Below, one piece after another: positions 1 through 64,000 of a DNA stretch of 64,000 bases. The stretch lies in assembly GCF_014042165.1 (NCBI RefSeq), contig NZ_JACDZE010000001.1:1014595-1078594 (forward strand), written 5' to 3'. Each line of letters opens with the position of its first letter. Within the stretch, counting starts at the first letter, position 1. This stretch comes from Moheibacter lacus (lineage in GTDB: Bacteria; Bacteroidota; Bacteroidia; Flavobacteriales; Weeksellaceae). The position numbers were made by a program, and so were the translations under genes. The notes beneath the pieces were generated by a model, which was not told the DNA's origin, did no database searches, and saw nothing but the letters and a program-made list of their open reading frames with translations.

Positions 1-1032
1 TTCAGATTTGTAGAATCCGTTTGGAATTAATCCTACAGTATGCGTGTTTTCTAAAACTCCGTCTATCGAATACACAAAAGCACTTCCATTTGCAATATAG
101 TCAACCGCATCTGCAACATAAATTTTATCATCAATTATGTTAAATCCGTAAGGAATTGCAGTGGTGGTTTGCACAACCAGAGTAGGCTCTGGTGTGGTTT
201 CAGAAAAATCAATTTTATAAACACCTGAATTTAAAACATAATAAAGCAAAGCATCATCAACTGCCAAAAATCCCGGATGTTCACCCATTTCAAAATTAAA
301 TTGAGAAGAAACAGTATTGGTCAAAAAATCAATTTCGTAAATTCCTGCTTCAGTTTCATTTCCTGACCAAGCCGGAACTCCACTACAGATTACATAAAGT
401 TTATCACCTATGATTTGCATCGTGTCCGGAACATCACCTACTTCTATTATTTCGACTTGCTCCGTTGCAGCATCAATAACCGAAATGCTGTTTCCAAAAC
501 CGTATCCACCTTTGTGCGCTACATAAAGTTTTCCGTCTTTGTTAATAATTCTTTCAGGACCTTCGGCTACAGCAATTGTAGATTCAACTTCGTTGGTTTC
601 CAAATCTATTACCGCAACATAAGAAGTTTCAGGGTCGCCAGGATCACCCCAACAAGTTACATAACCTTTCCCATCATGGAACGCAATATGGCGAGGACTT
701 GTAATGTCAGTAGAAATCGTTTCGGTGTATTGGAGCGTTAAGCGGTTGGCAACAATGACTTTGTTGGAACCGTTCATGACAAAATAAATATTATCGCCAT
801 TTATCCCGATGCCTTGTGCCAAATCACCTAAAGAAAGCCCTGGGTTTTCGTTGCTGTACACATCATTTTCCAAAACCCCATCTGCTGAAAGAAAAGAAAG
901 CGATGCGTTGCTCGTTCCAAATTGACCTTCATTTAAAATGAAAATTCCGTTTGAATAATCCTGAGCAATCGAAAATCCTGAGAATAAAATCCCAAGAATT
1001 AAAAATTTAAAAAATCTGTAAATGTTTTTCAT
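1..1032 (-). CDS. BtuG-like beta-propeller protein, second copy (3' end cut by window edge)
   Basis: The frame is open from ATG at 1032 to the window edge. Its last visible residues (LIPNGFYKSE) align with the C-terminus of the neighbouring paralogue (IIPNGVYFND), so little more than the stop is probably missing. It is a YncE-type beta-propeller with repeated short strands such as GKGYV, GKLYVAH and NSISVID. The N-terminus MKNIYRFFKFLILGILFSGF then SIAQ looks like an ordinary signal peptide. Unlike the paralogue it has no lipobox cysteine. It is the third gene after the cobalamin riboswitch, 26 bp after the previous gene. In gut Bacteroides, BtuG propellers bind vitamin B12 and cap the BtuB receptor; a B12 role here is inferred from context and family. 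Confidence 0.75.
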   Translation of the reverse strand, partial: MKNIYRFFKFLILGILFSGFSIAQDYSNGIFILNEGQFGTSNASLSFLSADGVLENDVYSNENPGLSLGDLAQGIGINGDNIYFVMNGSNKVIVANRLTLQYTETISTDITSPRHIAFHDGKGYVTCWGDPGDPETSYVAVIDLETNEVESTIAVAEGPERIINKDGKLYVAHKGGYGFGNSISVIDAATEQVEIIEVGDVPDTMQIIGDKLYVICSGVPAWSGNETEAGIYEIDFLTNTVSSQFNFEMGEHPGFLAVDDALLYYVLNSGVYKIDFSETTPEPTLVVQTTTAIPYGFNIIDDKIYVADAVDYIANGSAFVYSIDGVLENTHTVGLIPNGFYKSE

Positions 1033-1058
1033 CTGTATAAATTTATTGTAATTACTTG

Positions 1059-2129
1059 TTAATCATTAAAATAAACCCCGTTTGGAATGATTCCTCCAAT
1101 CGGATATTCGCCGTCTAAATTTCCACTCAACGAATAAACAAACAAAGCACCGTTGCTCTGATAGTCTTTCGCATCACACACATAAACCCAGTTATCGTCC
1201 ACATTGAATCCGTATAGAATTTCCAAACCATCATCTGACGTAGAAATAAAAGGTGAGTTGGACGGTTCGATATTGGAAGTTTCGGTTCTGTAAATGTCAT
1301 TTCCGATGGTATAATAAACTTTGTCGTTTTCGATTTGTAAAAAGGTCGGATGAACACCTTGCGCAAATTCAAATTCATCTACAATTTGGTTATTTTGCAG
1401 ATTGATTTTGTACATCGCACCTGTGGTTTCTTCTCCCGTCCAACTTGCCTTTCCGGCACAAAGCACAAATAAAAATCCGTCTTCTTCCACCAATCCGGTT
1501 GGAACATCTGAAACCGAAATGCTTCCTGTGATAGAATTCGAGTTCAAATCCAAAATCGAAATGCTGTTTCCATAACCCCAACCACCTTGATGCGCGATGT
1601 AAAGTTTTCCATTTTCTTCTACCAACTTTTCCGGACCTTCCGGAACTGAAATCGTAGAAATCTGGGTATTGGAATTCAAATCTATCACCGCAATAAAATC
1701 ATCTTCCGTATCGGTTCCGTCGCCCCAATTGCTCACATAACCCTTTCCGTTATGGAATTCGATGAAACGCGGATTATGCAATTGTCCTGCGATGGTTGCA
1801 ACGCTTTCAAACGTATAACGGTTGACAACTTCAATCGCGTTGGAATTGTTTACCACGATGTACGCCAAATCGTTATCAAAACCGATGTTTTGCGCCACAT
1901 CTCCCAAATTACGTCCATTCACGTCGCTGAAAATATGGTTTTGAATTTCACCCGAATTGGAAATGAAACTAACCGAAGCATTGGCATACGTATATCCGCC
2001 TTCATTTAAGACGATTACACCGTTTTGGAAATCGCCTTCTATGATTGGATTTTCACCGTTGTCATCGCTGCTACAGGAAATAACAAATGCTAAAAAGGAG
2101 ATTGTAATTATTTTTTTCAAATTTTTCAT
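1059..2129 (-). CDS. BtuG-like surface lipoprotein, beta-propeller, probable cobalamin binding
   Basis: A 356-residue YncE/DUF5074-type propeller. The N-terminus has a lipoprotein signal ending in AFVISC (Cys about 19) followed by SSDDN. This acidic stretch after the cysteine resembles the lipoprotein export signal that sends Bacteroidota lipoproteins to the cell surface. Blade-like repeats include NGVIVLNEGG, GKGYVSNWGD and GKLYIAHQGG. The gene starts 3 bp after the TonB receptor stop and lies under the same B12 riboswitch, which matches the btuB-btuG arrangement of Bacteroides. The following gene is a clear paralogue. The cobalamin ligand is inferred, not seen. Confidence 0.8.
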   Translation of the reverse strand: MKNLKKIITISFLAFVISCSSDDNGENPIIEGDFQNGVIVLNEGGYTYANASVSFISNSGEIQNHIFSDVNGRNLGDVAQNIGFDNDLAYIVVNNSNAIEVVNRYTFESVATIAGQLHNPRFIEFHNGKGYVSNWGDGTDTEDDFIAVIDLNSNTQISTISVPEGPEKLVEENGKLYIAHQGGWGYGNSISILDLNSNSITGSISVSDVPTGLVEEDGFLFVLCAGKASWTGEETTGAMYKINLQNNQIVDEFEFAQGVHPTFLQIENDKVYYTIGNDIYRTETSNIEPSNSPFISTSDDGLEILYGFNVDDNWVYVCDAKDYQSNGALFVYSLSGNLDGEYPIGGIIPNGVYFND

Positions 2130-2132
2130 AGT

Positions 2133-3980
2133 CTAAATTTTTATATTCAAATAAACCTGAAAACTCCGTCCGGGCATCGGTCGGGCTTCCACATTTTCAT
2201 ATTCATAATCCATCAGATTTAAAACCTCAAATCCGATTTTGTAGGTATTTTCTTTTCCGAAATCATAATCCAGTCCTAAATTGGTGACATAATAATGATC
2301 CAATCGGTGTTCCGGTTCGTTTTGGGTCGTGGTAAAAACTTTTCCGTTGAACAAAAACTGCGAATAAACCGAAACACCTTTCCATCCATAACTCAACGAT
2401 GCCGTGGCTTTATGATAGGGAACATAAATCAATTGTTTGTTCAATTTCTGGTCTTCCGAAACCGTATAAGCATAAGTTGCAGCAAGCGAAATCTGATGTT
2501 GAGCAAATTTTTTGTTGGCCGATAAAATCGATTCGATTCCATAAATCTTGACATCTTCTACATTTTCCGGTCGCCAAAGAATTCCGCCGAGCGGATTGGC
2601 ATTTGGAATCCAGCGAATTAAATTATCGACAGCATTGTAAAATGCGGTGATGGAAAATTTGAAGATTCGGTTCTGAAATTCATTTCCGATTTCGGCTTGG
2701 TAAGAAGTTTCCGGGTTCAAATCAGGGTTTCCGACTTCCGGCCAATATAAATCATTGTACGTTGGGATGCGGAAATTTTTTGAAGCGTTGAATTTCAGAG
2801 TATAAAAATCCGTTACCGACCAATTTCCTCCTAGCGAATACAGCAAAGGATTTCCGTAAATCTCGCTCAATTCTTGACGCAAACTGATTTCGTAGTAAAA
2901 TTTCGGGAGAACTTGATGTTTGGTAGACAAACTGATGGCACCCAAATTCCGTATTTCGTTTTCCATTTCTTCTCCGCTGAAACCTTCATTTCGGGTGAAT
3001 TCTAAATGGGATTGCAATTGAAAATTCGAAGTAAAACGATACCTTAAATCATATTTGGCAACCAAAGTGTTGACTTCACCTAAATCAAAAATTGCTTTTG
3101 AAACATTAGGAAAATACCGGTATTCTTCAGTCAAATAAGCTAATTTTAAATCGGAATCAAATTTCCCGAACCGACTTTCCCAATTCAGCAAACTTCTGAC
3201 GTTGTAATTTTCATATTTGGATTTGGTGGCATATGGTGTGACAACAGCGAGATTTCGTCTTCCTTGAAAAAGATTTCCGTAGAACTTCAAAGTGTTTTTG
3301 GCATTGATTTTATAGGCTGCGCCGAGATTGATGTTGTTGTTGTAAAATTGTCCATTGGTATTTTTTCTGGATTCGTCTTCCGGAAATTCAAAATCGTTCT
3401 CAGAAGAAAATCGGGCATAATTGGTATAGAAACTCAGGTTTTCGGTAGAAAATTCGCTTTTGAAACTACCGTTAATCGTATTGAAACTTCCGTAACGCAA
3501 AAAGAGTTCGTTTGAAAAATCATTTTTAAATTTCAATTCGTTGATCAATTCCACGCTTCCCCCAACCGAACTGTTGACTTCGGCAACGTTTCCGGCTCCG
3601 CCTTTGATGTTGATTTGATCGTAACCGTTTATGGAAACGGTGTTAAAATCCGTTTGTCCGTTGGTTTGGGAATTGATGTTGATGCCGTTCCAGAGGACAA
3701 GGGTTTGCGAGGCAGTCGTTCCTCGGAATGAAGGAGAAGCGACCATTCCGGCGCCTGATTCTTTGAAATAAATGGGCGAATTAAATAGGAGAATTTGTGT
3801 GAGGGAAGGTTGACTTTTTTTCAGGATAGAGTCGTTGAGCGAAATTTCAGATTGGGTTTGGATTTGGGACAAATCATGTTGCGCTGAAATGGAAGTTCCA
3901 CTCAACTGGATGGTATCTTGCTGTGCTTGAAGTTGAAGGAAACCTGTCAGTAAGCACAAAATAGGGAGTAATTTTCTCAT
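2133..3980 (-). CDS. btuB: TonB-dependent receptor, BtuB-like (cobalamin uptake)
   Basis: Outer-membrane active transporter. The signal peptide (MRKLLPILCLLTGFLQLQAQ) leads into a plug domain at about 35-140, with PSFRGTTASQTLVLWNGI and GGAGNVAEVNSSVGGSVEL, and then a beta-barrel ending in YLNIKI with the aromatic/hydrophobic pattern of barrel termini. At about 615 residues it is BtuB-sized, far shorter than SusC, and lacks the N-terminal carboxypeptidase-regulatory domain. I chose ATG at 3980 over the in-frame GTG at 3983. It is the first gene after the cobalamin riboswitch, so vitamin B12 or a corrinoid is the likely substrate. Confidence 0.85.
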   Translation of the reverse strand: MRKLLPILCLLTGFLQLQAQQDTIQLSGTSISAQHDLSQIQTQSEISLNDSILKKSQPSLTQILLFNSPIYFKESGAGMVASPSFRGTTASQTLVLWNGININSQTNGQTDFNTVSINGYDQINIKGGAGNVAEVNSSVGGSVELINELKFKNDFSNELFLRYGSFNTINGSFKSEFSTENLSFYTNYARFSSENDFEFPEDESRKNTNGQFYNNNINLGAAYKINAKNTLKFYGNLFQGRRNLAVVTPYATKSKYENYNVRSLLNWESRFGKFDSDLKLAYLTEEYRYFPNVSKAIFDLGEVNTLVAKYDLRYRFTSNFQLQSHLEFTRNEGFSGEEMENEIRNLGAISLSTKHQVLPKFYYEISLRQELSEIYGNPLLYSLGGNWSVTDFYTLKFNASKNFRIPTYNDLYWPEVGNPDLNPETSYQAEIGNEFQNRIFKFSITAFYNAVDNLIRWIPNANPLGGILWRPENVEDVKIYGIESILSANKKFAQHQISLAATYAYTVSEDQKLNKQLIYVPYHKATASLSYGWKGVSVYSQFLFNGKVFTTTQNEPEHRLDHYYVTNLGLDYDFGKENTYKIGFEVLNLMDYEYENVEARPMPGRSFQVYLNIKI

Positions 3981-4017
3981 CACAACTTTTGTTTTTCCTC
4001 CGAAAACAAATCATCAT

Positions 4018-4185
4018 TTCATTACAACCGGCAGGTCTCCTGGCTTGCTCTTTTCCCTTCCCATACGCCTACGGCGCACAGTGGTTTGTAGATTGATTAT
4101 GAGCTTACAGTTGCGGGGACAGCTCCGGGATTTCACCGGATTCCCTTTTCATCCGCCTGCGGCGGACACCGATTTGGCTGCAAAT
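4018..4185 (-). promoter_or_regulatory. Cobalamin (B12) riboswitch
   Basis: Read on the minus strand, the leader has the conserved cobalamin core: GGGAATCCGGTGAAATCCGG, then AGCTGTCCCCGCAACTGTAA (the B12 box), and the 3' part GCCAGGAGACCTGCC close to the receptor start. Two GC-rich peripheral hairpins (TCCGCC-GCA-GGCGGA and GCGCCGTAGGCGT) fit the variable arms. It should repress the downstream receptor and propeller genes when adenosylcobalamin or another corrinoid is plentiful. Edges are approximate. Confidence 0.95.
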
Positions 4186-4190
4186 ATAAA

Positions 4191-4198
4191 GTTTATAA
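4191..4198 (-). promoter_or_regulatory. Promoter -7 element of the B12 riboswitch operon
   Basis: The minus strand reads TATATTTG, an exact match to the Bacteroidota -7 consensus TAnnTTTG, just upstream of the riboswitch. No convincing TTTG -33 box is visible. Confidence 0.6.
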
Positions 4199-4231
4199 TT
4201 GGTTATTAACGAAATGTTTAAAACTAAAAAC

Positions 4232-4267
4232 TTGCACAACTCCGAAATAATGTTAATTTTGTTAACA
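4232..4267 (+). promoter_or_regulatory. Promoter with overlapping palindrome, upstream of the DUF4870-like gene
   Basis: TTG at 4232-4234, a 19-bp spacer and TAATTTTG at 4254-4261 fit the Bacteroidota -33/-7 promoter. The -7 box lies inside the inverted repeat TGTTAA-N5-TTAACA (4251-4267), which could be a repressor site. Confidence 0.55.
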
Positions 4268-4284
4268 TTAAAATCTTTATAATT

Positions 4285-4608
4285 ATGGACGAAAAAACGA
4301 CTGGAATTGTAAGTTATCTTACATGGGTTGGTCTTTTAATCGCATTTCTTACGCGAAAAGAAAAGACCGAATATACGAGTTTTCACTTAAGACAATCACT
4401 TGGGATTACGGTGTTTTCTTTTGCAATAGGGATTATTGTTTATATTCTTTCTGCTGTTTTAGGAAATTTTGGTGGAATGATGGGTTGGGCGCTTTATGTC
4501 CTTGTTATCATCATGTGGGTCATAGGTTTTATAGGTGCCGTCCAAGGTGAAAAGAAATTGGTACCAGTTCTAGGAGACAAATTCCAGGAGTGGTTCAAAG
4601 GCGTGTAA
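4285..4608 (+). CDS. Small membrane protein, DUF4870-like
   Basis: 107 residues. Begins with the DUF4870-type pattern: a short cytoplasmic start (MDEKTTGIVSYLTWVGLLIA), a charged segment (TRKEKTEYTSFHLRQSLG), then two hydrophobic spans (about 44-65 and 70-90) and the tail GAVQGEKKLVPVLGDKFQEW. The function of this family is unknown. It is 18 bp upstream of the TM2 gene and probably co-transcribed with it. Both encode small multi-pass membrane proteins. Confidence 0.75.
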   Translation: MDEKTTGIVSYLTWVGLLIAFLTRKEKTEYTSFHLRQSLGITVFSFAIGIIVYILSAVLGNFGGMMGWALYVLVIIMWVIGFIGAVQGEKKLVPVLGDKFQEWFKGV

Positions 4609-4626
4609 ACAATTAATTCAATAAAA

Positions 4627-4905
4627 ATGGAAGTACATTCAGAAAATCCTCAACCACAACCACAAAGCAGTGGAAATTCCGATAAAAAAATGATTGCCGG
4701 TATTTTAGGCATTTTATTGGGTGGTTTAGGCGTTCACAAATTTTATTTGGGTTACACCCAAACCGGAATCATTCAGTTGATCATCGGTGTTTTGACTTGT
4801 GGAATTGGAGGAATCATCGGTTTGATCGAAGGGATCATTTATCTGACCAAATCAGATGAGGAATTTGAAGAAACCTATGTGGTCAACCAAAAACAATGGT
4901 TTTAA
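4627..4905 (+). CDS. TM2 domain-containing membrane protein
   Basis: 92 residues. A polar N-terminus (residues 1-20, rich in Q, P and N) is followed by the TM2 domain: helix 1 with GILGILLGGLGVHKFYLG, a short turn, then helix 2 (GIIQLIIGVLTCGIGGIIGL) ending in GIIYLTKSDEEF. The pattern GxGxHxFYxG identifies the family, whose role in bacteria is not established. It follows the DUF4870-like gene and is closed by a bidirectional terminator. Confidence 0.85.
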   Translation: MEVHSENPQPQPQSSGNSDKKMIAGILGILLGGLGVHKFYLGYTQTGIIQLIIGVLTCGIGGIIGLIEGIIYLTKSDEEFEETYVVNQKQWF

Positions 4906-4923
4906 TTCAAATGAAACACATAA

Positions 4924-4954
4924 AAAAGCAACTCCGAAAAGAGTTGCTTTTTTT
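4924..4954. terminator. Bidirectional intrinsic terminator
   Basis: AAAAGCAACTC, a 6-nt loop, then GAGTTGCTTTT with a long T run on the plus strand and A run on the left. It separates the TM2 gene from the convergent M28 peptidase. Confidence 0.85.
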
Positions 4955-4976
4955 TTAATCTTAAATGTTGATTGGA

Positions 4977-6419
4977 TTATTTCAGCAAGAATTTTTTCAC
5001 GAAATTTTTTCCGTTGGCCGATTTAAATGAAACGACATAAACACCGGCAGGTAAAGAACTAATGTTGATTTTGCCGGATGTTTCCAAATTGGATTTGGAA
5101 ATCAATTTACGTGCAGAACTATCGATAATCTGCATGGATTGAATCTTACCATTTAGGTTTCCTATTTCATAGATTAATTCGTCGTTGTTCACAACCAATT
5201 GAACGGTTGGTGCGTTTACTTCAGAAGTAGCAAGATTTTCTTTTTTGGCAACTTCTATGATAAATTCCAAACCTAATTTGGTGAATTTGGCAGCATGATT
5301 GGAGTTTCCACTTACGGAATATACGTCACCGGTGGTGTGGATTTGAGGGTTATGTTCGCCAAAATTAGACTCAAAAGGAAAAGAAGCCAAATATCCTCTC
5401 GCTTCCCAACTCGCGTGGTCAGAACAACCATAATTACAAGAAGAATTAGAATAGGTGAGAGGGTGCGCGCCGGAAGAATTGTAGTGTTCCAACAATTCTA
5501 CTAAAAAAATATTCAAATCTCCACTGGTATAATTGTCTTCGATGATTGAAATATCAGCGTTTGAACCTTGGTAATTGGTCATGTCAAATTGGACATAAGC
5601 CACAACATTTTTCCCATCGTTGTAATAATCTTCTGCGATTTCGTCAGAACCAACCAATCCAATTTCTTCAGCTGCATACGCCATGAATTGAACGGTTTTT
5701 TGTGGTTTGTATCCGGTTTCAAGCAATACTCTGATGACTTCTGTGATGGTCCCGATTCCGGAAGCGTTGTCATCTGCGCCGGGCGCATTGCTTTCTGACC
5801 AAGTGATAGAGTCTGCATGTCCACCGATGATGACGTATTCGTCAGGGTCTGTTGCGCCTTCTATGGTCATGATCAGTGAAGGCATCGGGGTTCCAAAATG
5901 TTCAACGACTTCAAAAGACACATCTGTTCTACCTGCTGCGGTTGCCATGGCTTGCCATTTGTCGCGGATGGCGTAAATCGCTTGTTCGGCTTCCGGTCTT
6001 TCATGGTAACGCGTCCCGAAATCCTGAAGCATCAAGATGGTTTCTTCGATGTTTGATGCATTTACCAAATCCAAACATTGGTTTACAAAGGCATCTTCCG
6101 TAATGGTAAAATCCATCACATCATAATTTCGTTCAAATGAAGTTTGGATAAAAGAAACGGCATCTGCTTCTGATTTTTTGTAAATGAAACCTGGGCCATG
6201 CACGACGATGTTTCCATGCAATTGATGTGCGACTTCTTCTTGGATATAAACAGCGGATTGATCGCCTTGGGTGGTCAATATTTCAATTCCATTAGGGTTG
6301 GAATTTTTAAGTGCTTGGGCATGTTCTGCAAACATGGTGGCATAAAACCAATCCTGATGTTGTGCAAAAATGGAACTTGAAATCAATAAGATTATCAAGG
6401 AATAAAATTGTTTTTTCAT
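4977..6419 (-). CDS. Secreted M28 family zinc peptidase with T9SS sorting tail
   Basis: About 480 residues. After a signal peptide (MKKQFYSLIILLISSSIFAQ) and a propeptide-like segment, the M28 aminopeptidase domain carries the expected di-zinc set: H201 (GGHADSI), D216 (APGADDNAS), E251/E252 (AAEEIGLVGS), D279 (VQFDMTN) and H335 (CSDHASW). A C-terminal domain of about 80 residues ends in LPAGVYVVSFKSANG and FVKKFLLK, the T9SS type A sorting signal, so the enzyme should be exported to the surface or medium. I chose ATG at 6419; a TTG at 6428 would overlap the trmB stop. It follows trmB closely. Confidence 0.9.
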   Translation of the reverse strand: MKKQFYSLIILLISSSIFAQHQDWFYATMFAEHAQALKNSNPNGIEILTTQGDQSAVYIQEEVAHQLHGNIVVHGPGFIYKKSEADAVSFIQTSFERNYDVMDFTITEDAFVNQCLDLVNASNIEETILMLQDFGTRYHERPEAEQAIYAIRDKWQAMATAAGRTDVSFEVVEHFGTPMPSLIMTIEGATDPDEYVIIGGHADSITWSESNAPGADDNASGIGTITEVIRVLLETGYKPQKTVQFMAYAAEEIGLVGSDEIAEDYYNDGKNVVAYVQFDMTNYQGSNADISIIEDNYTSGDLNIFLVELLEHYNSSGAHPLTYSNSSCNYGCSDHASWEARGYLASFPFESNFGEHNPQIHTTGDVYSVSGNSNHAAKFTKLGLEFIIEVAKKENLATSEVNAPTVQLVVNNDELIYEIGNLNGKIQSMQIIDSSARKLISKSNLETSGKINISSLPAGVYVVSFKSANGKNFVKKFLLK

Positions 6420-6424
6420 GTGTG

Positions 6425-7102
6425 TCAATAATTTAATCGAAATCGAATGTACGTAATATTTTTATTTTCCTCCAGGAACTTTTTCTCGTAAAAGGTTTGT
6501 ACCGAGGTCACTTCTTTTGGGATTTCATGGTTGTCCGGATTGTAAACATGATGGTTAGTGATCAGGACTTCATGGTTTTCTATCTGGATGACACCATGGG
6601 TATAACCATAGAGAAATTCACTATCGGTTTTCAGATGGACGATACCGTTTGGGTTCAATACGTGATGGTATTTCTTTAAGAATTCAGGGTGGGTCAAACG
6701 ATGTTTGGTTCTTTTGAATTTGATCTGAGGATCTGGAAAAGTAATCCAAATTTCGCTCACTTCATTTTCTGCAAAGGCATAATCGATCAATTCGATTTGG
6801 GTGCGTAAAAATGCTGCATTTCTCATGCCGGATTCAATTGCGGTTTTTGCGCCTCTCCAAAATCGAGCTCCTTTGATATCGATGCCGATGAAATTTTTAT
6901 CGGGGAATTTTTCAGCGAGCGCAACGGTATATTCGCCCTTACCACAACCCAGTTCCAATACGATTGGATTTTCATTTTGAAAGACTTCTTTGTTCCAATT
7001 TCCTTTCAGCTCAAATCCCGAAACCATTTCTGCCCGTGTGGGTTGGAATACGTTTTCAAATGTTTTGTTTTCAGAAAATCTTTTTAATTTATTTTTTCCC
7101 AT
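6425..7102 (-). CDS. trmB: tRNA (guanine-N7-)-methyltransferase TrmB
   Basis: 225 residues. Makes m7G46 in the variable loop of tRNAs using SAM. The SAM-binding motif is LELGCGKGEYTVALAEKFPD with FIGIDIKGARFWRGAKTA, and the family motif IWITFPDPQIKFKRTKHRLT contains the PDP substrate-binding element. Length is typical. It lies upstream of the M28 peptidase and downstream of (divergent to) tRNA-Val. Confidence 0.95.
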   Translation of the reverse strand: MGKNKLKRFSENKTFENVFQPTRAEMVSGFELKGNWNKEVFQNENPIVLELGCGKGEYTVALAEKFPDKNFIGIDIKGARFWRGAKTAIESGMRNAAFLRTQIELIDYAFAENEVSEIWITFPDPQIKFKRTKHRLTHPEFLKKYHHVLNPNGIVHLKTDSEFLYGYTHGVIQIENHEVLITNHHVYNPDNHEIPKEVTSVQTFYEKKFLEENKNITYIRFRLNY

Positions 7103-7168
7103 AATCCTTTGTAAATCAGTCGGCGAATTTAGGTCTTAAAAATATTTTACCCAAATTTGAAAAAAATA

Positions 7169-7199
7169 TTTGCAGAAATGAAAAACCTACTTATATTTG
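7169..7199 (+). promoter_or_regulatory. tRNA-Val promoter
   Basis: TTTG (7169-7172), a 19-bp spacer, then TATATTTG (7192-7199): a full match to the Bacteroidota housekeeping promoter. It ends 15 bp before the tRNA 5' end. Confidence 0.8.
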
Positions 7200-7214
7200 C
7201 AGTCCTCAAAAGAA

Positions 7215-7289
7215 GGGAGCATAGCTCAGTTGGTTCAGAGCATCTGCCTTACAAGCAGAGGGTCGGGGGTTCGAATCCCTCTGCTCCCA
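7215..7289 (+). tRNA. tRNA-Val (anticodon TAC)
   Basis: Cloverleaf by eye: acceptor GGGAGCA (7215-7221) pairs with TGCTCCC (7282-7288). The anticodon stem TCTGC/GCAGA encloses loop CTTACAA, giving anticodon TAC. The T arm is GGGGG-TTCGAAT-CCCTC, and the discriminator is A at 7289. CCA is not encoded. A terminator hairpin follows directly. Confidence 0.95.
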
Positions 7290-7290
7290 C

Positions 7291-7416
7291 AAAACAAAAT
7301 GCTTTACATGTTTCATGTGAAGCATTTTTTATTTTCGAATTAGTCAATGGTTTACTTTTGTAAAAATTTGGAAATAAAAAAGGATTCAAAAACAAGGTTT
7401 TAAAGCATTTTGTTTT
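7291..7416. repeat. 16-bp inverted repeat in first tRNA-tail spacer
   Basis: AAAACAAAATGCTTTA (7291-7306) is exactly reverse-complementary to 7401-7416. The left arm starts right after the tRNA 3' end and overlaps the first terminator. Confidence 0.85.
7299..7331 (+). terminator. tRNA-Val terminator (unit 1)
   Basis: A 12-bp stem ATGCTTTACATG/CATGTGAAGCAT with a 3-nt loop and a run of T. Confidence 0.85.
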
Positions 7417-7462
7417 AATTCAACTCTTAACGGGATCAAAGGAGTTAATCCCTCTGCTCCCA

Positions 7463-7584
7463 CAACCCAAAACGCCTCGCACATCCGTGCGGGGCGTTTT
7501 TATTTTTAGAAAACGCAAAAACTTGTTTTTGTGTTTGAATGAAATAAAAAGGACAATGACGCAGTCTTGAGGCGTTTTGGGTTG
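7463..7584. repeat. 16-bp inverted repeat in second tRNA-tail spacer
   Basis: CAACCCAAAACGCCTC (7463-7478) is exactly reverse-complementary to 7569-7584. Its sequence is unrelated to the first spacer's arms but it sits in the same place relative to the tRNA-tail copy. Confidence 0.85.
7469..7506 (+). terminator. Terminator hairpin (unit 2)
   Basis: AAAACGCCTCGCAC, loop ATCC, then GTGCGGGGCGTTTT with one G-T pair and a T-rich tail. It follows tRNA-tail copy 2. Confidence 0.8.
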
Positions 7585-7640
7585 CATAATCCTTTTTATT
7601 TTGGGATCAACGGCGTTAATCCCTCTGCTCCCACAAAGAA

Positions 7641-7669
7641 AACCTCAGATGAAAATCGGAGGCTTTTTT
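7641..7669 (+). terminator. Terminator hairpin (unit 3)
   Basis: CCTCAGAT, GAAA tetraloop, ATCGGAGG (one A-G mismatch), then C and six T. It follows tRNA-tail copy 3. Confidence 0.75.
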
Positions 7670-7710
7670 GTTTTAAATGGTTCTATAACCTCTAAGATAA
7701 TGATGTGGAA

Positions 7711-8067
7711 TCAGACCTCCGCTTTTTCCAATTCTTTCCCAATTATCCTTTTTCTGTGCTGAATGCCCCAATCTGCCAGCTGTTCGATTACTTTTTTTAA
7801 GGTTCTTCCGTATTCGGTCAACTCATATTCCACGCTGATGGGCTGGGTGCTTACGACGGTTCTGTTAACCAATTGGTTGATTTCTAAATCTTTTAACTCG
7901 CTGCTCAGCATTTTGGCAGAGATTCCTTCGATTTCTTTCTGTAAATCTGAAAACCGCATTTTATCATAACATAGTGCTGCGATGATGAAGATTTTCCATC
8001 GGCCTTTCAAGATGTCCATCGTATCTTGAACGGCCAATAAATTGGATTTTGAACATTTAATTTTCAT
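7711..8067 (-). CDS. HxlR family transcriptional regulator
   Basis: 118 residues. Winged-helix HxlR protein: C5 near the N-terminus (the usual redox or electrophile-sensing cysteine position), MDILKGRWKIFIIAAL as the first helices, LQKEIEGISAKMLSSELKDL as the recognition region and VEYELTEYGRTLKKVI as the wing. It is divergent from a nitroreductase, a common pairing in which the HxlR dimer controls the flavoenzyme and itself. Regulation of that neighbour is inferred. Confidence 0.9.
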   Translation of the reverse strand: MKIKCSKSNLLAVQDTMDILKGRWKIFIIAALCYDKMRFSDLQKEIEGISAKMLSSELKDLEINQLVNRTVVSTQPISVEYELTEYGRTLKKVIEQLADWGIQHRKRIIGKELEKAEV

Positions 8068-8086
8068 CTTTTATAAATCTAATAAA

Positions 8087-8117
8087 TTGATAATCAATTG
8101 GGTTACTTTTTTGTAAC
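8087..8117. promoter_or_regulatory. Candidate HxlR operator palindromes
   Basis: Two inverted repeats lie between the divergent genes: TTGATAATCAA (8087-8097) and GTTAC-N6-GTAAC (8102-8117). A further GTTAC half-site occurs near 8137-8141. Confidence 0.5.
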
Positions 8118-8161
8118 AATTACTTTTAGTTAGTAGGTTACAAAAATAAACTATTTATGTT

Positions 8162-8169
8162 TAACTTTG
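8162..8169 (+). promoter_or_regulatory. Promoter -7 element of the nitroreductase gene
   Basis: TAACTTTG matches TAnnTTTG and ends 26 bp before the ATG. The upstream palindromes sit where they could block polymerase. Confidence 0.6.
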
Positions 8170-8195
8170 TGGCTTTAAATTGAAAAAGATATACA

Positions 8196-8825
8196 ATGAG
8201 TTTATTAGAAGACTTAAATTGGCGATATGCAACCAAAAAAATGAATGGTGAAATCGTTCCTCAAGATAAAGTAGATTATATTTTGGAAGCGGCAAGATTG
8301 GCACCTTCTTCATCAGGATTACAGCCTTATCAACTATTGGTCATCACCGATAAAGCACTATTGGAAAAAATCCAATCGATTGCCAACAACCAATTCCAGA
8401 TTACGGATGGTTCTCATCTTTTTGTTTGGGCGGCATGGGATGGTTATTCCCATCAAAATATATCTGAAGTTTTTGATAAGACCACTACAGAAAGAGGCAT
8501 CCCAAAAGAAACCATGGACGATTATAAAACCAGGCTTTGGGGGATGTATGAACCACTTGGTGCGGAATGGCATGCTACACATGCCGCAAAACAAGCTTAT
8601 ATTTCTTTCGGATTGGCCATAGCAGCGGCGGCAGAGCAAAAAGTGGATGCAACACCCATGGAAGGATTTGACAGCGAGGCTTTGGATAAATTATTGGGAT
8701 TGCCTGAAAAAGGTTTGAAAAGTGTTGTGATACTGCCTTTGGGTTATAGAGATGAGACAAATGATTGGTTGATCAATTTGAAAAAATACAGGACGCCTAA
8801 AGAAGTATTTATAACAGAAATTTAA
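8196..8825 (+). CDS. Nitroreductase family NAD(P)H-dependent oxidoreductase
   Basis: 209 residues. FMN enzyme of the NfsB-like group. The N-terminus LNWRYATKKMNGEIVPQDKV and LAPSSSGLQPYQLLVI form the FMN phosphate/ribityl contacts. The C-terminal VVILPLGYRDETNDW and KKYRTPKEVF complete the fold. It reduces quinones, nitroaromatics or similar electrophiles with NAD(P)H; the physiological substrate is unknown. It is divergent from the HxlR regulator and ends at a bidirectional terminator. Confidence 0.9.
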   Translation: MSLLEDLNWRYATKKMNGEIVPQDKVDYILEAARLAPSSSGLQPYQLLVITDKALLEKIQSIANNQFQITDGSHLFVWAAWDGYSHQNISEVFDKTTTERGIPKETMDDYKTRLWGMYEPLGAEWHATHAAKQAYISFGLAIAAAAEQKVDATPMEGFDSEALDKLLGLPEKGLKSVVILPLGYRDETNDWLINLKKYRTPKEVFITEI

Positions 8826-8850
8826 TGCTTGTCATATTTCAACTAAATAA

Positions 8851-8882
8851 AAAATCCGGAATCTGAAAAGGTTCCGGATTTT
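8851..8882. terminator. Bidirectional intrinsic terminator
   Basis: AAAATCCGGAA (8851-8861) pairs with TTCCGGATTTT (8872-8882), with A and T runs on the two sides. It serves the nitroreductase and the convergent M16 operon. Confidence 0.85.
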
Positions 8883-8902
8883 ATTATTGTAAAGATTTCG
8901 AA

Positions 8903-10945
8903 TTATTTAAAATCAGCATCAGAAACACCTTCGTTGAATTTGATGTCGATAACTTTAAAGGTCATGTCCATACCAACGTTCATGGTAAATTCTTCCGGGA
9001 ATTTAATTCCGTCAAATTCTTTGTAGTTACCATAAGTTACGGTTTGAACCATTTTTTGACCTTGGGCTTCCAATTCGTTTGAAGTACCCAACATCAACCC
9101 AGATTTTGTATCAAAAAAGGATTTTTTCTTTCCGTCGATTACCACGTAAGCTTCTTTTCCGTTGAAATTCTCAATTCCTCCTAATTTGATTCCGGCTTTA
9201 TTTGCCAAAGTCAATTCCGGGAAAGGTAATGCAGTATATTGATTGTCAGCGATTTCTTCTGCGGTCATGTCCTTTTTTTGACCTTGTTGTGCATGGTATC
9301 CTGTTTTTCCGTCAAATACGGTTTTGGAAAGTTCCATGCCCATTCCGGTTACCACGTTCATGGTTTTACCTTCAGTTGTAGAAGCCGTTTTTAGATTCAA
9401 TTTCATTCCCTGAACCTCTCCTTCATAGTTGGCCAAAACCGTTTTTACAGCTTTCACTTTATCCGCTCCACCGATTGCGGAAATGTAATTGTCCAAAACA
9501 GATTTTACGGTAACATTGGCATCTACTTGTTTTTGTTCCGGTTTGGAAGTCGGTGCACCAAAACGGTCAAAATAATTGATTTTGTATGGTAATTTTTCCA
9601 ATGCAGGCAATACTTCAGAAGCCTTTCCTACGACCAAAATTCTAGCATTGTCTTTGGAGAAATATTTCTGTGCTGCTTTTTGAACATCTTCTATCGTAAC
9701 GGCATTTACGCTTTGAATGTAATTCTGATAGAAATTGGCAGGCAAATTTTGGGTTTTGGTCAACAAAGCCTGACGTGCGATTACTTCCGGTTTTTCTGCA
9801 TCCATCACAAAATTTCCGATGAATGTTGCTTTAACAGTAGACAAAGCTTCAGCCGTAACTTTTTCCGTTCGGATTCGGTTCAATTCTTTGATAGTTTCTA
9901 CTACGGCACTGTCCGTAACTTCATTTCTAACTTGAGCTCCCGCTTTAAATTTTCCCACATATTTGCTTCCTCTGATGCTTGATCTTGCACCATAAGTCCA
10001 GCCATGTGCTTCACGAAGATTCATGTTCAAATAACTGTTAAAATCACCTCCGAAAATTTGGTTGGCAAGTAAAACTGCGAAATAATCAGGATCTGTCATT
10101 TTTAAGTTTACAGAACTTAGTAGCGCAACTTCAGATTGAACAGCATTGGGCATATCGACAAAATTGATTTCCGTTTTGGCTACATTTTTTGGATCGGGAA
10201 AGCTCGTGGTTGGAATCGTTCCCGGTTTCCAATCCGCAAAATATTTTTTAACCAATTTTTTAACGTCTTTGAATTTCACATCACCCATCACGATAAGATA
10301 AGCGTTGTTTGGAGCGAAATAATTTTTATAATGTGACTTTACATCTGCCAAAGTCAAACCTTTTAATTTTTCTTCCGTTGTAAATTCTCCAGCCGGATGA
10401 TTGGCACCGAATACCAAAACATTTTCCACTCTGGCAGCATTGGAAGCAACGCTCTTTTCTTCTGATTTCAATCCATCTACGAATCGGGCAACTTCTTTAT
10501 CGAAATCATCTTGTGAGAAATTTGGGTCGATTGCACCTTCTGCCATCAACTCTAAAACCCTTGGAAAATAGCGCGAAAGCGTATTGGCGCTAGCTCCTGA
10601 TGAATGAAAATTCAATCTCGCTCCCATGAAATCTACTTCTTCCTGAAAGGCGTCTTTTGAAATTTTACTCGTTCCATTCCCGATCAAAGATCCGGTTAAA
10701 TCATCGATTCCTTTTTTGTTTCCCTCTACAAACGGAGGATTGTCTATGCTCAACGTCATGGAGACGCGAGGTAGTTTGTGGTTTTCTACCACCATTACTT
10801 TCAAACCGTTTTTAAGTTCGAAAGACTGGGGTTTCCCTACATTTACCTTTGGTGACGGTCCCGGTTTTGGCTGAGACCTGTCGACCTGTGCCTGTGTTCC
10901 GGCTGATAAGATTACCATAACGAATATGTATACTAATTTTTTCAT
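8903..10945 (-). CDS. M16 family peptidase-like subunit, non-catalytic, with extra C-terminal domain
   Basis: 680 residues with signal peptide (MKKLVYIFVMVILSAGTQAQ). Two M16 halves follow (about 40-250 and 260-455), with GLKVMVVENHKLPRV, NNAYLIVMGDV and GWTYGARSSIRG typical of the family. Where the catalytic partner has HxxEH this protein has LTGSLIGNGT, so it lacks the zinc site. Residues about 475-680 form an additional beta-rich domain (ISAIGGADKVKAVKTVLANY, GYHAQQGQKK, FDGIKFPEEF) that resembles outer-membrane lipoprotein-carrier-like folds. It lies 24 bp after the active M16 gene, which suggests a heterodimer. Confidence 0.85.
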   Translation of the reverse strand: MKKLVYIFVMVILSAGTQAQVDRSQPKPGPSPKVNVGKPQSFELKNGLKVMVVENHKLPRVSMTLSIDNPPFVEGNKKGIDDLTGSLIGNGTSKISKDAFQEEVDFMGARLNFHSSGASANTLSRYFPRVLELMAEGAIDPNFSQDDFDKEVARFVDGLKSEEKSVASNAARVENVLVFGANHPAGEFTTEEKLKGLTLADVKSHYKNYFAPNNAYLIVMGDVKFKDVKKLVKKYFADWKPGTIPTTSFPDPKNVAKTEINFVDMPNAVQSEVALLSSVNLKMTDPDYFAVLLANQIFGGDFNSYLNMNLREAHGWTYGARSSIRGSKYVGKFKAGAQVRNEVTDSAVVETIKELNRIRTEKVTAEALSTVKATFIGNFVMDAEKPEVIARQALLTKTQNLPANFYQNYIQSVNAVTIEDVQKAAQKYFSKDNARILVVGKASEVLPALEKLPYKINYFDRFGAPTSKPEQKQVDANVTVKSVLDNYISAIGGADKVKAVKTVLANYEGEVQGMKLNLKTASTTEGKTMNVVTGMGMELSKTVFDGKTGYHAQQGQKKDMTAEEIADNQYTALPFPELTLANKAGIKLGGIENFNGKEAYVVIDGKKKSFFDTKSGLMLGTSNELEAQGQKMVQTVTYGNYKEFDGIKFPEEFTMNVGMDMTFKVIDIKFNEGVSDADFK

Positions 10946-10969
10946 TTTTCTAATGCTTGATTTTGCCGA

Positions 10970-12283
10970 TTAATTTTTTTCTGGACCGTATTCTAAAACC
11001 AACCTTTGGTTCGGATTCAAATACTTTTTTGCTACATCTCTGATTTCTTCTCGCGTGATGGAACGGTAAAGATCCAATTCATTGTTGACCAAATTCACAT
11101 CTTTGTACAACAAATAATAAGTAGCCAAACTATGGGCAACTCCTTCAACATTTGAATTAGAATTCACAAATTGGTTTTCAAATTTATTCAATAACTTTTC
11201 ATATTCTCTCTCCGAAATCAATTCCGTTTGTAACTTTTTAATTTCGTCAGCAAAAGCATCAGATAAGTCTGTCAGTGGCGTTTCTCCTACTGGCAATGCA
11301 TAGATGAAATAAGTTCCATAATCTTCTTGGCTGAAATTAAAAGCACCTACATCCAATGCTTTTTTCTCTGTATCAACCAATCTTTTGTACAATCTCGAAC
11401 TTTTTCCATCACTCAACAATGTAGAAATCATGTCCAAAGCTCTTGCCTCCTTTGTTTTCATGGAAGGCGTTCTGTAAGCCGTAACCATCATCGGCAATTG
11501 GACGTTTGGATCTTCCCAATTGGCATGGATTTCTTGTGTAATTGGCGCTTCCTCAAATTGTTTTTTAGCAGGCGCTTCTTGTTTTGGAATCGCTCCGAAA
11601 TAATCTGCAATCCATTTTTTGGCTTGTTCCGTTTGGAAATCTCCCGCAACTACCAGAACAGCGTTTGTCGTTACATAGAATTTTTTGAAAAAGGCTTGAA
11701 ACTCATCCAATTTTGCTGCATCTAAATGTTCCATTTCACCGATGGTTGTCCAACGGTAAGGATGGTTTTTAAACATATGTTTTTTTACTGCTTTCAACAA
11801 ATTTCCATAAGGTTGGTTGTCTACTCGCAATCTTTTTTCTTCTTTTACCACTTCATTTTGCGTATCCACACCGATTTGGTTGATCACAGGATGCATCAAT
11901 CTTTCAGATTCCATCCAGAGACCCAATTCCAAATTATTGGAAGGAAATACTTCATAATAATAAGTGCGGTCATCACTGGTGTTGGCGTTGTTTTTACCAC
12001 CGTTTGATGAAACGATTTTGAACCATTCGCCTCTATCTATATTTTCAGTTCCTTCAAATAATAGGTGTTCAAAAAAGTGTGCGAAACCAGTTCTGTCAGG
12101 TTGTTCATCTTTTGCTCCGACATGGTACATCACAGAGGTAACCACGACAGGAGCGGAATGATCTTGGTGCAATATCACATGCAAACCATTGGGAAGATCA
12201 TATTCTTCAAATTCGATTTTTTGAGCCATAGTCGTTGATCCTAATATACCCAAAAATGCGAACGCAAGTCCAATTTTTTTCAT
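10970..12283 (-). CDS. M16 family zinc metallopeptidase, catalytic subunit
   Basis: 437 residues with signal peptide (MKKIGLAFAFLGILGSTTMA). The inverted zinc motif HFFEH at 69-73 is intact and is followed by the distal glutamate region NEVVKEEKRLR about 75 residues later. A second, inactive half carries SRLYKRLVDTEK. It probably degrades peptides in the periplasm together with the non-catalytic subunit encoded next. This arrangement resembles two-subunit bacterial M16B peptidases. First gene of a two-gene unit. Confidence 0.9.
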   Translation of the reverse strand: MKKIGLAFAFLGILGSTTMAQKIEFEEYDLPNGLHVILHQDHSAPVVVTSVMYHVGAKDEQPDRTGFAHFFEHLLFEGTENIDRGEWFKIVSSNGGKNNANTSDDRTYYYEVFPSNNLELGLWMESERLMHPVINQIGVDTQNEVVKEEKRLRVDNQPYGNLLKAVKKHMFKNHPYRWTTIGEMEHLDAAKLDEFQAFFKKFYVTTNAVLVVAGDFQTEQAKKWIADYFGAIPKQEAPAKKQFEEAPITQEIHANWEDPNVQLPMMVTAYRTPSMKTKEARALDMISTLLSDGKSSRLYKRLVDTEKKALDVGAFNFSQEDYGTYFIYALPVGETPLTDLSDAFADEIKKLQTELISEREYEKLLNKFENQFVNSNSNVEGVAHSLATYYLLYKDVNLVNNELDLYRSITREEIRDVAKKYLNPNQRLVLEYGPEKN

Positions 12284-12388
12284 AGAATTTATTTTTGTCC
12301 ATTATTTGTGCGGTAATTTATCAATTCGTTACGAAATGGACATGAAATAATTCAAAAAGCTGTAAAAAGTCAGGAAATCAATTAGGTT

Positions 12389-12949
12389 TTACCAACCTAA
12401 TTGGACTTCAAATTGAAAAGTTCCTCCCCATGGATTTTTCTGAGTAGGGTTTTCTGAAAGTATAACCTTTTGCATTCCTTTTTTTATGATTGGAATTTCT
12501 ATTTTTTTTTCAAAAGGTCCAGTTGAGTTCCCTTCAGAATCAATGATTTGTGCAATTCTTAAGTTGGCAGAGCTGTCGGAAGGTGTGATTTTCAGCTTGA
12601 GTTTATTGGCCGTATCAGAATTAAAAACAAAAACCATTTTTTGTAACGGAAGTTTTGCGGTGTCCATTTTGGCTTTTCCATAAACGATTTTCATATGAAC
12701 TGTGTCTGTTTTTTCTTTAAAAACCAATTTTTTAGGCGAAGCCTTTTGTGCAGAATCTGGTTGAGGAATTGATTTTTCTTTTTGGGTTTGAGGAGAATTC
12801 TTCTTTAAATCTTCTCGTTGTTTTTTCAAATCTATTGCATAAGCCTTTTTATCAAATTCTTTTGGAGAAACAATTGGCGTATCGGGCTCTAAATTTTTAC
12901 AAGAAATAACGAGGAGAAAAGAAACCAGCCCAATATAAGTAAAACGCAT
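12389..12949 (-). CDS. Hypothetical lipoprotein
   Basis: About 186 residues, family not recognised. The signal MRFTYIGLVSFLLVISC provides a lipobox, followed by KNLEPDTP without an acidic surface-export cluster. Residues 25-75 are a Lys/Gln/Ser-rich linker. The rest is a compact, likely beta-rich domain ending in GGTFQFEVQLGW. I took ATG at 12949 rather than the TTG at 12955. It is divergent from the alpha/beta hydrolase. Confidence 0.7.
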   Translation of the reverse strand: MRFTYIGLVSFLLVISCKNLEPDTPIVSPKEFDKKAYAIDLKKQREDLKKNSPQTQKEKSIPQPDSAQKASPKKLVFKEKTDTVHMKIVYGKAKMDTAKLPLQKMVFVFNSDTANKLKLKITPSDSSANLRIAQIIDSEGNSTGPFEKKIEIPIIKKGMQKVILSENPTQKNPWGGTFQFEVQLGW

Positions 12950-12997
12950 ACCCAAAACTTTCTGTAAATTTACAAGGATTCTCTTAATTTAAAAGAA

Positions 12998-13750
12998 ATG
13001 TTACACCACGAAATCAAAGGAAAAGGAAGTCCGGTTGTTTTGCTGCACGGATATTTGGAAAATCTGAAAATGTGGAATATCATCGCTGAAGAATTGTCCG
13101 ATTCGCATCAAGTCATTTTATTGGATTTGCCCGGTCATGGAAAGTCAAAAAATTTGACAGAAGTTCATAGCATGGAATTGATGGCGGAAGCGGTTCATGA
13201 AACCTTAAAAAAATTGGAGATTAAAAATCCGGTTTTTATAGGTCATTCCATGGGCGGTTATGTGATTTTGGCTTATGCTGATTTGTTTCCGGAAGAAATT
13301 TCCTCTTTTTTATTGTTGAATTCTTCTACACTGGCAGATTCGCCTGAGAAAAAAGAACAAAGGTTAAAAGCGGTTGAAACGGCAGGAAGGAATCTGGATA
13401 CTTTGATCAAAATGAGCATTCCGACTTTATTTGCAGAAAAAAATTTGGAACAATTAAAAAAAGAAATGGAGTTCACAAAATCACTAGCGAGAGAAACTTC
13501 AATTGGTGGAGTTACAGCGGCATTAAAAGGAATGAGGTTGCGTCCTGATCGTAGTTTTTTATTGAATGAATTCAAAGGGAAAATAGGAATCCTTATCGGG
13601 AAATATGATAAATCGGTTGATCCTGAAGCTTTAAAAAATAAAATTCCGGAAAAGGAAAACATCTCGGTTTTAGAATTAGAAACGGCGCATATGGCACATT
13701 TAGAAGCGCCAAAAGAAACGCTCGAATTTATCAGAGAATTTTTAAATTAA
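12998..13750 (+). CDS. Alpha/beta hydrolase
   Basis: 250 residues, cytoplasmic. Core motifs: VVLLHGYLENLKMW (oxyanion HG), LDLPGHGKS, and nucleophile elbow GHSMGG (Ser about 88). An acidic residue lies near GKYDKSVDP and the catalytic His in TAHMAHLEAP near the C-terminus. This is the carboxylesterase/haloperoxidase-like group. The substrate cannot be told from sequence. It converges on the DUF4296 gene with a 6-bp gap. Confidence 0.85.
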   Translation: MLHHEIKGKGSPVVLLHGYLENLKMWNIIAEELSDSHQVILLDLPGHGKSKNLTEVHSMELMAEAVHETLKKLEIKNPVFIGHSMGGYVILAYADLFPEEISSFLLLNSSTLADSPEKKEQRLKAVETAGRNLDTLIKMSIPTLFAEKNLEQLKKEMEFTKSLARETSIGGVTAALKGMRLRPDRSFLLNEFKGKIGILIGKYDKSVDPEALKNKIPEKENISVLELETAHMAHLEAPKETLEFIREFLN

Positions 13751-13756
13751 ATTAAT

Positions 13757-14134
13757 TCAATTTTTATTTTCTTCTTTTTTCCTATCTTCCATCCTTTTAT
13801 CTCGTTCTTTTTCCGGTAGTTTTTCTTCTAATCGATCCCTGACTCCAAGTAGGATTTCATTGTATTTTTCAGGATGAAGATAATAATAGCGATAACTCTC
13901 TCGGAAATCTTCTGCCGGGGTGTGGTGGTTGTATAAAATCTGAGCACTGACTTGGGAGAAATTGGATTTTTTCTGGTTGATTTCGGTAAGATAAGTGCCT
14001 TGTTGATGGAAGTATAAATCGACCAAAATTGCTGTCATTTTATCTTCATCCAATAAATTCTTTGGTTTTTCCACATTGCTCGTGCAACTGAATAAAGCGC
14101 TTAAAATCAAAATTATGGCGAAAAAATTTTTCAT
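13757..14134 (-). CDS. DUF4296 domain lipoprotein
   Basis: 125 residues. Signal MKNFFAIILILSALFSC gives a lipidated cysteine at 17. The DUF4296 pattern follows: DEDKMTAILVDLYFHQQ, then FRESYRYYYLHPEKYNEIL. The last 20 residues are highly charged. Its ATG overlaps the stop of the upstream glycosyltransferase by 4 bp, so the two are translationally coupled. DUF4296 next to this glycosyltransferase is a recurring pair in Flavobacteriia; function unknown. Confidence 0.85.
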   Translation of the reverse strand: MKNFFAIILILSALFSCTSNVEKPKNLLDEDKMTAILVDLYFHQQGTYLTEINQKKSNFSQVSAQILYNHHTPAEDFRESYRYYYLHPEKYNEILLGVRDRLEEKLPEKERDKRMEDRKKEENKN

Positions 14135-14850
14135 AAACGACCAAATATACTTCTAATTCTCAACATTAATATCCCAAAAACGGCTTCTCCCAAAATGTTT
14201 GAGTTGATTTTGGATTCGCCGGCGATTCGGTTGACAAAGACAATCGGCACTTCTATCAAATTAAATTTCTTGCGCCAAGCTTTGTATTTCATTTCGATTT
14301 GGAATCCATAACCTTTGAATTTGATTTGATTCAAATCCAAAGTTTCTAAAACAATTCTTTTGTATCCTACGAAACCTGCTGTTGCATCATGAACCGGTAA
14401 TCCTGTCACAAATCTTGCATATTTGGAAGCGATAAAAGAAAGCAGGACGCGGCTCATGGGCCAGTTGACAACATTTACGCCATGCGAATAACGAGATCCG
14501 ATGGCCAAATCAGCGCCGTTTTGAAGTGCTTCCAGAAGTTTGGGTAAATCTTTTGGGTTATGAGATAAATCGGCATCCATTTCAAAAATGAATTGGTAAT
14601 CATGTTCCAAAGCCCATTTAAATCCATGTGTATAAGCTTTTCCCAAACCATCTTTTGCTTGTCTGATCTCTAAAAATACGGTTGGAATTTCGGCTTGAAT
14701 TTTTTTTACAACTTCAGCAGTGCCGTCTGGCGAACTATCATCTACCACCAAAATATCAAAAGAAATCGGCAAAGCGGATACCTGTCGCAAAACAGCTTCT
14801 ATGTTTTCTATTTCATTATAAGTAGGGATGATGACCAAATTTTCCGACAT
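14131..14850 (-). CDS. Polyprenol monophosphomannose synthase-like glycosyltransferase (GT2)
   Basis: 239 residues. GT-A fold enzyme of the dolichol-phosphate mannose synthase type: LVIIPTYNEIENIEAVL, DILVVDDSSPDGTAEVV (nucleotide binding) and FEMDADLSHNPKDLPKLL, with the DxD metal site in MDADLSH. IGSRYSHGVNVVNWP and HDATAGFVGYKR follow. There are no C-terminal membrane helices, so this is the short soluble form. It probably loads mannose or a related sugar onto a polyprenyl phosphate for periplasmic glycosylation. Confidence 0.9.
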   Translation of the reverse strand: MSENLVIIPTYNEIENIEAVLRQVSALPISFDILVVDDSSPDGTAEVVKKIQAEIPTVFLEIRQAKDGLGKAYTHGFKWALEHDYQFIFEMDADLSHNPKDLPKLLEALQNGADLAIGSRYSHGVNVVNWPMSRVLLSFIASKYARFVTGLPVHDATAGFVGYKRIVLETLDLNQIKFKGYGFQIEMKYKAWRKKFNLIEVPIVFVNRIAGESKINSNILGEAVFGILMLRIRSIFGRL

Positions 14851-14899
14851 GGATGCGAAATATGGCGCTAATATAGTTTATATCTATGGACTGCTTTTG

Positions 14900-14907
14900 T
14901 ATTTTTG
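14900..14907 (+). promoter_or_regulatory. Promoter -7 element before the DUF4271 gene
   Basis: TATTTTTG matches TAnnTTTG and ends 8 bp before ATG 14916. If used, the mRNA has almost no leader, and the in-frame ATG at 14886 lies upstream of the transcript start. Confidence 0.5.
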
Positions 14908-14915
14908 CAAAGATT

Positions 14916-15572
14916 ATGAAAATCTTGGCATCTGCATTTTTTCTGGAACGACCGATAGAAAACCTGGACTGGGTCATCGGTATTTTGGTATTGACACTTG
15001 TTTTTATCGCAATAGGTCGGGTATTATTTTCTAATAATTATGAAGCACTGACCAACATAGATCGGTTTCAGGAAATAAATGACAATCAAGCATTATTTGG
15101 GCTTGTTTTCCAAATTTCCTTTGCGGTTTTAAGTGGTGCGATATTGATTGATTATGTTGGGGCGGATTATGACTTTGTTTTAAATACCCCAACTATAAAA
15201 TTGGTTACTATAGCATTTTTCATCTTGCTTTTTTTTGGGATTCGATTTGTTTTAGGTTCGACTGCAGCCTATGCATTTGGGATTACGCAGGATAGGAATT
15301 TTAACATGAAAGCGACCAATTATTTTCGGGTTTTTTCTGTAGGACTTCTTTGGTTGGCCGTTTTGCTTTTATATTTTTCAGAAATTTTGAAGCCAATTAT
15401 TTTAGTTGCAACCATTGTGGGATTGGCGATCATCAGGTTCTTAACTTATCGCTATCTGTTCAATAATCAGCCCGATAAACAAACTAAAATTTGGTATTAT
15501 AATATTTTGTATCTTTGCGCACTGGAAATATTACCCTTATTGGTCTTGTTAAAGTATCTAAATGTGTGGTAA
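14916..15572 (+). CDS. DUF4271 multi-pass membrane protein
   Basis: About 218 residues with roughly six hydrophobic spans, starting near WVIGILVLTLVFIAI, LFGLVFQISFAVLSGAILI and LVTIAFFILLFFGIRFVLG. The conserved middle NFNMKATNYFRVFSVGLLW fits DUF4271. ATG 14916 is preferred over 14886 because of the promoter position. It partners with hemD, which starts just after the stop (or overlaps if hemD uses an earlier ATG). Function unknown. Confidence 0.75.
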   Translation: MKILASAFFLERPIENLDWVIGILVLTLVFIAIGRVLFSNNYEALTNIDRFQEINDNQALFGLVFQISFAVLSGAILIDYVGADYDFVLNTPTIKLVTIAFFILLFFGIRFVLGSTAAYAFGITQDRNFNMKATNYFRVFSVGLLWLAVLLLYFSEILKPIILVATIVGLAIIRFLTYRYLFNNQPDKQTKIWYYNILYLCALEILPLLVLLKYLNVW

Positions 15573-15585
15573 CCAAAACAACAAA

Positions 15586-16332
15586 ATGAAAGTAAGATCT
15601 ATCCTCGTATCTCAACCTCAACCTGTAAATGATTCTTCCCCTTACTTCGATTTAAGCAAGCGAAATAAAATCAAAATAGACTTTCGTTCTTTTATTCAAG
15701 TTGAAGGAGTTGACGCAAAAGATGTACGTCAACAAAAGATTGATTTTTCAAATTATACTGCAGTAATTTTTACCAGCCGAAATGTGATCGATCATTATTT
15801 TCGTTTGGCAGAAGAAATGCGTTTTCAAGTGCCGGATGACATGAAGTATTTTTGTCAGTCTGAGGCGATTGCATTTTATCTGCAGAAATACATCGTTTAC
15901 CGTAAAAGAAAAACCTATATAGGAGAGAAAGAAATTCAAGATTTGGCACCTTTTATCAAAAAGAACAAAGATGAAAAGTTCTTATTGCCATCTTCAGATA
16001 TCTTGAAACCGGACGTTCCTGAGTTTTTGAATCAAACAGGAATCAATTGGGAAAGAGGGATTCTTTGTCGAACTGTTTCCAGTGATTTGTCTGATTTAGA
16101 AGATGTGAAATATGACATTTTGGTTTTCTTTACACCTTCCGGAATCAAATCTTTATTTGAGAACTTTCCTCAATTCAAACAAGACAATACCCGGATTGCT
16201 GTTTTTGGGAAAACGACTGTGCAGGCTGCAAAAGAAATGGGTTTACGCATAGATATCGAAGTTCCAACGCCGGAATCACCGTCCATGACCATGGCATTGG
16301 AGAAATATTTGAAAGAAGCCAATAAAAAATAA
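15586..16332 (+). CDS. hemD: Uroporphyrinogen-III synthase
   Basis: About 248 residues. Cyclises hydroxymethylbilane to uroporphyrinogen III in tetrapyrrole synthesis. The family is divergent, but MKVRSILVSQPQP, AVIFTSRNVIDHYF, EKFLLPSSDILKP, ILVFFTPSGIKSLFENF and RIAVFGKTTVQAAKEMG (the two-domain hinge and product-binding pattern) are recognisable. ATG 15586 gives the usual N-terminus; an in-frame ATG at 15562 would overlap the DUF4271 gene. Confidence 0.85.
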   Translation: MKVRSILVSQPQPVNDSSPYFDLSKRNKIKIDFRSFIQVEGVDAKDVRQQKIDFSNYTAVIFTSRNVIDHYFRLAEEMRFQVPDDMKYFCQSEAIAFYLQKYIVYRKRKTYIGEKEIQDLAPFIKKNKDEKFLLPSSDILKPDVPEFLNQTGINWERGILCRTVSSDLSDLEDVKYDILVFFTPSGIKSLFENFPQFKQDNTRIAVFGKTTVQAAKEMGLRIDIEVPTPESPSMTMALEKYLKEANKK

Positions 16333-16368
16333 TTGGTAACTTAGTAGGGCAATAATAGCCTACCGGAA

Positions 16369-18072
16369 ATGAAAAATCAATGGGTCATAAAGCCCAATCC
16401 CGCTGACCAAATTACGCAAGTTTTGATGGAAGAAGTAAAACTTCCACATCCAATTGCTAAAATTTTGGCGCAAAGAGGAATCGATTCTTTTGATTCTGCC
16501 AAAAACTTTTTCCGCCCAGATCTCACAGAATTACATGATCCTTTTTTGATGAAGGACATGGATAATGCCGTAAAGAGGATAGCGCAAGCTTTTGAAAATC
16601 AGGAAAATATATTAGTTTATGGTGATTATGATGTCGACGGAACGACTGCGGTTGCTTTGATGTATGATTTTTTAATTCACCGATATCCAAATGTTTCTTA
16701 TTATATCCCGGATCGCTATTCAGAAGGATATGGCATTTCTTTTCAAGGGATCGATTTTGCTGAAGACAACGATTTTTCTTTGATCATTGCACTAGATTGT
16801 GGTATTAAAGCCATTGATAAGATCCAATACGCCAATGAAAAACAAATCGACTTTATCATTTGCGACCATCATTTACCGGGAGATAAATTGCCCGAAGCGA
16901 TTGCTGTTTTGGATCCAAAAAGATCTGATTGTGAATATCCATTTAAAGAATTAAGTGGTTGTGGTGTAGGGTTTAAGCTCATCCAAGCTTTGCTTCATGA
17001 ATTGGATGAAGATCCGGAAAAAGCCTTTGATTATTTGGATTTAGCGGTCGTGAGTATTGCGGCGGATATCGTACCCATTTCAGGAGAAAATAGAATTTTG
17101 GCCTATTATGGATTAAAAAAATTACAAAGTTCACCCAGACCCGGACTCGAAAGTTTGATAGGTGAAGCCCAAAAAGATAAATTGACCATTTCCAATATCG
17201 TTTTTTCTATCGCGCCCAAAATTAACGCAACAGGAAGACTAGAACACGCGTCTCAATCTGTTGAATTGTTGATTTCGGAGGACAAAGAAAAAATCGCAAC
17301 ATTTGCTTCACAAATAAATGATCTAAATACACAGCGCAAGGAAACCGATGGAAATGTTACGGTGGAAGCCATCCAAATGATCCGAAAAAAAGGAGAGGAA
17401 GATCGTTTTTCTACGGTGGTCTATGATCCAAATTGGCACAAAGGCGTTTTGGGCATTGTGGCGTCCCGATTGATCGATACTTTTTACAGACCAACTTTGG
17501 TTTTGACCCAAGGAAACGAAAATGAAATCACAGGTTCTGCTCGGTCCGTAAAGGATTTTGACATTTACGAAATCATCGATAATTGCTCCGAATTATTGAC
17601 CAAATACGGTGGCCATCGATTTGCCGCCGGATTGACCATGCCGATTGAAAATTTGGAAGCGTTTAAAGAGAAATTTGAAGAATTGGTCAAAGAAAAAATT
17701 CGTCCTATACAACGAAAGCCTTCTATAGAAATCGATGCTGAAATCCAATTCTCTGAAGTGACGCCTTATTTTATAAAAGTCCTGAACCAAATGGAACCTT
17801 TCGGGCCCGAAAATATGACACCTATTTTCTTAACGAAAAATTTAATAGGAGGAGAGGTCAAAGAAATGGGAAAAAATAAAGAGCATTTGAGGTTGTCGCT
17901 TTGGGATGAAAATTCTGCTGTGAAATTGCCGGCAGTTGCATTTGGGATGGGCGAATTCTCCAAAGATTTTCAATACAGACGGTTTGATGCGGTGTATTCG
18001 ATCGATGAAAACCACTGGAAAGGAAATACGTATTTGCAGCTGAATTTACGCGATGTGCGGTTTAAGGATTAA
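16369..18072 (+). CDS. recJ: Single-stranded-DNA-specific exonuclease RecJ
   Basis: 567 residues. 5'-3' ssDNA exonuclease used in recombination and repair. DHH-domain motifs: VYGDYDVDGTTAVAL, IALDCGIKAIDKI and IICDHHLPGD (the DHH motif). The DHHA1 part has NATGRLEHASQ and ITGSARSVKDFDIYEII with YGGHRFAAG, and an OB-like C-terminal domain follows. Length is typical. Its last 11 bp overlap the convergent rsmI gene. Confidence 0.95.
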   Translation: MKNQWVIKPNPADQITQVLMEEVKLPHPIAKILAQRGIDSFDSAKNFFRPDLTELHDPFLMKDMDNAVKRIAQAFENQENILVYGDYDVDGTTAVALMYDFLIHRYPNVSYYIPDRYSEGYGISFQGIDFAEDNDFSLIIALDCGIKAIDKIQYANEKQIDFIICDHHLPGDKLPEAIAVLDPKRSDCEYPFKELSGCGVGFKLIQALLHELDEDPEKAFDYLDLAVVSIAADIVPISGENRILAYYGLKKLQSSPRPGLESLIGEAQKDKLTISNIVFSIAPKINATGRLEHASQSVELLISEDKEKIATFASQINDLNTQRKETDGNVTVEAIQMIRKKGEEDRFSTVVYDPNWHKGVLGIVASRLIDTFYRPTLVLTQGNENEITGSARSVKDFDIYEIIDNCSELLTKYGGHRFAAGLTMPIENLEAFKEKFEELVKEKIRPIQRKPSIEIDAEIQFSEVTPYFIKVLNQMEPFGPENMTPIFLTKNLIGGEVKEMGKNKEHLRLSLWDENSAVKLPAVAFGMGEFSKDFQYRRFDAVYSIDENHWKGNTYLQLNLRDVRFKD

Positions 18073-18739
18073 ATCCTTCCACCACCAAAACCATTTCGCC
18101 TTTTAGATTTCTTGTTTCTGAGATTTTATGTAACTCTACCAATGTGCCGCGGATCGTTTCTTCGAATTTTTTGGTGATTTCTCTTGATAAACTTGCTTTT
18201 CTTTCTGCGCCAAATGTTTCAGCCAAATCTTTCAAAGTACGTGTGATTTTATGCGGCGATTCATAGAAAATCATCGTTCTTTTTTCCGATTTTAATTCGT
18301 TGAGTTTGGTTTGTCTTCCTTTTTTTACCGGCAGAAATCCCACAAAAATAAATTCATTTGAAATCAAACCCGAAACCGTTAAAGCCGGAACAAAAGCCGT
18401 TGCGCCGGGCAAAGCAAGGATTTCAATTCCATTTTCTACCGCCTCTCTGACTAACAAATAGCCTGGATCTGAAATGCCCGGAGAACCGGCATCTGTAATC
18501 AATGAAATGGTTTTTCCCGATTTGATTTGTTGGATGATTTCTTCCGTGACTTGATGTTCATTGTGCGCATGGTAACTTCTCATCGGTGTGGAAATTTCGA
18601 AGTGTTTTAGTAAAATTCCGCTGTTGCGCGTGTCTTCAGCCAAAATCAAATCTGAAGCTTTCAACGTTTCGATTGCTCTAAAAGTCATATCGCCTAAATT
18701 CCCAATGGGAGTTGGAACCAAATAGAGTTTGCCTTGCAT
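18062..18739 (-). CDS. rsmI: 16S rRNA (cytidine-1402-2'-O)-methyltransferase RsmI
   Basis: About 225 residues. Methylates the ribose of C1402 in the 30S decoding centre. Conserved stretches: LYLVPTPIGNLGDMTFRAIE, LILAEDTRNSGILLKHF, SLITDAGSPGISDPGYLLV and ALPGATAFVPALTVSGL (tetrapyrrole-methylase fold). MIFYESPHKITRTLKDL follows. ATG 18739 is used, 3 bp after the nadA stop; the TTG at 18742 is less likely. Overlaps recJ at its 3' end. Confidence 0.95.
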   Translation of the reverse strand: MQGKLYLVPTPIGNLGDMTFRAIETLKASDLILAEDTRNSGILLKHFEISTPMRSYHAHNEHQVTEEIIQQIKSGKTISLITDAGSPGISDPGYLLVREAVENGIEILALPGATAFVPALTVSGLISNEFIFVGFLPVKKGRQTKLNELKSEKRTMIFYESPHKITRTLKDLAETFGAERKASLSREITKKFEETIRGTLVELHKISETRNLKGEMVLVVEGFNP

Positions 18740-18742
18740 CAA

Positions 18743-19783
18743 TTATTTAATTTTCTCCGACAATTCCAACATTTTATTAATTGATTTCAATGCTTTTACG
18801 CGCAATGCTTCTTCGATTTGGATTTCCGGTAATTCGTACTTCATGCAGAGATAGAGTTTCTCCATTGTATTGCGTTTCATATAAAAACATTCGCTGCAAT
18901 TGCAACTTTCATCTTGTGTCAATGCCGGAATCAGCTTTTTGTTCGGAGCCAATTTTTTCATTTCGTGGATGATACCCTCTTCCGTTGCTATGATAAACTC
19001 TTGGGCTTCATCATTTTGAACATAATCCAATAATCGTGAAGTCGAACCGATGAAATCCGCAACCTGCAAAACAGGTTCTTCCGATTCCGGATGCGCAATT
19101 AATTTCGCATTTGGATTTTCGGCCATTTGTTGGGCAATTCTTTCCAGTGAAAAGGCTTCGTGCACCATACAAGCTCCGTCCCAAAGAATCATATTTCGTC
19201 CGGTCACTTGATTCAAATAACGCCCCAAATTTTTATCGGGAGCAAAAATGATTTTTTGTTCCGGAGGCAAAGAATTGATGATGTGTTCTGCATTGGAAGA
19301 AGTTACGATGATATCGCTTTCAGCTTTCACGCCCGCATCACAATTGATATAACTCACGACGATAGAGCCCGGATGTTGATTTCTTAATGCTCGCAATCCT
19401 TCACCTGTACAAGAATCAGCAAGCGAACAACCCGCCAATAAATCCGGTAAAACCACTTTTTTGGTAGGATTGAGGATTTTTGCGGCTTCCGCCATAAAAT
19501 GCACACCACAGAAAACAATCATATCGGCATCAGTATCAGCTGCGGCGCGAGCCAATTGCAAACTGTCACCGAGAAAATCCGAAATGTCCTGAATGTCGCC
19601 GGTTTGGTAATAATGCGCCAAAATGATGGCGTTTTTTTCTTTGCGCATTTTATTGATTTCTTCCACCAAATTGATTCCTTTTGGGATTTCCATGTCCAAA
19701 TATCCTTTGATAGGAAGCGTTTGCGTTGCTTTTTCTAAGATTTCCATGTTATAGATTTGTTTGCGGTTTAGTTCAATTTTCAT
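18743..19783 (-). CDS. nadA: Quinolinate synthase NadA
   Basis: 346 residues. Condenses iminoaspartate with dihydroxyacetone phosphate to quinolinate in de novo NAD synthesis; needs a 4Fe-4S cluster. Seen: AIILAHYYQTGDIQDISDFLGD, VFCGVHFMAEAAKIL and LPDLLAGCSLADSC (first cluster Cys). MILWDGACMVHE holds the second Cys and QDESCNCSECFYM the third. ATG 19783 and ATG 19747 are both possible; the latter gives a more usual N-terminus (MEILEKATQ). nadB and nadC are not nearby. Confidence 0.95.
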   Translation of the reverse strand: MKIELNRKQIYNMEILEKATQTLPIKGYLDMEIPKGINLVEEINKMRKEKNAIILAHYYQTGDIQDISDFLGDSLQLARAAADTDADMIVFCGVHFMAEAAKILNPTKKVVLPDLLAGCSLADSCTGEGLRALRNQHPGSIVVSYINCDAGVKAESDIIVTSSNAEHIINSLPPEQKIIFAPDKNLGRYLNQVTGRNMILWDGACMVHEAFSLERIAQQMAENPNAKLIAHPESEEPVLQVADFIGSTSRLLDYVQNDEAQEFIIATEEGIIHEMKKLAPNKKLIPALTQDESCNCSECFYMKRNTMEKLYLCMKYELPEIQIEEALRVKALKSINKMLELSEKIK

Positions 19784-19819
19784 TCCGAAATTACTGGATT
19801 CTGTCTAAATGATTTGACA

Positions 19820-20932
19820 TCAATTGATCCCTAATTTTTTCTTCAATTCCTTTGGCAATGCATCTTTGTGAACGGTATATGCGATGGATTTCATTTTAAA
19901 ATACGGAATTGACATATAAATATGACCGCCATTTCCCAAATCTTTTGTTCCCCAAGAATTCTTCACGTCATAATATTGATTCCCGATTTGGTCTGTGACC
20001 ATGCCGGTAATGTGCATCAAATGATCATCTGTGGTCGAATAATCCTCAAAAGCGGTTTGACGGATTTCAGCGTTCACAGAGGCTTCCGGAAGCAAAACTT
20101 TAAAATAATCTTTTTCATTTCTTTCACTTGGCCAAATTGCCATTCCGGCCTGACCTGAAAAGGTTTTTTCGCTTACATCTGCATCCAAAGCGACTGTAAA
20201 TCCGTTGTGCAATGCATCATTTAAAACCTGCGTATATTCGTCCAAAGGCAAATTATAATAGCTTCCGTTGGAGAAGTTGTCCGGAATTTCCAAAATGAAT
20301 TTGGAGTAAGCAGGATGGTGCGTAAAAGAAGTAAGGGTGACATAGTCTTTTGCGTTGATTTTCAATTCATCTGCAAACGATTTTGGAGTGTATTCTTTTC
20401 CTTCGAAATTAAATTTCTCCGGCGCTTTTCCCATGTATTGATCCAAAGTACTTTGCACATCATTCATCCAACCTGCTTTCAAATTATTTTTCGGGTCTTT
20501 GACAATTTTTTCCAATTGCGCAGTCAAATTTTTCTCCAATTCTGAATGATCAAACGATTCTTTCCCCGGCGTCATGCCCAGATAAACTTCTAGCGGCTCG
20601 ATTCCATGTTTGGCGATCGCATTCATCACATCATGACTGAGTCCACCTTCACTGAATTGCGCCTTTCCTTGTCGGTAAACATAATTATAGGCTTTTTCAG
20701 GATAAGTCATGCGCACCGCATACATTTCAGAGAGATCGATGTCTTTTCCGGTGATTCTTTTTACTTCCGATTCCAGAAAAGAAACGGTAGAAAAACTCCA
20801 GCAAGTTCCTGTTTTTCCTTGGTTGATGACCGGGGTTGGAGTCAGGTCAATGAGTTTTGTGAATTGATATTCTGAATCTTGTGCAAAGGAAATCGCACTG
20901 ATTAAAATGGTTATAAGAAATATTTTTTTCAT
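19820..20932 (-). CDS. C1 family (papain-like/bleomycin hydrolase-like) cysteine peptidase, secreted
   Basis: About 370 residues. Signal peptide MKKIFLITILISAISFAQ (start at 20932; upstream in-frame codons lack a signal). Catalytic elements: oxyanion Gln and nucleophile Cys in INQGKTGTCWSFSTVSFLES, His in DDHLMHITGMV and Asn in YDVKNSWGTKDLGNGG. The long insertion between Cys and His matches aminopeptidase C/bleomycin hydrolase relatives. Export to the periplasm is unusual for cytosolic PepC but common in Bacteroidota homologues. Confidence 0.88.
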   Translation of the reverse strand: MKKIFLITILISAISFAQDSEYQFTKLIDLTPTPVINQGKTGTCWSFSTVSFLESEVKRITGKDIDLSEMYAVRMTYPEKAYNYVYRQGKAQFSEGGLSHDVMNAIAKHGIEPLEVYLGMTPGKESFDHSELEKNLTAQLEKIVKDPKNNLKAGWMNDVQSTLDQYMGKAPEKFNFEGKEYTPKSFADELKINAKDYVTLTSFTHHPAYSKFILEIPDNFSNGSYYNLPLDEYTQVLNDALHNGFTVALDADVSEKTFSGQAGMAIWPSERNEKDYFKVLLPEASVNAEIRQTAFEDYSTTDDHLMHITGMVTDQIGNQYYDVKNSWGTKDLGNGGHIYMSIPYFKMKSIAYTVHKDALPKELKKKLGIN

Positions 20933-21055
20933 CTTAGAATGAATTTTAAACCACGAAAATAAGCATTTCTGATGGGATGACGTCAAAATCTAAACTTGTG
21001 GAAAAATCATGTGAAGATTCATTTCAATTTTTCGGTCTCAACTGCCTAAATCGTT

Positions 21056-21063
21056 TAACTTTG
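21056..21063 (+). promoter_or_regulatory. Promoter -7 element of pyrEF
   Basis: TAACTTTG matches TAnnTTTG and ends 16 bp before the ATG, giving a very short leader. Confidence 0.6.
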
Positions 21064-21079
21064 CGCAAACCTTTTAGAA

Positions 21080-22429
21080 ATGCAGCAACGCGAAGATTTT
21101 TTACTCAAAGCCTATGAATTAGGCATCATCAAATTTGGGAATTTCACATTGAAAAGCGGCATAGAATCGCCATTTTATGTCGATTTACGTCCACTTTCTT
21201 CCAGCCCTCAATTGTTAAAAACATTGGCCAATAATCTTTTGGAATTGGTGGAGAAATCTCCTTTTGAACTAATTTGTGGTGTGCCTTATGCTGCACTTCC
21301 AATGGGAACGACCATGAGTTTGGCAAGTGGAATTCCACTCATCATCAAACGAAAAGAAAACAAAGGATACGGAACCAAACGCATGGTAGAAGGCGTTTAT
21401 GCCGACGGCCAAAATTGTTTGTTGGTAGAAGATGTGATTACAAGTGGGCAGAGTTTGCTCGAGACCATAGATGAAATCGAAAGAGAAGGATTAAAAGTAA
21501 CGGACATCGTAGTTGTACTCGATCGGGAACAAGGCGGAATCCAAAAGTTAAAAGCAAAAGGATATACCGTTCATACGCTATTTACGATCAATGAAGCCGT
21601 GGATATTTTGCACAAATACCATCGTTTGAACGATGCAGAATTGGTTCGTATTAAAAACTTTTTAAACAATCCACCCGCTCCACCGGAAATCAAAAGACTT
21701 GCGTTGGAACAAAAGAAAATCAAACATCCGGTTGGAAAAAGATTGATCGAAATTGCCTTAAAAAAACAATCCAATTTGATAGCTTCGGCTGACGTGATTA
21801 CGTCTGCTGAATTGTTGAAATTGGCGGAGGAAGTTGGGCCTCATATCGTCGCATTGAAATTGCACATGGACATCATTCAGGACTTTAGTTTTGAATTGAT
21901 AGATGCCTTGAAAAAAATCGCCAGAGAAAAGGAATTTTTATTGTTTGAAGACCGTAAGTTTGGAGACATCGGCAATACCCAAGAATTACAATTCAAAGAA
22001 GGAATTTATAAAATTGCCAGCTGGGCTGACATGATCACTTCGCATGTGATTGCGGGTGAAGAAAGTTTGAAAGTATTTGAAAATGTGGGCGTTGTGGCGA
22101 TTGTAGAAATGTCTTCCAAAGGAACTTTGACAGACGATTTTTACATCACAAAAGCCTTAAATGTTGCAGAAAATGCTTCAAACGTCATGGGCGCAGTTGC
22201 TCAACGAAAAATTTCGGACGATCTGTTGTTGTTTACGCCGGGTGTCAATATTAGTTCTGCCGGTGACGCAAAGGGACAACAATACAATACGCCGGAACGG
22301 GTTTGTAAAAATTATCATACCGATTTTATCATCGTAGGACGCGGGATTTATCAGTCAGCAGATGCAGCTGAATCTGCAAAAGAATACCAAACCAAAGGTT
22401 GGAATGCTTATTTGGAGAGTTTAGGATAA
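21080..22429 (+). CDS. pyrEF: Bifunctional orotate phosphoribosyltransferase / OMP decarboxylase (UMP synthase-like fusion)
   Basis: 449 residues carrying the last two steps of UMP synthesis. The N-terminal OPRTase (about 1-200) has FTLKSGIESPFYVDLRPL, GVPYAALPMGT and PRPP loop CLLVEDVITSGQS. The C-terminal OMP decarboxylase (about 215-449) has VALKLHMDIIQDF, the catalytic FEDRKFGDIGNTQELQF, SHVIAGEESLK, LLFTPGVNIS and IIVGRGIYQS. The OPRT-then-ODC order and the EDRKFxDIGNT wording resemble eukaryotic UMP synthase more than the separate PyrE and PyrF of most bacteria. The frame is continuous with no stop between domains. Confidence 0.93.
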   Translation: MQQREDFLLKAYELGIIKFGNFTLKSGIESPFYVDLRPLSSSPQLLKTLANNLLELVEKSPFELICGVPYAALPMGTTMSLASGIPLIIKRKENKGYGTKRMVEGVYADGQNCLLVEDVITSGQSLLETIDEIEREGLKVTDIVVVLDREQGGIQKLKAKGYTVHTLFTINEAVDILHKYHRLNDAELVRIKNFLNNPPAPPEIKRLALEQKKIKHPVGKRLIEIALKKQSNLIASADVITSAELLKLAEEVGPHIVALKLHMDIIQDFSFELIDALKKIAREKEFLLFEDRKFGDIGNTQELQFKEGIYKIASWADMITSHVIAGEESLKVFENVGVVAIVEMSSKGTLTDDFYITKALNVAENASNVMGAVAQRKISDDLLLFTPGVNISSAGDAKGQQYNTPERVCKNYHTDFIIVGRGIYQSADAAESAKEYQTKGWNAYLESLG

Positions 22430-22446
22430 TTTAGAATGCTAAATTT

Positions 22447-22926
22447 CTATTTCCCCGATTTCCAATTGTTGTATTCTTCTACGACTTGGATGATGTCGTC
22501 GTGTTTCAGATCTTTATCCTCTATTTTTTTGCTCAATTCAGGATAATCTTTGAAGTATTCGGTGGCATTTTTACGGAAAATATTGTTTTTGTTGACTTGG
22601 GTTTTAAACGTCCAAGAAACTATGGTAGCAATTTCTTCACCCGGACGCAAACAATACCAGAAGGTATCGCTGACATTTACATCACCGTATGTGACAAATC
22701 CACTTGGACTTCTCGAAAGTTCAGTTGTAATGTGACTTTCTGAATAATAAACATATAAAGAAATATGTGGTAATTCAAGAACTTTGTACGCTTTAACAGG
22801 TTTTTTTGCTTCCGTTTTGTTTGCAGCATTTTTATACGCTCTGATAGAAGATGTTTCTTGCGCATCAAGTGCATTAGGAATTGAAAGAAAGGCAACCAGT
22901 AATAAATAGTAAAAAATGTTTTTCAT
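22447..22926 (-). CDS. Hypothetical secreted protein
   Basis: 159 residues, not recognised. Signal peptide MKNIFYYLLLVAFLSIPNALDAQ, then a short Lys/Ala-rich region and a beta-rich body with SPSGFVTYGDVNVSDTFWY and ATIVSWTFKTQ. The C-terminus is charged and likely helical (EYFKDYPELSKKIEDKDLKH). No lipobox and no T9SS tail, so probably periplasmic. It is convergent with pyrEF and divergent from ruvC. Confidence 0.7.
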   Translation of the reverse strand: MKNIFYYLLLVAFLSIPNALDAQETSSIRAYKNAANKTEAKKPVKAYKVLELPHISLYVYYSESHITTELSRSPSGFVTYGDVNVSDTFWYCLRPGEEIATIVSWTFKTQVNKNNIFRKNATEYFKDYPELSKKIEDKDLKHDDIIQVVEEYNNWKSGK

Positions 22927-22985
22927 ATAAAAGTTTTAGATTTTTTAAAAATAGAAAATACCTTCGAATAATAAAATTCAAATCC

Positions 22986-22993
22986 TAAATTTG
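22986..22993 (+). promoter_or_regulatory. Promoter -7 element of ruvC
   Basis: TAAATTTG matches TAnnTTTG and ends only 4 bp before the ruvC ATG at 22998, which implies a leaderless or near-leaderless mRNA. Confidence 0.55.
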
Positions 22994-22997
22994 TCAA

Positions 22998-23543
22998 ATG
23001 GAGCAAATTATCTTAGGAATTGACCCGGGAACGACCGTGATGGGATTTGGATTGATCAAAGTCGAGAAAAAGAAAATGCAGTTTCTTTTGTTAGACGAAC
23101 TTTTGCTTCATAAATATGATTCGCACGAATTGAAATTGAAAAAGATTTTTGAAAAAACACTTTCCATAATCGATACGTATCATCCGGACGAATTAGCCAT
23201 CGAAGCGCCATTTTTTGGCAAAAATGTCCAATCCATGTTGAAACTAGGTCGTGCACAAGGTGTTGCGATGGCGGCAGGACTTTACAGAGAAATTCCGATT
23301 ACGGAATATTCGCCCAAAAAAATCAAACAATCCATCACCGGAAACGGAAATGCATCAAAAGAACAAGTGGCAGGAATGCTGAAAAATCTTTTGGGATTAA
23401 AAGAATTGCCCAAACGGCTTGACTCGACAGATGGTTTGGCAGCGGCGGTTTGTCATTTTTTTAACAGCGGAAATGAAGTCCAAACTAAATCTTATTCGGG
23501 CTGGGGCTCGTTTTTAAAAGAGAATCCGGATCGAAAACGCTAA
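22998..23543 (+). CDS. ruvC: Crossover junction endodeoxyribonuclease RuvC
   Basis: 181 residues. Holliday-junction resolvase. Catalytic acids in the RNase H-like fold: D in ILGIDPGTTVMGFGLI, E in ELAIEAPFFGKNVQSMLKLG, and D in RLDSTDGLAAAVCHFF. Length typical. Followed after 63 bp by the M1 peptidase. Confidence 0.96.
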   Translation: MEQIILGIDPGTTVMGFGLIKVEKKKMQFLLLDELLLHKYDSHELKLKKIFEKTLSIIDTYHPDELAIEAPFFGKNVQSMLKLGRAQGVAMAAGLYREIPITEYSPKKIKQSITGNGNASKEQVAGMLKNLLGLKELPKRLDSTDGLAAAVCHFFNSGNEVQTKSYSGWGSFLKENPDRKR

Positions 23544-23606
23544 TGTAAAATATTCAATTGATGAATTTTTCTTAAAATTTGTATGTTTACCCAAATGAAT
23601 TTAAAT

Positions 23607-25460
23607 ATGAAGAATAGGTTTTGTTTTTTATTGTTGCAATTGCTTTGGATGCCGTTGTGGGCGCAAGAAAATAGTTGGCAGCAAAGAGTGGATTATGATA
23701 TGGAAATTGATGTAGATCATGCTAAATTTCAGTACGATGGTAAAATGAAGTTGGAATACACCAATCATTCTCCAGATCAGTTGGACAAAGTGTATTTTCA
23801 TTTGTATTACAATGCTTTTCAACCCGGAAGTGCGATGGATGCCCGATTGACCAATATCAAAGACCCTGATGGACGTATGGTCATCAAAGAAGCAGATGGA
23901 ACGATCAAAAGCCGAATTGCTGCATTGACCGACGAGAACATCGGTTTTCAAAAAATAAGTTCACTCAAACAAAACGGAAAAAACCTTAGTTATAAAGTCA
24001 GCGGAACCATTTTGGAAGTTCAATTGGTGGATGCATTGAAGCCAGGAGCGAAAGCGACTTTCGATATGATTTGGAAGGCGCAAGTACCGGAGTTGATCAG
24101 AAGAGGTGGAAGAAATTCAAAAGAAGGCGTTGATTTTTCCATGACGCAATGGTACCCAAAAATGGCACAATATGATGCTTTTGGATGGCATTTGGACGAA
24201 TATGTAGGTAGAGAATTCATCGCGCCGTTTGGTGATTTTGATATAAAAATTAAAATCCAAAAAGACTACGTGATCGGGGCTTCCGGTAAATTGATGAATC
24301 AAGATGCCGTAAAAGGCTATTCAGAAAAAGGAAATACAAAAACTGCAAGTTTAAAAAATTCGGACAAAGTCATTTGGCAATTTCATGCAGAGAACATCCA
24401 TGACTTTGCATGGGCGGCTGATAAGGAATTTCTAGTCACCAAACAAAAAGCAGTGGATGGACCGGAAATTTATTTTGTACGAATGAATGATGAAACCACA
24501 GCCAAAAACTGGAAAGAAGCAGAAGTTCCGACCGTTCAGTTTTTTGAATACATGAGACGGAATTTTGGGAAATATCCTTGGGAAACCTACACCATCGTTC
24601 AGGGCGGAGATGGTGGAATGGAATATGGAACGGTAACTTTAATTACTGGAAAACGAAGTTTCGAAAGTTTGGTGGGTGTGATTTACCACGAAGCGGCACA
24701 TTCTTGGTTCCAACATTTATTTGGGATCAATGAAACTGTAGACGAATGGATGGACGAGGGATTTACTTCTTATGCGGAACATTTGGCTTATTTGGAAATT
24801 TTCAAAAAACCGGTTGAACCCAATCCAAATTATGCTGCGTATGAAGGTTATTTTGCCTTGGCAAAATCAGGTTATGAAGAACCGATGAGTCTTCTGGCAG
24901 ACTATTATGACACCAATTATGCTTATGGTGTTCAGGCTTATGTGAAAGGGCAGGTTTATTTGATCCAATTGGAATATATCATCGGAAAAGAAAATTTGAA
25001 AAAGACTTTTTCAGAATTTTATAAAAACTGGAAATTCAAACATCCGACGCCAAATGACTTCAGACGTACGGCTGAAAAAGTATCGGGTTTGAATTTGAAA
25101 TGGTATGAAAATCTTTTTGTCAATACGACAAGAACAGTCGATTATTCCATTGAAAACCTGAGCGATACCACAATTGAGTTAAAAAATTTAAGCAATTTCC
25201 CGATGCCGATTGATCTTTTGGTCGAATATGCAGACGGAAGTAAGGAATTATTTTATATCCCAAATTTGGAGTTAAGAGGAGAAAAACCGGCAGAAGACTT
25301 TGAATTGTACAAAAATGCAAAACGAACGATTTTAGAACCTTGGATTTGGACCAATCCAAATTATACAGTAAAAATCTCAAAAGCAGTCAAAAGGGTGACG
25401 ATTGATCCTACATTGCGATTGGCAGATTTGAATTATTCCAATAATATTTATTCGAAATAA
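23607..25460 (+). CDS. M1 family zinc aminopeptidase, secreted
   Basis: About 617 residues. Signal peptide MKNRFCFLLLQLLWMPLWAQ favours ATG 23607 over ATGs at 23583 and 23595. An N-terminal beta domain (DYDMEIDVDHAKFQYDGKMK) precedes the gluzincin site HEAAHSWFQH (HExxH) with the third zinc ligand Glu in VDEWMDEGFTSYAEH. GGDGGMEYGTVTLI corresponds to the GAMEN-type substrate loop. The C-terminal part is beta-rich. Probably a periplasmic peptidase. It ends 1 bp before coaX. Confidence 0.92.
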   Translation: MKNRFCFLLLQLLWMPLWAQENSWQQRVDYDMEIDVDHAKFQYDGKMKLEYTNHSPDQLDKVYFHLYYNAFQPGSAMDARLTNIKDPDGRMVIKEADGTIKSRIAALTDENIGFQKISSLKQNGKNLSYKVSGTILEVQLVDALKPGAKATFDMIWKAQVPELIRRGGRNSKEGVDFSMTQWYPKMAQYDAFGWHLDEYVGREFIAPFGDFDIKIKIQKDYVIGASGKLMNQDAVKGYSEKGNTKTASLKNSDKVIWQFHAENIHDFAWAADKEFLVTKQKAVDGPEIYFVRMNDETTAKNWKEAEVPTVQFFEYMRRNFGKYPWETYTIVQGGDGGMEYGTVTLITGKRSFESLVGVIYHEAAHSWFQHLFGINETVDEWMDEGFTSYAEHLAYLEIFKKPVEPNPNYAAYEGYFALAKSGYEEPMSLLADYYDTNYAYGVQAYVKGQVYLIQLEYIIGKENLKKTFSEFYKNWKFKHPTPNDFRRTAEKVSGLNLKWYENLFVNTTRTVDYSIENLSDTTIELKNLSNFPMPIDLLVEYADGSKELFYIPNLELRGEKPAEDFELYKNAKRTILEPWIWTNPNYTVKISKAVKRVTIDPTLRLADLNYSNNIYSK

Positions 25461-25461
25461 A

Positions 25462-26211
25462 ATGCTTTTAGCGGTAAACATAGGAAATTCAAACATTCGT
25501 TTTGGTGTTTTTAAACCAGAGGAAGAAATCATTTCCTGGACGATCAATACGAAACCTTATCGGACGGAAGATGAGTGCTTTGCGAAATTTAACAGCATGT
25601 ATAGGCCATTTGGTTTAAAAAAAGAAGACATCACGGGAATTGTGATCGGATCTGTTGTTCCGCCGATGACTGCATCTGTTGTGAATTCTTTGGAGAGAAT
25701 TCATCAAATTACACCCAAAGTAGTTGACCGAAATACACCATCTGAAGTGAAACACCAATCCAAACAAATGGGAACGGATCTCTATGCCAATGCTGTTGCA
25801 GCTCATGGATTATACGAAGGAAAAAAGATCGTCATTGATTTTGGGACGGCGCTCACTTTTACGGCTTTGGATGAAAATGGGCAGTCGTTGGGCGTTGTGA
25901 TAGCGCCGGGAATCAATACCGCACTAAAATCTTTGATAGGAGAAACGGCTCAGCTTCCCGAAATCGAAATGAAAGCACCTGAAAAGGTTTTGGGCTTTGA
26001 TACGGTAAGTTGTATGCAAAGTGGTATGGTTTATGGTTTTTTAAGTTTTGTTGAAGGGATGATCGATCGTATAAACGAAGAGGTAAATGCCAAATGTTTT
26101 GTGGTTGCAACCGGAGGAATGAGTTATGTGTATGCGCCATTGACAAAAAAAATAGATAGACAAGATGCTTTGCATACCATCAAAGGATTAAAAATATTGT
26201 ACAATCAATAA
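25462..26211 (+). CDS. coaX: Type III pantothenate kinase
   Basis: 249 residues. First step of coenzyme A synthesis. ASKHA-fold motifs: LLAVNIGNSNIRFGVF (phosphate 1), GTDLYANAVAAHGLY (substrate Asp) and IVIDFGTALTFTALDENG (phosphate 2). GVVIAPGINTALKSL and FVVATGGMSYVYAPL follow. It starts 1 bp after the M1 peptidase stop and is followed after 21 bp by the NlpE-like lipoprotein gene. Confidence 0.95.
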   Translation: MLLAVNIGNSNIRFGVFKPEEEIISWTINTKPYRTEDECFAKFNSMYRPFGLKKEDITGIVIGSVVPPMTASVVNSLERIHQITPKVVDRNTPSEVKHQSKQMGTDLYANAVAAHGLYEGKKIVIDFGTALTFTALDENGQSLGVVIAPGINTALKSLIGETAQLPEIEMKAPEKVLGFDTVSCMQSGMVYGFLSFVEGMIDRINEEVNAKCFVVATGGMSYVYAPLTKKIDRQDALHTIKGLKILYNQ

Positions 26212-26232
26212 TTCAAACTAAAAAATTAAAAT

Positions 26233-26670
26233 ATGAAAAAGACGTTGGTTTTAGTTGCCATATCCGCTTTTTTAGCGATAGGATGTGAGTCAAAAAAGGA
26301 AGAGTCAGTCGTAGTTCAGCCGGAAGAAGTTGTGGATGAGCATACGGCCAGAAATTCGTTAGATTATTTGGGGACCTACAAAGGCGTTCTGCCTTGTGCG
26401 GATTGTGAAGGAATCGAAACGGAAATCACTTTAAATCAGGATGAAACCTATGTGATAAAGACCAAATATTTGGGTAAGGACGATAAGGTTTTTGAAGAGT
26501 TGGGAGATTTCACTTGGTTGGAAGACGGGAATAGAATGAGTTTAGAAGGAGTAGACTCTGAACCTATGTTGTATTTTGTTTCTGAAAATAAATTGACCCA
26601 CTTGGACCAAGATGGAAATAAAATTCAAGGAAGTTTGGCCAAAAATTATGAATTATTAAAGTCGAATTGA
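26233..26670 (+). CDS. NlpE-like lipoprotein
   Basis: 145 residues. Lipobox in MKKTLVLVAISAFLAIGC (Cys 18), then an acidic linker and a small beta-barrel beginning LGTYKGVLPCADCEGIETEI. The CxxC and TYxGxLPCADC wording identify the NlpE N-terminal domain family (copper homeostasis/envelope stress in enterics). Only the N-terminal domain is present. Sits after coaX and is closed by a strong terminator. Confidence 0.85.
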   Translation: MKKTLVLVAISAFLAIGCESKKEESVVVQPEEVVDEHTARNSLDYLGTYKGVLPCADCEGIETEITLNQDETYVIKTKYLGKDDKVFEELGDFTWLEDGNRMSLEGVDSEPMLYFVSENKLTHLDQDGNKIQGSLAKNYELLKSN

Positions 26671-26744
26671 GAGTTTGGCACGGGGATTGCTATTATTAAA
26701 TAGGAATTTAGTAAAATAAATTGTCCTCATGTGTTAATTAAGAT

Positions 26745-26771
26745 AAAAGCCCGTTCCTCAAACGGGCTTTT
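26745..26771. terminator. Bidirectional intrinsic terminator
   Basis: AAAAGCCCGTT (26745-26755), loop CCTCA, AACGGGCTTTT (26761-26771). It closes the coaX/NlpE unit and the convergent fbp gene. Confidence 0.9.
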
Positions 26772-26777
26772 TCATTT

Positions 26778-27785
26778 TTAAGAATTTGCCATTAATTCTT
26801 CTGCTTTTTCCACCATATTTTTTGAGCCACAAAAGAAAGGAACTCTTTGGTGTAATTCTGTGGGCTGAATGTCCATGATTCTTTGGAATCCGTCTGTGGC
26901 TTTTCCGCCGGCTTGTTCGGCGATATAAGCCATAGGATTGCACTCGTACAACAAACGCAATTTTCCATTTGGACTTTTGGAACCTGAAGGATAAATGTAG
27001 ATTCCGCCTTTCAGCATATTTCTATGGAAATCGGCACAAAGGGAACCGATGTATCTTGAGGTATAAGGTCTGTCTTCCTCAACTTTCTGACAATATTTCA
27101 AATAATCTTTCACTCCTTGTGGGAAATGCGCATAATTTCCTTCATTGATGCTGTAAATATTTCCGTCCTCGGGAATTCGCATATTGGGATGAGACAAATA
27201 AAAAGTCCCGATGGAAGGATTGAGCGTAAATCCATTCACACCATTTCCGGTCGTATAGATCAACATGGTTGAACTACCATAAATCACATAACCGGCGGCG
27301 ACTTGTTGGTTTCCTTTTTGTAAAAAATCTTCTATTTGAACCGGTGTTCCTTCAGGTGTAACTCTTCTATAAATGGAAAAAATGGTTCCGACTGAAACAT
27401 TGACATCGATGTTTGAAGAGCCGTCCAGAGGGTCAATGAGCACGACATATTTGCTTAGATGCGAATTGACAGTATTGGTGATTTGGATGAAATCATCGTT
27501 TTCTTCAGAAGCGATTCCACATACAACTTCTCGCTGGGAAAGGGTTTTGATAAAAGCTTCGTTGGCAAAAACATCCAGTTTTTGTTGTTCTTCTCCTTGA
27601 ATGTTTTCTGATCCGAATTTCCCTAAAATATCTACCAATCCAGCTTGATTGACTTTGTGGTTGACTACTTTGGTTGCCAATTTTATCGAACTGATTAATC
27701 GGCTTAATTCACCAGATGAGTATTTAAAATCTTTTTGGTTCTCGATGATAAATTCACCTAAAGTTTGACCTGCTTCTAAATTCAT
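26778..27785 (-). CDS. fbp: Class 1 fructose-1,6-bisphosphatase
   Basis: 335 residues from ATG 27785 ([13 protein letters not shown]). Gluconeogenic hydrolysis of fructose-1,6-bisphosphate. Metal-binding motif DPLDGSSN at 118-125 with upstream ASEEND (93-98). Substrate-site region: [38 protein letters not shown] and [20 protein letters not shown]. Divergent from the aspartate kinase gene. Confidence 0.96.
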
Positions 27786-27863
27786 GATTGATTTTATTTT
27801 TTTGCGTTGCACAAATATCGTAAAATTCTAAAACTACCGATTTAAATTGAAATCTAACATTAC

Positions 27864-27871
27864 TATATTTG
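27864..27871 (+). promoter_or_regulatory. Promoter -7 element of the aspartate kinase operon
   Basis: TATATTTG matches TAnnTTTG. Transcription from here would give a leader of about 125 nt before the ATG at 28002, unusually long for this window. Confidence 0.6.
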
Positions 27872-27899
27872 TCAGAATTTTATAGAGCTAATTAATTCA

Positions 27900-27975
27900 A
27901 TGAAACCGACATGATTAAAATAGTCTTTAAACACATGGCGTAATGATTATTTTAATCATCTAAGGTTGCATGTGT
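27900..27975 (+). promoter_or_regulatory. Structured leader of aspartate kinase: possible pseudoknot with two mini-ORFs
   Basis: Helix 1: ATGATTAAAAT (27911-27921) pairs perfectly with 27949-27959. Helix 2: ACACATG (27931-27937, inside the helix 1 loop) pairs with CATGTGT (27969-27975), an H-type pseudoknot geometry. Two mini-ORFs overlap the structure: MKPT (27900-27914) and MIKIVFKHMA (27911-27943), joined by ATGA. Lys, Thr, Met and Ile are all made from aspartate, which raises the possibility of attenuation. There is no similarity to the lysine riboswitch. Confidence 0.45.
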
Positions 27976-28001
27976 CAATTGAAAAAATATAAAATAAATA
28001 C

Positions 28002-29246
28002 ATGAAAGTATACAAATTTGGGGGGGCATCTGTAAAGGATGCCGATGGGGTAAAAAACATAGCTTCCGTTTTAACATCTACTGGTTTTTCAGACACATTT
28101 ATGGTCATTTCTGCAATGGGAAAGACGACTAACGCACTTGAGGAGGTCGTAAAATCCTATTTTGATAAAAAAGATTTCGAAGCAAAAATTGATGAAATTC
28201 TCCATCAACATTTGCGTATTTCGTCCAATTTATTTGAAAAACCGGAGCTTACCAATTCGGAAATTCAATTGTTTTTTGATGATTTAAAAGCCTTTTTACG
28301 TAGAAATAAATCTCCAAATTATGATTTCGTTTATGATCAAGTGGTTTGTTGTGGCGAGTTGATTTCAACTAAAATCGTCAGCAATTATTTGAATTCGATA
28401 GGAATCGACAACGTTTGGTTGGATGTGCGCGATTATATCAAAACGGACGAAACTTATAGAGAAGGAAAAGTTGATTTTAATTGGACCGAAAAGAATTTTG
28501 CAGCGTTAGAAAAAAATAAATTCTACATTACCCAAGGTTTTCTCGGTTCAGATCCCAATTATTTTACGACAACACTTGGGAGAGAAGGCTCTGACTATAC
28601 AGCTGCTATCATCGCATATTGTTTAAATGCAGAAAACATGACAATTTGGAAAGATGTACCGGGTGTTTTAAACGCAGATCCACGTTATTTTGACGATACG
28701 AAATTGTTAAACAAAATTTCGTTTGAAGAAGCCATTGAATTGGCTTATTACGGCGCATCTGTGATTCATCCAAAAACCATGCAACCGCTTCGTCAGAAAG
28801 GAATTCCGTTTTTTGTCAAATCATTTATCAGCCCAAATGATCCCGGAACTGAAATCCAGAAAAAATTTCAATTGGAACCGCAGATTCCTTGTTTCATTGT
28901 TAAAAAAGAGCAAAATCTCGTCACTTTGACGACTGCTGATTTTTCGTTTATTTCCGAGGATAAAATCAGTAAAATATTTAAAGTTTTACATGCCTTAAAA
29001 ATTAAGGTCAATATGATGCAGAATTCCGCCATCAGTTTGTCGCTTTGTTTGGAAGATAAATATGGAAAGTTGGATGAGTTTTTAAAAAGTCTGGAAGACA
29101 GCTATCAGGTTGAAATTGAAAAAAATGTATCTTTATACACCATTAGGCATTTCGAAGAAAGATCATCTTATTCTTTTTATAAAGGAGAAGAATTGCTTCG
29201 TCAGATCATTAAAAACACCTTGCAAATCATCGTAAAAGAAGCATGA
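28002..29246 (+). CDS. lysC: Aspartate kinase (monofunctional)
   Basis: 414 residues. Phosphorylates aspartate, the first step to Lys, Met, Thr and Ile. Kinase domain motifs: KVYKFGGASVKDADGVKNIA at the N-terminus, FITQGFLG-type stretch KFYITQGFLGSDP, and TTLGREGSDYTAAIIAYCLN. MTIWKDVPGVLNADPR and ELAYYGASVIHPKTMQPL follow. The C-terminal regulatory part (about 300-414) is ACT-like with ISKIFKVLHALKIKVNMMQN. No homoserine dehydrogenase domain. Its stop overlaps the next ATG. Confidence 0.93.
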   Translation: MKVYKFGGASVKDADGVKNIASVLTSTGFSDTFMVISAMGKTTNALEEVVKSYFDKKDFEAKIDEILHQHLRISSNLFEKPELTNSEIQLFFDDLKAFLRRNKSPNYDFVYDQVVCCGELISTKIVSNYLNSIGIDNVWLDVRDYIKTDETYREGKVDFNWTEKNFAALEKNKFYITQGFLGSDPNYFTTTLGREGSDYTAAIIAYCLNAENMTIWKDVPGVLNADPRYFDDTKLLNKISFEEAIELAYYGASVIHPKTMQPLRQKGIPFFVKSFISPNDPGTEIQKKFQLEPQIPCFIVKKEQNLVTLTTADFSFISEDKISKIFKVLHALKIKVNMMQNSAISLSLCLEDKYGKLDEFLKSLEDSYQVEIEKNVSLYTIRHFEERSSYSFYKGEELLRQIIKNTLQIIVKEA

Positions 29247-31096
29247 AGCTCGTCAGCACAAAAGATATTTACCAAGCATCCGGGTTAAAAAAGATTTGGC
29301 CTGTAGGTTATCCTGTGGCCTGGCTTTATAAAAGCATCGGTGGAATAAATAAATTAAATGACCTTTATAACCGCGGATATAAAAAAAATGCACCGGACTT
29401 TTTAGACTATTTATTGGATGATTTAAATGTAACTTATGAATTGCATGAAGTCGATCTGAATCGGATTCCAAAAGAAGGACCTTTTGTGATCGTTTCCAAC
29501 CATCCGCTCGGCGCACTGGATGGGATTTTGATGATGCACATCATCGGAAAAATACGCCCCGATTTTAAAGTCATGGGAAATTTCCTTTTGCATAAAATCA
29601 AACCGCTTGAACCGATGGTCATTGCGGTAAATCCTTTTGAAACGAGGAAAGAAGTGTACAGCAGTAGTTCCGGAATGCGTGAAGCCATGCGTCATGTATG
29701 GGATGGTGGATGTTTGGGGATTTTTCCGGCAGGCGAAGTTTCGACAAAAGATGAAGATGGAACTGTTACGGACAGAGCTTGGCAGGAATCGGCTATCAAA
29801 TTGATTAAAAAATTAAATGTCCCGATTATTCCCATGTATTTCAGAGCGAGAAACAGTCCGCTTTTTTATAGAATGGCAGCTTTGAGTCCCAATTTGCAAA
29901 CGGCCATGTTACCGTCCGAAATGGTTCGGCCGAGGACTAAACCCATTCAAATCCGAATAGGAAAGCCGATTTTGTTAAAACAACAAAATGAATTTGATGA
30001 TATCGCTTCTTTTTCTGAATTTTTAAGAAAGAAAACCTATGCGCTTTCTACTTATTATACCCAGAAAAGATCTTTGTTGATGGAAACCTTAAAAATCCCA
30101 TCGACGATTGCCATCAATTCGAAAAGTAAAAAACCAAAACCTATCGTTGGTGAAACCGATAAAGAATTAATTCTCAGCGAAATAAATGAGCTTCGGAAAG
30201 TAGAAGATCAATTGTTGTTTAAAAATAACAATTACGAATGTTATTTCACAAAAGCCCATGAAATTCCCAATATCTTACGTGAAATAGGGCGTTTGCGCGA
30301 ATTGACCTTTCGTGAAATTGGTGAAGGAACCAATCAGGAAATCGATTTGGATCGGTATGATGTGCATTATCACCATATGTTTTTATGGGACGAAGACACC
30401 CAAAAAATAGTAGGTGCCTACCGAATGGCGCTTGGAAAAGAAGTCTACGAACAGTTTGGGGTGAATGGTTTTTATCTTCACGAATTGTTTCATATAGAAC
30501 CGGAATTGCATCCGTTTTTCAAAAGATGTATAGAAATGGGACGCGCATTTGTGGTTCCCGAATACCAACAAAAACCCATGCCTTTGTTTTTGCTTTGGCG
30601 CGGAATTGTCCATGTGACACTTCGAAATCCGGAGGAAAAATACATCATAGGAAGTGTTTCTATTTCCAATCAATTTTCCGATTTCTCCAAATCCTTGATG
30701 ATCGAATTCATGAAATCGCATTATTATGATCCATATGTGGCGCAATATGTACGACCGAAAAACGAATTCAAAATCAAACTCAAAGACGAGGATAAAGAAT
30801 TCTTTTTTGACGAAGCGGAAGCCGATTTGAATAAATTTGATAAACTCATCGACGAAATCGAACCCAACGTTTTGCGTCTTCCGGTTTTGATCAAAAAATA
30901 CATCAAACAAAATGCGAAATTAATCGGATTTAATGTCGATCCGAAATTCAACGATGCTATTGATGGACTGATGTACATCCGCATTTCTGATTTACCTGAA
31001 AGTACGGTAAAACCGGTACTGGAAGAATTTCAAGCGGAGTTGAATAAGAAATTGAACGGTGGTGGAAATGGTGGGGAAGAATCGGGAAAAATCTAA
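29243..31096 (+). CDS. Bifunctional acyltransferase, PlsC-like plus OlsB-like (OlsF-type aminolipid synthase)
   Basis: 617 residues with two enzyme domains. The N-terminal lysophospholipid acyltransferase domain (about 60-285) has VSNHPLGALDGILM (HX4D) and CLGIFPAGEVS. The C-terminal GNAT/hemolysin-type N-acyltransferase domain (about 325-500) has IGRLRELTFREIGEG, DLDRYDVHYHHMFLWDE and CIEMGRAFVVPEYQ. This is the domain order of OlsF, which makes ornithine lipids in Serratia and Flavobacterium relatives; glycine or other amino-acid lipids are equally possible. Its ATG overlaps the lysC stop by 4 bp. Confidence 0.85.
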   Translation: MKLVSTKDIYQASGLKKIWPVGYPVAWLYKSIGGINKLNDLYNRGYKKNAPDFLDYLLDDLNVTYELHEVDLNRIPKEGPFVIVSNHPLGALDGILMMHIIGKIRPDFKVMGNFLLHKIKPLEPMVIAVNPFETRKEVYSSSSGMREAMRHVWDGGCLGIFPAGEVSTKDEDGTVTDRAWQESAIKLIKKLNVPIIPMYFRARNSPLFYRMAALSPNLQTAMLPSEMVRPRTKPIQIRIGKPILLKQQNEFDDIASFSEFLRKKTYALSTYYTQKRSLLMETLKIPSTIAINSKSKKPKPIVGETDKELILSEINELRKVEDQLLFKNNNYECYFTKAHEIPNILREIGRLRELTFREIGEGTNQEIDLDRYDVHYHHMFLWDEDTQKIVGAYRMALGKEVYEQFGVNGFYLHELFHIEPELHPFFKRCIEMGRAFVVPEYQQKPMPLFLLWRGIVHVTLRNPEEKYIIGSVSISNQFSDFSKSLMIEFMKSHYYDPYVAQYVRPKNEFKIKLKDEDKEFFFDEAEADLNKFDKLIDEIEPNVLRLPVLIKKYIKQNAKLIGFNVDPKFNDAIDGLMYIRISDLPESTVKPVLEEFQAELNKKLNGGGNGGEESGKI

Positions 31097-31113
31097 GTCG
31101 TTTTTTAATTTTT

Positions 31114-31151
31114 GCGTTGCAAACGATTTTAATTCTAGCGCGCGTTTGCAA
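31114..31151. repeat. Inverted repeat between convergent genes
   Basis: TTGCAAACG (31117-31125) pairs with CGTTTGCAA (31143-31151). It lies between the OlsF-like gene and the convergent DUF2809 gene. T-rich flanks are weak, so a terminator role is uncertain. Confidence 0.5.
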
Positions 31152-31172
31152 ACCAGCGCCAGACTCAAATGT

Positions 31173-31574
31173 TTAAAACCCCAAAAATTTTCTCTTTTTC
31201 GGGCGGGAATCATCATCGTAAAACTCTAACATCCAAACCAATGCGCATCCGGCGACATATGCCCAAATATCGTTAAGATCGAAAGTCGTTCCGATTACAG
31301 TGGAGAAAAATTTATTGTCTTGTAGATTTAGTTTTTCGATGATTTTGAAGGCTTGTGCAACTTCAACCAAAAGGGCAAAAATCCCTACACCGATGATGGT
31401 TTTCTTTTTATCCACCGCAAAAAAGGTTTGGATGAAACAATAAATCAAAATCACAACCAACACATCACCAATCGCACCTCTGATGATTTCGTTTTTTATA
31501 AAAAGAGCAATCAAAATTTCTACGATGAGTAAACCTAAAAAGTAAAGCGCGTATTTTTTATCAAATCTGAACAT
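31173..31574 (-). CDS. DUF2809 membrane protein
   Basis: About 133 residues with four hydrophobic helices: ALYFLGLLIVEILIALFI, GDVLVVILIYCFIQTFF, TIIGVGIFALLVEVAQAF and LNDIWAYVAGCALVWML. The pairs IRGAIGDVLVV and GTTFDLNDIWAYVAG match DUF2809. ATG 31574 is preferred over the TTG at 31580. Function unknown. Confidence 0.8.
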   Translation of the reverse strand: MFRFDKKYALYFLGLLIVEILIALFIKNEIIRGAIGDVLVVILIYCFIQTFFAVDKKKTIIGVGIFALLVEVAQAFKIIEKLNLQDNKFFSTVIGTTFDLNDIWAYVAGCALVWMLEFYDDDSRPKKRKFLGF

Positions 31575-31646
31575 ACCCAAAGATAATTATTCCTGAGAAA
31601 ATGAGAATAGAAGATAGAACATCTTGGCTTGGATCGAAGTGACAAA

Positions 31647-32399
31647 CTATTTTTGGAGTATTTCTATCAAAATTTCCGGCTCGTTTGTGGTGATGAAATC
31701 GGCTTTTTGGTCGATGAGCCATTGCATATCGGCTTTTTCATTGACCGTCCAAGCATTGATGGTCATTCCTAAATCATGTGCTTCACTTATCCATTTGGGA
31801 TATTTTTTATAAACAGAAAAATGGTAATCCAAACCGTTGTATCCGGTAGCTTTCACTTCAGCAGGCGTTTTATCTCCTTCTAAGTAGGCAACATTTGCAT
31901 TCGGACTTAATTTTGCGATTAATTTTCCTGCTTCGAAATCAAAACAGATGTAATCGACTTGATTTTGTAAGTTAAATTTTTGGACTAATTCGACTGATTT
32001 TCGGGCAGCTTCTAATGTTTTTTCCGTTTGTTTGGCTTTTTTGACTTCCAGTACCAAACGCATTTCGGGGAATTTTTTTCCGGCATTTAAATATTCTTCC
32101 AGCGCAGGAACTTTTTCACCATTGGAAAGTTGGTGTTTTCTTAAATCTTTGAAATTGGTTTCAGAAATGATCTGCCCATTGATATCAGCATCGTGGTTGA
32201 CTATAATTTCGCCGTCTTTTGTGATGTGCACATCAAATTCGCTTGCAAAACAACCGATTCTTGCCGCTTCTTCTAGTGCTGCAATAGAATTTTCAGGCAA
32301 ATTGTTATTCTGAAAAGCACCACGGTGTGCGATGACTTTGGTTTGAGAAAATGTGGAAATGGACATGATAAGGATGAGAATATGGATTAAAATTTTCAT
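31647..32399 (-). CDS. Glycerophosphodiester phosphodiesterase family protein, secreted
   Basis: 250 residues. Signal peptide MKILIHILILIMSISTFSQ. GDPD TIM-barrel motifs: VIAHRGAFQNNNLPENSIAA (HR and metal Glu), ASEFDVHITKDGEIIVNHD (ExD, then catalytic HD), RLVLEVKKAKQ and MTINAWTVNEKADMQWLI. Cleaves glycerophosphodiesters to glycerol-3-phosphate and an alcohol; probably periplasmic. Confidence 0.92.
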   Translation of the reverse strand: MKILIHILILIMSISTFSQTKVIAHRGAFQNNNLPENSIAALEEAARIGCFASEFDVHITKDGEIIVNHDADINGQIISETNFKDLRKHQLSNGEKVPALEEYLNAGKKFPEMRLVLEVKKAKQTEKTLEAARKSVELVQKFNLQNQVDYICFDFEAGKLIAKLSPNANVAYLEGDKTPAEVKATGYNGLDYHFSVYKKYPKWISEAHDLGMTINAWTVNEKADMQWLIDQKADFITTNEPEILIEILQK

Positions 32400-32479
32400 T
32401 TAAAGTTGGAATTAATGTTACAAATTAAGCATCAAAATTCAGACTTAAAATCGAATTGGATGTTAATTTAAAATAAAAA

Positions 32480-32503
32480 ATCCCCTCACCGAAGCAAGAG
32501 GAT
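32480..32503 (-). terminator. Terminator of the susC arm
   Basis: On the minus strand ATCCTC, loop, GAGGGGAT (one bulged G) is followed by a T-rich run. It sits after the GH13/T9SS amylase stop. Confidence 0.65.
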
Positions 32504-32546
32504 CTGAGTACAAAGTATAAATGAATTTACGATCGAGCGTAAATGC

Positions 32547-35351
32547 TTATCGTTTGATTAATTTGTTGGTAAAAATTTCGAAATTATGAAGGGCTTTGAT
32601 CACATAAATTCCGACAGGAAGTTCACGTATATCAAATGCTTTTCCTTTTTCAAATTTTCCGGTAAAGGTTTTCAGTTTTTTCCCGGTCATATCGTAAATC
32701 TCAACTGACTGAACTTCTTTGTTCAAATGAAATGAGCCGGAAGTCGGTGTCGGATAAACCTGAATTTTTTCTTGGGATGGATTTTCATCTGAAATGCCCA
32801 TTTCAGGAAGTTGGTTTCCGTAAATATGGAACTCTCCAGGTTGTAAACTGATCGTGAAATTCTCGCTGGTTGAGGTCACATTGAGTGTTTCTTCGGTCAA
32901 TAAATCATACCAAATTCCAGTATAAGGAAAATAAGGAATGATGTCTTTTTCAACCACATCAAAGTTGGCAACTACAACGACATTTTTCAATTCGGAAGGC
33001 TCGATTTCGTCGTTCCAAACATAAATTCTCGGCAGCAAATCACCAGACTGGATATCATAAGTTGTCGTATTGAAAACCTCTTGTGAAATGCGTAATTGGA
33101 TGATGTCCGCCCAAGTATTGTAAACCGCCAAACGGTTTTCATCTGTCGTATAACCGATTTCAGATGGAATCGGCTTTGGATCTGTACGACAAGCATCGCT
33201 GATCGTTCCGTCTTGACAATGGTTGATGCTGAAATCATATCCCAATTCTCCAAACTGCCACAACATTTTCGGTCCGGGAATGGTAAACAAAATCGCTCCT
33301 AATGCTTGTTGGCGTTCTAAAGCGGTTTCGGTGTCTTTTACATCATAAGTTCCGCTTTCATTTCCCCATTGGGAGTTTTTGTACATCATGCGTTCTTCAT
33401 CATGGCTTTCTGCGTAAGCGACGTTTCGTCTGCCCGGATAGCCTTGGGTTTCATGATCAATCCAACTGAAAGAACTATTTTCAACCCAACCCATCGTGTT
33501 TTGGTTGTAAGGTTCGGTCGCTTTGTTCCACAACATGATTCCTTTTCCTTCCGGGAATTTATAATTGGCCCATTCGATTTGTTCTTCATGCGAACCGCCA
33601 TAGCCCAAATGTTCAAAAATGATGTAGAAATCATCATCCATCGCCCATTGGTAATCAGCATATTGTTTCAAAATCGCGACACGATCAGCTTGGTAATTAT
33701 TGGTACATTCTTCGTCTGAAGCGCTACAGTTTTGGGTAAAACCTTTAGTCAAATCCCATCGGAATCCATCGATTTTGAATTCTTCCATCCAATATTCGAC
33801 TGTTCTTCTGACGTAATTTTGTGTGGCAAAGGATTGATGGTTCAAATCATAACCGACGTTATAAGCATGACGCGCTTCAGTATTCAGGTAAGGATTTTCA
33901 GCTGTCGGATTTCCAAATCCGTCTCCATCGGGATCGTCCATCCACATTCTGACCAACGGCGATCGACCGAAAACATGGTTCAATGCAAGATCCAAAATCA
34001 CAGCAATTCCGTTTTGGTGACATAAATCGATGAATGCTTTCATAGCATTTTTATCACCATAAGCTTTGTCGAGTGCCATATGGTAAGCGGTGTTGTAGCC
34101 CCAAGAAATATTGCCTTCAAATTCCATAACCGGCATGATTTCGATGGCGTTGACGTTGAGGTTTTTGAAATAATCGAAATCATCTATCAAGGAATTCCAT
34201 GTTTTTTCCGAATTAAAATCACGAATCAACAATTCGTACACGACCAAATTTTCTTTTGCCGGACGGTTAAAGTTCTCAATTTGCCAATCGAATTCGGGTT
34301 GGTTCGTTTGCAAAACGGATACTTCAAATTCTTGTCCGTCAGGATATTCCGGTAAGTTTGGATACATTTCCGGCGTGATATAAGGATCGTCCCAAGGACT
34401 TAAAACCAATGTTGAAAAAGGATCGGCTGTTTTGATGCCGTCGCTGGTTCGGTATTGGAACGTATAGATTTGTCCAGGAGTTAAATCATTGATTTCGAGC
34501 CAATATAAATCAGGATTGGTCGTATCGCGTTTCATGAGATAATTATTTTGAATCGTCCAATCGTTAAAACTTCCGATCACGTGCACAAAACTTTTTCCGG
34601 GTGCGTACAAAGCCAGCGTAACCCGCGTTGTAGTTTGATTGTAGTTGATCCCTTGATCTACCCAATCCGGAATGGCCTGAGATTGTACGACTGGCGTAAC
34701 GATTGCCGTAAATTCTATGGAAATGCTTTGTCCGCCGGAATGTGTAGCGGTCAATTCAAAATTGATGGTTTCGTTGATGGCATAGTTAAAAGCATAATTC
34801 GAAGTATTATTGGACGAATTGACAATCGTTCCATTGGCTTTTAATGACCAATTAGCATTTAAAGAAGTAGAAGCCGTGATGTTGAGGTTTTGCCCTTGAT
34901 TAACGGTTACGGTTGCTCCGTTTGTAGGATTGGAAGCAATTAGTTGGAATCCGCCAACGGGAATGGTATAATCGGGATTGGTTTGTTGGGTGCCGTCTGC
35001 GCTTCTGAAAACCACGTTGATCGCAGAAATGTTGCTGGATTCCGGTGCGCCAAAGTAGGCAAATAGGGTAGGCGACATGGTCAAAGAATAAGTCGTTCCG
35101 GACACATGTGTCAAAGCAGGTTGAGCGCCATTATCTCCCCATTCTCCGATGACGTTTTGCCAGGCCTCTCCGTTTACCGTTACGCCCATATGCGCATAAA
35201 TAGTTCCATTGTATCCGGCCAATCCAGTTCCGGCTTTATCAAAATACAAGATGACTTGTCCATCAGCTTCAGGTGGATTGGGGACAGTGGTTACTTGACC
35301 AAATGCAACTGAACCGAAAAGTAAAATAATGAAGTAAAATAATTTGTTCAT
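32547..35351 (-). CDS. T9SS-secreted GH13 alpha-amylase (extracellular starch hydrolase)
   Basis: 934 residues. Signal peptide MNKLFYFIILLFGSVAFGQ, then beta-sandwich modules (about 20-230) and a CBM48-like domain (about 240-330, SFVHVIGSFNDWT). The GH13 barrel (about 360-760) has DLALNHVFG (region I), nucleophile D533 in DGFRWDLTKGF, acid E580 in YIIFEHLGYGG, and AESHDEERMM (H650/D651). A C-terminal T9SS type A tail follows: YPTPTSGSFHLNKEVQSVEI to LPVGIYVIKA and FTNKLIKR. Last gene of the susCDE arm, occupying the place of the SusG surface amylase but exported by T9SS. Confidence 0.93.
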   Translation of the reverse strand: MNKLFYFIILLFGSVAFGQVTTVPNPPEADGQVILYFDKAGTGLAGYNGTIYAHMGVTVNGEAWQNVIGEWGDNGAQPALTHVSGTTYSLTMSPTLFAYFGAPESSNISAINVVFRSADGTQQTNPDYTIPVGGFQLIASNPTNGATVTVNQGQNLNITASTSLNANWSLKANGTIVNSSNNTSNYAFNYAINETINFELTATHSGGQSISIEFTAIVTPVVQSQAIPDWVDQGINYNQTTTRVTLALYAPGKSFVHVIGSFNDWTIQNNYLMKRDTTNPDLYWLEINDLTPGQIYTFQYRTSDGIKTADPFSTLVLSPWDDPYITPEMYPNLPEYPDGQEFEVSVLQTNQPEFDWQIENFNRPAKENLVVYELLIRDFNSEKTWNSLIDDFDYFKNLNVNAIEIMPVMEFEGNISWGYNTAYHMALDKAYGDKNAMKAFIDLCHQNGIAVILDLALNHVFGRSPLVRMWMDDPDGDGFGNPTAENPYLNTEARHAYNVGYDLNHQSFATQNYVRRTVEYWMEEFKIDGFRWDLTKGFTQNCSASDEECTNNYQADRVAILKQYADYQWAMDDDFYIIFEHLGYGGSHEEQIEWANYKFPEGKGIMLWNKATEPYNQNTMGWVENSSFSWIDHETQGYPGRRNVAYAESHDEERMMYKNSQWGNESGTYDVKDTETALERQQALGAILFTIPGPKMLWQFGELGYDFSINHCQDGTISDACRTDPKPIPSEIGYTTDENRLAVYNTWADIIQLRISQEVFNTTTYDIQSGDLLPRIYVWNDEIEPSELKNVVVVANFDVVEKDIIPYFPYTGIWYDLLTEETLNVTSTSENFTISLQPGEFHIYGNQLPEMGISDENPSQEKIQVYPTPTSGSFHLNKEVQSVEIYDMTGKKLKTFTGKFEKGKAFDIRELPVGIYVIKALHNFEIFTNKLIKR

Positions 35352-35367
35352 GTGTAAATTTTAAAAA

Positions 35368-35394
35368 AAAGGCCGCTCATATTGGGCGACCTTT
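35368..35394 (-). terminator. Hairpin between SusE/F-like gene and amylase
   Basis: On the minus strand AAAGGTCGC/GCGGCCTTT (one mismatch) is followed by eight T. It may reduce read-through into the amylase gene, letting it be expressed below the SusCDE genes. Confidence 0.65.
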
Positions 35395-35407
35395 TTGATA
35401 ATGATAT

Positions 35408-36760
35408 TTATTCGCTTGGCGTTATGGAATAGGTATTGGTCGAAAGATCAAATACCACATCATAATTTCCATCTGCGGCTATTACGATATTTGCTCCCCC
35501 GTTTTCTAAGGTTCCATCCGCACCATCATCTCCATAATTCAATCCCCAATCGTTATCAGCTCTGAATTTGATTTCTCCGGCTACTAATTGAACACCATTG
35601 ATGTACCAAATGCCTTGGCCTGATGCATATTCGCTTGAATAATCAATGTTCAAAGGAACGTCAGGACCGTCCCAACCATTTGGTGTAGCAGAACCGACTA
35701 GTCCCCAAATATTTGGAATGGACTCTAACTCATAAGTCATGTCGTTCATGTTGACCGTTACGACATATTTTCCTGCAGTTACCATGATGTTGTCTCCTCC
35801 TAAATCTAGGACACCATCATTACCAGTATCGCCCCAATTGGTTCCCCAATCGTTGTTCAATCTGAATTTCATTTCGCCTTCGGCCAATGCAACGATCGCT
35901 CTGAATTGGTCAGAAGAAGAATCAAAAACCATTTCCACATCTGGACCATCCCAACCGTTTGGTGTAGCGGAACCTACAATTCCCAACGACCAAGTTTCGA
36001 TGGAATAAGTTAAAGCATTTAAGTCAATGGTAATTTTGTATTTTCCGGCTGTAACAGGGATATTTGGGCCATCCTGAACCAAACTTCCACTCGTACTGCT
36101 GTTTCCTCCATAGTTGATGTTAGGAGCATCCCATGAATTATTCATTCTGAATTTAATTTCTCCATCCGTTAATGTTGCATAAGCGACAATGATTCCATTG
36201 TTCTCGCTTCCTTGCTGTTTCCAGAAAGGAACATCCGGACCATTCCATCCATTTGGTGTAGCAGAACCGACCACTCCCCATGGAGTAGAAAGATCCAAAA
36301 CGTCTGTATAAGGTGTAACTGTAATGGAAACGGTCTCGGAAATCAAATCATGATTATCTGTCGTTCCAATTCTGGCGATTACCCGAAAGTCGATCGTCCC
36401 TTGTGTTTCCGGTAAAATTCCGAAAGTAACCGCTCTTGAATTTAGCTGCCCAACGGTCATACTAAAGGAAGTTTCGGTTGAGTTCTGTAAAGTAGCCGGA
36501 GCTGCAAAATTGGTTCCGCCCAAAGCTGCTTCCAAAATGTAAGTAACGGGCGTGTTAACGTTTAGTGTGGTTTCGTTCCAAGAAAAAGCCAAAGCTTCCA
36601 AACTTGCATTCTCACTCAATAAAACTTGGGTAGTATCACCTGTTACGGATACAGTAGGCGCCTGTTCAGATCCGCTAAGCATCGTATAATCATCATCCGT
36701 ACAGGAAGAAATCATTCCTGAGATGAACAGGATTCCGAATATATATTTTAATAATTTCAT
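35408..36760 (-). CDS. SusE/SusF-like starch-binding surface lipoprotein with three tandem modules
   Basis: 450 residues. Lipobox MKLLKYIFGILFISGMISSC followed by TDDDY, an acidic surface-export signal. A SusE-type N-terminal domain (about 30-155; SGSEQAPTVSVTGD, TLNVNTPVTYILEAALGG) is followed by three repeats beginning GVVGSATPNGWNGPDVPFW, GIVGSATPNGWDGPDVEM and GLVGSATPNGWDGPDVPL. Each has an EIKFRxNNxWG segment and closes with YDVVFDLSTNTYS-like strands. Probably holds starch chains at the cell surface for SusC/SusD. Confidence 0.9.
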   Translation of the reverse strand: MKLLKYIFGILFISGMISSCTDDDYTMLSGSEQAPTVSVTGDTTQVLLSENASLEALAFSWNETTLNVNTPVTYILEAALGGTNFAAPATLQNSTETSFSMTVGQLNSRAVTFGILPETQGTIDFRVIARIGTTDNHDLISETVSITVTPYTDVLDLSTPWGVVGSATPNGWNGPDVPFWKQQGSENNGIIVAYATLTDGEIKFRMNNSWDAPNINYGGNSSTSGSLVQDGPNIPVTAGKYKITIDLNALTYSIETWSLGIVGSATPNGWDGPDVEMVFDSSSDQFRAIVALAEGEMKFRLNNDWGTNWGDTGNDGVLDLGGDNIMVTAGKYVVTVNMNDMTYELESIPNIWGLVGSATPNGWDGPDVPLNIDYSSEYASGQGIWYINGVQLVAGEIKFRADNDWGLNYGDDGADGTLENGGANIVIAADGNYDVVFDLSTNTYSITPSE

Positions 36761-36779
36761 GTGTCTAATTTTTTAAAAA

Positions 36780-38408
36780 TTAATAACCCGGATTTTGAGT
36801 CAGATTAGGGTTTGCTGATAAATCGGCAACCGGCAACGGGTAAATGTCGTATTTAGCATCGGTAGAAGTTCCTTCCGGTGATTGTCCTTTCCAAGGCCAA
36901 ACATAAGTTCCGCCCGTAAATTTTCCGAAACGCACCAAATCCGTTCTTCTGGTTGCTTCCCAATACAATTCTCTTCCTCTTTCATCCAAGATGAATTGGT
37001 CGTTGATTTGTCCTGCTGTAACCGTCGAAGCATTGGCACGCGTTCTCAATAAGTTCACATAAGTCGCATCAGCTCCTCCCGTTCTCAATTTGGCTTCTGT
37101 CCACATCAAATACACATCACCCAATCTGAACAAAGGAAAATCTACGCTAACTTGGCTTGCATCGTTTGAACCGGTAGTACCGGCTGTTCCGTCAGCATTT
37201 AAGTTTTTAAATTTGAATACGCCAAATCCATTGCTGTATTGGGTTACATCTGCCATTTCCAATTGTTGTCCTTCAGTAAAGAAAGTTCCATTTCCACTTG
37301 AGTAGACTTTTCCACGTGTATCTACAACATTGTTAACATTTCCATCTGCAGCAAAAAGTTGCACCAAATTTTTGGTCGTACGGGTTCCGCCCCATCCACC
37401 ACCTGGTACACCCAATTCAGATGGGCTTGCGTCTCCACCTATGGAAGCATTGATGATGAAGGTCATTCCACCAAAAGTCTGCATATAGTTTGCATCATAA
37501 GGAATTGCAAAAATGATTTCGTTTAAGGCATCACCTTGGTGATTGTCTGCTCGGAAAAGATTTTCATAATTGGCAGCTAAGGAATATCCGCCGTTCATGA
37601 TTTTTTCACAATACGTGATACAATCTGCATAACGAGCTGTTCCGGTATAGACTTCAGCGTTCAAATACATTTTGGCCAAAAGCGCCCAAGCGGCAGCTCT
37701 GTCAGCGCGGCCATAATGTCCGGCGGTACGCGGAGCCACCATTTCGTTTTCGATGGCGATCAATTCAGATTCGATATAATTGAACAATTCCGTTCTGGAA
37801 TATTGCGGTGGATAATAGCCTCCAACCGGATCGTTTTCCGTTTTGAATGGAACATTTGCAAACAAATCCATCGCATGGTAATAGCCCAAAGCTCTTAACC
37901 AACGGGCTTCTGCGCGGTATTGATGCACAACTGCTTTGTCAGCATCAGAAAGTCCGATTGCGTTCAATTGGTCATCGCCTGAATCGCGTAAAAATTGATT
38001 GGCCAATTCGACCTCATATAAAAATCGGCTGTATCCGGCATTGATGAATTCACTTGAACTGGACCAAGTTTGGAAATTGAACGTTTGTAAAGTTCCGTCG
38101 TTCCATGCGATTTTGGTTTCGTCTGTTGGCAATTGTTGCAATTGCCAATAAGCACGTAAATATTGTCCAAATCCTTCATCGATTCCTCCGATGTCGCCTT
38201 GTCCTGCAGATCCTTGTTGACCTGATAAAGCCAATCCGGCATAAACTTTTGCGATACCTGAAGTATAATCTTCCAAATTTTGGTAAGCATTTCCACCGAT
38301 GATTTCGTCCGGATCTTCAATTTCTACATCTAAGTCATCTACACAGGCCGTTGTGAAAAACAAACTGGATAGAAAAACAAATAAGATTGAATATTTTATA
38401 TTTTTCAT
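36780..38408 (-). CDS. susD: SusD/RagB-type nutrient-binding surface lipoprotein
   Basis: 542 residues. Signal ends in FFTTAC (Cys about 22) followed by VDDLDVEIEDPDE, an acidic export signal. SusD-family features: YQNLEDYTSGIAKVYAGLAL at the N-terminus, a TPR-rich half with AEARWLRALGYYHAMDLF and WALLAKMYLNAEVYTG, and C-terminal RTRANASTVTAGQINDQFIL and ERGRELYWEATRRTDLVRFG. It caps the SusC barrel and binds maltooligosaccharides. 19 bp after susC. Confidence 0.95.
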   Translation of the reverse strand: MKNIKYSILFVFLSSLFFTTACVDDLDVEIEDPDEIIGGNAYQNLEDYTSGIAKVYAGLALSGQQGSAGQGDIGGIDEGFGQYLRAYWQLQQLPTDETKIAWNDGTLQTFNFQTWSSSSEFINAGYSRFLYEVELANQFLRDSGDDQLNAIGLSDADKAVVHQYRAEARWLRALGYYHAMDLFANVPFKTENDPVGGYYPPQYSRTELFNYIESELIAIENEMVAPRTAGHYGRADRAAAWALLAKMYLNAEVYTGTARYADCITYCEKIMNGGYSLAANYENLFRADNHQGDALNEIIFAIPYDANYMQTFGGMTFIINASIGGDASPSELGVPGGGWGGTRTTKNLVQLFAADGNVNNVVDTRGKVYSSGNGTFFTEGQQLEMADVTQYSNGFGVFKFKNLNADGTAGTTGSNDASQVSVDFPLFRLGDVYLMWTEAKLRTGGADATYVNLLRTRANASTVTAGQINDQFILDERGRELYWEATRRTDLVRFGKFTGGTYVWPWKGQSPEGTSTDAKYDIYPLPVADLSANPNLTQNPGY

Positions 38409-38426
38409 TGCTGTTGATTTAATAAG

Positions 38427-41381
38427 TTAAAAGTTCACATTTACACCTAAGGTATAGATTCTTGGACGCGGATAAACATTGTTATCGATTCCACTTCCGA
38501 TTTCTGGATCTAGTCCATCATATTCCGTAATGGTAAATACATTTTGAACGGTTCCGTAAAAACGCATATTGGTTTTGCCAAAGATTTTGTCAAACGTATA
38601 ACCCAAAGTCATATAATCCATCTTCAAGAAAGAAGCGTTTTGGATATAATAATCTGAGAAATATTCGTTGTTCTCAAATTGTGAATTCAAAGCGTCAGCC
38701 TGAATGTTCGCCAAATATCCGTTGGTTCCGCGTGTTGCAGCATAAGTTCCGACGTTTGAAGCGACGTTGTTGTACAAATAATTTCCAATGTTGGCACGCA
38801 TAGAGAATCCGAAATCCCAATTTTTATAATTCAAATTGGAGCTGAATCCCAACATCCAATCCGGTCTTCCACTATGGAAAATACGCAAATCCTGGTCGTT
38901 GATTTGACCGTCTCCGTTTTGGTCAACATAAGCCCCTTCGATAGGCGTTCCGTTTGCGTCATAAACTTGTTCATATACATAGAACGAATAAGAAGGCGCA
39001 CCGACCATATTGGCCAATACCAAATTTCCAGTTCCTCCTGCAATAGCATCACCTGTTAAGTAAAATTCGTTGTTTCCGGCACCTGAAATTTTGGTGATTT
39101 CGTTTTCATTGAATGTTGCGTTTGCATTTACAGTCCAAGTGAAATCTGTTGATTTGATCAGATCTCCACCGAGTGCGATTTCCACACCTCTGTTTTCCAT
39201 GGTTCCGATGTTGGTTGTGATTCTGTTGTTCAAATTCGGAAGTGGAGCAGCCACATTTTGGATCATGTCTTCCGTTTCTTTTAGATAATATTCAACTGAA
39301 CCCCACATTCTATTGTTAAAAAATCCGAAATCTAAACCGATGTTCCATGTCGTCGTTTCTTCCCATTTGATCAATGGATCATAAATGTTGGGACGCAAAG
39401 TCGGTACATAATTTCCACCGATTGGGTAATAAGCGTATTGGTTAACAGAGCTCAAATAGATCGGCAAATAAGGATAAGGTTGGTTGTTCAAATTCTCCTG
39501 ACCTGTAATTCCCCATCCGGCACGTAGTTTTAAGTTAGAAACCGTTTTTGAATCTTTAAGAAATCCTTCTTCCGAAATATTCCAAGCCGCAGCCAATGAA
39601 GGGAACCATCCCCATCTTACGTCTTCCGCAAAACGAGAAGTTCCATCATAACGCAAAGTACCGGTTAACAAATACTTTTCGTTGAAGGTATAATTGAAAC
39701 GTCCAAAAAACCCTAACAATACACGAGTGTTAATGTCCGAAATTTCACTGTTTAGTACTTCTCCGTTTTCGCTGGTGCTCAACTCATGGTTGTCATAATC
39801 AAAACTTTGGTAAGAATAACCAGCCGTTACATCAAATAAACTTTTGATGGAAGCAACTTCTTTGTTATAATTCAAATAAAAATCAAACAATTGATTTCTT
39901 CTGATTTGATCATAATCTCTCCTTAATCCTCCATTGTCAGGAACATCAGAATTATAATTCATGCGTGCAAAAGCAGGGACAGTCTCTGAACCGCTGGATT
40001 GTGAATAATCCAATCCTAAATTCATCACCGCTTTTAAATCTTCAAATCCATGGATTTTATAATCAAACTTCACGTTTCCAACCAATCGGTTGACATAAGA
40101 ATGATTGTCTTTCAACATCAATAATGCAAGCGGATTTCTTGTTGCATTGGCATTTGGATTTCCATCCGCATTTAACCATTCCCAATAACCTCCAAAGTCA
40201 GAGTTCCCCGAATAAACCGGCTGCGTCGGATCCATCATGATCGCAGAACCGATGGCTCCTGTGTCAGCAAATTGGTTTTCTTCTACAGATCCTTTTGCAT
40301 TGATGTCAATTTTCAAATGATCGTCCAATAAAGATGGCGACAAACTAACTGAAGCCGTAGTTCGTTCGAAGTTGCTGGTTTTCAACATACCATCTTGATT
40401 GGTGTATCCAAGTGATAAACGGAAAGGTAGGTTCGGAGTGATGTTTCCGGTCAAACCTACATTGGTATCATAACCCAATGCTTTTTTAAAGATTTCATCT
40501 TGCCAGTTGGTGTTAGCAGTACCCAATAAAGCAGCCACATCTTCATTGGCTCTTTCATTGATTACCTGACGGAATTGATCGCCCGATAAAACATCAACTT
40601 GATTGATACGGTCTTGAAGCGATACGGAACTGTTTAAAGTTACACCTAGTTTTTTGTTTTTATTTCCTCTTTTTGTAGTGATGATGATCACACCATTGGA
40701 TGCTCTTGCGCCATAGATGGCCGTTGCAGAAGCATCTTTTAAAACACTGATGGACTCGATGTCCGCTGAATTGATGTAATTCAAAGGATTGGAGGAACCC
40801 GCAATCGAAGCCCCATTATCCATCGGAACACCATCTACGACAAATAACGGATCATTTACCGCATTGATGGAAGAACCACCTCTGATTCGGATCAGTGATC
40901 CGGTTCCAGGTTGTCCACCACCTGTGGTAATCGCCAAACCGGCTACTTTTCCGGTCAACAATTGCTCCGGTGCAGTTACGATTCCTTCGTTAAAATCTTT
41001 TTCCGTAACGGCGACCACAGAACCTGTTGCGTCTTTGTAAGTAGTTGTACCATATCCGATTACGACGACTTCATCCAATTGAAATGAAGAGGAAGTTCGC
41101 ATGGTGATATTGAGCGAAGACTCATTGTTATAATTGATGGACATATCATCATAGCCATCCAATGAAAACAAGATGACGTCACCCTCACTGGCTTGGAGAC
41201 TGAAAGCACCATCCAAATCTGTAAAGACTTCTTCCAGTGTGCTTTGGTTAGTGACAGTAACATCAGGAAGCGTAAATCCGGCTTCGTCCTCAGTTACCAC
41301 TCCGGTCACTGTTGTTTGTGCGACTGCCCATATCGGGACAACCAAAAGGCAAACAACATAAATTTTGTTCAATAATTTCAT
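38427..41381 (-). CDS. susC: SusC/RagA-type TonB-linked outer membrane transporter
   Basis: 984 residues. Signal peptide, then the carboxypeptidase-regulatory-like domain (about 22-100: TTVTGVVTEDEAGFTLPDVT). The SusC signature LDEVVVIGYGTTTYKDATGS begins the plug. IRGGSSINAVNDPLFVVDGV and ASATAIYGARASNGVIIITT are plug landmarks. The barrel ends PRPRIYTLGVNVNF. Imports starch oligosaccharides with SusD. First gene of the minus arm, divergent from lacI. Confidence 0.96.
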   Translation of the reverse strand: MKLLNKIYVVCLLVVPIWAVAQTTVTGVVTEDEAGFTLPDVTVTNQSTLEEVFTDLDGAFSLQASEGDVILFSLDGYDDMSINYNNESSLNITMRTSSSFQLDEVVVIGYGTTTYKDATGSVVAVTEKDFNEGIVTAPEQLLTGKVAGLAITTGGGQPGTGSLIRIRGGSSINAVNDPLFVVDGVPMDNGASIAGSSNPLNYINSADIESISVLKDASATAIYGARASNGVIIITTKRGNKNKKLGVTLNSSVSLQDRINQVDVLSGDQFRQVINERANEDVAALLGTANTNWQDEIFKKALGYDTNVGLTGNITPNLPFRLSLGYTNQDGMLKTSNFERTTASVSLSPSLLDDHLKIDINAKGSVEENQFADTGAIGSAIMMDPTQPVYSGNSDFGGYWEWLNADGNPNANATRNPLALLMLKDNHSYVNRLVGNVKFDYKIHGFEDLKAVMNLGLDYSQSSGSETVPAFARMNYNSDVPDNGGLRRDYDQIRRNQLFDFYLNYNKEVASIKSLFDVTAGYSYQSFDYDNHELSTSENGEVLNSEISDINTRVLLGFFGRFNYTFNEKYLLTGTLRYDGTSRFAEDVRWGWFPSLAAAWNISEEGFLKDSKTVSNLKLRAGWGITGQENLNNQPYPYLPIYLSSVNQYAYYPIGGNYVPTLRPNIYDPLIKWEETTTWNIGLDFGFFNNRMWGSVEYYLKETEDMIQNVAAPLPNLNNRITTNIGTMENRGVEIALGGDLIKSTDFTWTVNANATFNENEITKISGAGNNEFYLTGDAIAGGTGNLVLANMVGAPSYSFYVYEQVYDANGTPIEGAYVDQNGDGQINDQDLRIFHSGRPDWMLGFSSNLNYKNWDFGFSMRANIGNYLYNNVASNVGTYAATRGTNGYLANIQADALNSQFENNEYFSDYYIQNASFLKMDYMTLGYTFDKIFGKTNMRFYGTVQNVFTITEYDGLDPEIGSGIDNNVYPRPRIYTLGVNVNF

Positions 41382-41502
41382 CTGTTTAAATTTTATTGTT
41401 TTAAATAGTCAGATGGAATTCGCCATAAATCTGTTCAAATAGATTTCCAATTTTACGGCTCATTTCAACCCTCAGTTATTAATTAACGTTTTGAAAAAAA
41501 TG

Positions 41503-41519
41503 TTATATTTTTACTTCTC
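41503..41519 (+). repeat. 17-bp element shared with the MFS gene leader
   Basis: TTATATTTTTACTTCTC occurs here and again at 42922-42938. Both copies lie in non-coding regions of the same locus, upstream of lacI and of the MFS transporter. Confidence 0.7.
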
Positions 41520-41541
41520 GGTGTTAAAAATATGTAAATAG

Positions 41542-41593
41542 AACATATGTTGGTGTAGTCGCGACACTATAAAAAACTCCGAAAACGTTTTCG
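41542..41593. promoter_or_regulatory. LacI-type operator CGAAAACGTTTTCG and nearby palindromes
   Basis: A perfect 14-bp palindrome, CGAAAACGTTTTCG (41580-41593), has the central CpG of LacI/GalR-family operators. Two more perfect palindromes precede it: AACATATGTT (41542-41551) and GTCGCGAC (41558-41565). They lie between divergent susC and lacI, so the LacI protein may control both arms and itself. The rest of 41382-41665 shows no ORF. Confidence 0.7.
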
Positions 41594-41665
41594 TGTTGAT
41601 AAGTTTTTCAATTTCTTTAAGAATTCTAAGTAATTGAAAGATAAAAATTTAAAAAACTTGGAGAA

Positions 41666-42706
41666 TTGAAGAAAAATGTAACCTTAAAACAAATTGCCAA
41701 AGAATTGGGCGTTTCCGTTTCTACCGTTTCTAAATCTCTTCGCGATAATGAAGAAATTGGTCTGGAAACTCGACAAAAAATTCAGGCATTTGCCAAAATG
41801 TACAATTACAAACCCAATAGTATTGCATTAAACCTTCGCAATAAATCCACAAATTCGATTGCGATCATCCTTCCCCAAATCGTGAACCACTTCTTTACCA
41901 ACGTGGTACAAGGAATTGAGTCTGAGGCCAATCGTCGGAATTACAACGTCATCATCGCAGTCTCAAATGATTCTTTTGAAAAAGAAGTCCTCAATATGGA
42001 AACTTTGGTCAACGGAAGCATCGACGGTTTCATTCTTTCTGTCGCAAAAGAAACGATGAAAAGAGGTGATTATCATCATTTTAACGAAACCATTTCGCAA
42101 GGCGTTCCCATAGTTATGTTTGACCGGGAAGTCCAAGAGGTAAATTGTGATAAAGTGGTGATCGATGATGTTCAGGGAGCAAAAGAAGCCACACAGAAAT
42201 TACTGAAAACCGGCTGTAAACGTATTGTATTTATTACAACAGAAGACTTTGTTTCGGTAGGAAATCTTCGATTAAAAGGATATAAGGAAGCTTTAATTGA
42301 AAGTCAGATTGAAATTGACGATGCATTAATTATCAAAGTGAAAGACCAATTTTCTTCGGACGAAATTGAAAAATTCATCTTTCAAGAATTGGAAAAACTA
42401 ATCCAAATTTATCCGGATGTAGACGGACTCATCGGCGTAAACGAGTTCTATACCATTACAGCTGCCAATTATTTTAAAAAGAAAGGCTCTAAAATTCCGG
42501 GTGAGGTCTCCATCATCGCTTTTTCAGACGGAGATTTGCCCAAATATTCCTATCCGAGTTTAACGGCGGTTCGGCAACACGGCCGCGAAATGGGAGAAGC
42601 CGCAGCCAAACTTCTACTTGATAAATTGGAAGGCATCACACCGGAAGAAGAATACCAAACCATCGTCATCGAAACCGAATTAAAAGAAAGAGAATCTACT
42701 AAGTAG
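41666..42706 (+). CDS. LacI family transcriptional regulator of the maltodextrin locus
   Basis: 346 residues. Helix-turn-helix at the N-terminus (VTLKQIAKELGVSVSTVSKSL) with hinge helix SIALNLRNKSTN, then a periplasmic-binding-protein-like sensor domain (SIAIILPQIVNHFFTNVVQG, VPIVMFDREVQEVNCDKVVI, SIIAFSDGDLPKYSYPSLT). The start is TTG at 41666: it gives MKKNVTLKQIA, the expected N-terminus, and no in-frame ATG lies nearby. Probably responds to maltose or a derivative. Confidence 0.92.
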   Translation: MKKNVTLKQIAKELGVSVSTVSKSLRDNEEIGLETRQKIQAFAKMYNYKPNSIALNLRNKSTNSIAIILPQIVNHFFTNVVQGIESEANRRNYNVIIAVSNDSFEKEVLNMETLVNGSIDGFILSVAKETMKRGDYHHFNETISQGVPIVMFDREVQEVNCDKVVIDDVQGAKEATQKLLKTGCKRIVFITTEDFVSVGNLRLKGYKEALIESQIEIDDALIIKVKDQFSSDEIEKFIFQELEKLIQIYPDVDGLIGVNEFYTITAANYFKKKGSKIPGEVSIIAFSDGDLPKYSYPSLTAVRQHGREMGEAAAKLLLDKLEGITPEEEYQTIVIETELKERESTK

Positions 42707-42711
42707 TGGCG

Positions 42712-42736
42712 TGGTTGAGTGGTTGAGTGGTTGAGT
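42712..42736 (+). repeat. Three 8-bp direct repeats
   Basis: TGGTTGAG is repeated three times in tandem just after the lacI stop. A simple repeat with no evident function. Confidence 0.8.
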
Positions 42737-42901
42737 AAATGGGTGAGAGTTTATAGGATGGGGAAATTTTATTCTTTAAGAAAGCTGTTAAACGATAAAT
42801 TGATCATTTTTGCTTGTATTTTTGATGTGCAACATTCAAAAATCATGACAAAATTTAACATTAAATCTTTTTCATAAATTATTCTAAATCAAATTATCCA
42901 T

Positions 42902-42974
42902 TATATTTGCCTTGTCGAAACTTATATTTTTACTTCTCACATGATTATAGGTTTTGATAAGCTTTTAGCTTATC
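42902..42974 (+). promoter_or_regulatory. Promoter and leader of the MFS-pgmB-GH65 operon
   Basis: TATATTTG (42902-42909) matches the -7 consensus. The leader of about 85 nt holds the shared 17-mer (42922-42938) and a hairpin GATAAGC-TTTTA-GCTTATC (42956-42974). The rest of 42707-43000 shows no ORF. Confidence 0.6.
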
Positions 42975-43000
42975 GTATTGTTTAACAATTAATTACGATA

Positions 43001-44350
43001 ATGAAAAAGCGTAAATTAGGATTTCTCGAAATCTGGAATCTCAGTTTCGGTTATCTTGGTGTACAAATGGGATTTGCACTTCAAAATGCAAATGCCAGTA
43101 GAATTCTCAGCACTTTTGGTGCAGACATACATCAATTATCATGGTTTTGGATCGTGGCGCCATTGATGGGTTTGGTCGTTCAACCAATAATCGGTCATTA
43201 TTCAGATAACACTTGGTCCAAATTCGGAAGAAGAAAGCCTTATTTCCTTTTGGGCGCGATGTTGGCTTCGATTGGATTAATTCTCATGCCGCAGGCAGGT
43301 GCTTTTACAGCAATTCTTCCGGCACTTTGGATGGGCGCAGGATTTCTGATGATCATGGACGCTTCTTTCAACATTGCGATGGAACCCATGCGCGCATTTG
43401 TTGCAGACATGTTGCCATCAGATCAGAGAACCTTGGGGTACTCTATTCAAACCGTTTTGATTGGTTTGGGAGCTGTGATCGGTTCTTGGTTGCCCTATGT
43501 TTTGAGCAATTGGTTTGGGGTTTCAAATGAAGCGGCAGTCGGAGAAATTCCTTTGCATTTGATTTTGTCATTTGGAATTGGAGCCGTTGCAATTGTCGTG
43601 ACGGTATTGATAACGGTATTTACTACAAAAGAATATTCGCCTGAAGAACTGGAAGCCTTTGAGAAAGCTGAAGGAAAAACAATCCTAGTAGAAGAAAAAG
43701 CCAGTTTCTCCCAAATCTTCAAAGATTTTGGCCAAATGCCCAAAACGATGAAGCAATTGGGTCTGGTTCAATTTTTCACCTGGTTTGCGCTATTTGGCAT
43801 GTGGGTTTTTTCCACACCTGCGATTGCGCATCATGTTTATGGACTTCCACTGGATGACAACCACTCTGCCACGTATCAAAAAGCAGGAGATTGGGTTGGG
43901 ATTATTTTTGGGGTATACAATGCAGTTTCAGCTGTTTATGCCTTTTTCTTACCCGCCATTGCCAAAAAATTAGGAAGAAAAAAAACACATACGTTTTCTT
44001 TGATCGCAGGTGGTTTGGGTTTGATCTCCATTTATTTTATTCAAAATCCAAATTATTTGATTCTTTCTATGGTCGGTGTCGGAATAGCTTGGGCGAGTAT
44101 TTTGGCGATGCCTTATGCGATTTTGGCAGGATCGATTCCAGCCAAAAAAATGGGGGTTTATATGGGAATTTTCAACTTTTTCATTTGTATGCCCCAAATT
44201 GTCAATGCAGTAATTGGTGGACCGATTGTAAAATATTTCTATGGTGGAAATCCGATTTATGCCATGATGACCAGTGGGATTGCTTTGATCATCGCCGCTC
44301 TTTTTGTGATGCGTGTACATGATGTGGACGAACCTTTAATCACCAATTAA
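43001..44350 (+). CDS. MFS sugar transporter (SLC45/GPH-like maltose importer)
   Basis: 449 residues with about 12 membrane spans. N-terminus KLGFLEIWNLSFGYLGVQMGF and loop GHYSDNTWSKFGRRKPYFLLG contain the MFS motif A-like RRKPY typical of SLC45/GPH sugar carriers. QTVLIGLGAVIGSWLPYVL and MPYAILAGSIPAKKMGVYMG are further family landmarks. With pgmB and GH65 maltose phosphorylase directly downstream it is the likely inner-membrane maltose importer. Confidence 0.9.
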   Translation: MKKRKLGFLEIWNLSFGYLGVQMGFALQNANASRILSTFGADIHQLSWFWIVAPLMGLVVQPIIGHYSDNTWSKFGRRKPYFLLGAMLASIGLILMPQAGAFTAILPALWMGAGFLMIMDASFNIAMEPMRAFVADMLPSDQRTLGYSIQTVLIGLGAVIGSWLPYVLSNWFGVSNEAAVGEIPLHLILSFGIGAVAIVVTVLITVFTTKEYSPEELEAFEKAEGKTILVEEKASFSQIFKDFGQMPKTMKQLGLVQFFTWFALFGMWVFSTPAIAHHVYGLPLDDNHSATYQKAGDWVGIIFGVYNAVSAVYAFFLPAIAKKLGRKKTHTFSLIAGGLGLISIYFIQNPNYLILSMVGVGIAWASILAMPYAILAGSIPAKKMGVYMGIFNFFICMPQIVNAVIGGPIVKYFYGGNPIYAMMTSGIALIIAALFVMRVHDVDEPLITN

Positions 44351-44351
44351 A

Positions 44352-45005
44352 ATGATAAACACCTACATATTTGATCTCGACGGCGTTATCGTCGACACGG
44401 CGAAATACCATTATTTGGCATGGAAAAATTTGGCTGATGAACTCGAAATCGATTTCACAAAAGAACACAACGAATTATTAAAAGGCGTAAGCCGAATTCG
44501 TTCACTCGAAATCATTTTGGATTTGGGTAATAAAACCATTTCCGATGCAGATTTTGATCGGTTTTTACACAAAAAAAACGAAGAATACCTTTCCTATATT
44601 GAAAAAATGAATGCTTCCGAAATTCTTCCAGGGGTTTTAAATGCATTGGATTTCATCAAGAAAATAGAAGGAAAAATCGTTTTGGGGTCGGCGAGTAAAA
44701 ATGCCAAACCGATTTTGGAAAAAGTTGGGTTGTTGGATTATTTCGATGCGATAGTAGATGGAAATGATGTTTCCAAAGCCAAACCCGATCCGGAAGTATT
44801 TTTAATCGGTGCGGAAAAAGTCAAATCAAATCCAGTCAATTGTGTCGTTTTTGAAGATGCCGTTGCCGGAATTCAAGCTGCAAATAGTGCAGGGATGCTC
44901 AGCATTGGCATTGGAGAAAAAGAAATTTTGAAAGAAGCCGATTTTGTTTTTTCGGACTTTAATCAAATTTCAAATGAGTTTTTAGAAAAATTAGAAAACA
45001 ACTAA
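44352..45005 (+). CDS. pgmB: Beta-phosphoglucomutase
   Basis: 217 residues. HAD-superfamily phosphomutase: IFDLDGVIVDTAKYHYLAW (nucleophile and acid Asp), LLKGVSRIRSLEIIL (cap domain), IVLGSASKNAKPILEKVGL, GNDVSKAKPDPEVFLIGAEK and VVFEDAVAGIQAANSAGM. Converts beta-glucose-1-phosphate from maltose phosphorolysis to glucose-6-phosphate. It starts 1 bp after the transporter stop. Confidence 0.95.
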   Translation: MINTYIFDLDGVIVDTAKYHYLAWKNLADELEIDFTKEHNELLKGVSRIRSLEIILDLGNKTISDADFDRFLHKKNEEYLSYIEKMNASEILPGVLNALDFIKKIEGKIVLGSASKNAKPILEKVGLLDYFDAIVDGNDVSKAKPDPEVFLIGAEKVKSNPVNCVVFEDAVAGIQAANSAGMLSIGIGEKEILKEADFVFSDFNQISNEFLEKLENN

Positions 45006-45047
45006 AAGTACTTTGTACGTATTACATTATACTTATTACAATTAAAA

Positions 45048-47354
45048 ATGAATCAAAATTATATCATACCGGATGCGTGGTCGATCATCGAAGAAGGATT
45101 TGACAAAGATCGCGTGATGTCATCCGAAAGTCTTTTCAGCATAGGAAATGGCGCAATGGGACAACGCGCCAATTTCGAAGAAATGTACACCGGAGAAACT
45201 TTTCAGGGGAGTTACATCGCCGGGGTTTATTATCCCGACAAAACCAAAGTGGGTTGGTGGAAAAACGGCTATCCTGAATATTTTGCCAAAGTTTTAAATG
45301 GGCCAAACTGGATCGGAATCGATATCGAAATCAATGACGAAATTCTAGATTTAAATCAAGTAGAAGTTTCCAACTTCCGTCGCGAATTGAATATGAAAGA
45401 AGGTTGGCTCGGGCGTTCTTATTCTGCAAAATTGAAAAATGGAACTGAAATAGAAGTCCATGTGAAACGATTTCTGTCTTTGGATTTAGACGAATTGGGA
45501 GCGATCAAGTATGAAATTAAACCTTTAAATAATTCCGCTAGAATTAATTTCAATCCTTATGTCGATTCAGGCGTAAAAAACCGCGATGCAAATTGGGAAG
45601 AAACTTTTTGGGAACCGATTATTTCCGGAATTGACAACGAATTTGGATTTGTGCAAGCCAAAACATTCAAAACCGGATTTAACGTCGTGACTTTCATGGA
45701 AAATTCCATTTTTATCAATGATCAAAAACAAAAAATTCATTCTTCCGAAAATATTCAATCCGAAACCAAAGTTCAGTTGAAATATGAAGTTGATGTCAAC
45801 CAGAATGAAACCGCTTCTTTAGTAAAATTCGGCGGATATACCGTTTCGACGAATCATGATGAAAAAGAATTGGTAAAAGCTGCACAAAGTGTTTTGGCGA
45901 AAGCAAATGATTTAGGATTTGAGAAATTATTCCAAAATCAAAAAAAGGCTTGGGCCAAAATCTGGGAAATGGCAGATATCACCATCGATGGCGATGTCAA
46001 AGCCCAACAAGGCATTCGCTTCAATATATTTCAATTGAACCAAACTTATTTAGGTAAAGACGCCCGATTGAACATCGGCCCAAAAGGATTTACCGGAGAG
46101 AAATATGGTGGATCAACTTATTGGGATACAGAGGCTTATTGTCTTCCTTTTTATATGGCGACCAAAAATCAGGAAGTAGCACGAAATCTTTTGGTTTACC
46201 GATTTAATCATTTGGAAAAAGCCATCGAAAATGCAGAAAAATTAGGATTTAAAAACGGAGCAGCGCTGTATCCGATGGTCACGATGAACGGTGAAGAATG
46301 CCATAACGAATGGGAAATCACCTTTGAAGAAATCCACCGAAACGGTGCGATTGCATTTGCGATTTACAATTATGTTCGGTACACGGGCGATTTCAGTTAC
46401 GTTCCGGAAATGGGATTGGAAGTTTTAATCGGGATTGCGCGTTTTTGGCACCAAAGAGTGAATTGGTCGGAAGCCAAACAAAAATTTGTAATGCTCGGTG
46501 TGACCGGCCCCAATGAATATGAAAACAACATCAATAATAATTTCTATACCAATTATTTAGCGAAATGGTGTATCGATTATACGATCGAAAACATAGAGAA
46601 ATTGGAAAAGGAATTCAACTCGGATTACATCCGAATTTTAAACAAAGTTCGACTGTCCAAATCCGAAATCGCCGAATGGAAAAATGTTTCCGACAACATA
46701 TATTTTCCTTTCTCGGAAGAACATGGCGTTTATTTACAACAAGACGGATTTTTGGATAAAGATTTAAAACCTGTTTCCCAATTGGACTCTTCGGAAAGAC
46801 CGCTGAATCAGAAATGGTCTTGGGACCGGATTTTGCGTTCGCCTTATATCAAACAAGCTGATGTTTTACAAGGATTTTATTTTTTTGAAGATGATTTTTC
46901 GGTAGAAGAATTGGAAAAGCATTTTGATTTTTATGAACCTTTGACTGTTCATGAATCCTCGCTTTCGCCTTGTGTACACAGCATTCAAGCAGCGAAATTG
47001 GGACGAATGAATCAAGCTTACGAATTTTACTTAAGGACTTCACGTTTGGATTTGGATGATTACAACAAAGAAGTGGAAGAAGGTTTGCACATCACGTCGA
47101 TGGCGGGAACTTGGATGAGTATCGTGGAAGGATTTGGGGGAATGCGTGTGAAAAACGGGAAATTGTATTTTGAACCTAAAATTCCTATTGAATGGAAAAG
47201 TTTTTCGTTTAAAGTCAATTTCAGAAACCAAATATTGAAAGTGAATGTTTCACACGAAGGAACAGAATTTTCGCTTGATGGAAATGATCATTTAGATGTG
47301 AATCTGAATGGAAAATCTGTAAGAATTGAACCTGGTAACTTTGTAAAAGTGTAA
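45048..47354 (+). CDS. GH65 maltose phosphorylase
   Basis: 768 residues, cytoplasmic (no signal peptide). MSSESLFSIGNGAMGQRANF and YIAGVYYPD at the N-terminus, GGSTYWDTEAYCLPFYMAT in the (alpha/alpha)6 barrel, and catalytic acid in MLGVTGPNEYENNINNNF. Late landmarks are ESSLSPCVHSIQAAKLGR and EEGLHITSMAGTW. Phosphorolyses maltose to glucose and beta-glucose-1-phosphate. Context (pgmB, MFS carrier, Sus genes) favours maltose over trehalose or kojibiose. Confidence 0.93.
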   Translation: MNQNYIIPDAWSIIEEGFDKDRVMSSESLFSIGNGAMGQRANFEEMYTGETFQGSYIAGVYYPDKTKVGWWKNGYPEYFAKVLNGPNWIGIDIEINDEILDLNQVEVSNFRRELNMKEGWLGRSYSAKLKNGTEIEVHVKRFLSLDLDELGAIKYEIKPLNNSARINFNPYVDSGVKNRDANWEETFWEPIISGIDNEFGFVQAKTFKTGFNVVTFMENSIFINDQKQKIHSSENIQSETKVQLKYEVDVNQNETASLVKFGGYTVSTNHDEKELVKAAQSVLAKANDLGFEKLFQNQKKAWAKIWEMADITIDGDVKAQQGIRFNIFQLNQTYLGKDARLNIGPKGFTGEKYGGSTYWDTEAYCLPFYMATKNQEVARNLLVYRFNHLEKAIENAEKLGFKNGAALYPMVTMNGEECHNEWEITFEEIHRNGAIAFAIYNYVRYTGDFSYVPEMGLEVLIGIARFWHQRVNWSEAKQKFVMLGVTGPNEYENNINNNFYTNYLAKWCIDYTIENIEKLEKEFNSDYIRILNKVRLSKSEIAEWKNVSDNIYFPFSEEHGVYLQQDGFLDKDLKPVSQLDSSERPLNQKWSWDRILRSPYIKQADVLQGFYFFEDDFSVEELEKHFDFYEPLTVHESSLSPCVHSIQAAKLGRMNQAYEFYLRTSRLDLDDYNKEVEEGLHITSMAGTWMSIVEGFGGMRVKNGKLYFEPKIPIEWKSFSFKVNFRNQILKVNVSHEGTEFSLDGNDHLDVNLNGKSVRIEPGNFVKV

Positions 47355-47470
47355 ATTATAAACGACCTCCAAAATTATTTTCAGATTGTATATGACCTTG
47401 ACGTAAATAAAAATGTAACCACATAGAAAAACTAGATAACTATCTGGTTAGTAGTTAAACTTTAAATTAA

Positions 47471-49648
<2,178 letters not shown>

Positions 49649-49650
49649 AA

Positions 49651-49716
49651 ATCTGCGTTTATCTGTGCAATCTGTGGGCGATTTATTTCCCGCAGATCTC
49701 GTAGAGTTTCGCAGAA
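49651..49716. repeat. Imperfect inverted repeat, 'atctgcg' type
   Basis: The left arm 49651-49678 (TCTGCG..TCTG..ATCTGTGGG) and right arm 49689-49716 are partly complementary. Similar AT/GC-alternating palindromic elements are scattered between genes in many Flavobacteriia genomes. It lies between the GH97 and SusA-like genes. Confidence 0.55.
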
Positions 49717-49730
49717 AAACTAAATTAAAT

Positions 49731-51587
49731 ATGAAGAAATTAACATCGATTTTATTCCTATTCATTCTAATCAATTCATTTGCCCAAATTCAAAAAATAG
49801 AACCAGAATTTTGGTGGAGCGGCATGAAAAACACCGAATTGCAATTGTTGGTGTATGGAAAAAATATCAACCATTTGGTGCCGGAATTTTCGAACGGAAT
49901 TCAAATCAAAGAAGTCCTAAAAGTTGAAAATCCTAATTATCTTTTTGTAACGATCGACACCAAAGGTGTTCAACCTGGAAAAGTAAAATTGAACTTTAAA
50001 AAAGGAAAAAAAACAGTTCAATCCTTTGATTATGAATTCAAATCAAGAGAAAACAATTCCGCTCAGCGAAAAGGTTTCGACAGTTCAGATGTGTTTTATT
50101 TATTGATGCCGGATCGTTTTGCAAATGGAAATCCCAACAACGATAACACCAAAGAAACAGCCGAAATCGCCAATCGTTCTGACCTGAACGGTCGTCATGG
50201 AGGAGATTTGGAAGGAATCATCCAGAATCTTGATTATTTGGACGAACTAGGCATTACGACGATTTGGAGTACGCCGCTTTTGGAAGACAACGAACCGGCG
50301 TATTCCTATCACGGGTATGCGCAAAGCGATTATTATAAAATCGATCCGCGTTATGGAACCAATGCTGATTATAAACGATTGGCAGACGAATTGCACAAAC
50401 GTGAAATGAAATTGGTGATGGATTATGTGACCAATCATTGGGGATCTAAACATTGGATCATTCAGGATTTACCTATGGAAGATTGGATTCATGTTTGGCA
50501 CACGGAAGAAGCCCAAAAGCAAAATGGATTTCAGCGAAGCAATTACCGCATGACGACACAATTTGATCAAAATGCTGCGGAAATTGATGCTGAAGGCTGT
50601 ATGGATGGTTGGTTTGATACAACGATGCCGGATATGAATCAGAGCAATCCTTTGGTGTTGAATTATATGGTGCAAAATGCGATTTGGTGGATAGAATTTG
50701 CCGGATTGGATGGATTGCGGGTGGATACGTATTCATATAATGATAAAAAAGGAATTGCCGAATGGACCAAACGCATCATGGACGAATACCCAAATTTCAA
50801 CATCGTAGGCGAAATCTGGATGCATGACCAAGCCCAAATGGCTTATTGGCAAAAGGACAGTAAAATCGGAGCATTGGATAATTATAATTCCAATTTGCCT
50901 TCGGTGATGGATTTTACTTTGCACGATGCAATTGGTTTGGCGTTCAAAGAAAATCAAGGTTGGGACAGCGGAATGATGCGTGTTTATGAAAATTTCACAA
51001 ATGATTTTTTATATCCGGAAATCGACAACATCATGGTATTTGCGGAGAATCATGACACCAACCGATTCAATGAAATTTATTCGAATATTGAAGACTACAA
51101 ATTAGCGATGAGCTTAATTCTTACCATTCGCGGGATTCCGCAGCTATATTATGGTTCCGAAATCGGAATGAAAGGTGATAAAGGAAAAGGTGATGGCGAC
51201 ATCCGTCGTGATTTTCCTGGTGGTTGGGCTGGAGACAAAAACAATGCTTTTACGGAAGAAGGAAGAACAGCTGAACAAAAAGCTTATTTCAATTTCACCA
51301 AAAAATTATTGAACTGGAGAAAAGGAAAAGATGTGATTCATACTGGAAAGACTTTACATTTTATACCGCAAGAAAATGTGTATGTGTACTTTCGACATAA
51401 CGAGAAAGAATCCGTTATGGTGGTTTTGAATAGTTCGGAGAAGGATCATAAGTTGGAATTAAAGCGATTTATGGAAGGAATTAAAGATTTTACAGCGGGA
51501 AAAGATGTGATGAGCGGAAATGAATTTAAATTAACCGATCAATTGAAAGTAAAAGCGAAATCTTCTTTGATTTTGGAGTTGAAATAA
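49731..51587 (+). CDS. susA: GH13 neopullulanase/cyclomaltodextrinase-like enzyme (SusA-like)
   Basis: About 618 residues from ATG 49731. Signal peptide MKKLTSILFLFILINSFAQ. N-terminal cyclomaltodextrinase-type domain (PEFWWSGMKNTELQLLVYG), then GH13 barrel: FYLLMPDRFANGNPNND, VMDYVTNHWGSKHW (region I), LDGLRVDTYSYND (nucleophile Asp), FNIVGEIWMHD (acid Glu), and VFAENHDTNRFNE (HD). The GDPDxFxNG-like PDRFANG segment is typical of this subfamily. Probably periplasmic debranching/linearisation of imported maltodextrins. Confidence 0.93.
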   Translation: MKKLTSILFLFILINSFAQIQKIEPEFWWSGMKNTELQLLVYGKNINHLVPEFSNGIQIKEVLKVENPNYLFVTIDTKGVQPGKVKLNFKKGKKTVQSFDYEFKSRENNSAQRKGFDSSDVFYLLMPDRFANGNPNNDNTKETAEIANRSDLNGRHGGDLEGIIQNLDYLDELGITTIWSTPLLEDNEPAYSYHGYAQSDYYKIDPRYGTNADYKRLADELHKREMKLVMDYVTNHWGSKHWIIQDLPMEDWIHVWHTEEAQKQNGFQRSNYRMTTQFDQNAAEIDAEGCMDGWFDTTMPDMNQSNPLVLNYMVQNAIWWIEFAGLDGLRVDTYSYNDKKGIAEWTKRIMDEYPNFNIVGEIWMHDQAQMAYWQKDSKIGALDNYNSNLPSVMDFTLHDAIGLAFKENQGWDSGMMRVYENFTNDFLYPEIDNIMVFAENHDTNRFNEIYSNIEDYKLAMSLILTIRGIPQLYYGSEIGMKGDKGKGDGDIRRDFPGGWAGDKNNAFTEEGRTAEQKAYFNFTKKLLNWRKGKDVIHTGKTLHFIPQENVYVYFRHNEKESVMVVLNSSEKDHKLELKRFMEGIKDFTAGKDVMSGNEFKLTDQLKVKAKSSLILELK

Positions 51588-51598
51588 GTAATCCGATT

Positions 51599-51631
51599 AG
51601 CCCTGCCAGGGTTTCAAACCCTGGCAGGGCT
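51599..51631. repeat. 33-nt near-perfect palindrome (CCCTGCCAGGG type)
   Basis: AGCCCTGCCAGGGTTT (51599-51614), one central C, and AAACCCTGGCAGGGCT (51616-51631). The 16-bp arms are perfect. No T run follows, so it is not an obvious terminator. It resembles the dispersed REP-like palindromes of flavobacterial genomes. Confidence 0.75.
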
Positions 51632-51649
51632 GTTAAGAAAAAATACAAT

Positions 51650-53083
51650 ATGAAAAAATTAATCATAACAAGTCTAAGTTTATTCTTATTTGCTGTGGCT
51701 TGTAAAAAGGAAAAAACAGTAGAAGTAGACCAATTGGCGATGAAAGAATATTCGCCTGCGGAAATGGAAAATGCAGTGATTTATGAAGCGAATATCCGTC
51801 AATATTCGCCTGAAGGAACCTTTGAAGCCTTTACGAAAGACATTCCCGAACTGAAGAAATTGGGTGTAAAAGTGATTTGGGTGATGCCGATTCAACCGAT
51901 TTCGATGAACCGAAGAAAGGCAACTGGCGATAAATCGATTGAAGATATCACCGACCCGGAAGAAAAGAAAAAATATTTAGGCAGTTATTATGCGATTTCC
52001 GATTATACGGCGGTTCATCCCGATTATGGAACGCTTGAAGATTTTAAGAAATTGGTTGATACAGCACATGAAAATGGAATGTATGTGATTCTGGATTGGG
52101 TGGCCAATCATACCGGATGGGACCATAAATGGATAAAAGAACATCCTGAATTCTATCAAAAAAATGCAAAAGGAGAAGTAACCGATCCGCTGAATCCAGA
52201 GACGGGCGAAACCTGGGGCTGGACGGACGTTGCGCATTTGAAATATGAAGACCGAGGGCTTTATGATGCGATGGCTGAGGAAATGGTGTATTGGATCAAA
52301 GAAGCGAACATCGACGGATTTCGTTGTGATGTGGCGGATAACGTGAAATACGATTATTGGGAATTTGTGTATCCGAAATTGAAAGAGCAGAAACCGGTTT
52401 TCATGTTGATGGAATCTAACAAACCTGAATTGCTAAAAGGTATTTTTGATATGGGATACAATTGGCCTGTGCATCATTTGATGAACGAAATCGCAAAAGG
52501 AGAGAAGAATGTTTCGGATTTTGACCAATTGATTTCGGAACAAGATTCGATGTATCAAAAACAAGATATCATGATGAATTTTACTTCCAATCACGATGAA
52601 AACGCATGGAACGGAACGGAATACGAGCGACTCGGCGATGCAGTGGAAACCTTTGCTGCTTTGACTTACGTGCTTCCGGGAATGCCGTTGATTTACAATG
52701 GGCAGGAATATGATTTGGATAAAAGGTTGAAGTTTTTTGAAAAAGATACGATTCCGCATGAAAAGGGAAAAATGTTTCCAGTATATGAGAAATTGGGGAA
52801 ATTGAAAAAGGAAAATCCGGCGTTAAATGGTGGCGTGAACAAAGCTTCTTATGAACGAATTCAAACTTCGGACGATAAACATATTCTCGCATTTAAACGT
52901 GAAAAGGATGGAAAGAAAGTTTATTTCATTGCCAATTTATCTAAGGAAAGCAAAACCTTTACCTTACCGATTTCCGGAGAATTTGAAAATTATATGATGG
53001 GCGAAAAATTCAATTTAGAAAAAAGCCAGGAATTGGAGTTTCAACCCTGGCAATATTGGATTTTGGTAGATGAAATGGAATAG
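51650..53083 (+). CDS. GH13 alpha-amylase lipoprotein
   Basis: 477 residues. Lipobox MKKLIITSLSLFLFAVAC, then KKEKTVEV, which lacks an acidic surface-export cluster, so a periplasmic location is more likely. GH13 motifs: VILDWVANHTGWDHKW (region I), DGFRCDVADNVKYDYW (nucleophile), FMLMESNKPELLKG (acid Glu), and FTSNHDENAWNG (HD). MPLIYNGQEYDLDKRLKFF and a C-terminal beta domain complete it. Last gene of the plus arm; distinct from the T9SS amylase at the other end. Confidence 0.92.
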   Translation: MKKLIITSLSLFLFAVACKKEKTVEVDQLAMKEYSPAEMENAVIYEANIRQYSPEGTFEAFTKDIPELKKLGVKVIWVMPIQPISMNRRKATGDKSIEDITDPEEKKKYLGSYYAISDYTAVHPDYGTLEDFKKLVDTAHENGMYVILDWVANHTGWDHKWIKEHPEFYQKNAKGEVTDPLNPETGETWGWTDVAHLKYEDRGLYDAMAEEMVYWIKEANIDGFRCDVADNVKYDYWEFVYPKLKEQKPVFMLMESNKPELLKGIFDMGYNWPVHHLMNEIAKGEKNVSDFDQLISEQDSMYQKQDIMMNFTSNHDENAWNGTEYERLGDAVETFAALTYVLPGMPLIYNGQEYDLDKRLKFFEKDTIPHEKGKMFPVYEKLGKLKKENPALNGGVNKASYERIQTSDDKHILAFKREKDGKKVYFIANLSKESKTFTLPISGEFENYMMGEKFNLEKSQELEFQPWQYWILVDEME

Positions 53084-53103
53084 AAAACAGGAATTGAGTT
53101 GGT

Positions 53104-55896
53104 TTAATCAAAAATCATCATACGGGGTCCTCTTCCAGGCCCCCGTTCTTTTTTACCGCCAAATTTGTCCAATTTGAACCCAAGCGAGAACATCAAATAA
53201 CGTTTCAAGACATCATTTTGAACATCAGAAATATAAGTGTCTGAAACCGTTCTTCTATCTCCGGTATTTTGATTCAAAATATCATAAACTTTGACTTTGA
53301 AAGTAAGTTTGTCTTTCCAGAAATTATACGCCAAACTTGTATTCCATAAAAAGAAATCTTTTTTAAATCCGTCGGCGATATTGGAATTATAGGTATAACT
53401 GAAATCGTTTCCAAACACGAAGTTTTTCGGCCAATAATTCGTCGTGGTCAATTTAGCTGTATGGACGATATTGGTTGAATTTTCGATTTGATAATTTTCA
53501 TAATCTGTGAATTGGTACCGCAAATTATAGCTTGGATTTACGGTTAAAATTTCGCCTAAATCCCAATTGAAATTCACACGAGGGGAAAGACTGATGATTT
53601 TTGACAAATATTCTGCACCATCCACAAATCCTTTATTGGAAGAGTGGTTGACGCCGATTCCACCACCTAAACGAAACTTGCTTTTCCCTTTTGTAAAAGA
53701 TTTGTTTCCGTTCACTCCAGCCCAGAGATTATAGTTTCCATGGACATTTCTATAAGTCGAAGTCGTCACGAAATCTTCATCGATTGAGCGGAAATTGGTG
53801 ATGGCAACTTCGTTAAAATTCCCTCCGAAATAAACATTGTATCCTGTGCGGGTTTGAAAGTTGAAATTATTGTAGCCGAAATAAACATTATGCGTTTTAG
53901 TTGGATCTAAATCAGGATTTCCGATATAATAATTCAAAGGATTGTTACGGTTTTCAATCGGCAATAATTGTTGTGCCGAAGGCAAATCTACACTGTAACT
54001 ATAATTGAAATAAAGCGAATTCCCTTTCCCAAACCGATAATTTCCATTGGCAGAAATAGAAGGAAGCGTATAGTCTTGTCTTTGGAAATAGGTTTCTGAA
54101 AGATAATTTCCGTTGTTTTTTTGTGATAAAAATTGAACACCACCATTTAGGGACAAATTGAATTTCTTTTTTCGCCATTTAAAGGCAGCATAAGGGTTGA
54201 TGTTATAAAAATCAGACGCATACTCGAAACTTAAAAATTCGTTTTGCGTCACATAGTCCTGAAAAGTTTCATCATAATTAAAAGTATAGGTGTTGTCCGT
54301 CCTGTTTCTGATGGCATAATCTGAACCTAAAGCAAGATAAGCCGAATCCAGAACCGGAATTTCATATTCTAAATTGAATTCAAATTCATCAGACTGATTT
54401 CGGTCTTGTGTATATTGATTCCTGATGTCATCAGCATCGCCTGACTGATAGAAATAGGTGTTGGAAATATTGTAAGCATCGGCTTTATCACGTGAATTGG
54501 AGTTGGAGAACTCTAAGTTCAGTTTGGATTTATTTCGAAATGATTTGAAGAAATTGATGTTGTTGCTGAAAGTTTGTTTGGATTTTTCATCTTCCGTTGT
54601 TCCATTGCTTTCATTCAAAAGTTCTCCAGCTTCATTGACTGAATTCTTATCAAAAATACTGGAAGATTTGGTTTTATTGTACGCATAACCCGGTTCAAAC
54701 CAAATGGTAGAAGTGGAGTCAATTTTCACTTCCAATTCGGTGGTAAAATTATGGTTGTAGGACTGATTGCGTGATTTCGTAACTGAAGTCGTCGTGTACA
54801 AATTGTCGGGCAATAAATTTTGTTGCACCGTTCGGTTGTTGTTTTTCGTGTCAGAATCGGTATAATAATAACTTCCGTTGAACTCGATATCTTCGTCTGC
54901 CCAACTATCCGAATAATTGATTCCACCGACGTTGGACTGTGTAATTCCGTTTCCAGAACCACCAAAATTGATCCCATTGATGCTGAAAGATCCGCTGTCA
55001 TTCATCCATACAGAACGATTTCTCCCGCCGGACATATTGTCAAAAATATCATTCATAGAAAAACCTACGGAATTGATGTTATTGGACGAGCCTAAAATGC
55101 TCAGTCGGGTATTTCCTTTAAAATAATTGGCCATCAAACTCGATTCATAACGGTCATCCGTTCCGTATCCGCCCATCGCTTTGAGCATAAATCCTTTGTT
55201 TTTATCTTCATCTATGGTGAGGTTGATACTGGAATTGTTTCCACTGGCTTTGTCACCTGAAAGTTCTTCCTTTTTGGTTTTGGTGTCGGTGACTTGGACT
55301 TTATTGATGAGATTGGCCGGAAGATTTTGTAGTGCAATTTTTCCGTCTTTGTCAAAAAAGGGTTTTCCGTTGACCAGAATTTGATTGACTTCTTTTCCGT
55401 TGACCGTTATTTTTCCTTCTTCATCGATTTCTACGCCGGGTAATTGTTTGAGAAGCGTTTCCACATTGGCGTCCGGACGGACTTTGAACGAAGAAGCATT
55501 GAACTCCAAAGTATCGGTTTTGATGCGAATCGGTGGCGCACCTGAAATGACAACGCCTTCCAAATCGATGACCGTTTTGAGTTGTACTTCACCTAAATTT
55601 TTATTTTCGGTTAAAGATTCAAAATCAATTTGATAACTGCCTGACAAATCATCTGATACCGTAAAAAATACCGGTTTTTCTATTTTTTTTACTTCCAAAT
55701 TGAAATTTCCTTCGGCATCGGTAATCGAATACTCCACAACAGTTGAATCTCTCTTCAACGAAAGATAGACGGTAGCGGCCTCAACGGGCGTTTGAAGGAT
55801 TTCGTCAATGGCGGTTCCAGTGATATTTACTTTTTCTTGTGCAAAATTGTAGGAGAAAAATGCAAAAAATAGAATAAGGAGGAAAGGTCGAAACAT
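53104..55896 (-). CDS. Outer-membrane beta-barrel (TonB receptor-like) protein
   Basis: About 930 residues from ATG 55896 (MFRPFLLILFFAFFSYNFAQ). Carboxypeptidase-regulatory-like domain (about 22-110: VNITGTAIDEILQTPVEAAT), then a plug-like region (ETLLKQLPGVEIDEEGKITV and NQILVNGKPFFDKDGK) typical of the outer-membrane beta-barrel family PF14905. The barrel has alternating aromatic strands and the unusual tail GPGRGPRMMIFD. The substrate is unknown. It is convergent with the amylase and not clearly part of the Sus locus. Confidence 0.88.
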   Translation of the reverse strand: MFRPFLLILFFAFFSYNFAQEKVNITGTAIDEILQTPVEAATVYLSLKRDSTVVEYSITDAEGNFNLEVKKIEKPVFFTVSDDLSGSYQIDFESLTENKNLGEVQLKTVIDLEGVVISGAPPIRIKTDTLEFNASSFKVRPDANVETLLKQLPGVEIDEEGKITVNGKEVNQILVNGKPFFDKDGKIALQNLPANLINKVQVTDTKTKKEELSGDKASGNNSSINLTIDEDKNKGFMLKAMGGYGTDDRYESSLMANYFKGNTRLSILGSSNNINSVGFSMNDIFDNMSGGRNRSVWMNDSGSFSINGINFGGSGNGITQSNVGGINYSDSWADEDIEFNGSYYYTDSDTKNNNRTVQQNLLPDNLYTTTSVTKSRNQSYNHNFTTELEVKIDSTSTIWFEPGYAYNKTKSSSIFDKNSVNEAGELLNESNGTTEDEKSKQTFSNNINFFKSFRNKSKLNLEFSNSNSRDKADAYNISNTYFYQSGDADDIRNQYTQDRNQSDEFEFNLEYEIPVLDSAYLALGSDYAIRNRTDNTYTFNYDETFQDYVTQNEFLSFEYASDFYNINPYAAFKWRKKKFNLSLNGGVQFLSQKNNGNYLSETYFQRQDYTLPSISANGNYRFGKGNSLYFNYSYSVDLPSAQQLLPIENRNNPLNYYIGNPDLDPTKTHNVYFGYNNFNFQTRTGYNVYFGGNFNEVAITNFRSIDEDFVTTSTYRNVHGNYNLWAGVNGNKSFTKGKSKFRLGGGIGVNHSSNKGFVDGAEYLSKIISLSPRVNFNWDLGEILTVNPSYNLRYQFTDYENYQIENSTNIVHTAKLTTTNYWPKNFVFGNDFSYTYNSNIADGFKKDFFLWNTSLAYNFWKDKLTFKVKVYDILNQNTGDRRTVSDTYISDVQNDVLKRYLMFSLGFKLDKFGGKKERGPGRGPRMMIFD

Positions 55897-55968
55897 GAAA
55901 ATCAAATAAAATTCTTGCAAGTTTACAAGGAAATTGGGATGGGAGCGGTTAATGAAACGTTAATCTGA

Positions 55969-57084
55969 TTAAAATCGTTTCAAATCCTCCACTATCAATT
56001 CCGCCGTTCGTCCGGAAGCACCTGCGCCGCCCAATTTTTCCCGAAGTTCTCTGTAATCGTTTAAAACCTGAGAACGTTTGGGTTCAGTCAGAATTTTAGT
56101 TAATTCTGTTTTTAGATTTTTCGTATTTAATTCGCTTTGAATCAATTCTTTGACGACTTCTTTGTCCATGATCAAATTGACCAATGAAATATAATCGATG
56201 TATTTCACCACTCTTTTTCCGATTTCATACGAAATCCGACTTCCTTTGTAGCAAACCACTTCCGGGATATTTAACAAAGCCGTTTCCAAGGTTGCCGTAC
56301 CGGAAGTGACCAATGCCGCTTCCGAACTTCGAAGCAAATCATAGGTTTTCCCAAATACGATTTTCAAATCCTTTCCTCCGACTTCTTTGTAAAATCCGGC
56401 ATCCTGAGATGGAGCGCCGGCTACTACAAATTGGAATTCCGGGAAATCTTTTTGAACCGAAAGCATGATGGGAAGTTTTACACTGATTTCCTGCTTGCGG
56501 CTTCCAGGAAGAAGCGCGATGACTTTTCGTTCGTCCAAATTATTTTCCGATTTAAATTTTTCCAAATCCAAATCGGGTAAATCTTTCATCGCATCCAGCA
56601 ATGGATGCCCCACGAAATCCACTTCATAATCGTATTTGGCATAAAAATCCTTTTCAAACGGAAGAATGACAAACATACGGTCCACAAATTTTTTAATCGT
56701 ATGAACCCGTCCGGATTTCCATGCCCAAATCTGTGGCGAAATATAATAATAAACCTTGATGCCGAGCGATTTTACAAATTCGGCAACTCGTAAATTGAAC
56801 CCCGGATAATCGATCAAAATCACTGCATCGGGTTTCCAATTTTCGATGTCCTTTTTACAAAACTTGATATTTCCGAGAATGGTACGTAGATTCATCGCAA
56901 CTTCGATAAATCCCATAAAAGCCAGATCCCGATAGTGTTTGACGGGTTTTCCGCCTTGTTCCGCCATCAAATCTCCACCCCAAAACCGAAATTCGGCAGA
57001 TGCATCTTTTCGTTTGATTTCTTTCATCAAATTAGAACCGTGTAAATCTCCGGACGCTTCTCCTGCTATGATATAGTATTTCAT
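55969..57084 (-). CDS. lpxB: Lipid-A-disaccharide synthase
   Basis: 371 residues. Joins UDP-2,3-diacylglucosamine and lipid X in lipid A synthesis. GT19 landmarks: YYIIAGEASGDLHGSNLM, GGDLMAEQGG, ILIDYPGFNLRVAEF and KVYYYISPQIWAWKSGR. VDFVGHPLLDAM, ALLPGSRKQEI, LVTSGTATLETALLNIPEVV and SLVNLIMDKEVVKELIQ follow. Length is typical. Confidence 0.96.
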   Translation of the reverse strand: MKYYIIAGEASGDLHGSNLMKEIKRKDASAEFRFWGGDLMAEQGGKPVKHYRDLAFMGFIEVAMNLRTILGNIKFCKKDIENWKPDAVILIDYPGFNLRVAEFVKSLGIKVYYYISPQIWAWKSGRVHTIKKFVDRMFVILPFEKDFYAKYDYEVDFVGHPLLDAMKDLPDLDLEKFKSENNLDERKVIALLPGSRKQEISVKLPIMLSVQKDFPEFQFVVAGAPSQDAGFYKEVGGKDLKIVFGKTYDLLRSSEAALVTSGTATLETALLNIPEVVCYKGSRISYEIGKRVVKYIDYISLVNLIMDKEVVKELIQSELNTKNLKTELTKILTEPKRSQVLNDYRELREKLGGAGASGRTAELIVEDLKRF

Positions 57085-57186
57085 CTATTTTCCAACTGTT
57101 TAAATTTCGGTCAAATTCCTATATCATGAATCGATTTGAAAAGAATTTTTAACCGAAAAAACAAAGGTAGCGTTTCTTACAAAAAA

Positions 57187-57216
57187 AATCAGGGAAACCA
57201 ATTGGGTTCCCTGATT
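57187..57216 (-). terminator. Terminator of the T9SS propeller gene
   Basis: AAATCAGGGAAACC (57187-57200) pairs with GGTTCCCTGATTT (57205-57216 region) with one mismatch. On the minus strand a run of eight T follows. Confidence 0.8.
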
Positions 57217-57242
57217 TCACAATTAAACTATAGAACAAATTT

Positions 57243-59549
57243 CTATTTTTTCACTATTTTTTTGGTTTCCGTTTTTCCATTTTCCAATTGGATTTGTAAA
57301 AGATAAATTCCTTTTGGAAGCGTAGAAATGTTCAATGTAGAGCCGGAAGGTTCACCCAATTTTCTTCCCGTCATATCCATTAAAACCATCTTTTGAATTG
57401 CAGATTTGGATTGAATTTGAAGGATGCCGGTAGTCGGATTGGGATAAAGTATGGTTTCGGCGGCATATGTTTCACCATCTGAAACACCCATCGTGGTTAA
57501 GTCCAAAGTATATTGAATCAAACCTAAATCGGAAACTTGAAAATATACATCAGCCGAATTTTCATCGGTAAAAATAATTTCCGTTGTCATGGTCCGCATA
57601 AATCCTAATTCGTCTGTGGAAATTTCGATCCAATTGTCTCCACCGTCTTTTGTATAAACCGTTTTTGAATCGGATGCCGGATAAAAGCTTCCATCCTCAA
57701 AACGTGCAGTAGCCACGATTTTCCCGTCAACAAAAGGAGAGAATTCCACCCGGTTCATAGGGCTTGTAATAGCCGTTTCTTCCCAGTTTTGACCGTTGTC
57801 GTTTGACATAAAAACACCTTTTGATGTTGCTATGGCCAATTGATCATTATTTACAGGATTTCGTTTTAAATCATAAATAAAATCGTTTCCGGTCAGGGAT
57901 TCCAAACCCGTTGAAACATCTACCCAATTTTGACCGTCATCAGTGGTTTTATGTATTTTATTGAGTTGGGCGATAAAAAATTGATTTTCATTTTCATCAA
58001 ACAACATAGTTTCCACAAATCCAACAGACGGAACGGTTAATTCCTGATGGGTTACATTTTCCAAATCACTTACATCAAATTTGAACAACATTTCGCCAAA
58101 AGCAATTAAAAGGATATCCGGATTGGAAGGTAAACTTCGCGTTGCGGTCAACAACAAATACGAGCCGTTATAAAAAGTCGTGAAACTGGCGCCGTGATCA
58201 TTGCTTACATGAACTGCGGATTGTCCCATCATGGAAGAAGTTGAGAAAAAGAGACGTCCTTCCTCATTTAGGTCTGCATACACGCCACTATTGGAAGAAT
58301 TGGAAAATCCACCCAAAGGTATCAGACCTACTTCATTTTCAGTTTGGGTTTGGAGATCTTTGTGGATAAATCCACCACGCAATCCATAATACACATGGTT
58401 ATTTTCACCTTGAAAAGCAGCCATGCGCCCGGTGCTGTTGAGAAATGGCGATCTGAATTTTTCGATGGTGGCACCACCGTCATGGGAAATAAACGGATAA
58501 TAATTGGCAGAAATGATAACTTGGTTTTCTACGAATGGATTATAGGATGCAGAAATTCCATAATAATATTCGGTTTCGAAATCCTCTCCGGAATAGACAT
58601 GATTTTCCCATGTTTGGCCTCCGTCTTCCGAAAGAACGATTTCGTTTTCTTCCAAAATGATCAATTTATCTGAATTGGAAGGATTAAAAACGATAGAATG
58701 GATGCTATTGCTGGACATAGCGGTCCAATTTATCGGAACGATGTTCCAGTTTTCTCCTCCATCGTTCGATTTGTAGAGGTTTTCTTCCATATCACCACTC
58801 AAATAATAGGTTCCTAAATAGATTTCGTTTTCATTTTCCGGATGGAAAGTCAAAGCGGAATAAGTTGTATTGGGCAATTTCTCTTCCCAGGTAATTCCTC
58901 CGTCACCGGAAATTAAAAGGCCTCCTTGTGTGGGATTGGGAGAGCCTCCGCGCATGATAAATAAACGTTGAGAATCATAGGGAGAAATCATCACATTGTT
59001 CACATTTATATCTCCATAATCGGGGCCGAAATAAACCGAATCCCAATCCGTGCCTCCATTTACCGTATAAAATATTTCAGTAGTCAAACCCCAGTTGATC
59101 ATGCGGGTCGTATGCAATAAAGCAACGTCAGCGTCATCGGATGCTAAGGAATACGACTGCACCAAACTTCCATTTTCCGCTCCGATCGGTGAAAACATTT
59201 GTTTTTCAACGGTTTCGGTAGAAAGATTTAGGATTTCCAATCGATTATAAATGGTTCCTTCCGCAACGCAGAGATAAGAAAGCGAATTCCCATCGGCAGT
59301 CAATCGAAGATCTTTTATGTTTATAAAATAATTTTCCTGTGGAACGGAATGAATCACTTCCCAGGTTTCGCCTAAATCGATCGATTTTACGATATGGTTG
59401 TTTACGGTACGTCCATAAACGGTATTTTGTTGGTTAACAGAATAGGTCACATCGAGAATTTGTCCAAACTCATCGGAACCGGCCAATTGAAATTGACCCT
59501 GTAGGTTCACAAGAATTCCGAAAAACAAACCAATAAATATTTTTTTCAT
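57243..59549 (-). CDS. Sortilin/BNR-repeat beta-propeller protein with T9SS sorting tail
   Basis: 768 residues. Signal peptide MKKIFIGLFFGILVNLQGQ. The repeat SxDGGxTW/N recurs: SGDGGITWEEK, SNDGGENWNI, SEDGGQTWENH, TTDDGQNWVDV, SNDNGQNWEET and TKDGGDNWIEI, the Asp-box/VPS10 propeller pattern. The C-terminal tail (LYPNPTTGILQIQ, LPKGIYLLQIQLENG, TKKIVKK) is a T9SS type A signal, so it is displayed or released outside the cell. No catalytic residues are evident. Next to the TPR/LuxR regulator gene. Confidence 0.9.
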   Translation of the reverse strand: MKKIFIGLFFGILVNLQGQFQLAGSDEFGQILDVTYSVNQQNTVYGRTVNNHIVKSIDLGETWEVIHSVPQENYFINIKDLRLTADGNSLSYLCVAEGTIYNRLEILNLSTETVEKQMFSPIGAENGSLVQSYSLASDDADVALLHTTRMINWGLTTEIFYTVNGGTDWDSVYFGPDYGDINVNNVMISPYDSQRLFIMRGGSPNPTQGGLLISGDGGITWEEKLPNTTYSALTFHPENENEIYLGTYYLSGDMEENLYKSNDGGENWNIVPINWTAMSSNSIHSIVFNPSNSDKLIILEENEIVLSEDGGQTWENHVYSGEDFETEYYYGISASYNPFVENQVIISANYYPFISHDGGATIEKFRSPFLNSTGRMAAFQGENNHVYYGLRGGFIHKDLQTQTENEVGLIPLGGFSNSSNSGVYADLNEEGRLFFSTSSMMGQSAVHVSNDHGASFTTFYNGSYLLLTATRSLPSNPDILLIAFGEMLFKFDVSDLENVTHQELTVPSVGFVETMLFDENENQFFIAQLNKIHKTTDDGQNWVDVSTGLESLTGNDFIYDLKRNPVNNDQLAIATSKGVFMSNDNGQNWEETAITSPMNRVEFSPFVDGKIVATARFEDGSFYPASDSKTVYTKDGGDNWIEISTDELGFMRTMTTEIIFTDENSADVYFQVSDLGLIQYTLDLTTMGVSDGETYAAETILYPNPTTGILQIQSKSAIQKMVLMDMTGRKLGEPSGSTLNISTLPKGIYLLQIQLENGKTETKKIVKK

Positions 59550-59611
59550 TTTGTGGTGAATTTAGTTCTAAGGTAAATTTCCAAAATAGAAAGATGAAAC
59601 CTGAAAAAATA

Positions 59612-59653
59612 GGTGCGACATTTTGTGACAAAACAGAATTCCGGTGTGACAAA
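59612..59653. promoter_or_regulatory. GTGAC repeats and palindrome upstream of the T9SS propeller gene
   Basis: TTTTGTGACAAAA (59621-59633) is a perfect palindrome around a central G. TGTGACAAAAA follows at 59645 and a variant TGCGACATTTT precedes it at 59614. The cluster lies in the upstream region of the minus-strand propeller gene and could be a regulator site. Confidence 0.4.
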
Positions 59654-59657
59654 AAAT

Positions 59658-61283
59658 CTAAATACTTGATAAATAAGCAAATAAAGATTCTCCTTCCGTT
59701 AGATTTATTTTTTTACTCAGTCTTTCTTTGCGTTTACGCGTGGATTGTGGAGTGATGTTTAGAAGTGAAGCGATTTCTTTGTTGTTCAGATTCATATAGA
59801 TATAGGTGATGAATCGGATTTCTCCCGGGATCAAATCGGGGTGTTTTTCAGAGAGTCTCTTTAAAAATCCCGGATTGGCTTCTTCAAAATGGGTAAAAAA
59901 GGAATCGAGTTGCCGGTCATTTTTTAATTGGAATTTTAATTCGGTCAAATATTTTTTTACAAATTCACTGTTGGCCGTTTGAGGATGAGCCGATAATTCT
60001 TTGATGACCTGTTCGATTATTTCATTTTTACTCGAAAGATGCAAGGCACGGGTCGCCAATTTCCGGTTTTTCTTTTCCAATTCGTTTTGAAGGCGTTCGT
60101 TTTCCAATAAATTTAAGGTTTCCTGCTCTTTCCATTGTTTTTCCAACAAAAGATTTTCATTTCGTTCTTTTTCCAATTCCAATTCGACGATTTTTTCTTT
60201 TTGTTTGTGTTTGATATGGTTGTTTCGGAAGGCTAATCCGATTAAAAGAATAATCAAAATCCCCGAAATCAAAAACGTCAACAACAATTCCCGGCTCGCT
60301 TCCAGTTTTCGCTGGCTTTCTTTGAGTTCGTATTGATAATTTTGAATTTCAAATTTTATTTTCCCGTTTTCATACAAAGCGGAATTGGTGAAATTGCTCA
60401 AAGAATCTTTTGTATAAATCACCGAATCCTTGTACAATAGAGATTTGTCGTATTGATTTTGTCGGGCATAAACCTTCGAAATCAATTGGTAAACTTCTAT
60501 TTTATCCTGAATATTGAGGGGTTCGTTTTGGGATTTTTTTAAATAAAATAGGGCTTTATCGGTTTGGTTTGTTTGTTCATAAATCTGCGCCAACACCAGA
60601 TAATTAAAAACCCTGTTTTCCTGTTGTTTATTTCCGGAAAGCTGAGGGATTATACCCAATGCAATTTTTTCTGCCAACGGATAATTTTTTCGAAACAATG
60701 CGTTTTCGGCTTTGGAAAGTTGGATCATGGGAAAGAAATCCGAATCTGCCGGAATGAGTTTTTCCGCCTCTTTTGTATAGGTTTCGGCTTCGTCCAGTTT
60801 TGATATTTTATTCAAAACCAAACTTAGATTTAATGCATAATATCCTTTTTTTTCCGATTGTTTTTTCTCGTCCGCCAAATCATAGGCTTTCAAAAAATAT
60901 TCATAGGCTTTTGGATAATTTCGTTCTTGAAAATACAAAATGGCGATGTTATTTAAGACCGCCATGATGTTTCGTTTGTCGGCCGATTTTTCGGCTATTT
61001 CATAGGCTTCGAGATAAAATTTCAGTGCTTCTTCAAAATCCATCATCATGTAATAATTGGCCCCGATGTTTATGGTCGCTCTGAAATTTTGTCGGATCCA
61101 ATTTTTATTTTCCGAAACCGATTTTGCCTGAACCAAAAGTTCCAACGAAGAAGCGTGTTCTTTCATGTACATTTTTTCAATTGCATTTTCAATTTGAGCA
61201 TCGCATTCTTTTTCATTTTTGGGCTGAGCCAAAAGAAAAAGGGGGAAAAGGATCCAAAACAGAAATTGATTCAGCTTTCTCAA
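59658..61283 (-). CDS. Membrane-anchored TPR protein with C-terminal LuxR-type DNA-binding domain
   Basis: 541 residues. Signal/anchor MRKLNQFLFWILFPLFLLAQ, then about six TPR repeats in the periplasm (about 60-300: ATINIGANYYMMMDFEEALK, AVLNNIAILYFQERNYPKAY). A transmembrane helix (about 330-350, LLTFLISGILIILLIGLAF) and a long coiled coil (KHKQKEKIVELELEKERNEN) come next. The cytoplasmic helix-turn-helix contains GEIRFITYIYMNLNNKEIAS and LLNITPQSTRKRKERL. A one-component membrane regulator type common in Flavobacteriia. Target and signal are unknown. Confidence 0.88.
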   Translation of the reverse strand: MRKLNQFLFWILFPLFLLAQPKNEKECDAQIENAIEKMYMKEHASSLELLVQAKSVSENKNWIRQNFRATINIGANYYMMMDFEEALKFYLEAYEIAEKSADKRNIMAVLNNIAILYFQERNYPKAYEYFLKAYDLADEKKQSEKKGYYALNLSLVLNKISKLDEAETYTKEAEKLIPADSDFFPMIQLSKAENALFRKNYPLAEKIALGIIPQLSGNKQQENRVFNYLVLAQIYEQTNQTDKALFYLKKSQNEPLNIQDKIEVYQLISKVYARQNQYDKSLLYKDSVIYTKDSLSNFTNSALYENGKIKFEIQNYQYELKESQRKLEASRELLLTFLISGILIILLIGLAFRNNHIKHKQKEKIVELELEKERNENLLLEKQWKEQETLNLLENERLQNELEKKNRKLATRALHLSSKNEIIEQVIKELSAHPQTANSEFVKKYLTELKFQLKNDRQLDSFFTHFEEANPGFLKRLSEKHPDLIPGEIRFITYIYMNLNNKEIASLLNITPQSTRKRKERLSKKINLTEGESLFAYLSSI

Positions 61284-61358
61284 AACCGGGATTTAAGGGG
61301 ATAAAAAATCATGATTCTTTTGTAAATTTACAACCTGAACAAAGATAGAGAATTTAAA

Positions 61359-61862
61359 ATGGAAGAGATCGTAAATAGAGTCGCCAAAAGTCCACTCATC
61401 ACCATAGATTTAGAAGATTATTATCCGGAAGGAAAAAGAATTCAATTTGACCTAAAGGATTTTTTATATGAAGAATTGATTTTAAAAGAAAAAGACTTTC
61501 GTGAACAATTGAAAAATCATGATTGGAACATTTATCAGGATGCTTATGTGGCGATGAATTGTTCAACTGATGCGATCATTCCTTCCTGGGCTTTTCTATT
61601 GGTTGCAACTTATTTACAGCCGGTTGCTAGAAAAATCGTGAAAGGAAATTTGGTGGATTTGGAGACTTCAATTTACCAAGAAATCATTTTCAAATTGGAC
61701 ATAACGCCATTTGAAAACAAAAAAATCATCGTAAAAGGTTGTAGTAAAAAACCGGTTCCGGACGCAGCATATATCCAATTGATAGAAAAAATCCAACCGC
61801 ATATTCAAACTTTGATGTTTGGCGAAGCTTGTAGTACGGTTCCACTTCTGAAAAAGAAATAA
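61359..61862 (+). CDS. DUF2480 family protein
   Basis: 167 residues, cytoplasmic. Begins MEEIVNRVAKSPLITIDLED then YYPEGKRIQFDLKDFLYE, highly typical of DUF2480, with MNCSTDAIIPSWAFLLVATY and VKGCSKKPVPDAAYIQLIEK. Conserved cysteines in NCS and KGCS could bind metal or thiol. Function unknown. Divergent from the TPR/LuxR gene. Confidence 0.88.
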   Translation: MEEIVNRVAKSPLITIDLEDYYPEGKRIQFDLKDFLYEELILKEKDFREQLKNHDWNIYQDAYVAMNCSTDAIIPSWAFLLVATYLQPVARKIVKGNLVDLETSIYQEIIFKLDITPFENKKIIVKGCSKKPVPDAAYIQLIEKIQPHIQTLMFGEACSTVPLLKKK

Positions 61863-61877
61863 TTTGAATAGTAATAT

Positions 61878-61916
61878 AATCCGTTCACTGAGGTTCTCGA
61901 AGTGAACGGATTTTTA
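61878..61916. terminator. Bidirectional intrinsic terminator
   Basis: AATCCGTTCACT (61878-61889), 11-nt loop, AGTGAACGGATT (61901-61912), then a T-rich run. It separates DUF2480 from the convergent endonuclease gene. Confidence 0.88.
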
Positions 61917-61918
61917 TT

Positions 61919-63127
61919 TTATTTCAACTCTTTCAAAAGCACTGTGTACACCGGAAAATGGTCGCTGTATCCTTTTGCTCTAAAGGTGTCACCAGAAAAC
62001 ATACGATAAGGATAACCTTTGTATTGGCCGTCCGGTTGAACCAATTTTTCTGGAGAATAGATTTCTGTTTTATACACTTTATAAGAATCAAATTTTTTGT
62101 CTTTGTCCATTAATGTTCCCGTTACGAGAAATTGGTCAAAGAGATTCCAAGAGTCGCGGTAGGCCAGAGTTCCATTGCCATTTTTAAACATCGTATACAT
62201 CAAATTGACGATGTCTCCATCTTTAATTTTCCCTTTAGTGGAAATGGCGCCCATCGTTTTGTCTAAACTTGGACTTACGGGATCATCATTAAAATCACCC
62301 ATGGCGATGATTTTGGCATTGGGGTTTTCCGCTCTGATTTCGTCATAAATTCCTTTCATAACCTCAGCGGCTTTTTGTCTTCTGGGGCGGCTTGCTGCTT
62401 CACCACCACTTCTGGAAGGCCAGTGATTTACCAAAAAGGTGATTTCTTCACCATCTAAAAGCCCAGTTACACGTAAAATATCACGGGTATAATCACGGCT
62501 TCCATCGTTTTCAAAAATATCGATCACATAAGGTTTTGCTTTTGTTACTTGAAATCGGCTTTTCTGGTAAATCAAAGCGACATCAACGCCTCGAGCATCA
62601 AAAGAATTAAAATGGGCGATGCCATAATTATATTTTTTCAACAAAGGTTGGTTGATGAGGTCTTCAACGGTTTTGAAGTTTTCGATTTCACAAAGACCGA
62701 CGATGACGGGCGCATCATTTGTGGTTTCTCTACCCAATTCAGAGATGACTTCAGCTAAATTTTTTAACTTTTGGTTGTATTTTTCTTCATTCCAAACCTT
62801 TTTTCCTGAGGGTGAGAATTCTTCTTTTTGTAAAATCAAAGGACGGATGACTTTCTTTCCTGCGACATTTTCATAGGTAAATTCACCTAAAAATTCTTCA
62901 TGTTCATAATTGGAAATTTCATCTTCAGAAATTGAAATATGGTACATAGGGTCTTCTGGACTGCGGGTTCCGTCAATGTATCCGACAGAAATTCCCGTAT
63001 CAAATAGGTTTTCAACATTATAGAAGCCGATTGTTGCTGCTTGGTAATTTTGTTGACCATTAACTGAAGAAACAATTAAAAGGAAAAAGAAGGTTAAATT
63101 CGTTAATGTTTTATTAATTTTATACAT
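61919..63127 (-). CDS. Endonuclease/exonuclease/phosphatase family protein, secreted
   Basis: 402 residues. Signal peptide, roughly MYKINKTLTNLTFFFLLIVS then SVNGQ. EEP-fold motifs: GFYNVENLFDT (Asn), VIVGLCEIENFKTVEDLI (metal Glu), GVDVALIYQKSRFQV, TFLVNHWPSRSGGEAASRPR (catalytic His region), IIAMGDFNDDPVSPSLD (Asp/Asn) and YSDHFPVYTVL (terminal Asp-His). All expected active-site residues are visible. It may act on DNA, nucleotides or phosphate esters outside the inner membrane. Divergent from a TonB receptor. Confidence 0.9.
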   Translation of the reverse strand: MYKINKTLTNLTFFFLLIVSSVNGQQNYQAATIGFYNVENLFDTGISVGYIDGTRSPEDPMYHISISEDEISNYEHEEFLGEFTYENVAGKKVIRPLILQKEEFSPSGKKVWNEEKYNQKLKNLAEVISELGRETTNDAPVIVGLCEIENFKTVEDLINQPLLKKYNYGIAHFNSFDARGVDVALIYQKSRFQVTKAKPYVIDIFENDGSRDYTRDILRVTGLLDGEEITFLVNHWPSRSGGEAASRPRRQKAAEVMKGIYDEIRAENPNAKIIAMGDFNDDPVSPSLDKTMGAISTKGKIKDGDIVNLMYTMFKNGNGTLAYRDSWNLFDQFLVTGTLMDKDKKFDSYKVYKTEIYSPEKLVQPDGQYKGYPYRMFSGDTFRAKGYSDHFPVYTVLLKELK

Positions 63128-63130
63128 AAT

Positions 63131-63147
63131 TATATTTGTTACATTTG
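63131..63147 (+). promoter_or_regulatory. Two overlapping promoter -7 candidates for the TonB receptor gene
   Basis: TATATTTG (63131-63138) and TACATTTG (63140-63147) both match TAnnTTTG. A small hairpin CTCAT-A6-ATGAG follows at about 63152-63167, inside the leader. Confidence 0.5.
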
Positions 63148-63212
63148 TGCCCTCATAAAAAAATGAGCTGAGGCAAATTTGAATTGCAAAAATAGAGATT
63201 AAAATTCTTTGA

Positions 63213-64000
63213 ATGGATAAATTATTATTAAGTATGGCGATAAGTGTGATGATGAGCGTTGCACTTTGGGGTCAAACGAGAATTTCAGGTGTTGTAAAAG
63301 ACGCTTCGACTGAGAAGGAAGTCTACAATCTATCGGTAATCCTAGTGGAAACCGGTGAAGAGGTGAAAACCGACAGGATCGGTTATTTCCAATTTGTGGA
63401 CGTTGAAACCGGAACGTACACAGTTCGCGTTTCTGGAGTGGGTTATTTGACTCATGAACAAGAAGTTGTGGTAAGCAATGAACCAAGAATCGATTTGGGA
63501 GAAATGAAAATCGTTTTCAATCCCAAAAATGAAGAAATTGGAATCATAACGTTAACTTCAGATGAACTTTCTGCAGACGAGTCTTCTTCTCAATCTGCTG
63601 CAGGTCTTTTACAATCCTCTCAGGATGTATTTGCCAGCACGGCTGCATTTGAATTGGGAGCTTATTGGTTCAAAGTTCGTGGCTACGACAACAAATACAA
63701 CGATGTATTTTTCAACGGAGTTCGTATGAACAAAATCAACAATGACCGTGTGAACTTCGGTGATTGGGGAGGTTTAAATGATGTGACCCGAAGACCGGCT
63801 GAACAAACTTTAGGTATCGAGCCTTCTCAATATGTTTTTGGTGATGTAGGTGGTGTAACTTATTTTGACACACGTCCTTCCATGATGAGAAAAGGAACCA
63901 GTTTGGCTTATTCGTTTACCAACCGTTCGTATAACCAACGTGTTTTGGCAACTTACAACACCGGATTGATGGACAATGGATGGGCTTTTATGGCTTCTGG
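63213..64000 (+). CDS. TonB-dependent receptor with carboxypeptidase-like domain (3' end cut by window edge)
   Basis: The frame is open from ATG 63213 to the window end (262 codons visible). Signal peptide MDKLLLSMAISVMMSVALWG, then a regulatory domain (TRISGVVKDASTEKEVYNLS, GYFQFVDVETGTYTVRVSG). The plug follows (AAGLLQSSQDVFASTAAFEL, VRGYDNKYNDVFFNGVRMNK, GGVTYFDTRPSMMRKGT) and then the first barrel strands. The missing part should be most of the barrel. Substrate unknown. Confidence 0.88.
   Translation, partial: MDKLLLSMAISVMMSVALWGQTRISGVVKDASTEKEVYNLSVILVETGEEVKTDRIGYFQFVDVETGTYTVRVSGVGYLTHEQEVVVSNEPRIDLGEMKIVFNPKNEEIGIITLTSDELSADESSSQSAAGLLQSSQDVFASTAAFELGAYWFKVRGYDNKYNDVFFNGVRMNKINNDRVNFGDWGGLNDVTRRPAEQTLGIEPSQYVFGDVGGVTYFDTRPSMMRKGTSLAYSFTNRSYNQRVLATYNTGLMDNGWAFMAS

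Follow-up and report, generated by a model that had tools for sequence, protein, structure and literature searches.

Why is the 3' end of an intact tRNA gene repeated twice directly behind the gene itself? This question is raised by the window, i.e., the whole 64-kb stretch of Moheibacter lacus DNA that we analysed. Here an intact tRNA-Val gene (anticodon TAC) occupies 7215-7290 (ARAGORN; Rfam RF00005, 76 bits) on the forward strand, and the tail features behind it share this strand. The 19-mer AATCCCTCTGCTCCCACAA at 7274-7292 is made up of the final 17 bases of tRNA-Val plus the next two. It occurs again at 7447-7465 (tail copy 2) and 7618-7636 (tail copy 3), with spacings of 173 and 171 bp, and a pair of exact 19-mers inside 400 bp is not chance. 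Both spacers represent a single structured unit, about 172 bp long and repeated in tandem, which runs in the order of a terminator hairpin, an imperfect palindrome, a T-arm with a replaced T-loop (GGGATCAA.GG.GTTAATCCC) and the tRNA tail.

Unit 1 extends from 7291 to 7465. The left arm of its outer stem (7291-7306) is also the left side of the stem of an intrinsic terminator (7296-7334; stem 7296-7328, followed by a T-rich run), and the right arm lies at 7401-7416. Between these arms, an inner stem encloses the core (7325-7381), where TTTTTTATTT at 7325-7334 pairs with AAATAAAAAA at 7372-7381. The altered T-arm GGGATCAAAGGAGTTAATCCC, in which the TTCG of the T-loop is replaced, follows at 7432-7452 and leads into tail copy 2. 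Unit 2 (7463-7636) repeats this plan with outer-stem arms at 7463-7478 and 7569-7584, an intrinsic terminator at 7469-7507 (stem 7469-7500, again with a T-rich run), the altered T-arm GGGATCAACGGCGTTAATCCC at 7603-7623 and tail copy 3. The intact T-arm of tRNA-Val reads GGGGG-TTCGAAT-CCCTC, and those of the two units read GGG-ATCAAAGGAGTTAAT-CCC and GGG-ATCAACGGCGTTAAT-CCC. The tail copies thus begin inside the T-loop, whose remaining bases are exchanged for sequence that lengthens the hairpin formed with the tail, and this accounts for the odd stretch that precedes copies 2 and 3.

Both units are strongly folded, with z scores against shuffles of -5.25 (unit 1) and -5.41 (unit 2). Each spacer is an imperfect palindrome over its whole length, since unit 1 matches its own reverse complement at 72% over 126 nt and unit 2 at 69% over 122 nt. 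The 16-mers of the outer stems are inverted exactly about 110 bp apart, and none of 200 shuffles of either unit gives a comparable stem. The arms are not alike between the units, and fixed terminal inverted repeats are absent.

Most of what a sequence-only reading had claimed for this locus is borne out by these data. The tail does recur twice at about 172-bp spacing, with 19 bp at 7447 and 7618; the stretch GGGATCAA.GG.GTT that copies 2 and 3 were said to share upstream is present and can now be identified as the T-loop-exchanged T-arm; and the 16-bp inverted repeats after copies 1 and 2 are exact. Two claims need amendment. A strong terminator had been placed after each copy, and a strict terminator scan agrees for copies 1 and 2 and not for copy 3, where a terminator-like hairpin (7643-7669) with a mismatched stem (7643-7662) and a T6 run was read by eye. 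The spacers had also been described as alike in architecture and not in sequence. The architecture stands, and alignment with relatives reveals that their sequence is weakly common and their structure strongly common.

The units carry no recognizable coding content. No match to PF01541 (GIY-YIG) was found in the region of the tRNA-Val units, where the ORFs are short and spurious, and neither an integrase nor an island lies between the direct repeats, whose spacing of 171-173 bp holds no ORF. The spacers contain no tRNA 5' half or D-arm, and the copies start at the T-arm. When a phage collection was searched with the locus, the match was confined to the tRNA part. A search of the genome for the altered T-arm, allowing three mismatches, returned both tRNA-Val copies only, because this stretch varies with the tRNA.

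The units do have relatives. Unit 1 resembles units at tRNA-Arg tails in a genome of another family (G082) and a stretch directly behind tRNA-Trp in G060, and unit 2 resembles a stretch that follows tRNA-Pro(GGG) at a contig end of congener G005. Seven aligned units have in common the terminator, a stem of a T-run with an A-run, the core hairpin, the outer stem and the altered T-arm. From these seven, which include both tRNA-Val units, we built a covariance model (R1) and ran it over 296 genomes of the order. Since they are part of the model, the matches of unit 1 (G000:C1:1021882-1022057, 134 bits) and unit 2 (7461-7634 of the window, 136.6 bits) are to be read accordingly. R1 has matches in 143 of the 296 genomes, most of them below about 45 bits and left out of the counts that follow, and relatives are present in other Flavobacteriales families. 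Sixteen of the 26 new high-scoring loci have their start no more than 10 nt from the 3' end of a tRNA (Arg-TCT, Arg-ACG, Val, Tyr, Ser, Pro, Phe and Leu), three further loci lie in tandem arrays behind a tRNA and seven have no tRNA nearby, though R1, like A1, was built from tRNA-linked members and may favour linked matches. A tail copy of 10-19 nt is found in 13 of the 26 matches on re-reading.

The structure of the family is supported by compensatory changes. In an alignment of 21 units (A4), both sides are changed in 14 of 21 pairs, a count that is inflated by the fitting of the alignment to the model, and the covariation score is 0.591 versus 0.198 when shuffled and at most 0.118 when slid. 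The outer stem, which is not part of R1, scores at least 10 in 21 of 27 units, where 1.8 are expected from shuffles. The median fold z of family units is -5.8, and the 5' strand of the altered T-arm tracks the tail of each tRNA. The tRNA-Val units follow this family plan throughout, from the terminator, T-run stem, core hairpin and outer stem to the altered T-arm and tail. The unit matches nothing in Rfam and would suit a new family entry.

A tRNA scan of the M. lacus genome shows that tRNA-Val is one host among several. Tail copies lie behind Gly(TCC), Arg(TCT), Phe and two Met genes, and behind Asp also. Tail units or a GIY-YIG motif occur at eight of the 31 tRNAs examined, a count that includes one false motif match (Ala) and leaves out Arg(TCG), which has a short tail copy directly behind it. 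A single unit of the tRNA-Val type (fold z -5.7) follows Arg(TCT), and its spacer is identical to that of a congener at 154 of 156 positions (L008/L193), with flanks at about 72-83%. At 98.7% between species, this non-coding unit is about as conserved as the tRNA that it follows and far above its flanks. Two other forms are found in the same genome. Behind one Met gene (L018, 1501-2610; G000:C1:518212 onward) there are about ten tandem hairpin-only units of roughly 118 bp, and hairpin-only units of 100 bp follow Gly; in both, part of the tRNA is replaced by GC-rich hairpins, e.g., TCCGCCGAGGCGGA or CCCCCGATGCGTCGGGG. The internal hairpins at L018 vary from unit to unit, and the changes affect both strands (CCGACGTAGCCG, CCGCCGCGGCGG, CCGCCGAGGCGG). 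Behind Asp, the other Met (L016) and Phe, units of about 345-375 bp hold a single-domain GIY-YIG ORF, with four units at Asp, two at Met and two at Phe. The four at Asp are in tandem (L056 1371-2950; G000:C1:870839 onward; about 375 bp each), and each is followed by a tRNA-Asp copy in which two segments are replaced by hairpins.

Occupancy of the tRNA-Val site differs among congeners. M. lacus has the two non-coding units, congener G005 a truncated GIY-YIG remnant, G003 a tail unit at the start of a contig and G002 none. According to the sequence-only reading, plain pseudogene decay would be indicated if the units were absent elsewhere and relatives had intact tRNA genes at copies 2 and 3. The opposite was found, since the units recur and none of the congeners examined has an intact tRNA gene at either position. 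The same reading had doubted simple decay of a tRNA array and proposed a tRNA-borrowing small element. Both views gain from the recurrence of the unit in the M. lacus genome, behind Arg(TCT) and twice behind tRNA-Ser fragments, and at many tRNAs of relatives.

The coding units belong to a wide set. In relatives, small GIY-YIG ORFs lie mostly 20-120 bp behind tRNA genes, tRNA-Val in G062 among them. A profile from twelve such proteins, in which the catalytic Y, R, H and E columns are invariant, has matches in 188 of 296 Bacteroidota genomes, and these frequently stand in tandem. Among 70 loci that were read, which are the top of the ranking and not a random sample, 63 are linked to a tRNA, 55 of them behind it on the same strand and 8 mirrored in front of it. 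Several of the seven unlinked loci are at contig ends or cut by the locus boundary. Mirrored loci (L309, L315, L318, L333) have a 5' partial tRNA copy with a hairpin for the anticodon arm, then the GIY-YIG ORF and then the intact tRNA. In the partial tRNA copies of coding units, a palindrome usually replaces the anticodon arm or T-loop. In the protein tree, sequences group by tRNA isotype (31 changes versus 60.4 when shuffled; 0 of 200 shuffles), and the Met and Asp clades each hold several families. Small GIY-YIG proteins of another type (L110, L113, L124, L128, L131, L135, L136, L138) have no adjoining tRNA. Pattern matching for GIY-YIG in congeners was partly spurious, and the candidates at tRNA-Ala(GGC) (L019, L237) and tRNA-Met (L250) proved on reading to have none.

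The coding and non-coding kinds are linked by an array in G087 (L325/L393), where a GIY-YIG unit is followed by a unit of the tRNA-Val type behind tRNA-Pro. Other cargo is seen in G016 (L176 1494-2300). There, tRNA-Val and a terminator-bearing tail copy flank a nucleotidyltransferase gene (PF18765) and a HepT-like gene that contains an internal stop. The cassette is of the same type as those above, and its gene pair resembles a toxin-antitoxin system. Several GIY-YIG arrays are in single-contig assemblies, e.g., G385 and G262, which speaks against misassembly. Many draft contigs were also seen to end in or beside these tRNA arrays (L244, L296, L303, L320, L326, L333, L334), and draft genomes probably understate their number. 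In the literature that we searched, where coverage of subscription journals is thin, neither tRNA-linked GIY-YIG arrays nor the structured units are described.

The anatomy of the units, their tRNA linkage, the covariation and the differing occupancy in congeners are direct observations, and the best reading of the tRNA-Val feature is that of two tandem non-coding elements of about 172 bp that live at tRNA 3' ends. We consider it probable that they belong to a selfish family of tRNA-tail units, which would spread when the 3' end of a tRNA gene undergoes recombination or break repair. With the help of tRNA homology, a unit would insert into the 3' portion of such a gene or next to it, and its own terminator would keep the tRNA intact with a proper end. 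The leftover tRNA copy, crippled by replacement of the T-loop or anticodon arm, would no longer be a tRNA or, if a GIY-YIG enzyme cuts tRNA genes, a cleavage target. Non-coding units may be non-autonomous and moved by nucleases or integrases that act at the tRNA tail, and arrays may grow through recombination between tails. Since the tRNA-Val units have no ORF, any nuclease would act in trans. Against this picture, no insertion or excision event was observed, and the intact tRNA still has whatever site the enzyme might cut, which simple homing must explain.

Known mobile elements resemble the units in part. As in free-standing GIY-YIG homing elements, a single-domain ORF whose catalytic residues are invariant is present in the sister units, which are site-specific by lineage and sit in a conserved RNA gene. 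Unlike in those elements, the host gene is intact beside a crippled partial copy rather than interrupted, the tRNA-Val units have no ORF and cleavage by the sister units is putative. MITE-like non-autonomous transposons are likewise short, non-coding, palindromic and multi-copy; however, the ends of our units vary in sequence, a fixed terminal repeat is absent and the target is mostly the tRNA 3' end.

A broader form of the selfish-unit reading takes in the whole phylum, and we put it forward tentatively, as a real possibility that falls somewhat short of probable. Here, coding and non-coding units of Bacteroidota would together be selfish tRNA-tail cassettes, mobile DNA with essential tRNA genes as its permanent homes and docking sites, possibly of a cleave-and-rescue type. 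Both kinds would leave an intact tRNA and bring a terminator and a hairpin-crippled tRNA copy, and the coding cassettes would encode tRNA-isotype-specific GIY-YIG nucleases. If these nucleases cut tRNA genes, the cassettes would be small natural drive elements in essential genes of bacteria.

Alternatively, the tails could be remnants of attachment sites of tRNA-integrating islands or phages, with each integration adding a tail plus a terminator, and repeated accretion and deletion leaving the tails in tandem. The crossover made by tyrosine recombinases falls in the T-loop or anticodon loop, and in our units, as in tRNA-targeting integrative elements with such att sites, the tRNA 3' end is directly repeated from one of these loops. 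Two more structured units of the M. lacus genome (C8:201554 and C8:214679; L402 3500-3800 and 16600-16860) are preceded only by a tRNA-Ser 3' fragment. The intact tRNA-Ser(TGA) lies about 100 kb from them (L403 843-2548) with a tyrosine-recombinase gene behind it (Phage_integrase, 50 bits), which suggests stacked integrated islands. Repeated tRNA-Arg 3' halves in G082 (L346, L359, L360, L361) each have one or two units of the tRNA-Val type behind them, as if several integrated elements bore a unit at their end. The units thus also seem to lie at the borders of integrated islands for which this tail is the attachment site, and the earlier idea of integration scars is supported to this extent. 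It falls short in that units of about 80-400 bp lack an integrase, those at tRNA-Val included, and have a crippled T-arm upstream of each tail and a secondary structure that is conserved across families, which is more than a scar would have. The usual cargo of sister units is also a GIY-YIG ORF and not an integrase. We regard remnants of this kind as possible, though unlikely.

The closest known system is that of the 178-bp repeats at E. coli tyrT/tyrV, with RtT RNA (Rfam RF00391); to our knowledge, these repeats look like an isolated curiosity. The two systems are alike in plan: a tRNA gene is followed by units of about 175 bp in tandem, each with a folded spacer and, at its close, about 20 bp that copy the 3' end of the tRNA exactly, and the T-loop is replaced with GGAT...TAATCC kept. 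In the E. coli locus we read tails every 178 bp with this exchange in the T-loop, and RF00391 found 4 RtT copies there as a positive control. By comparison, RF00391 has no match to the tRNA-Val units even at E 10, R1 has none to the E. coli locus, and neither covariance model recognises the other. In the low-threshold Rfam scan (E up to 10), RtT was absent and all matches besides tRNA were below the gathering score of every family. By the covariance model, the tRNA-Val units do not belong to RtT. The tyrT units are also near-identical repeats at one locus, whereas units of the tRNA-Val type are diverged and at many tRNAs, and the terminator-first palindrome with its core hairpin is specific to the latter. 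With similarly built units at many tRNAs over an order, a covarying fold and nuclease sisters over a phylum, the tyrT puzzle can be placed in a family with a taxonomic range, and its mechanism becomes testable.

This likeness raises the alternative that the units encode regulatory or tRNA-trailer RNAs of the host, like rtT, which would be freed from tRNA transcripts running past the first terminator, fold and act in trans or on tRNA processing. We keep it in consideration because the Arg unit is about as conserved as its own tRNA, which could reflect selection for function rather than recent transfer, and the strong covarying fold fits it as well. However, a terminator opens each unit, so that most would be transcribed only by read-through. 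The family is found at many tRNAs and is gained or lost between congeners, and its sister units hold nuclease ORFs. Overall, we judge a host RNA of this kind to be rather unlikely.

A natural cleave-and-rescue system, in which the GIY-YIG enzyme destroys unprotected tRNA genes, the element supplies an intact tRNA and the hairpin copy is the broken old gene, appears doubtful to us. It would account for the layouts read, the mirrored 5' layout included, in which each unit pairs one intact tRNA with one crippled copy, and for the isotype specificity of the nuclease lineages. Yet cleavage by these enzymes is putative, the intact tRNA keeps the canonical sequence and the scheme does not apply directly to the ORF-less tRNA-Val units.

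That a tRNA-Val array has simply decayed, that the repeats arose by chance or that the assembly is wrong can be practically dismissed: tandem repeats near tRNA genes do misassemble easily and several draft contigs end at such arrays, but the same anatomy is found in dozens of independent genomes, including the single-contig assemblies above, with compensatory base changes and with no tRNA 5' remnants in the spacers, and we rejected pseudogene decay and a one-off assembly error on the R1 relatives, the tRNA linkage and the covariation. Over the whole window, the Rfam scan returned tRNA and a cobalamin riboswitch only, the latter at 4013-4188 on the reverse strand with 111 bits.
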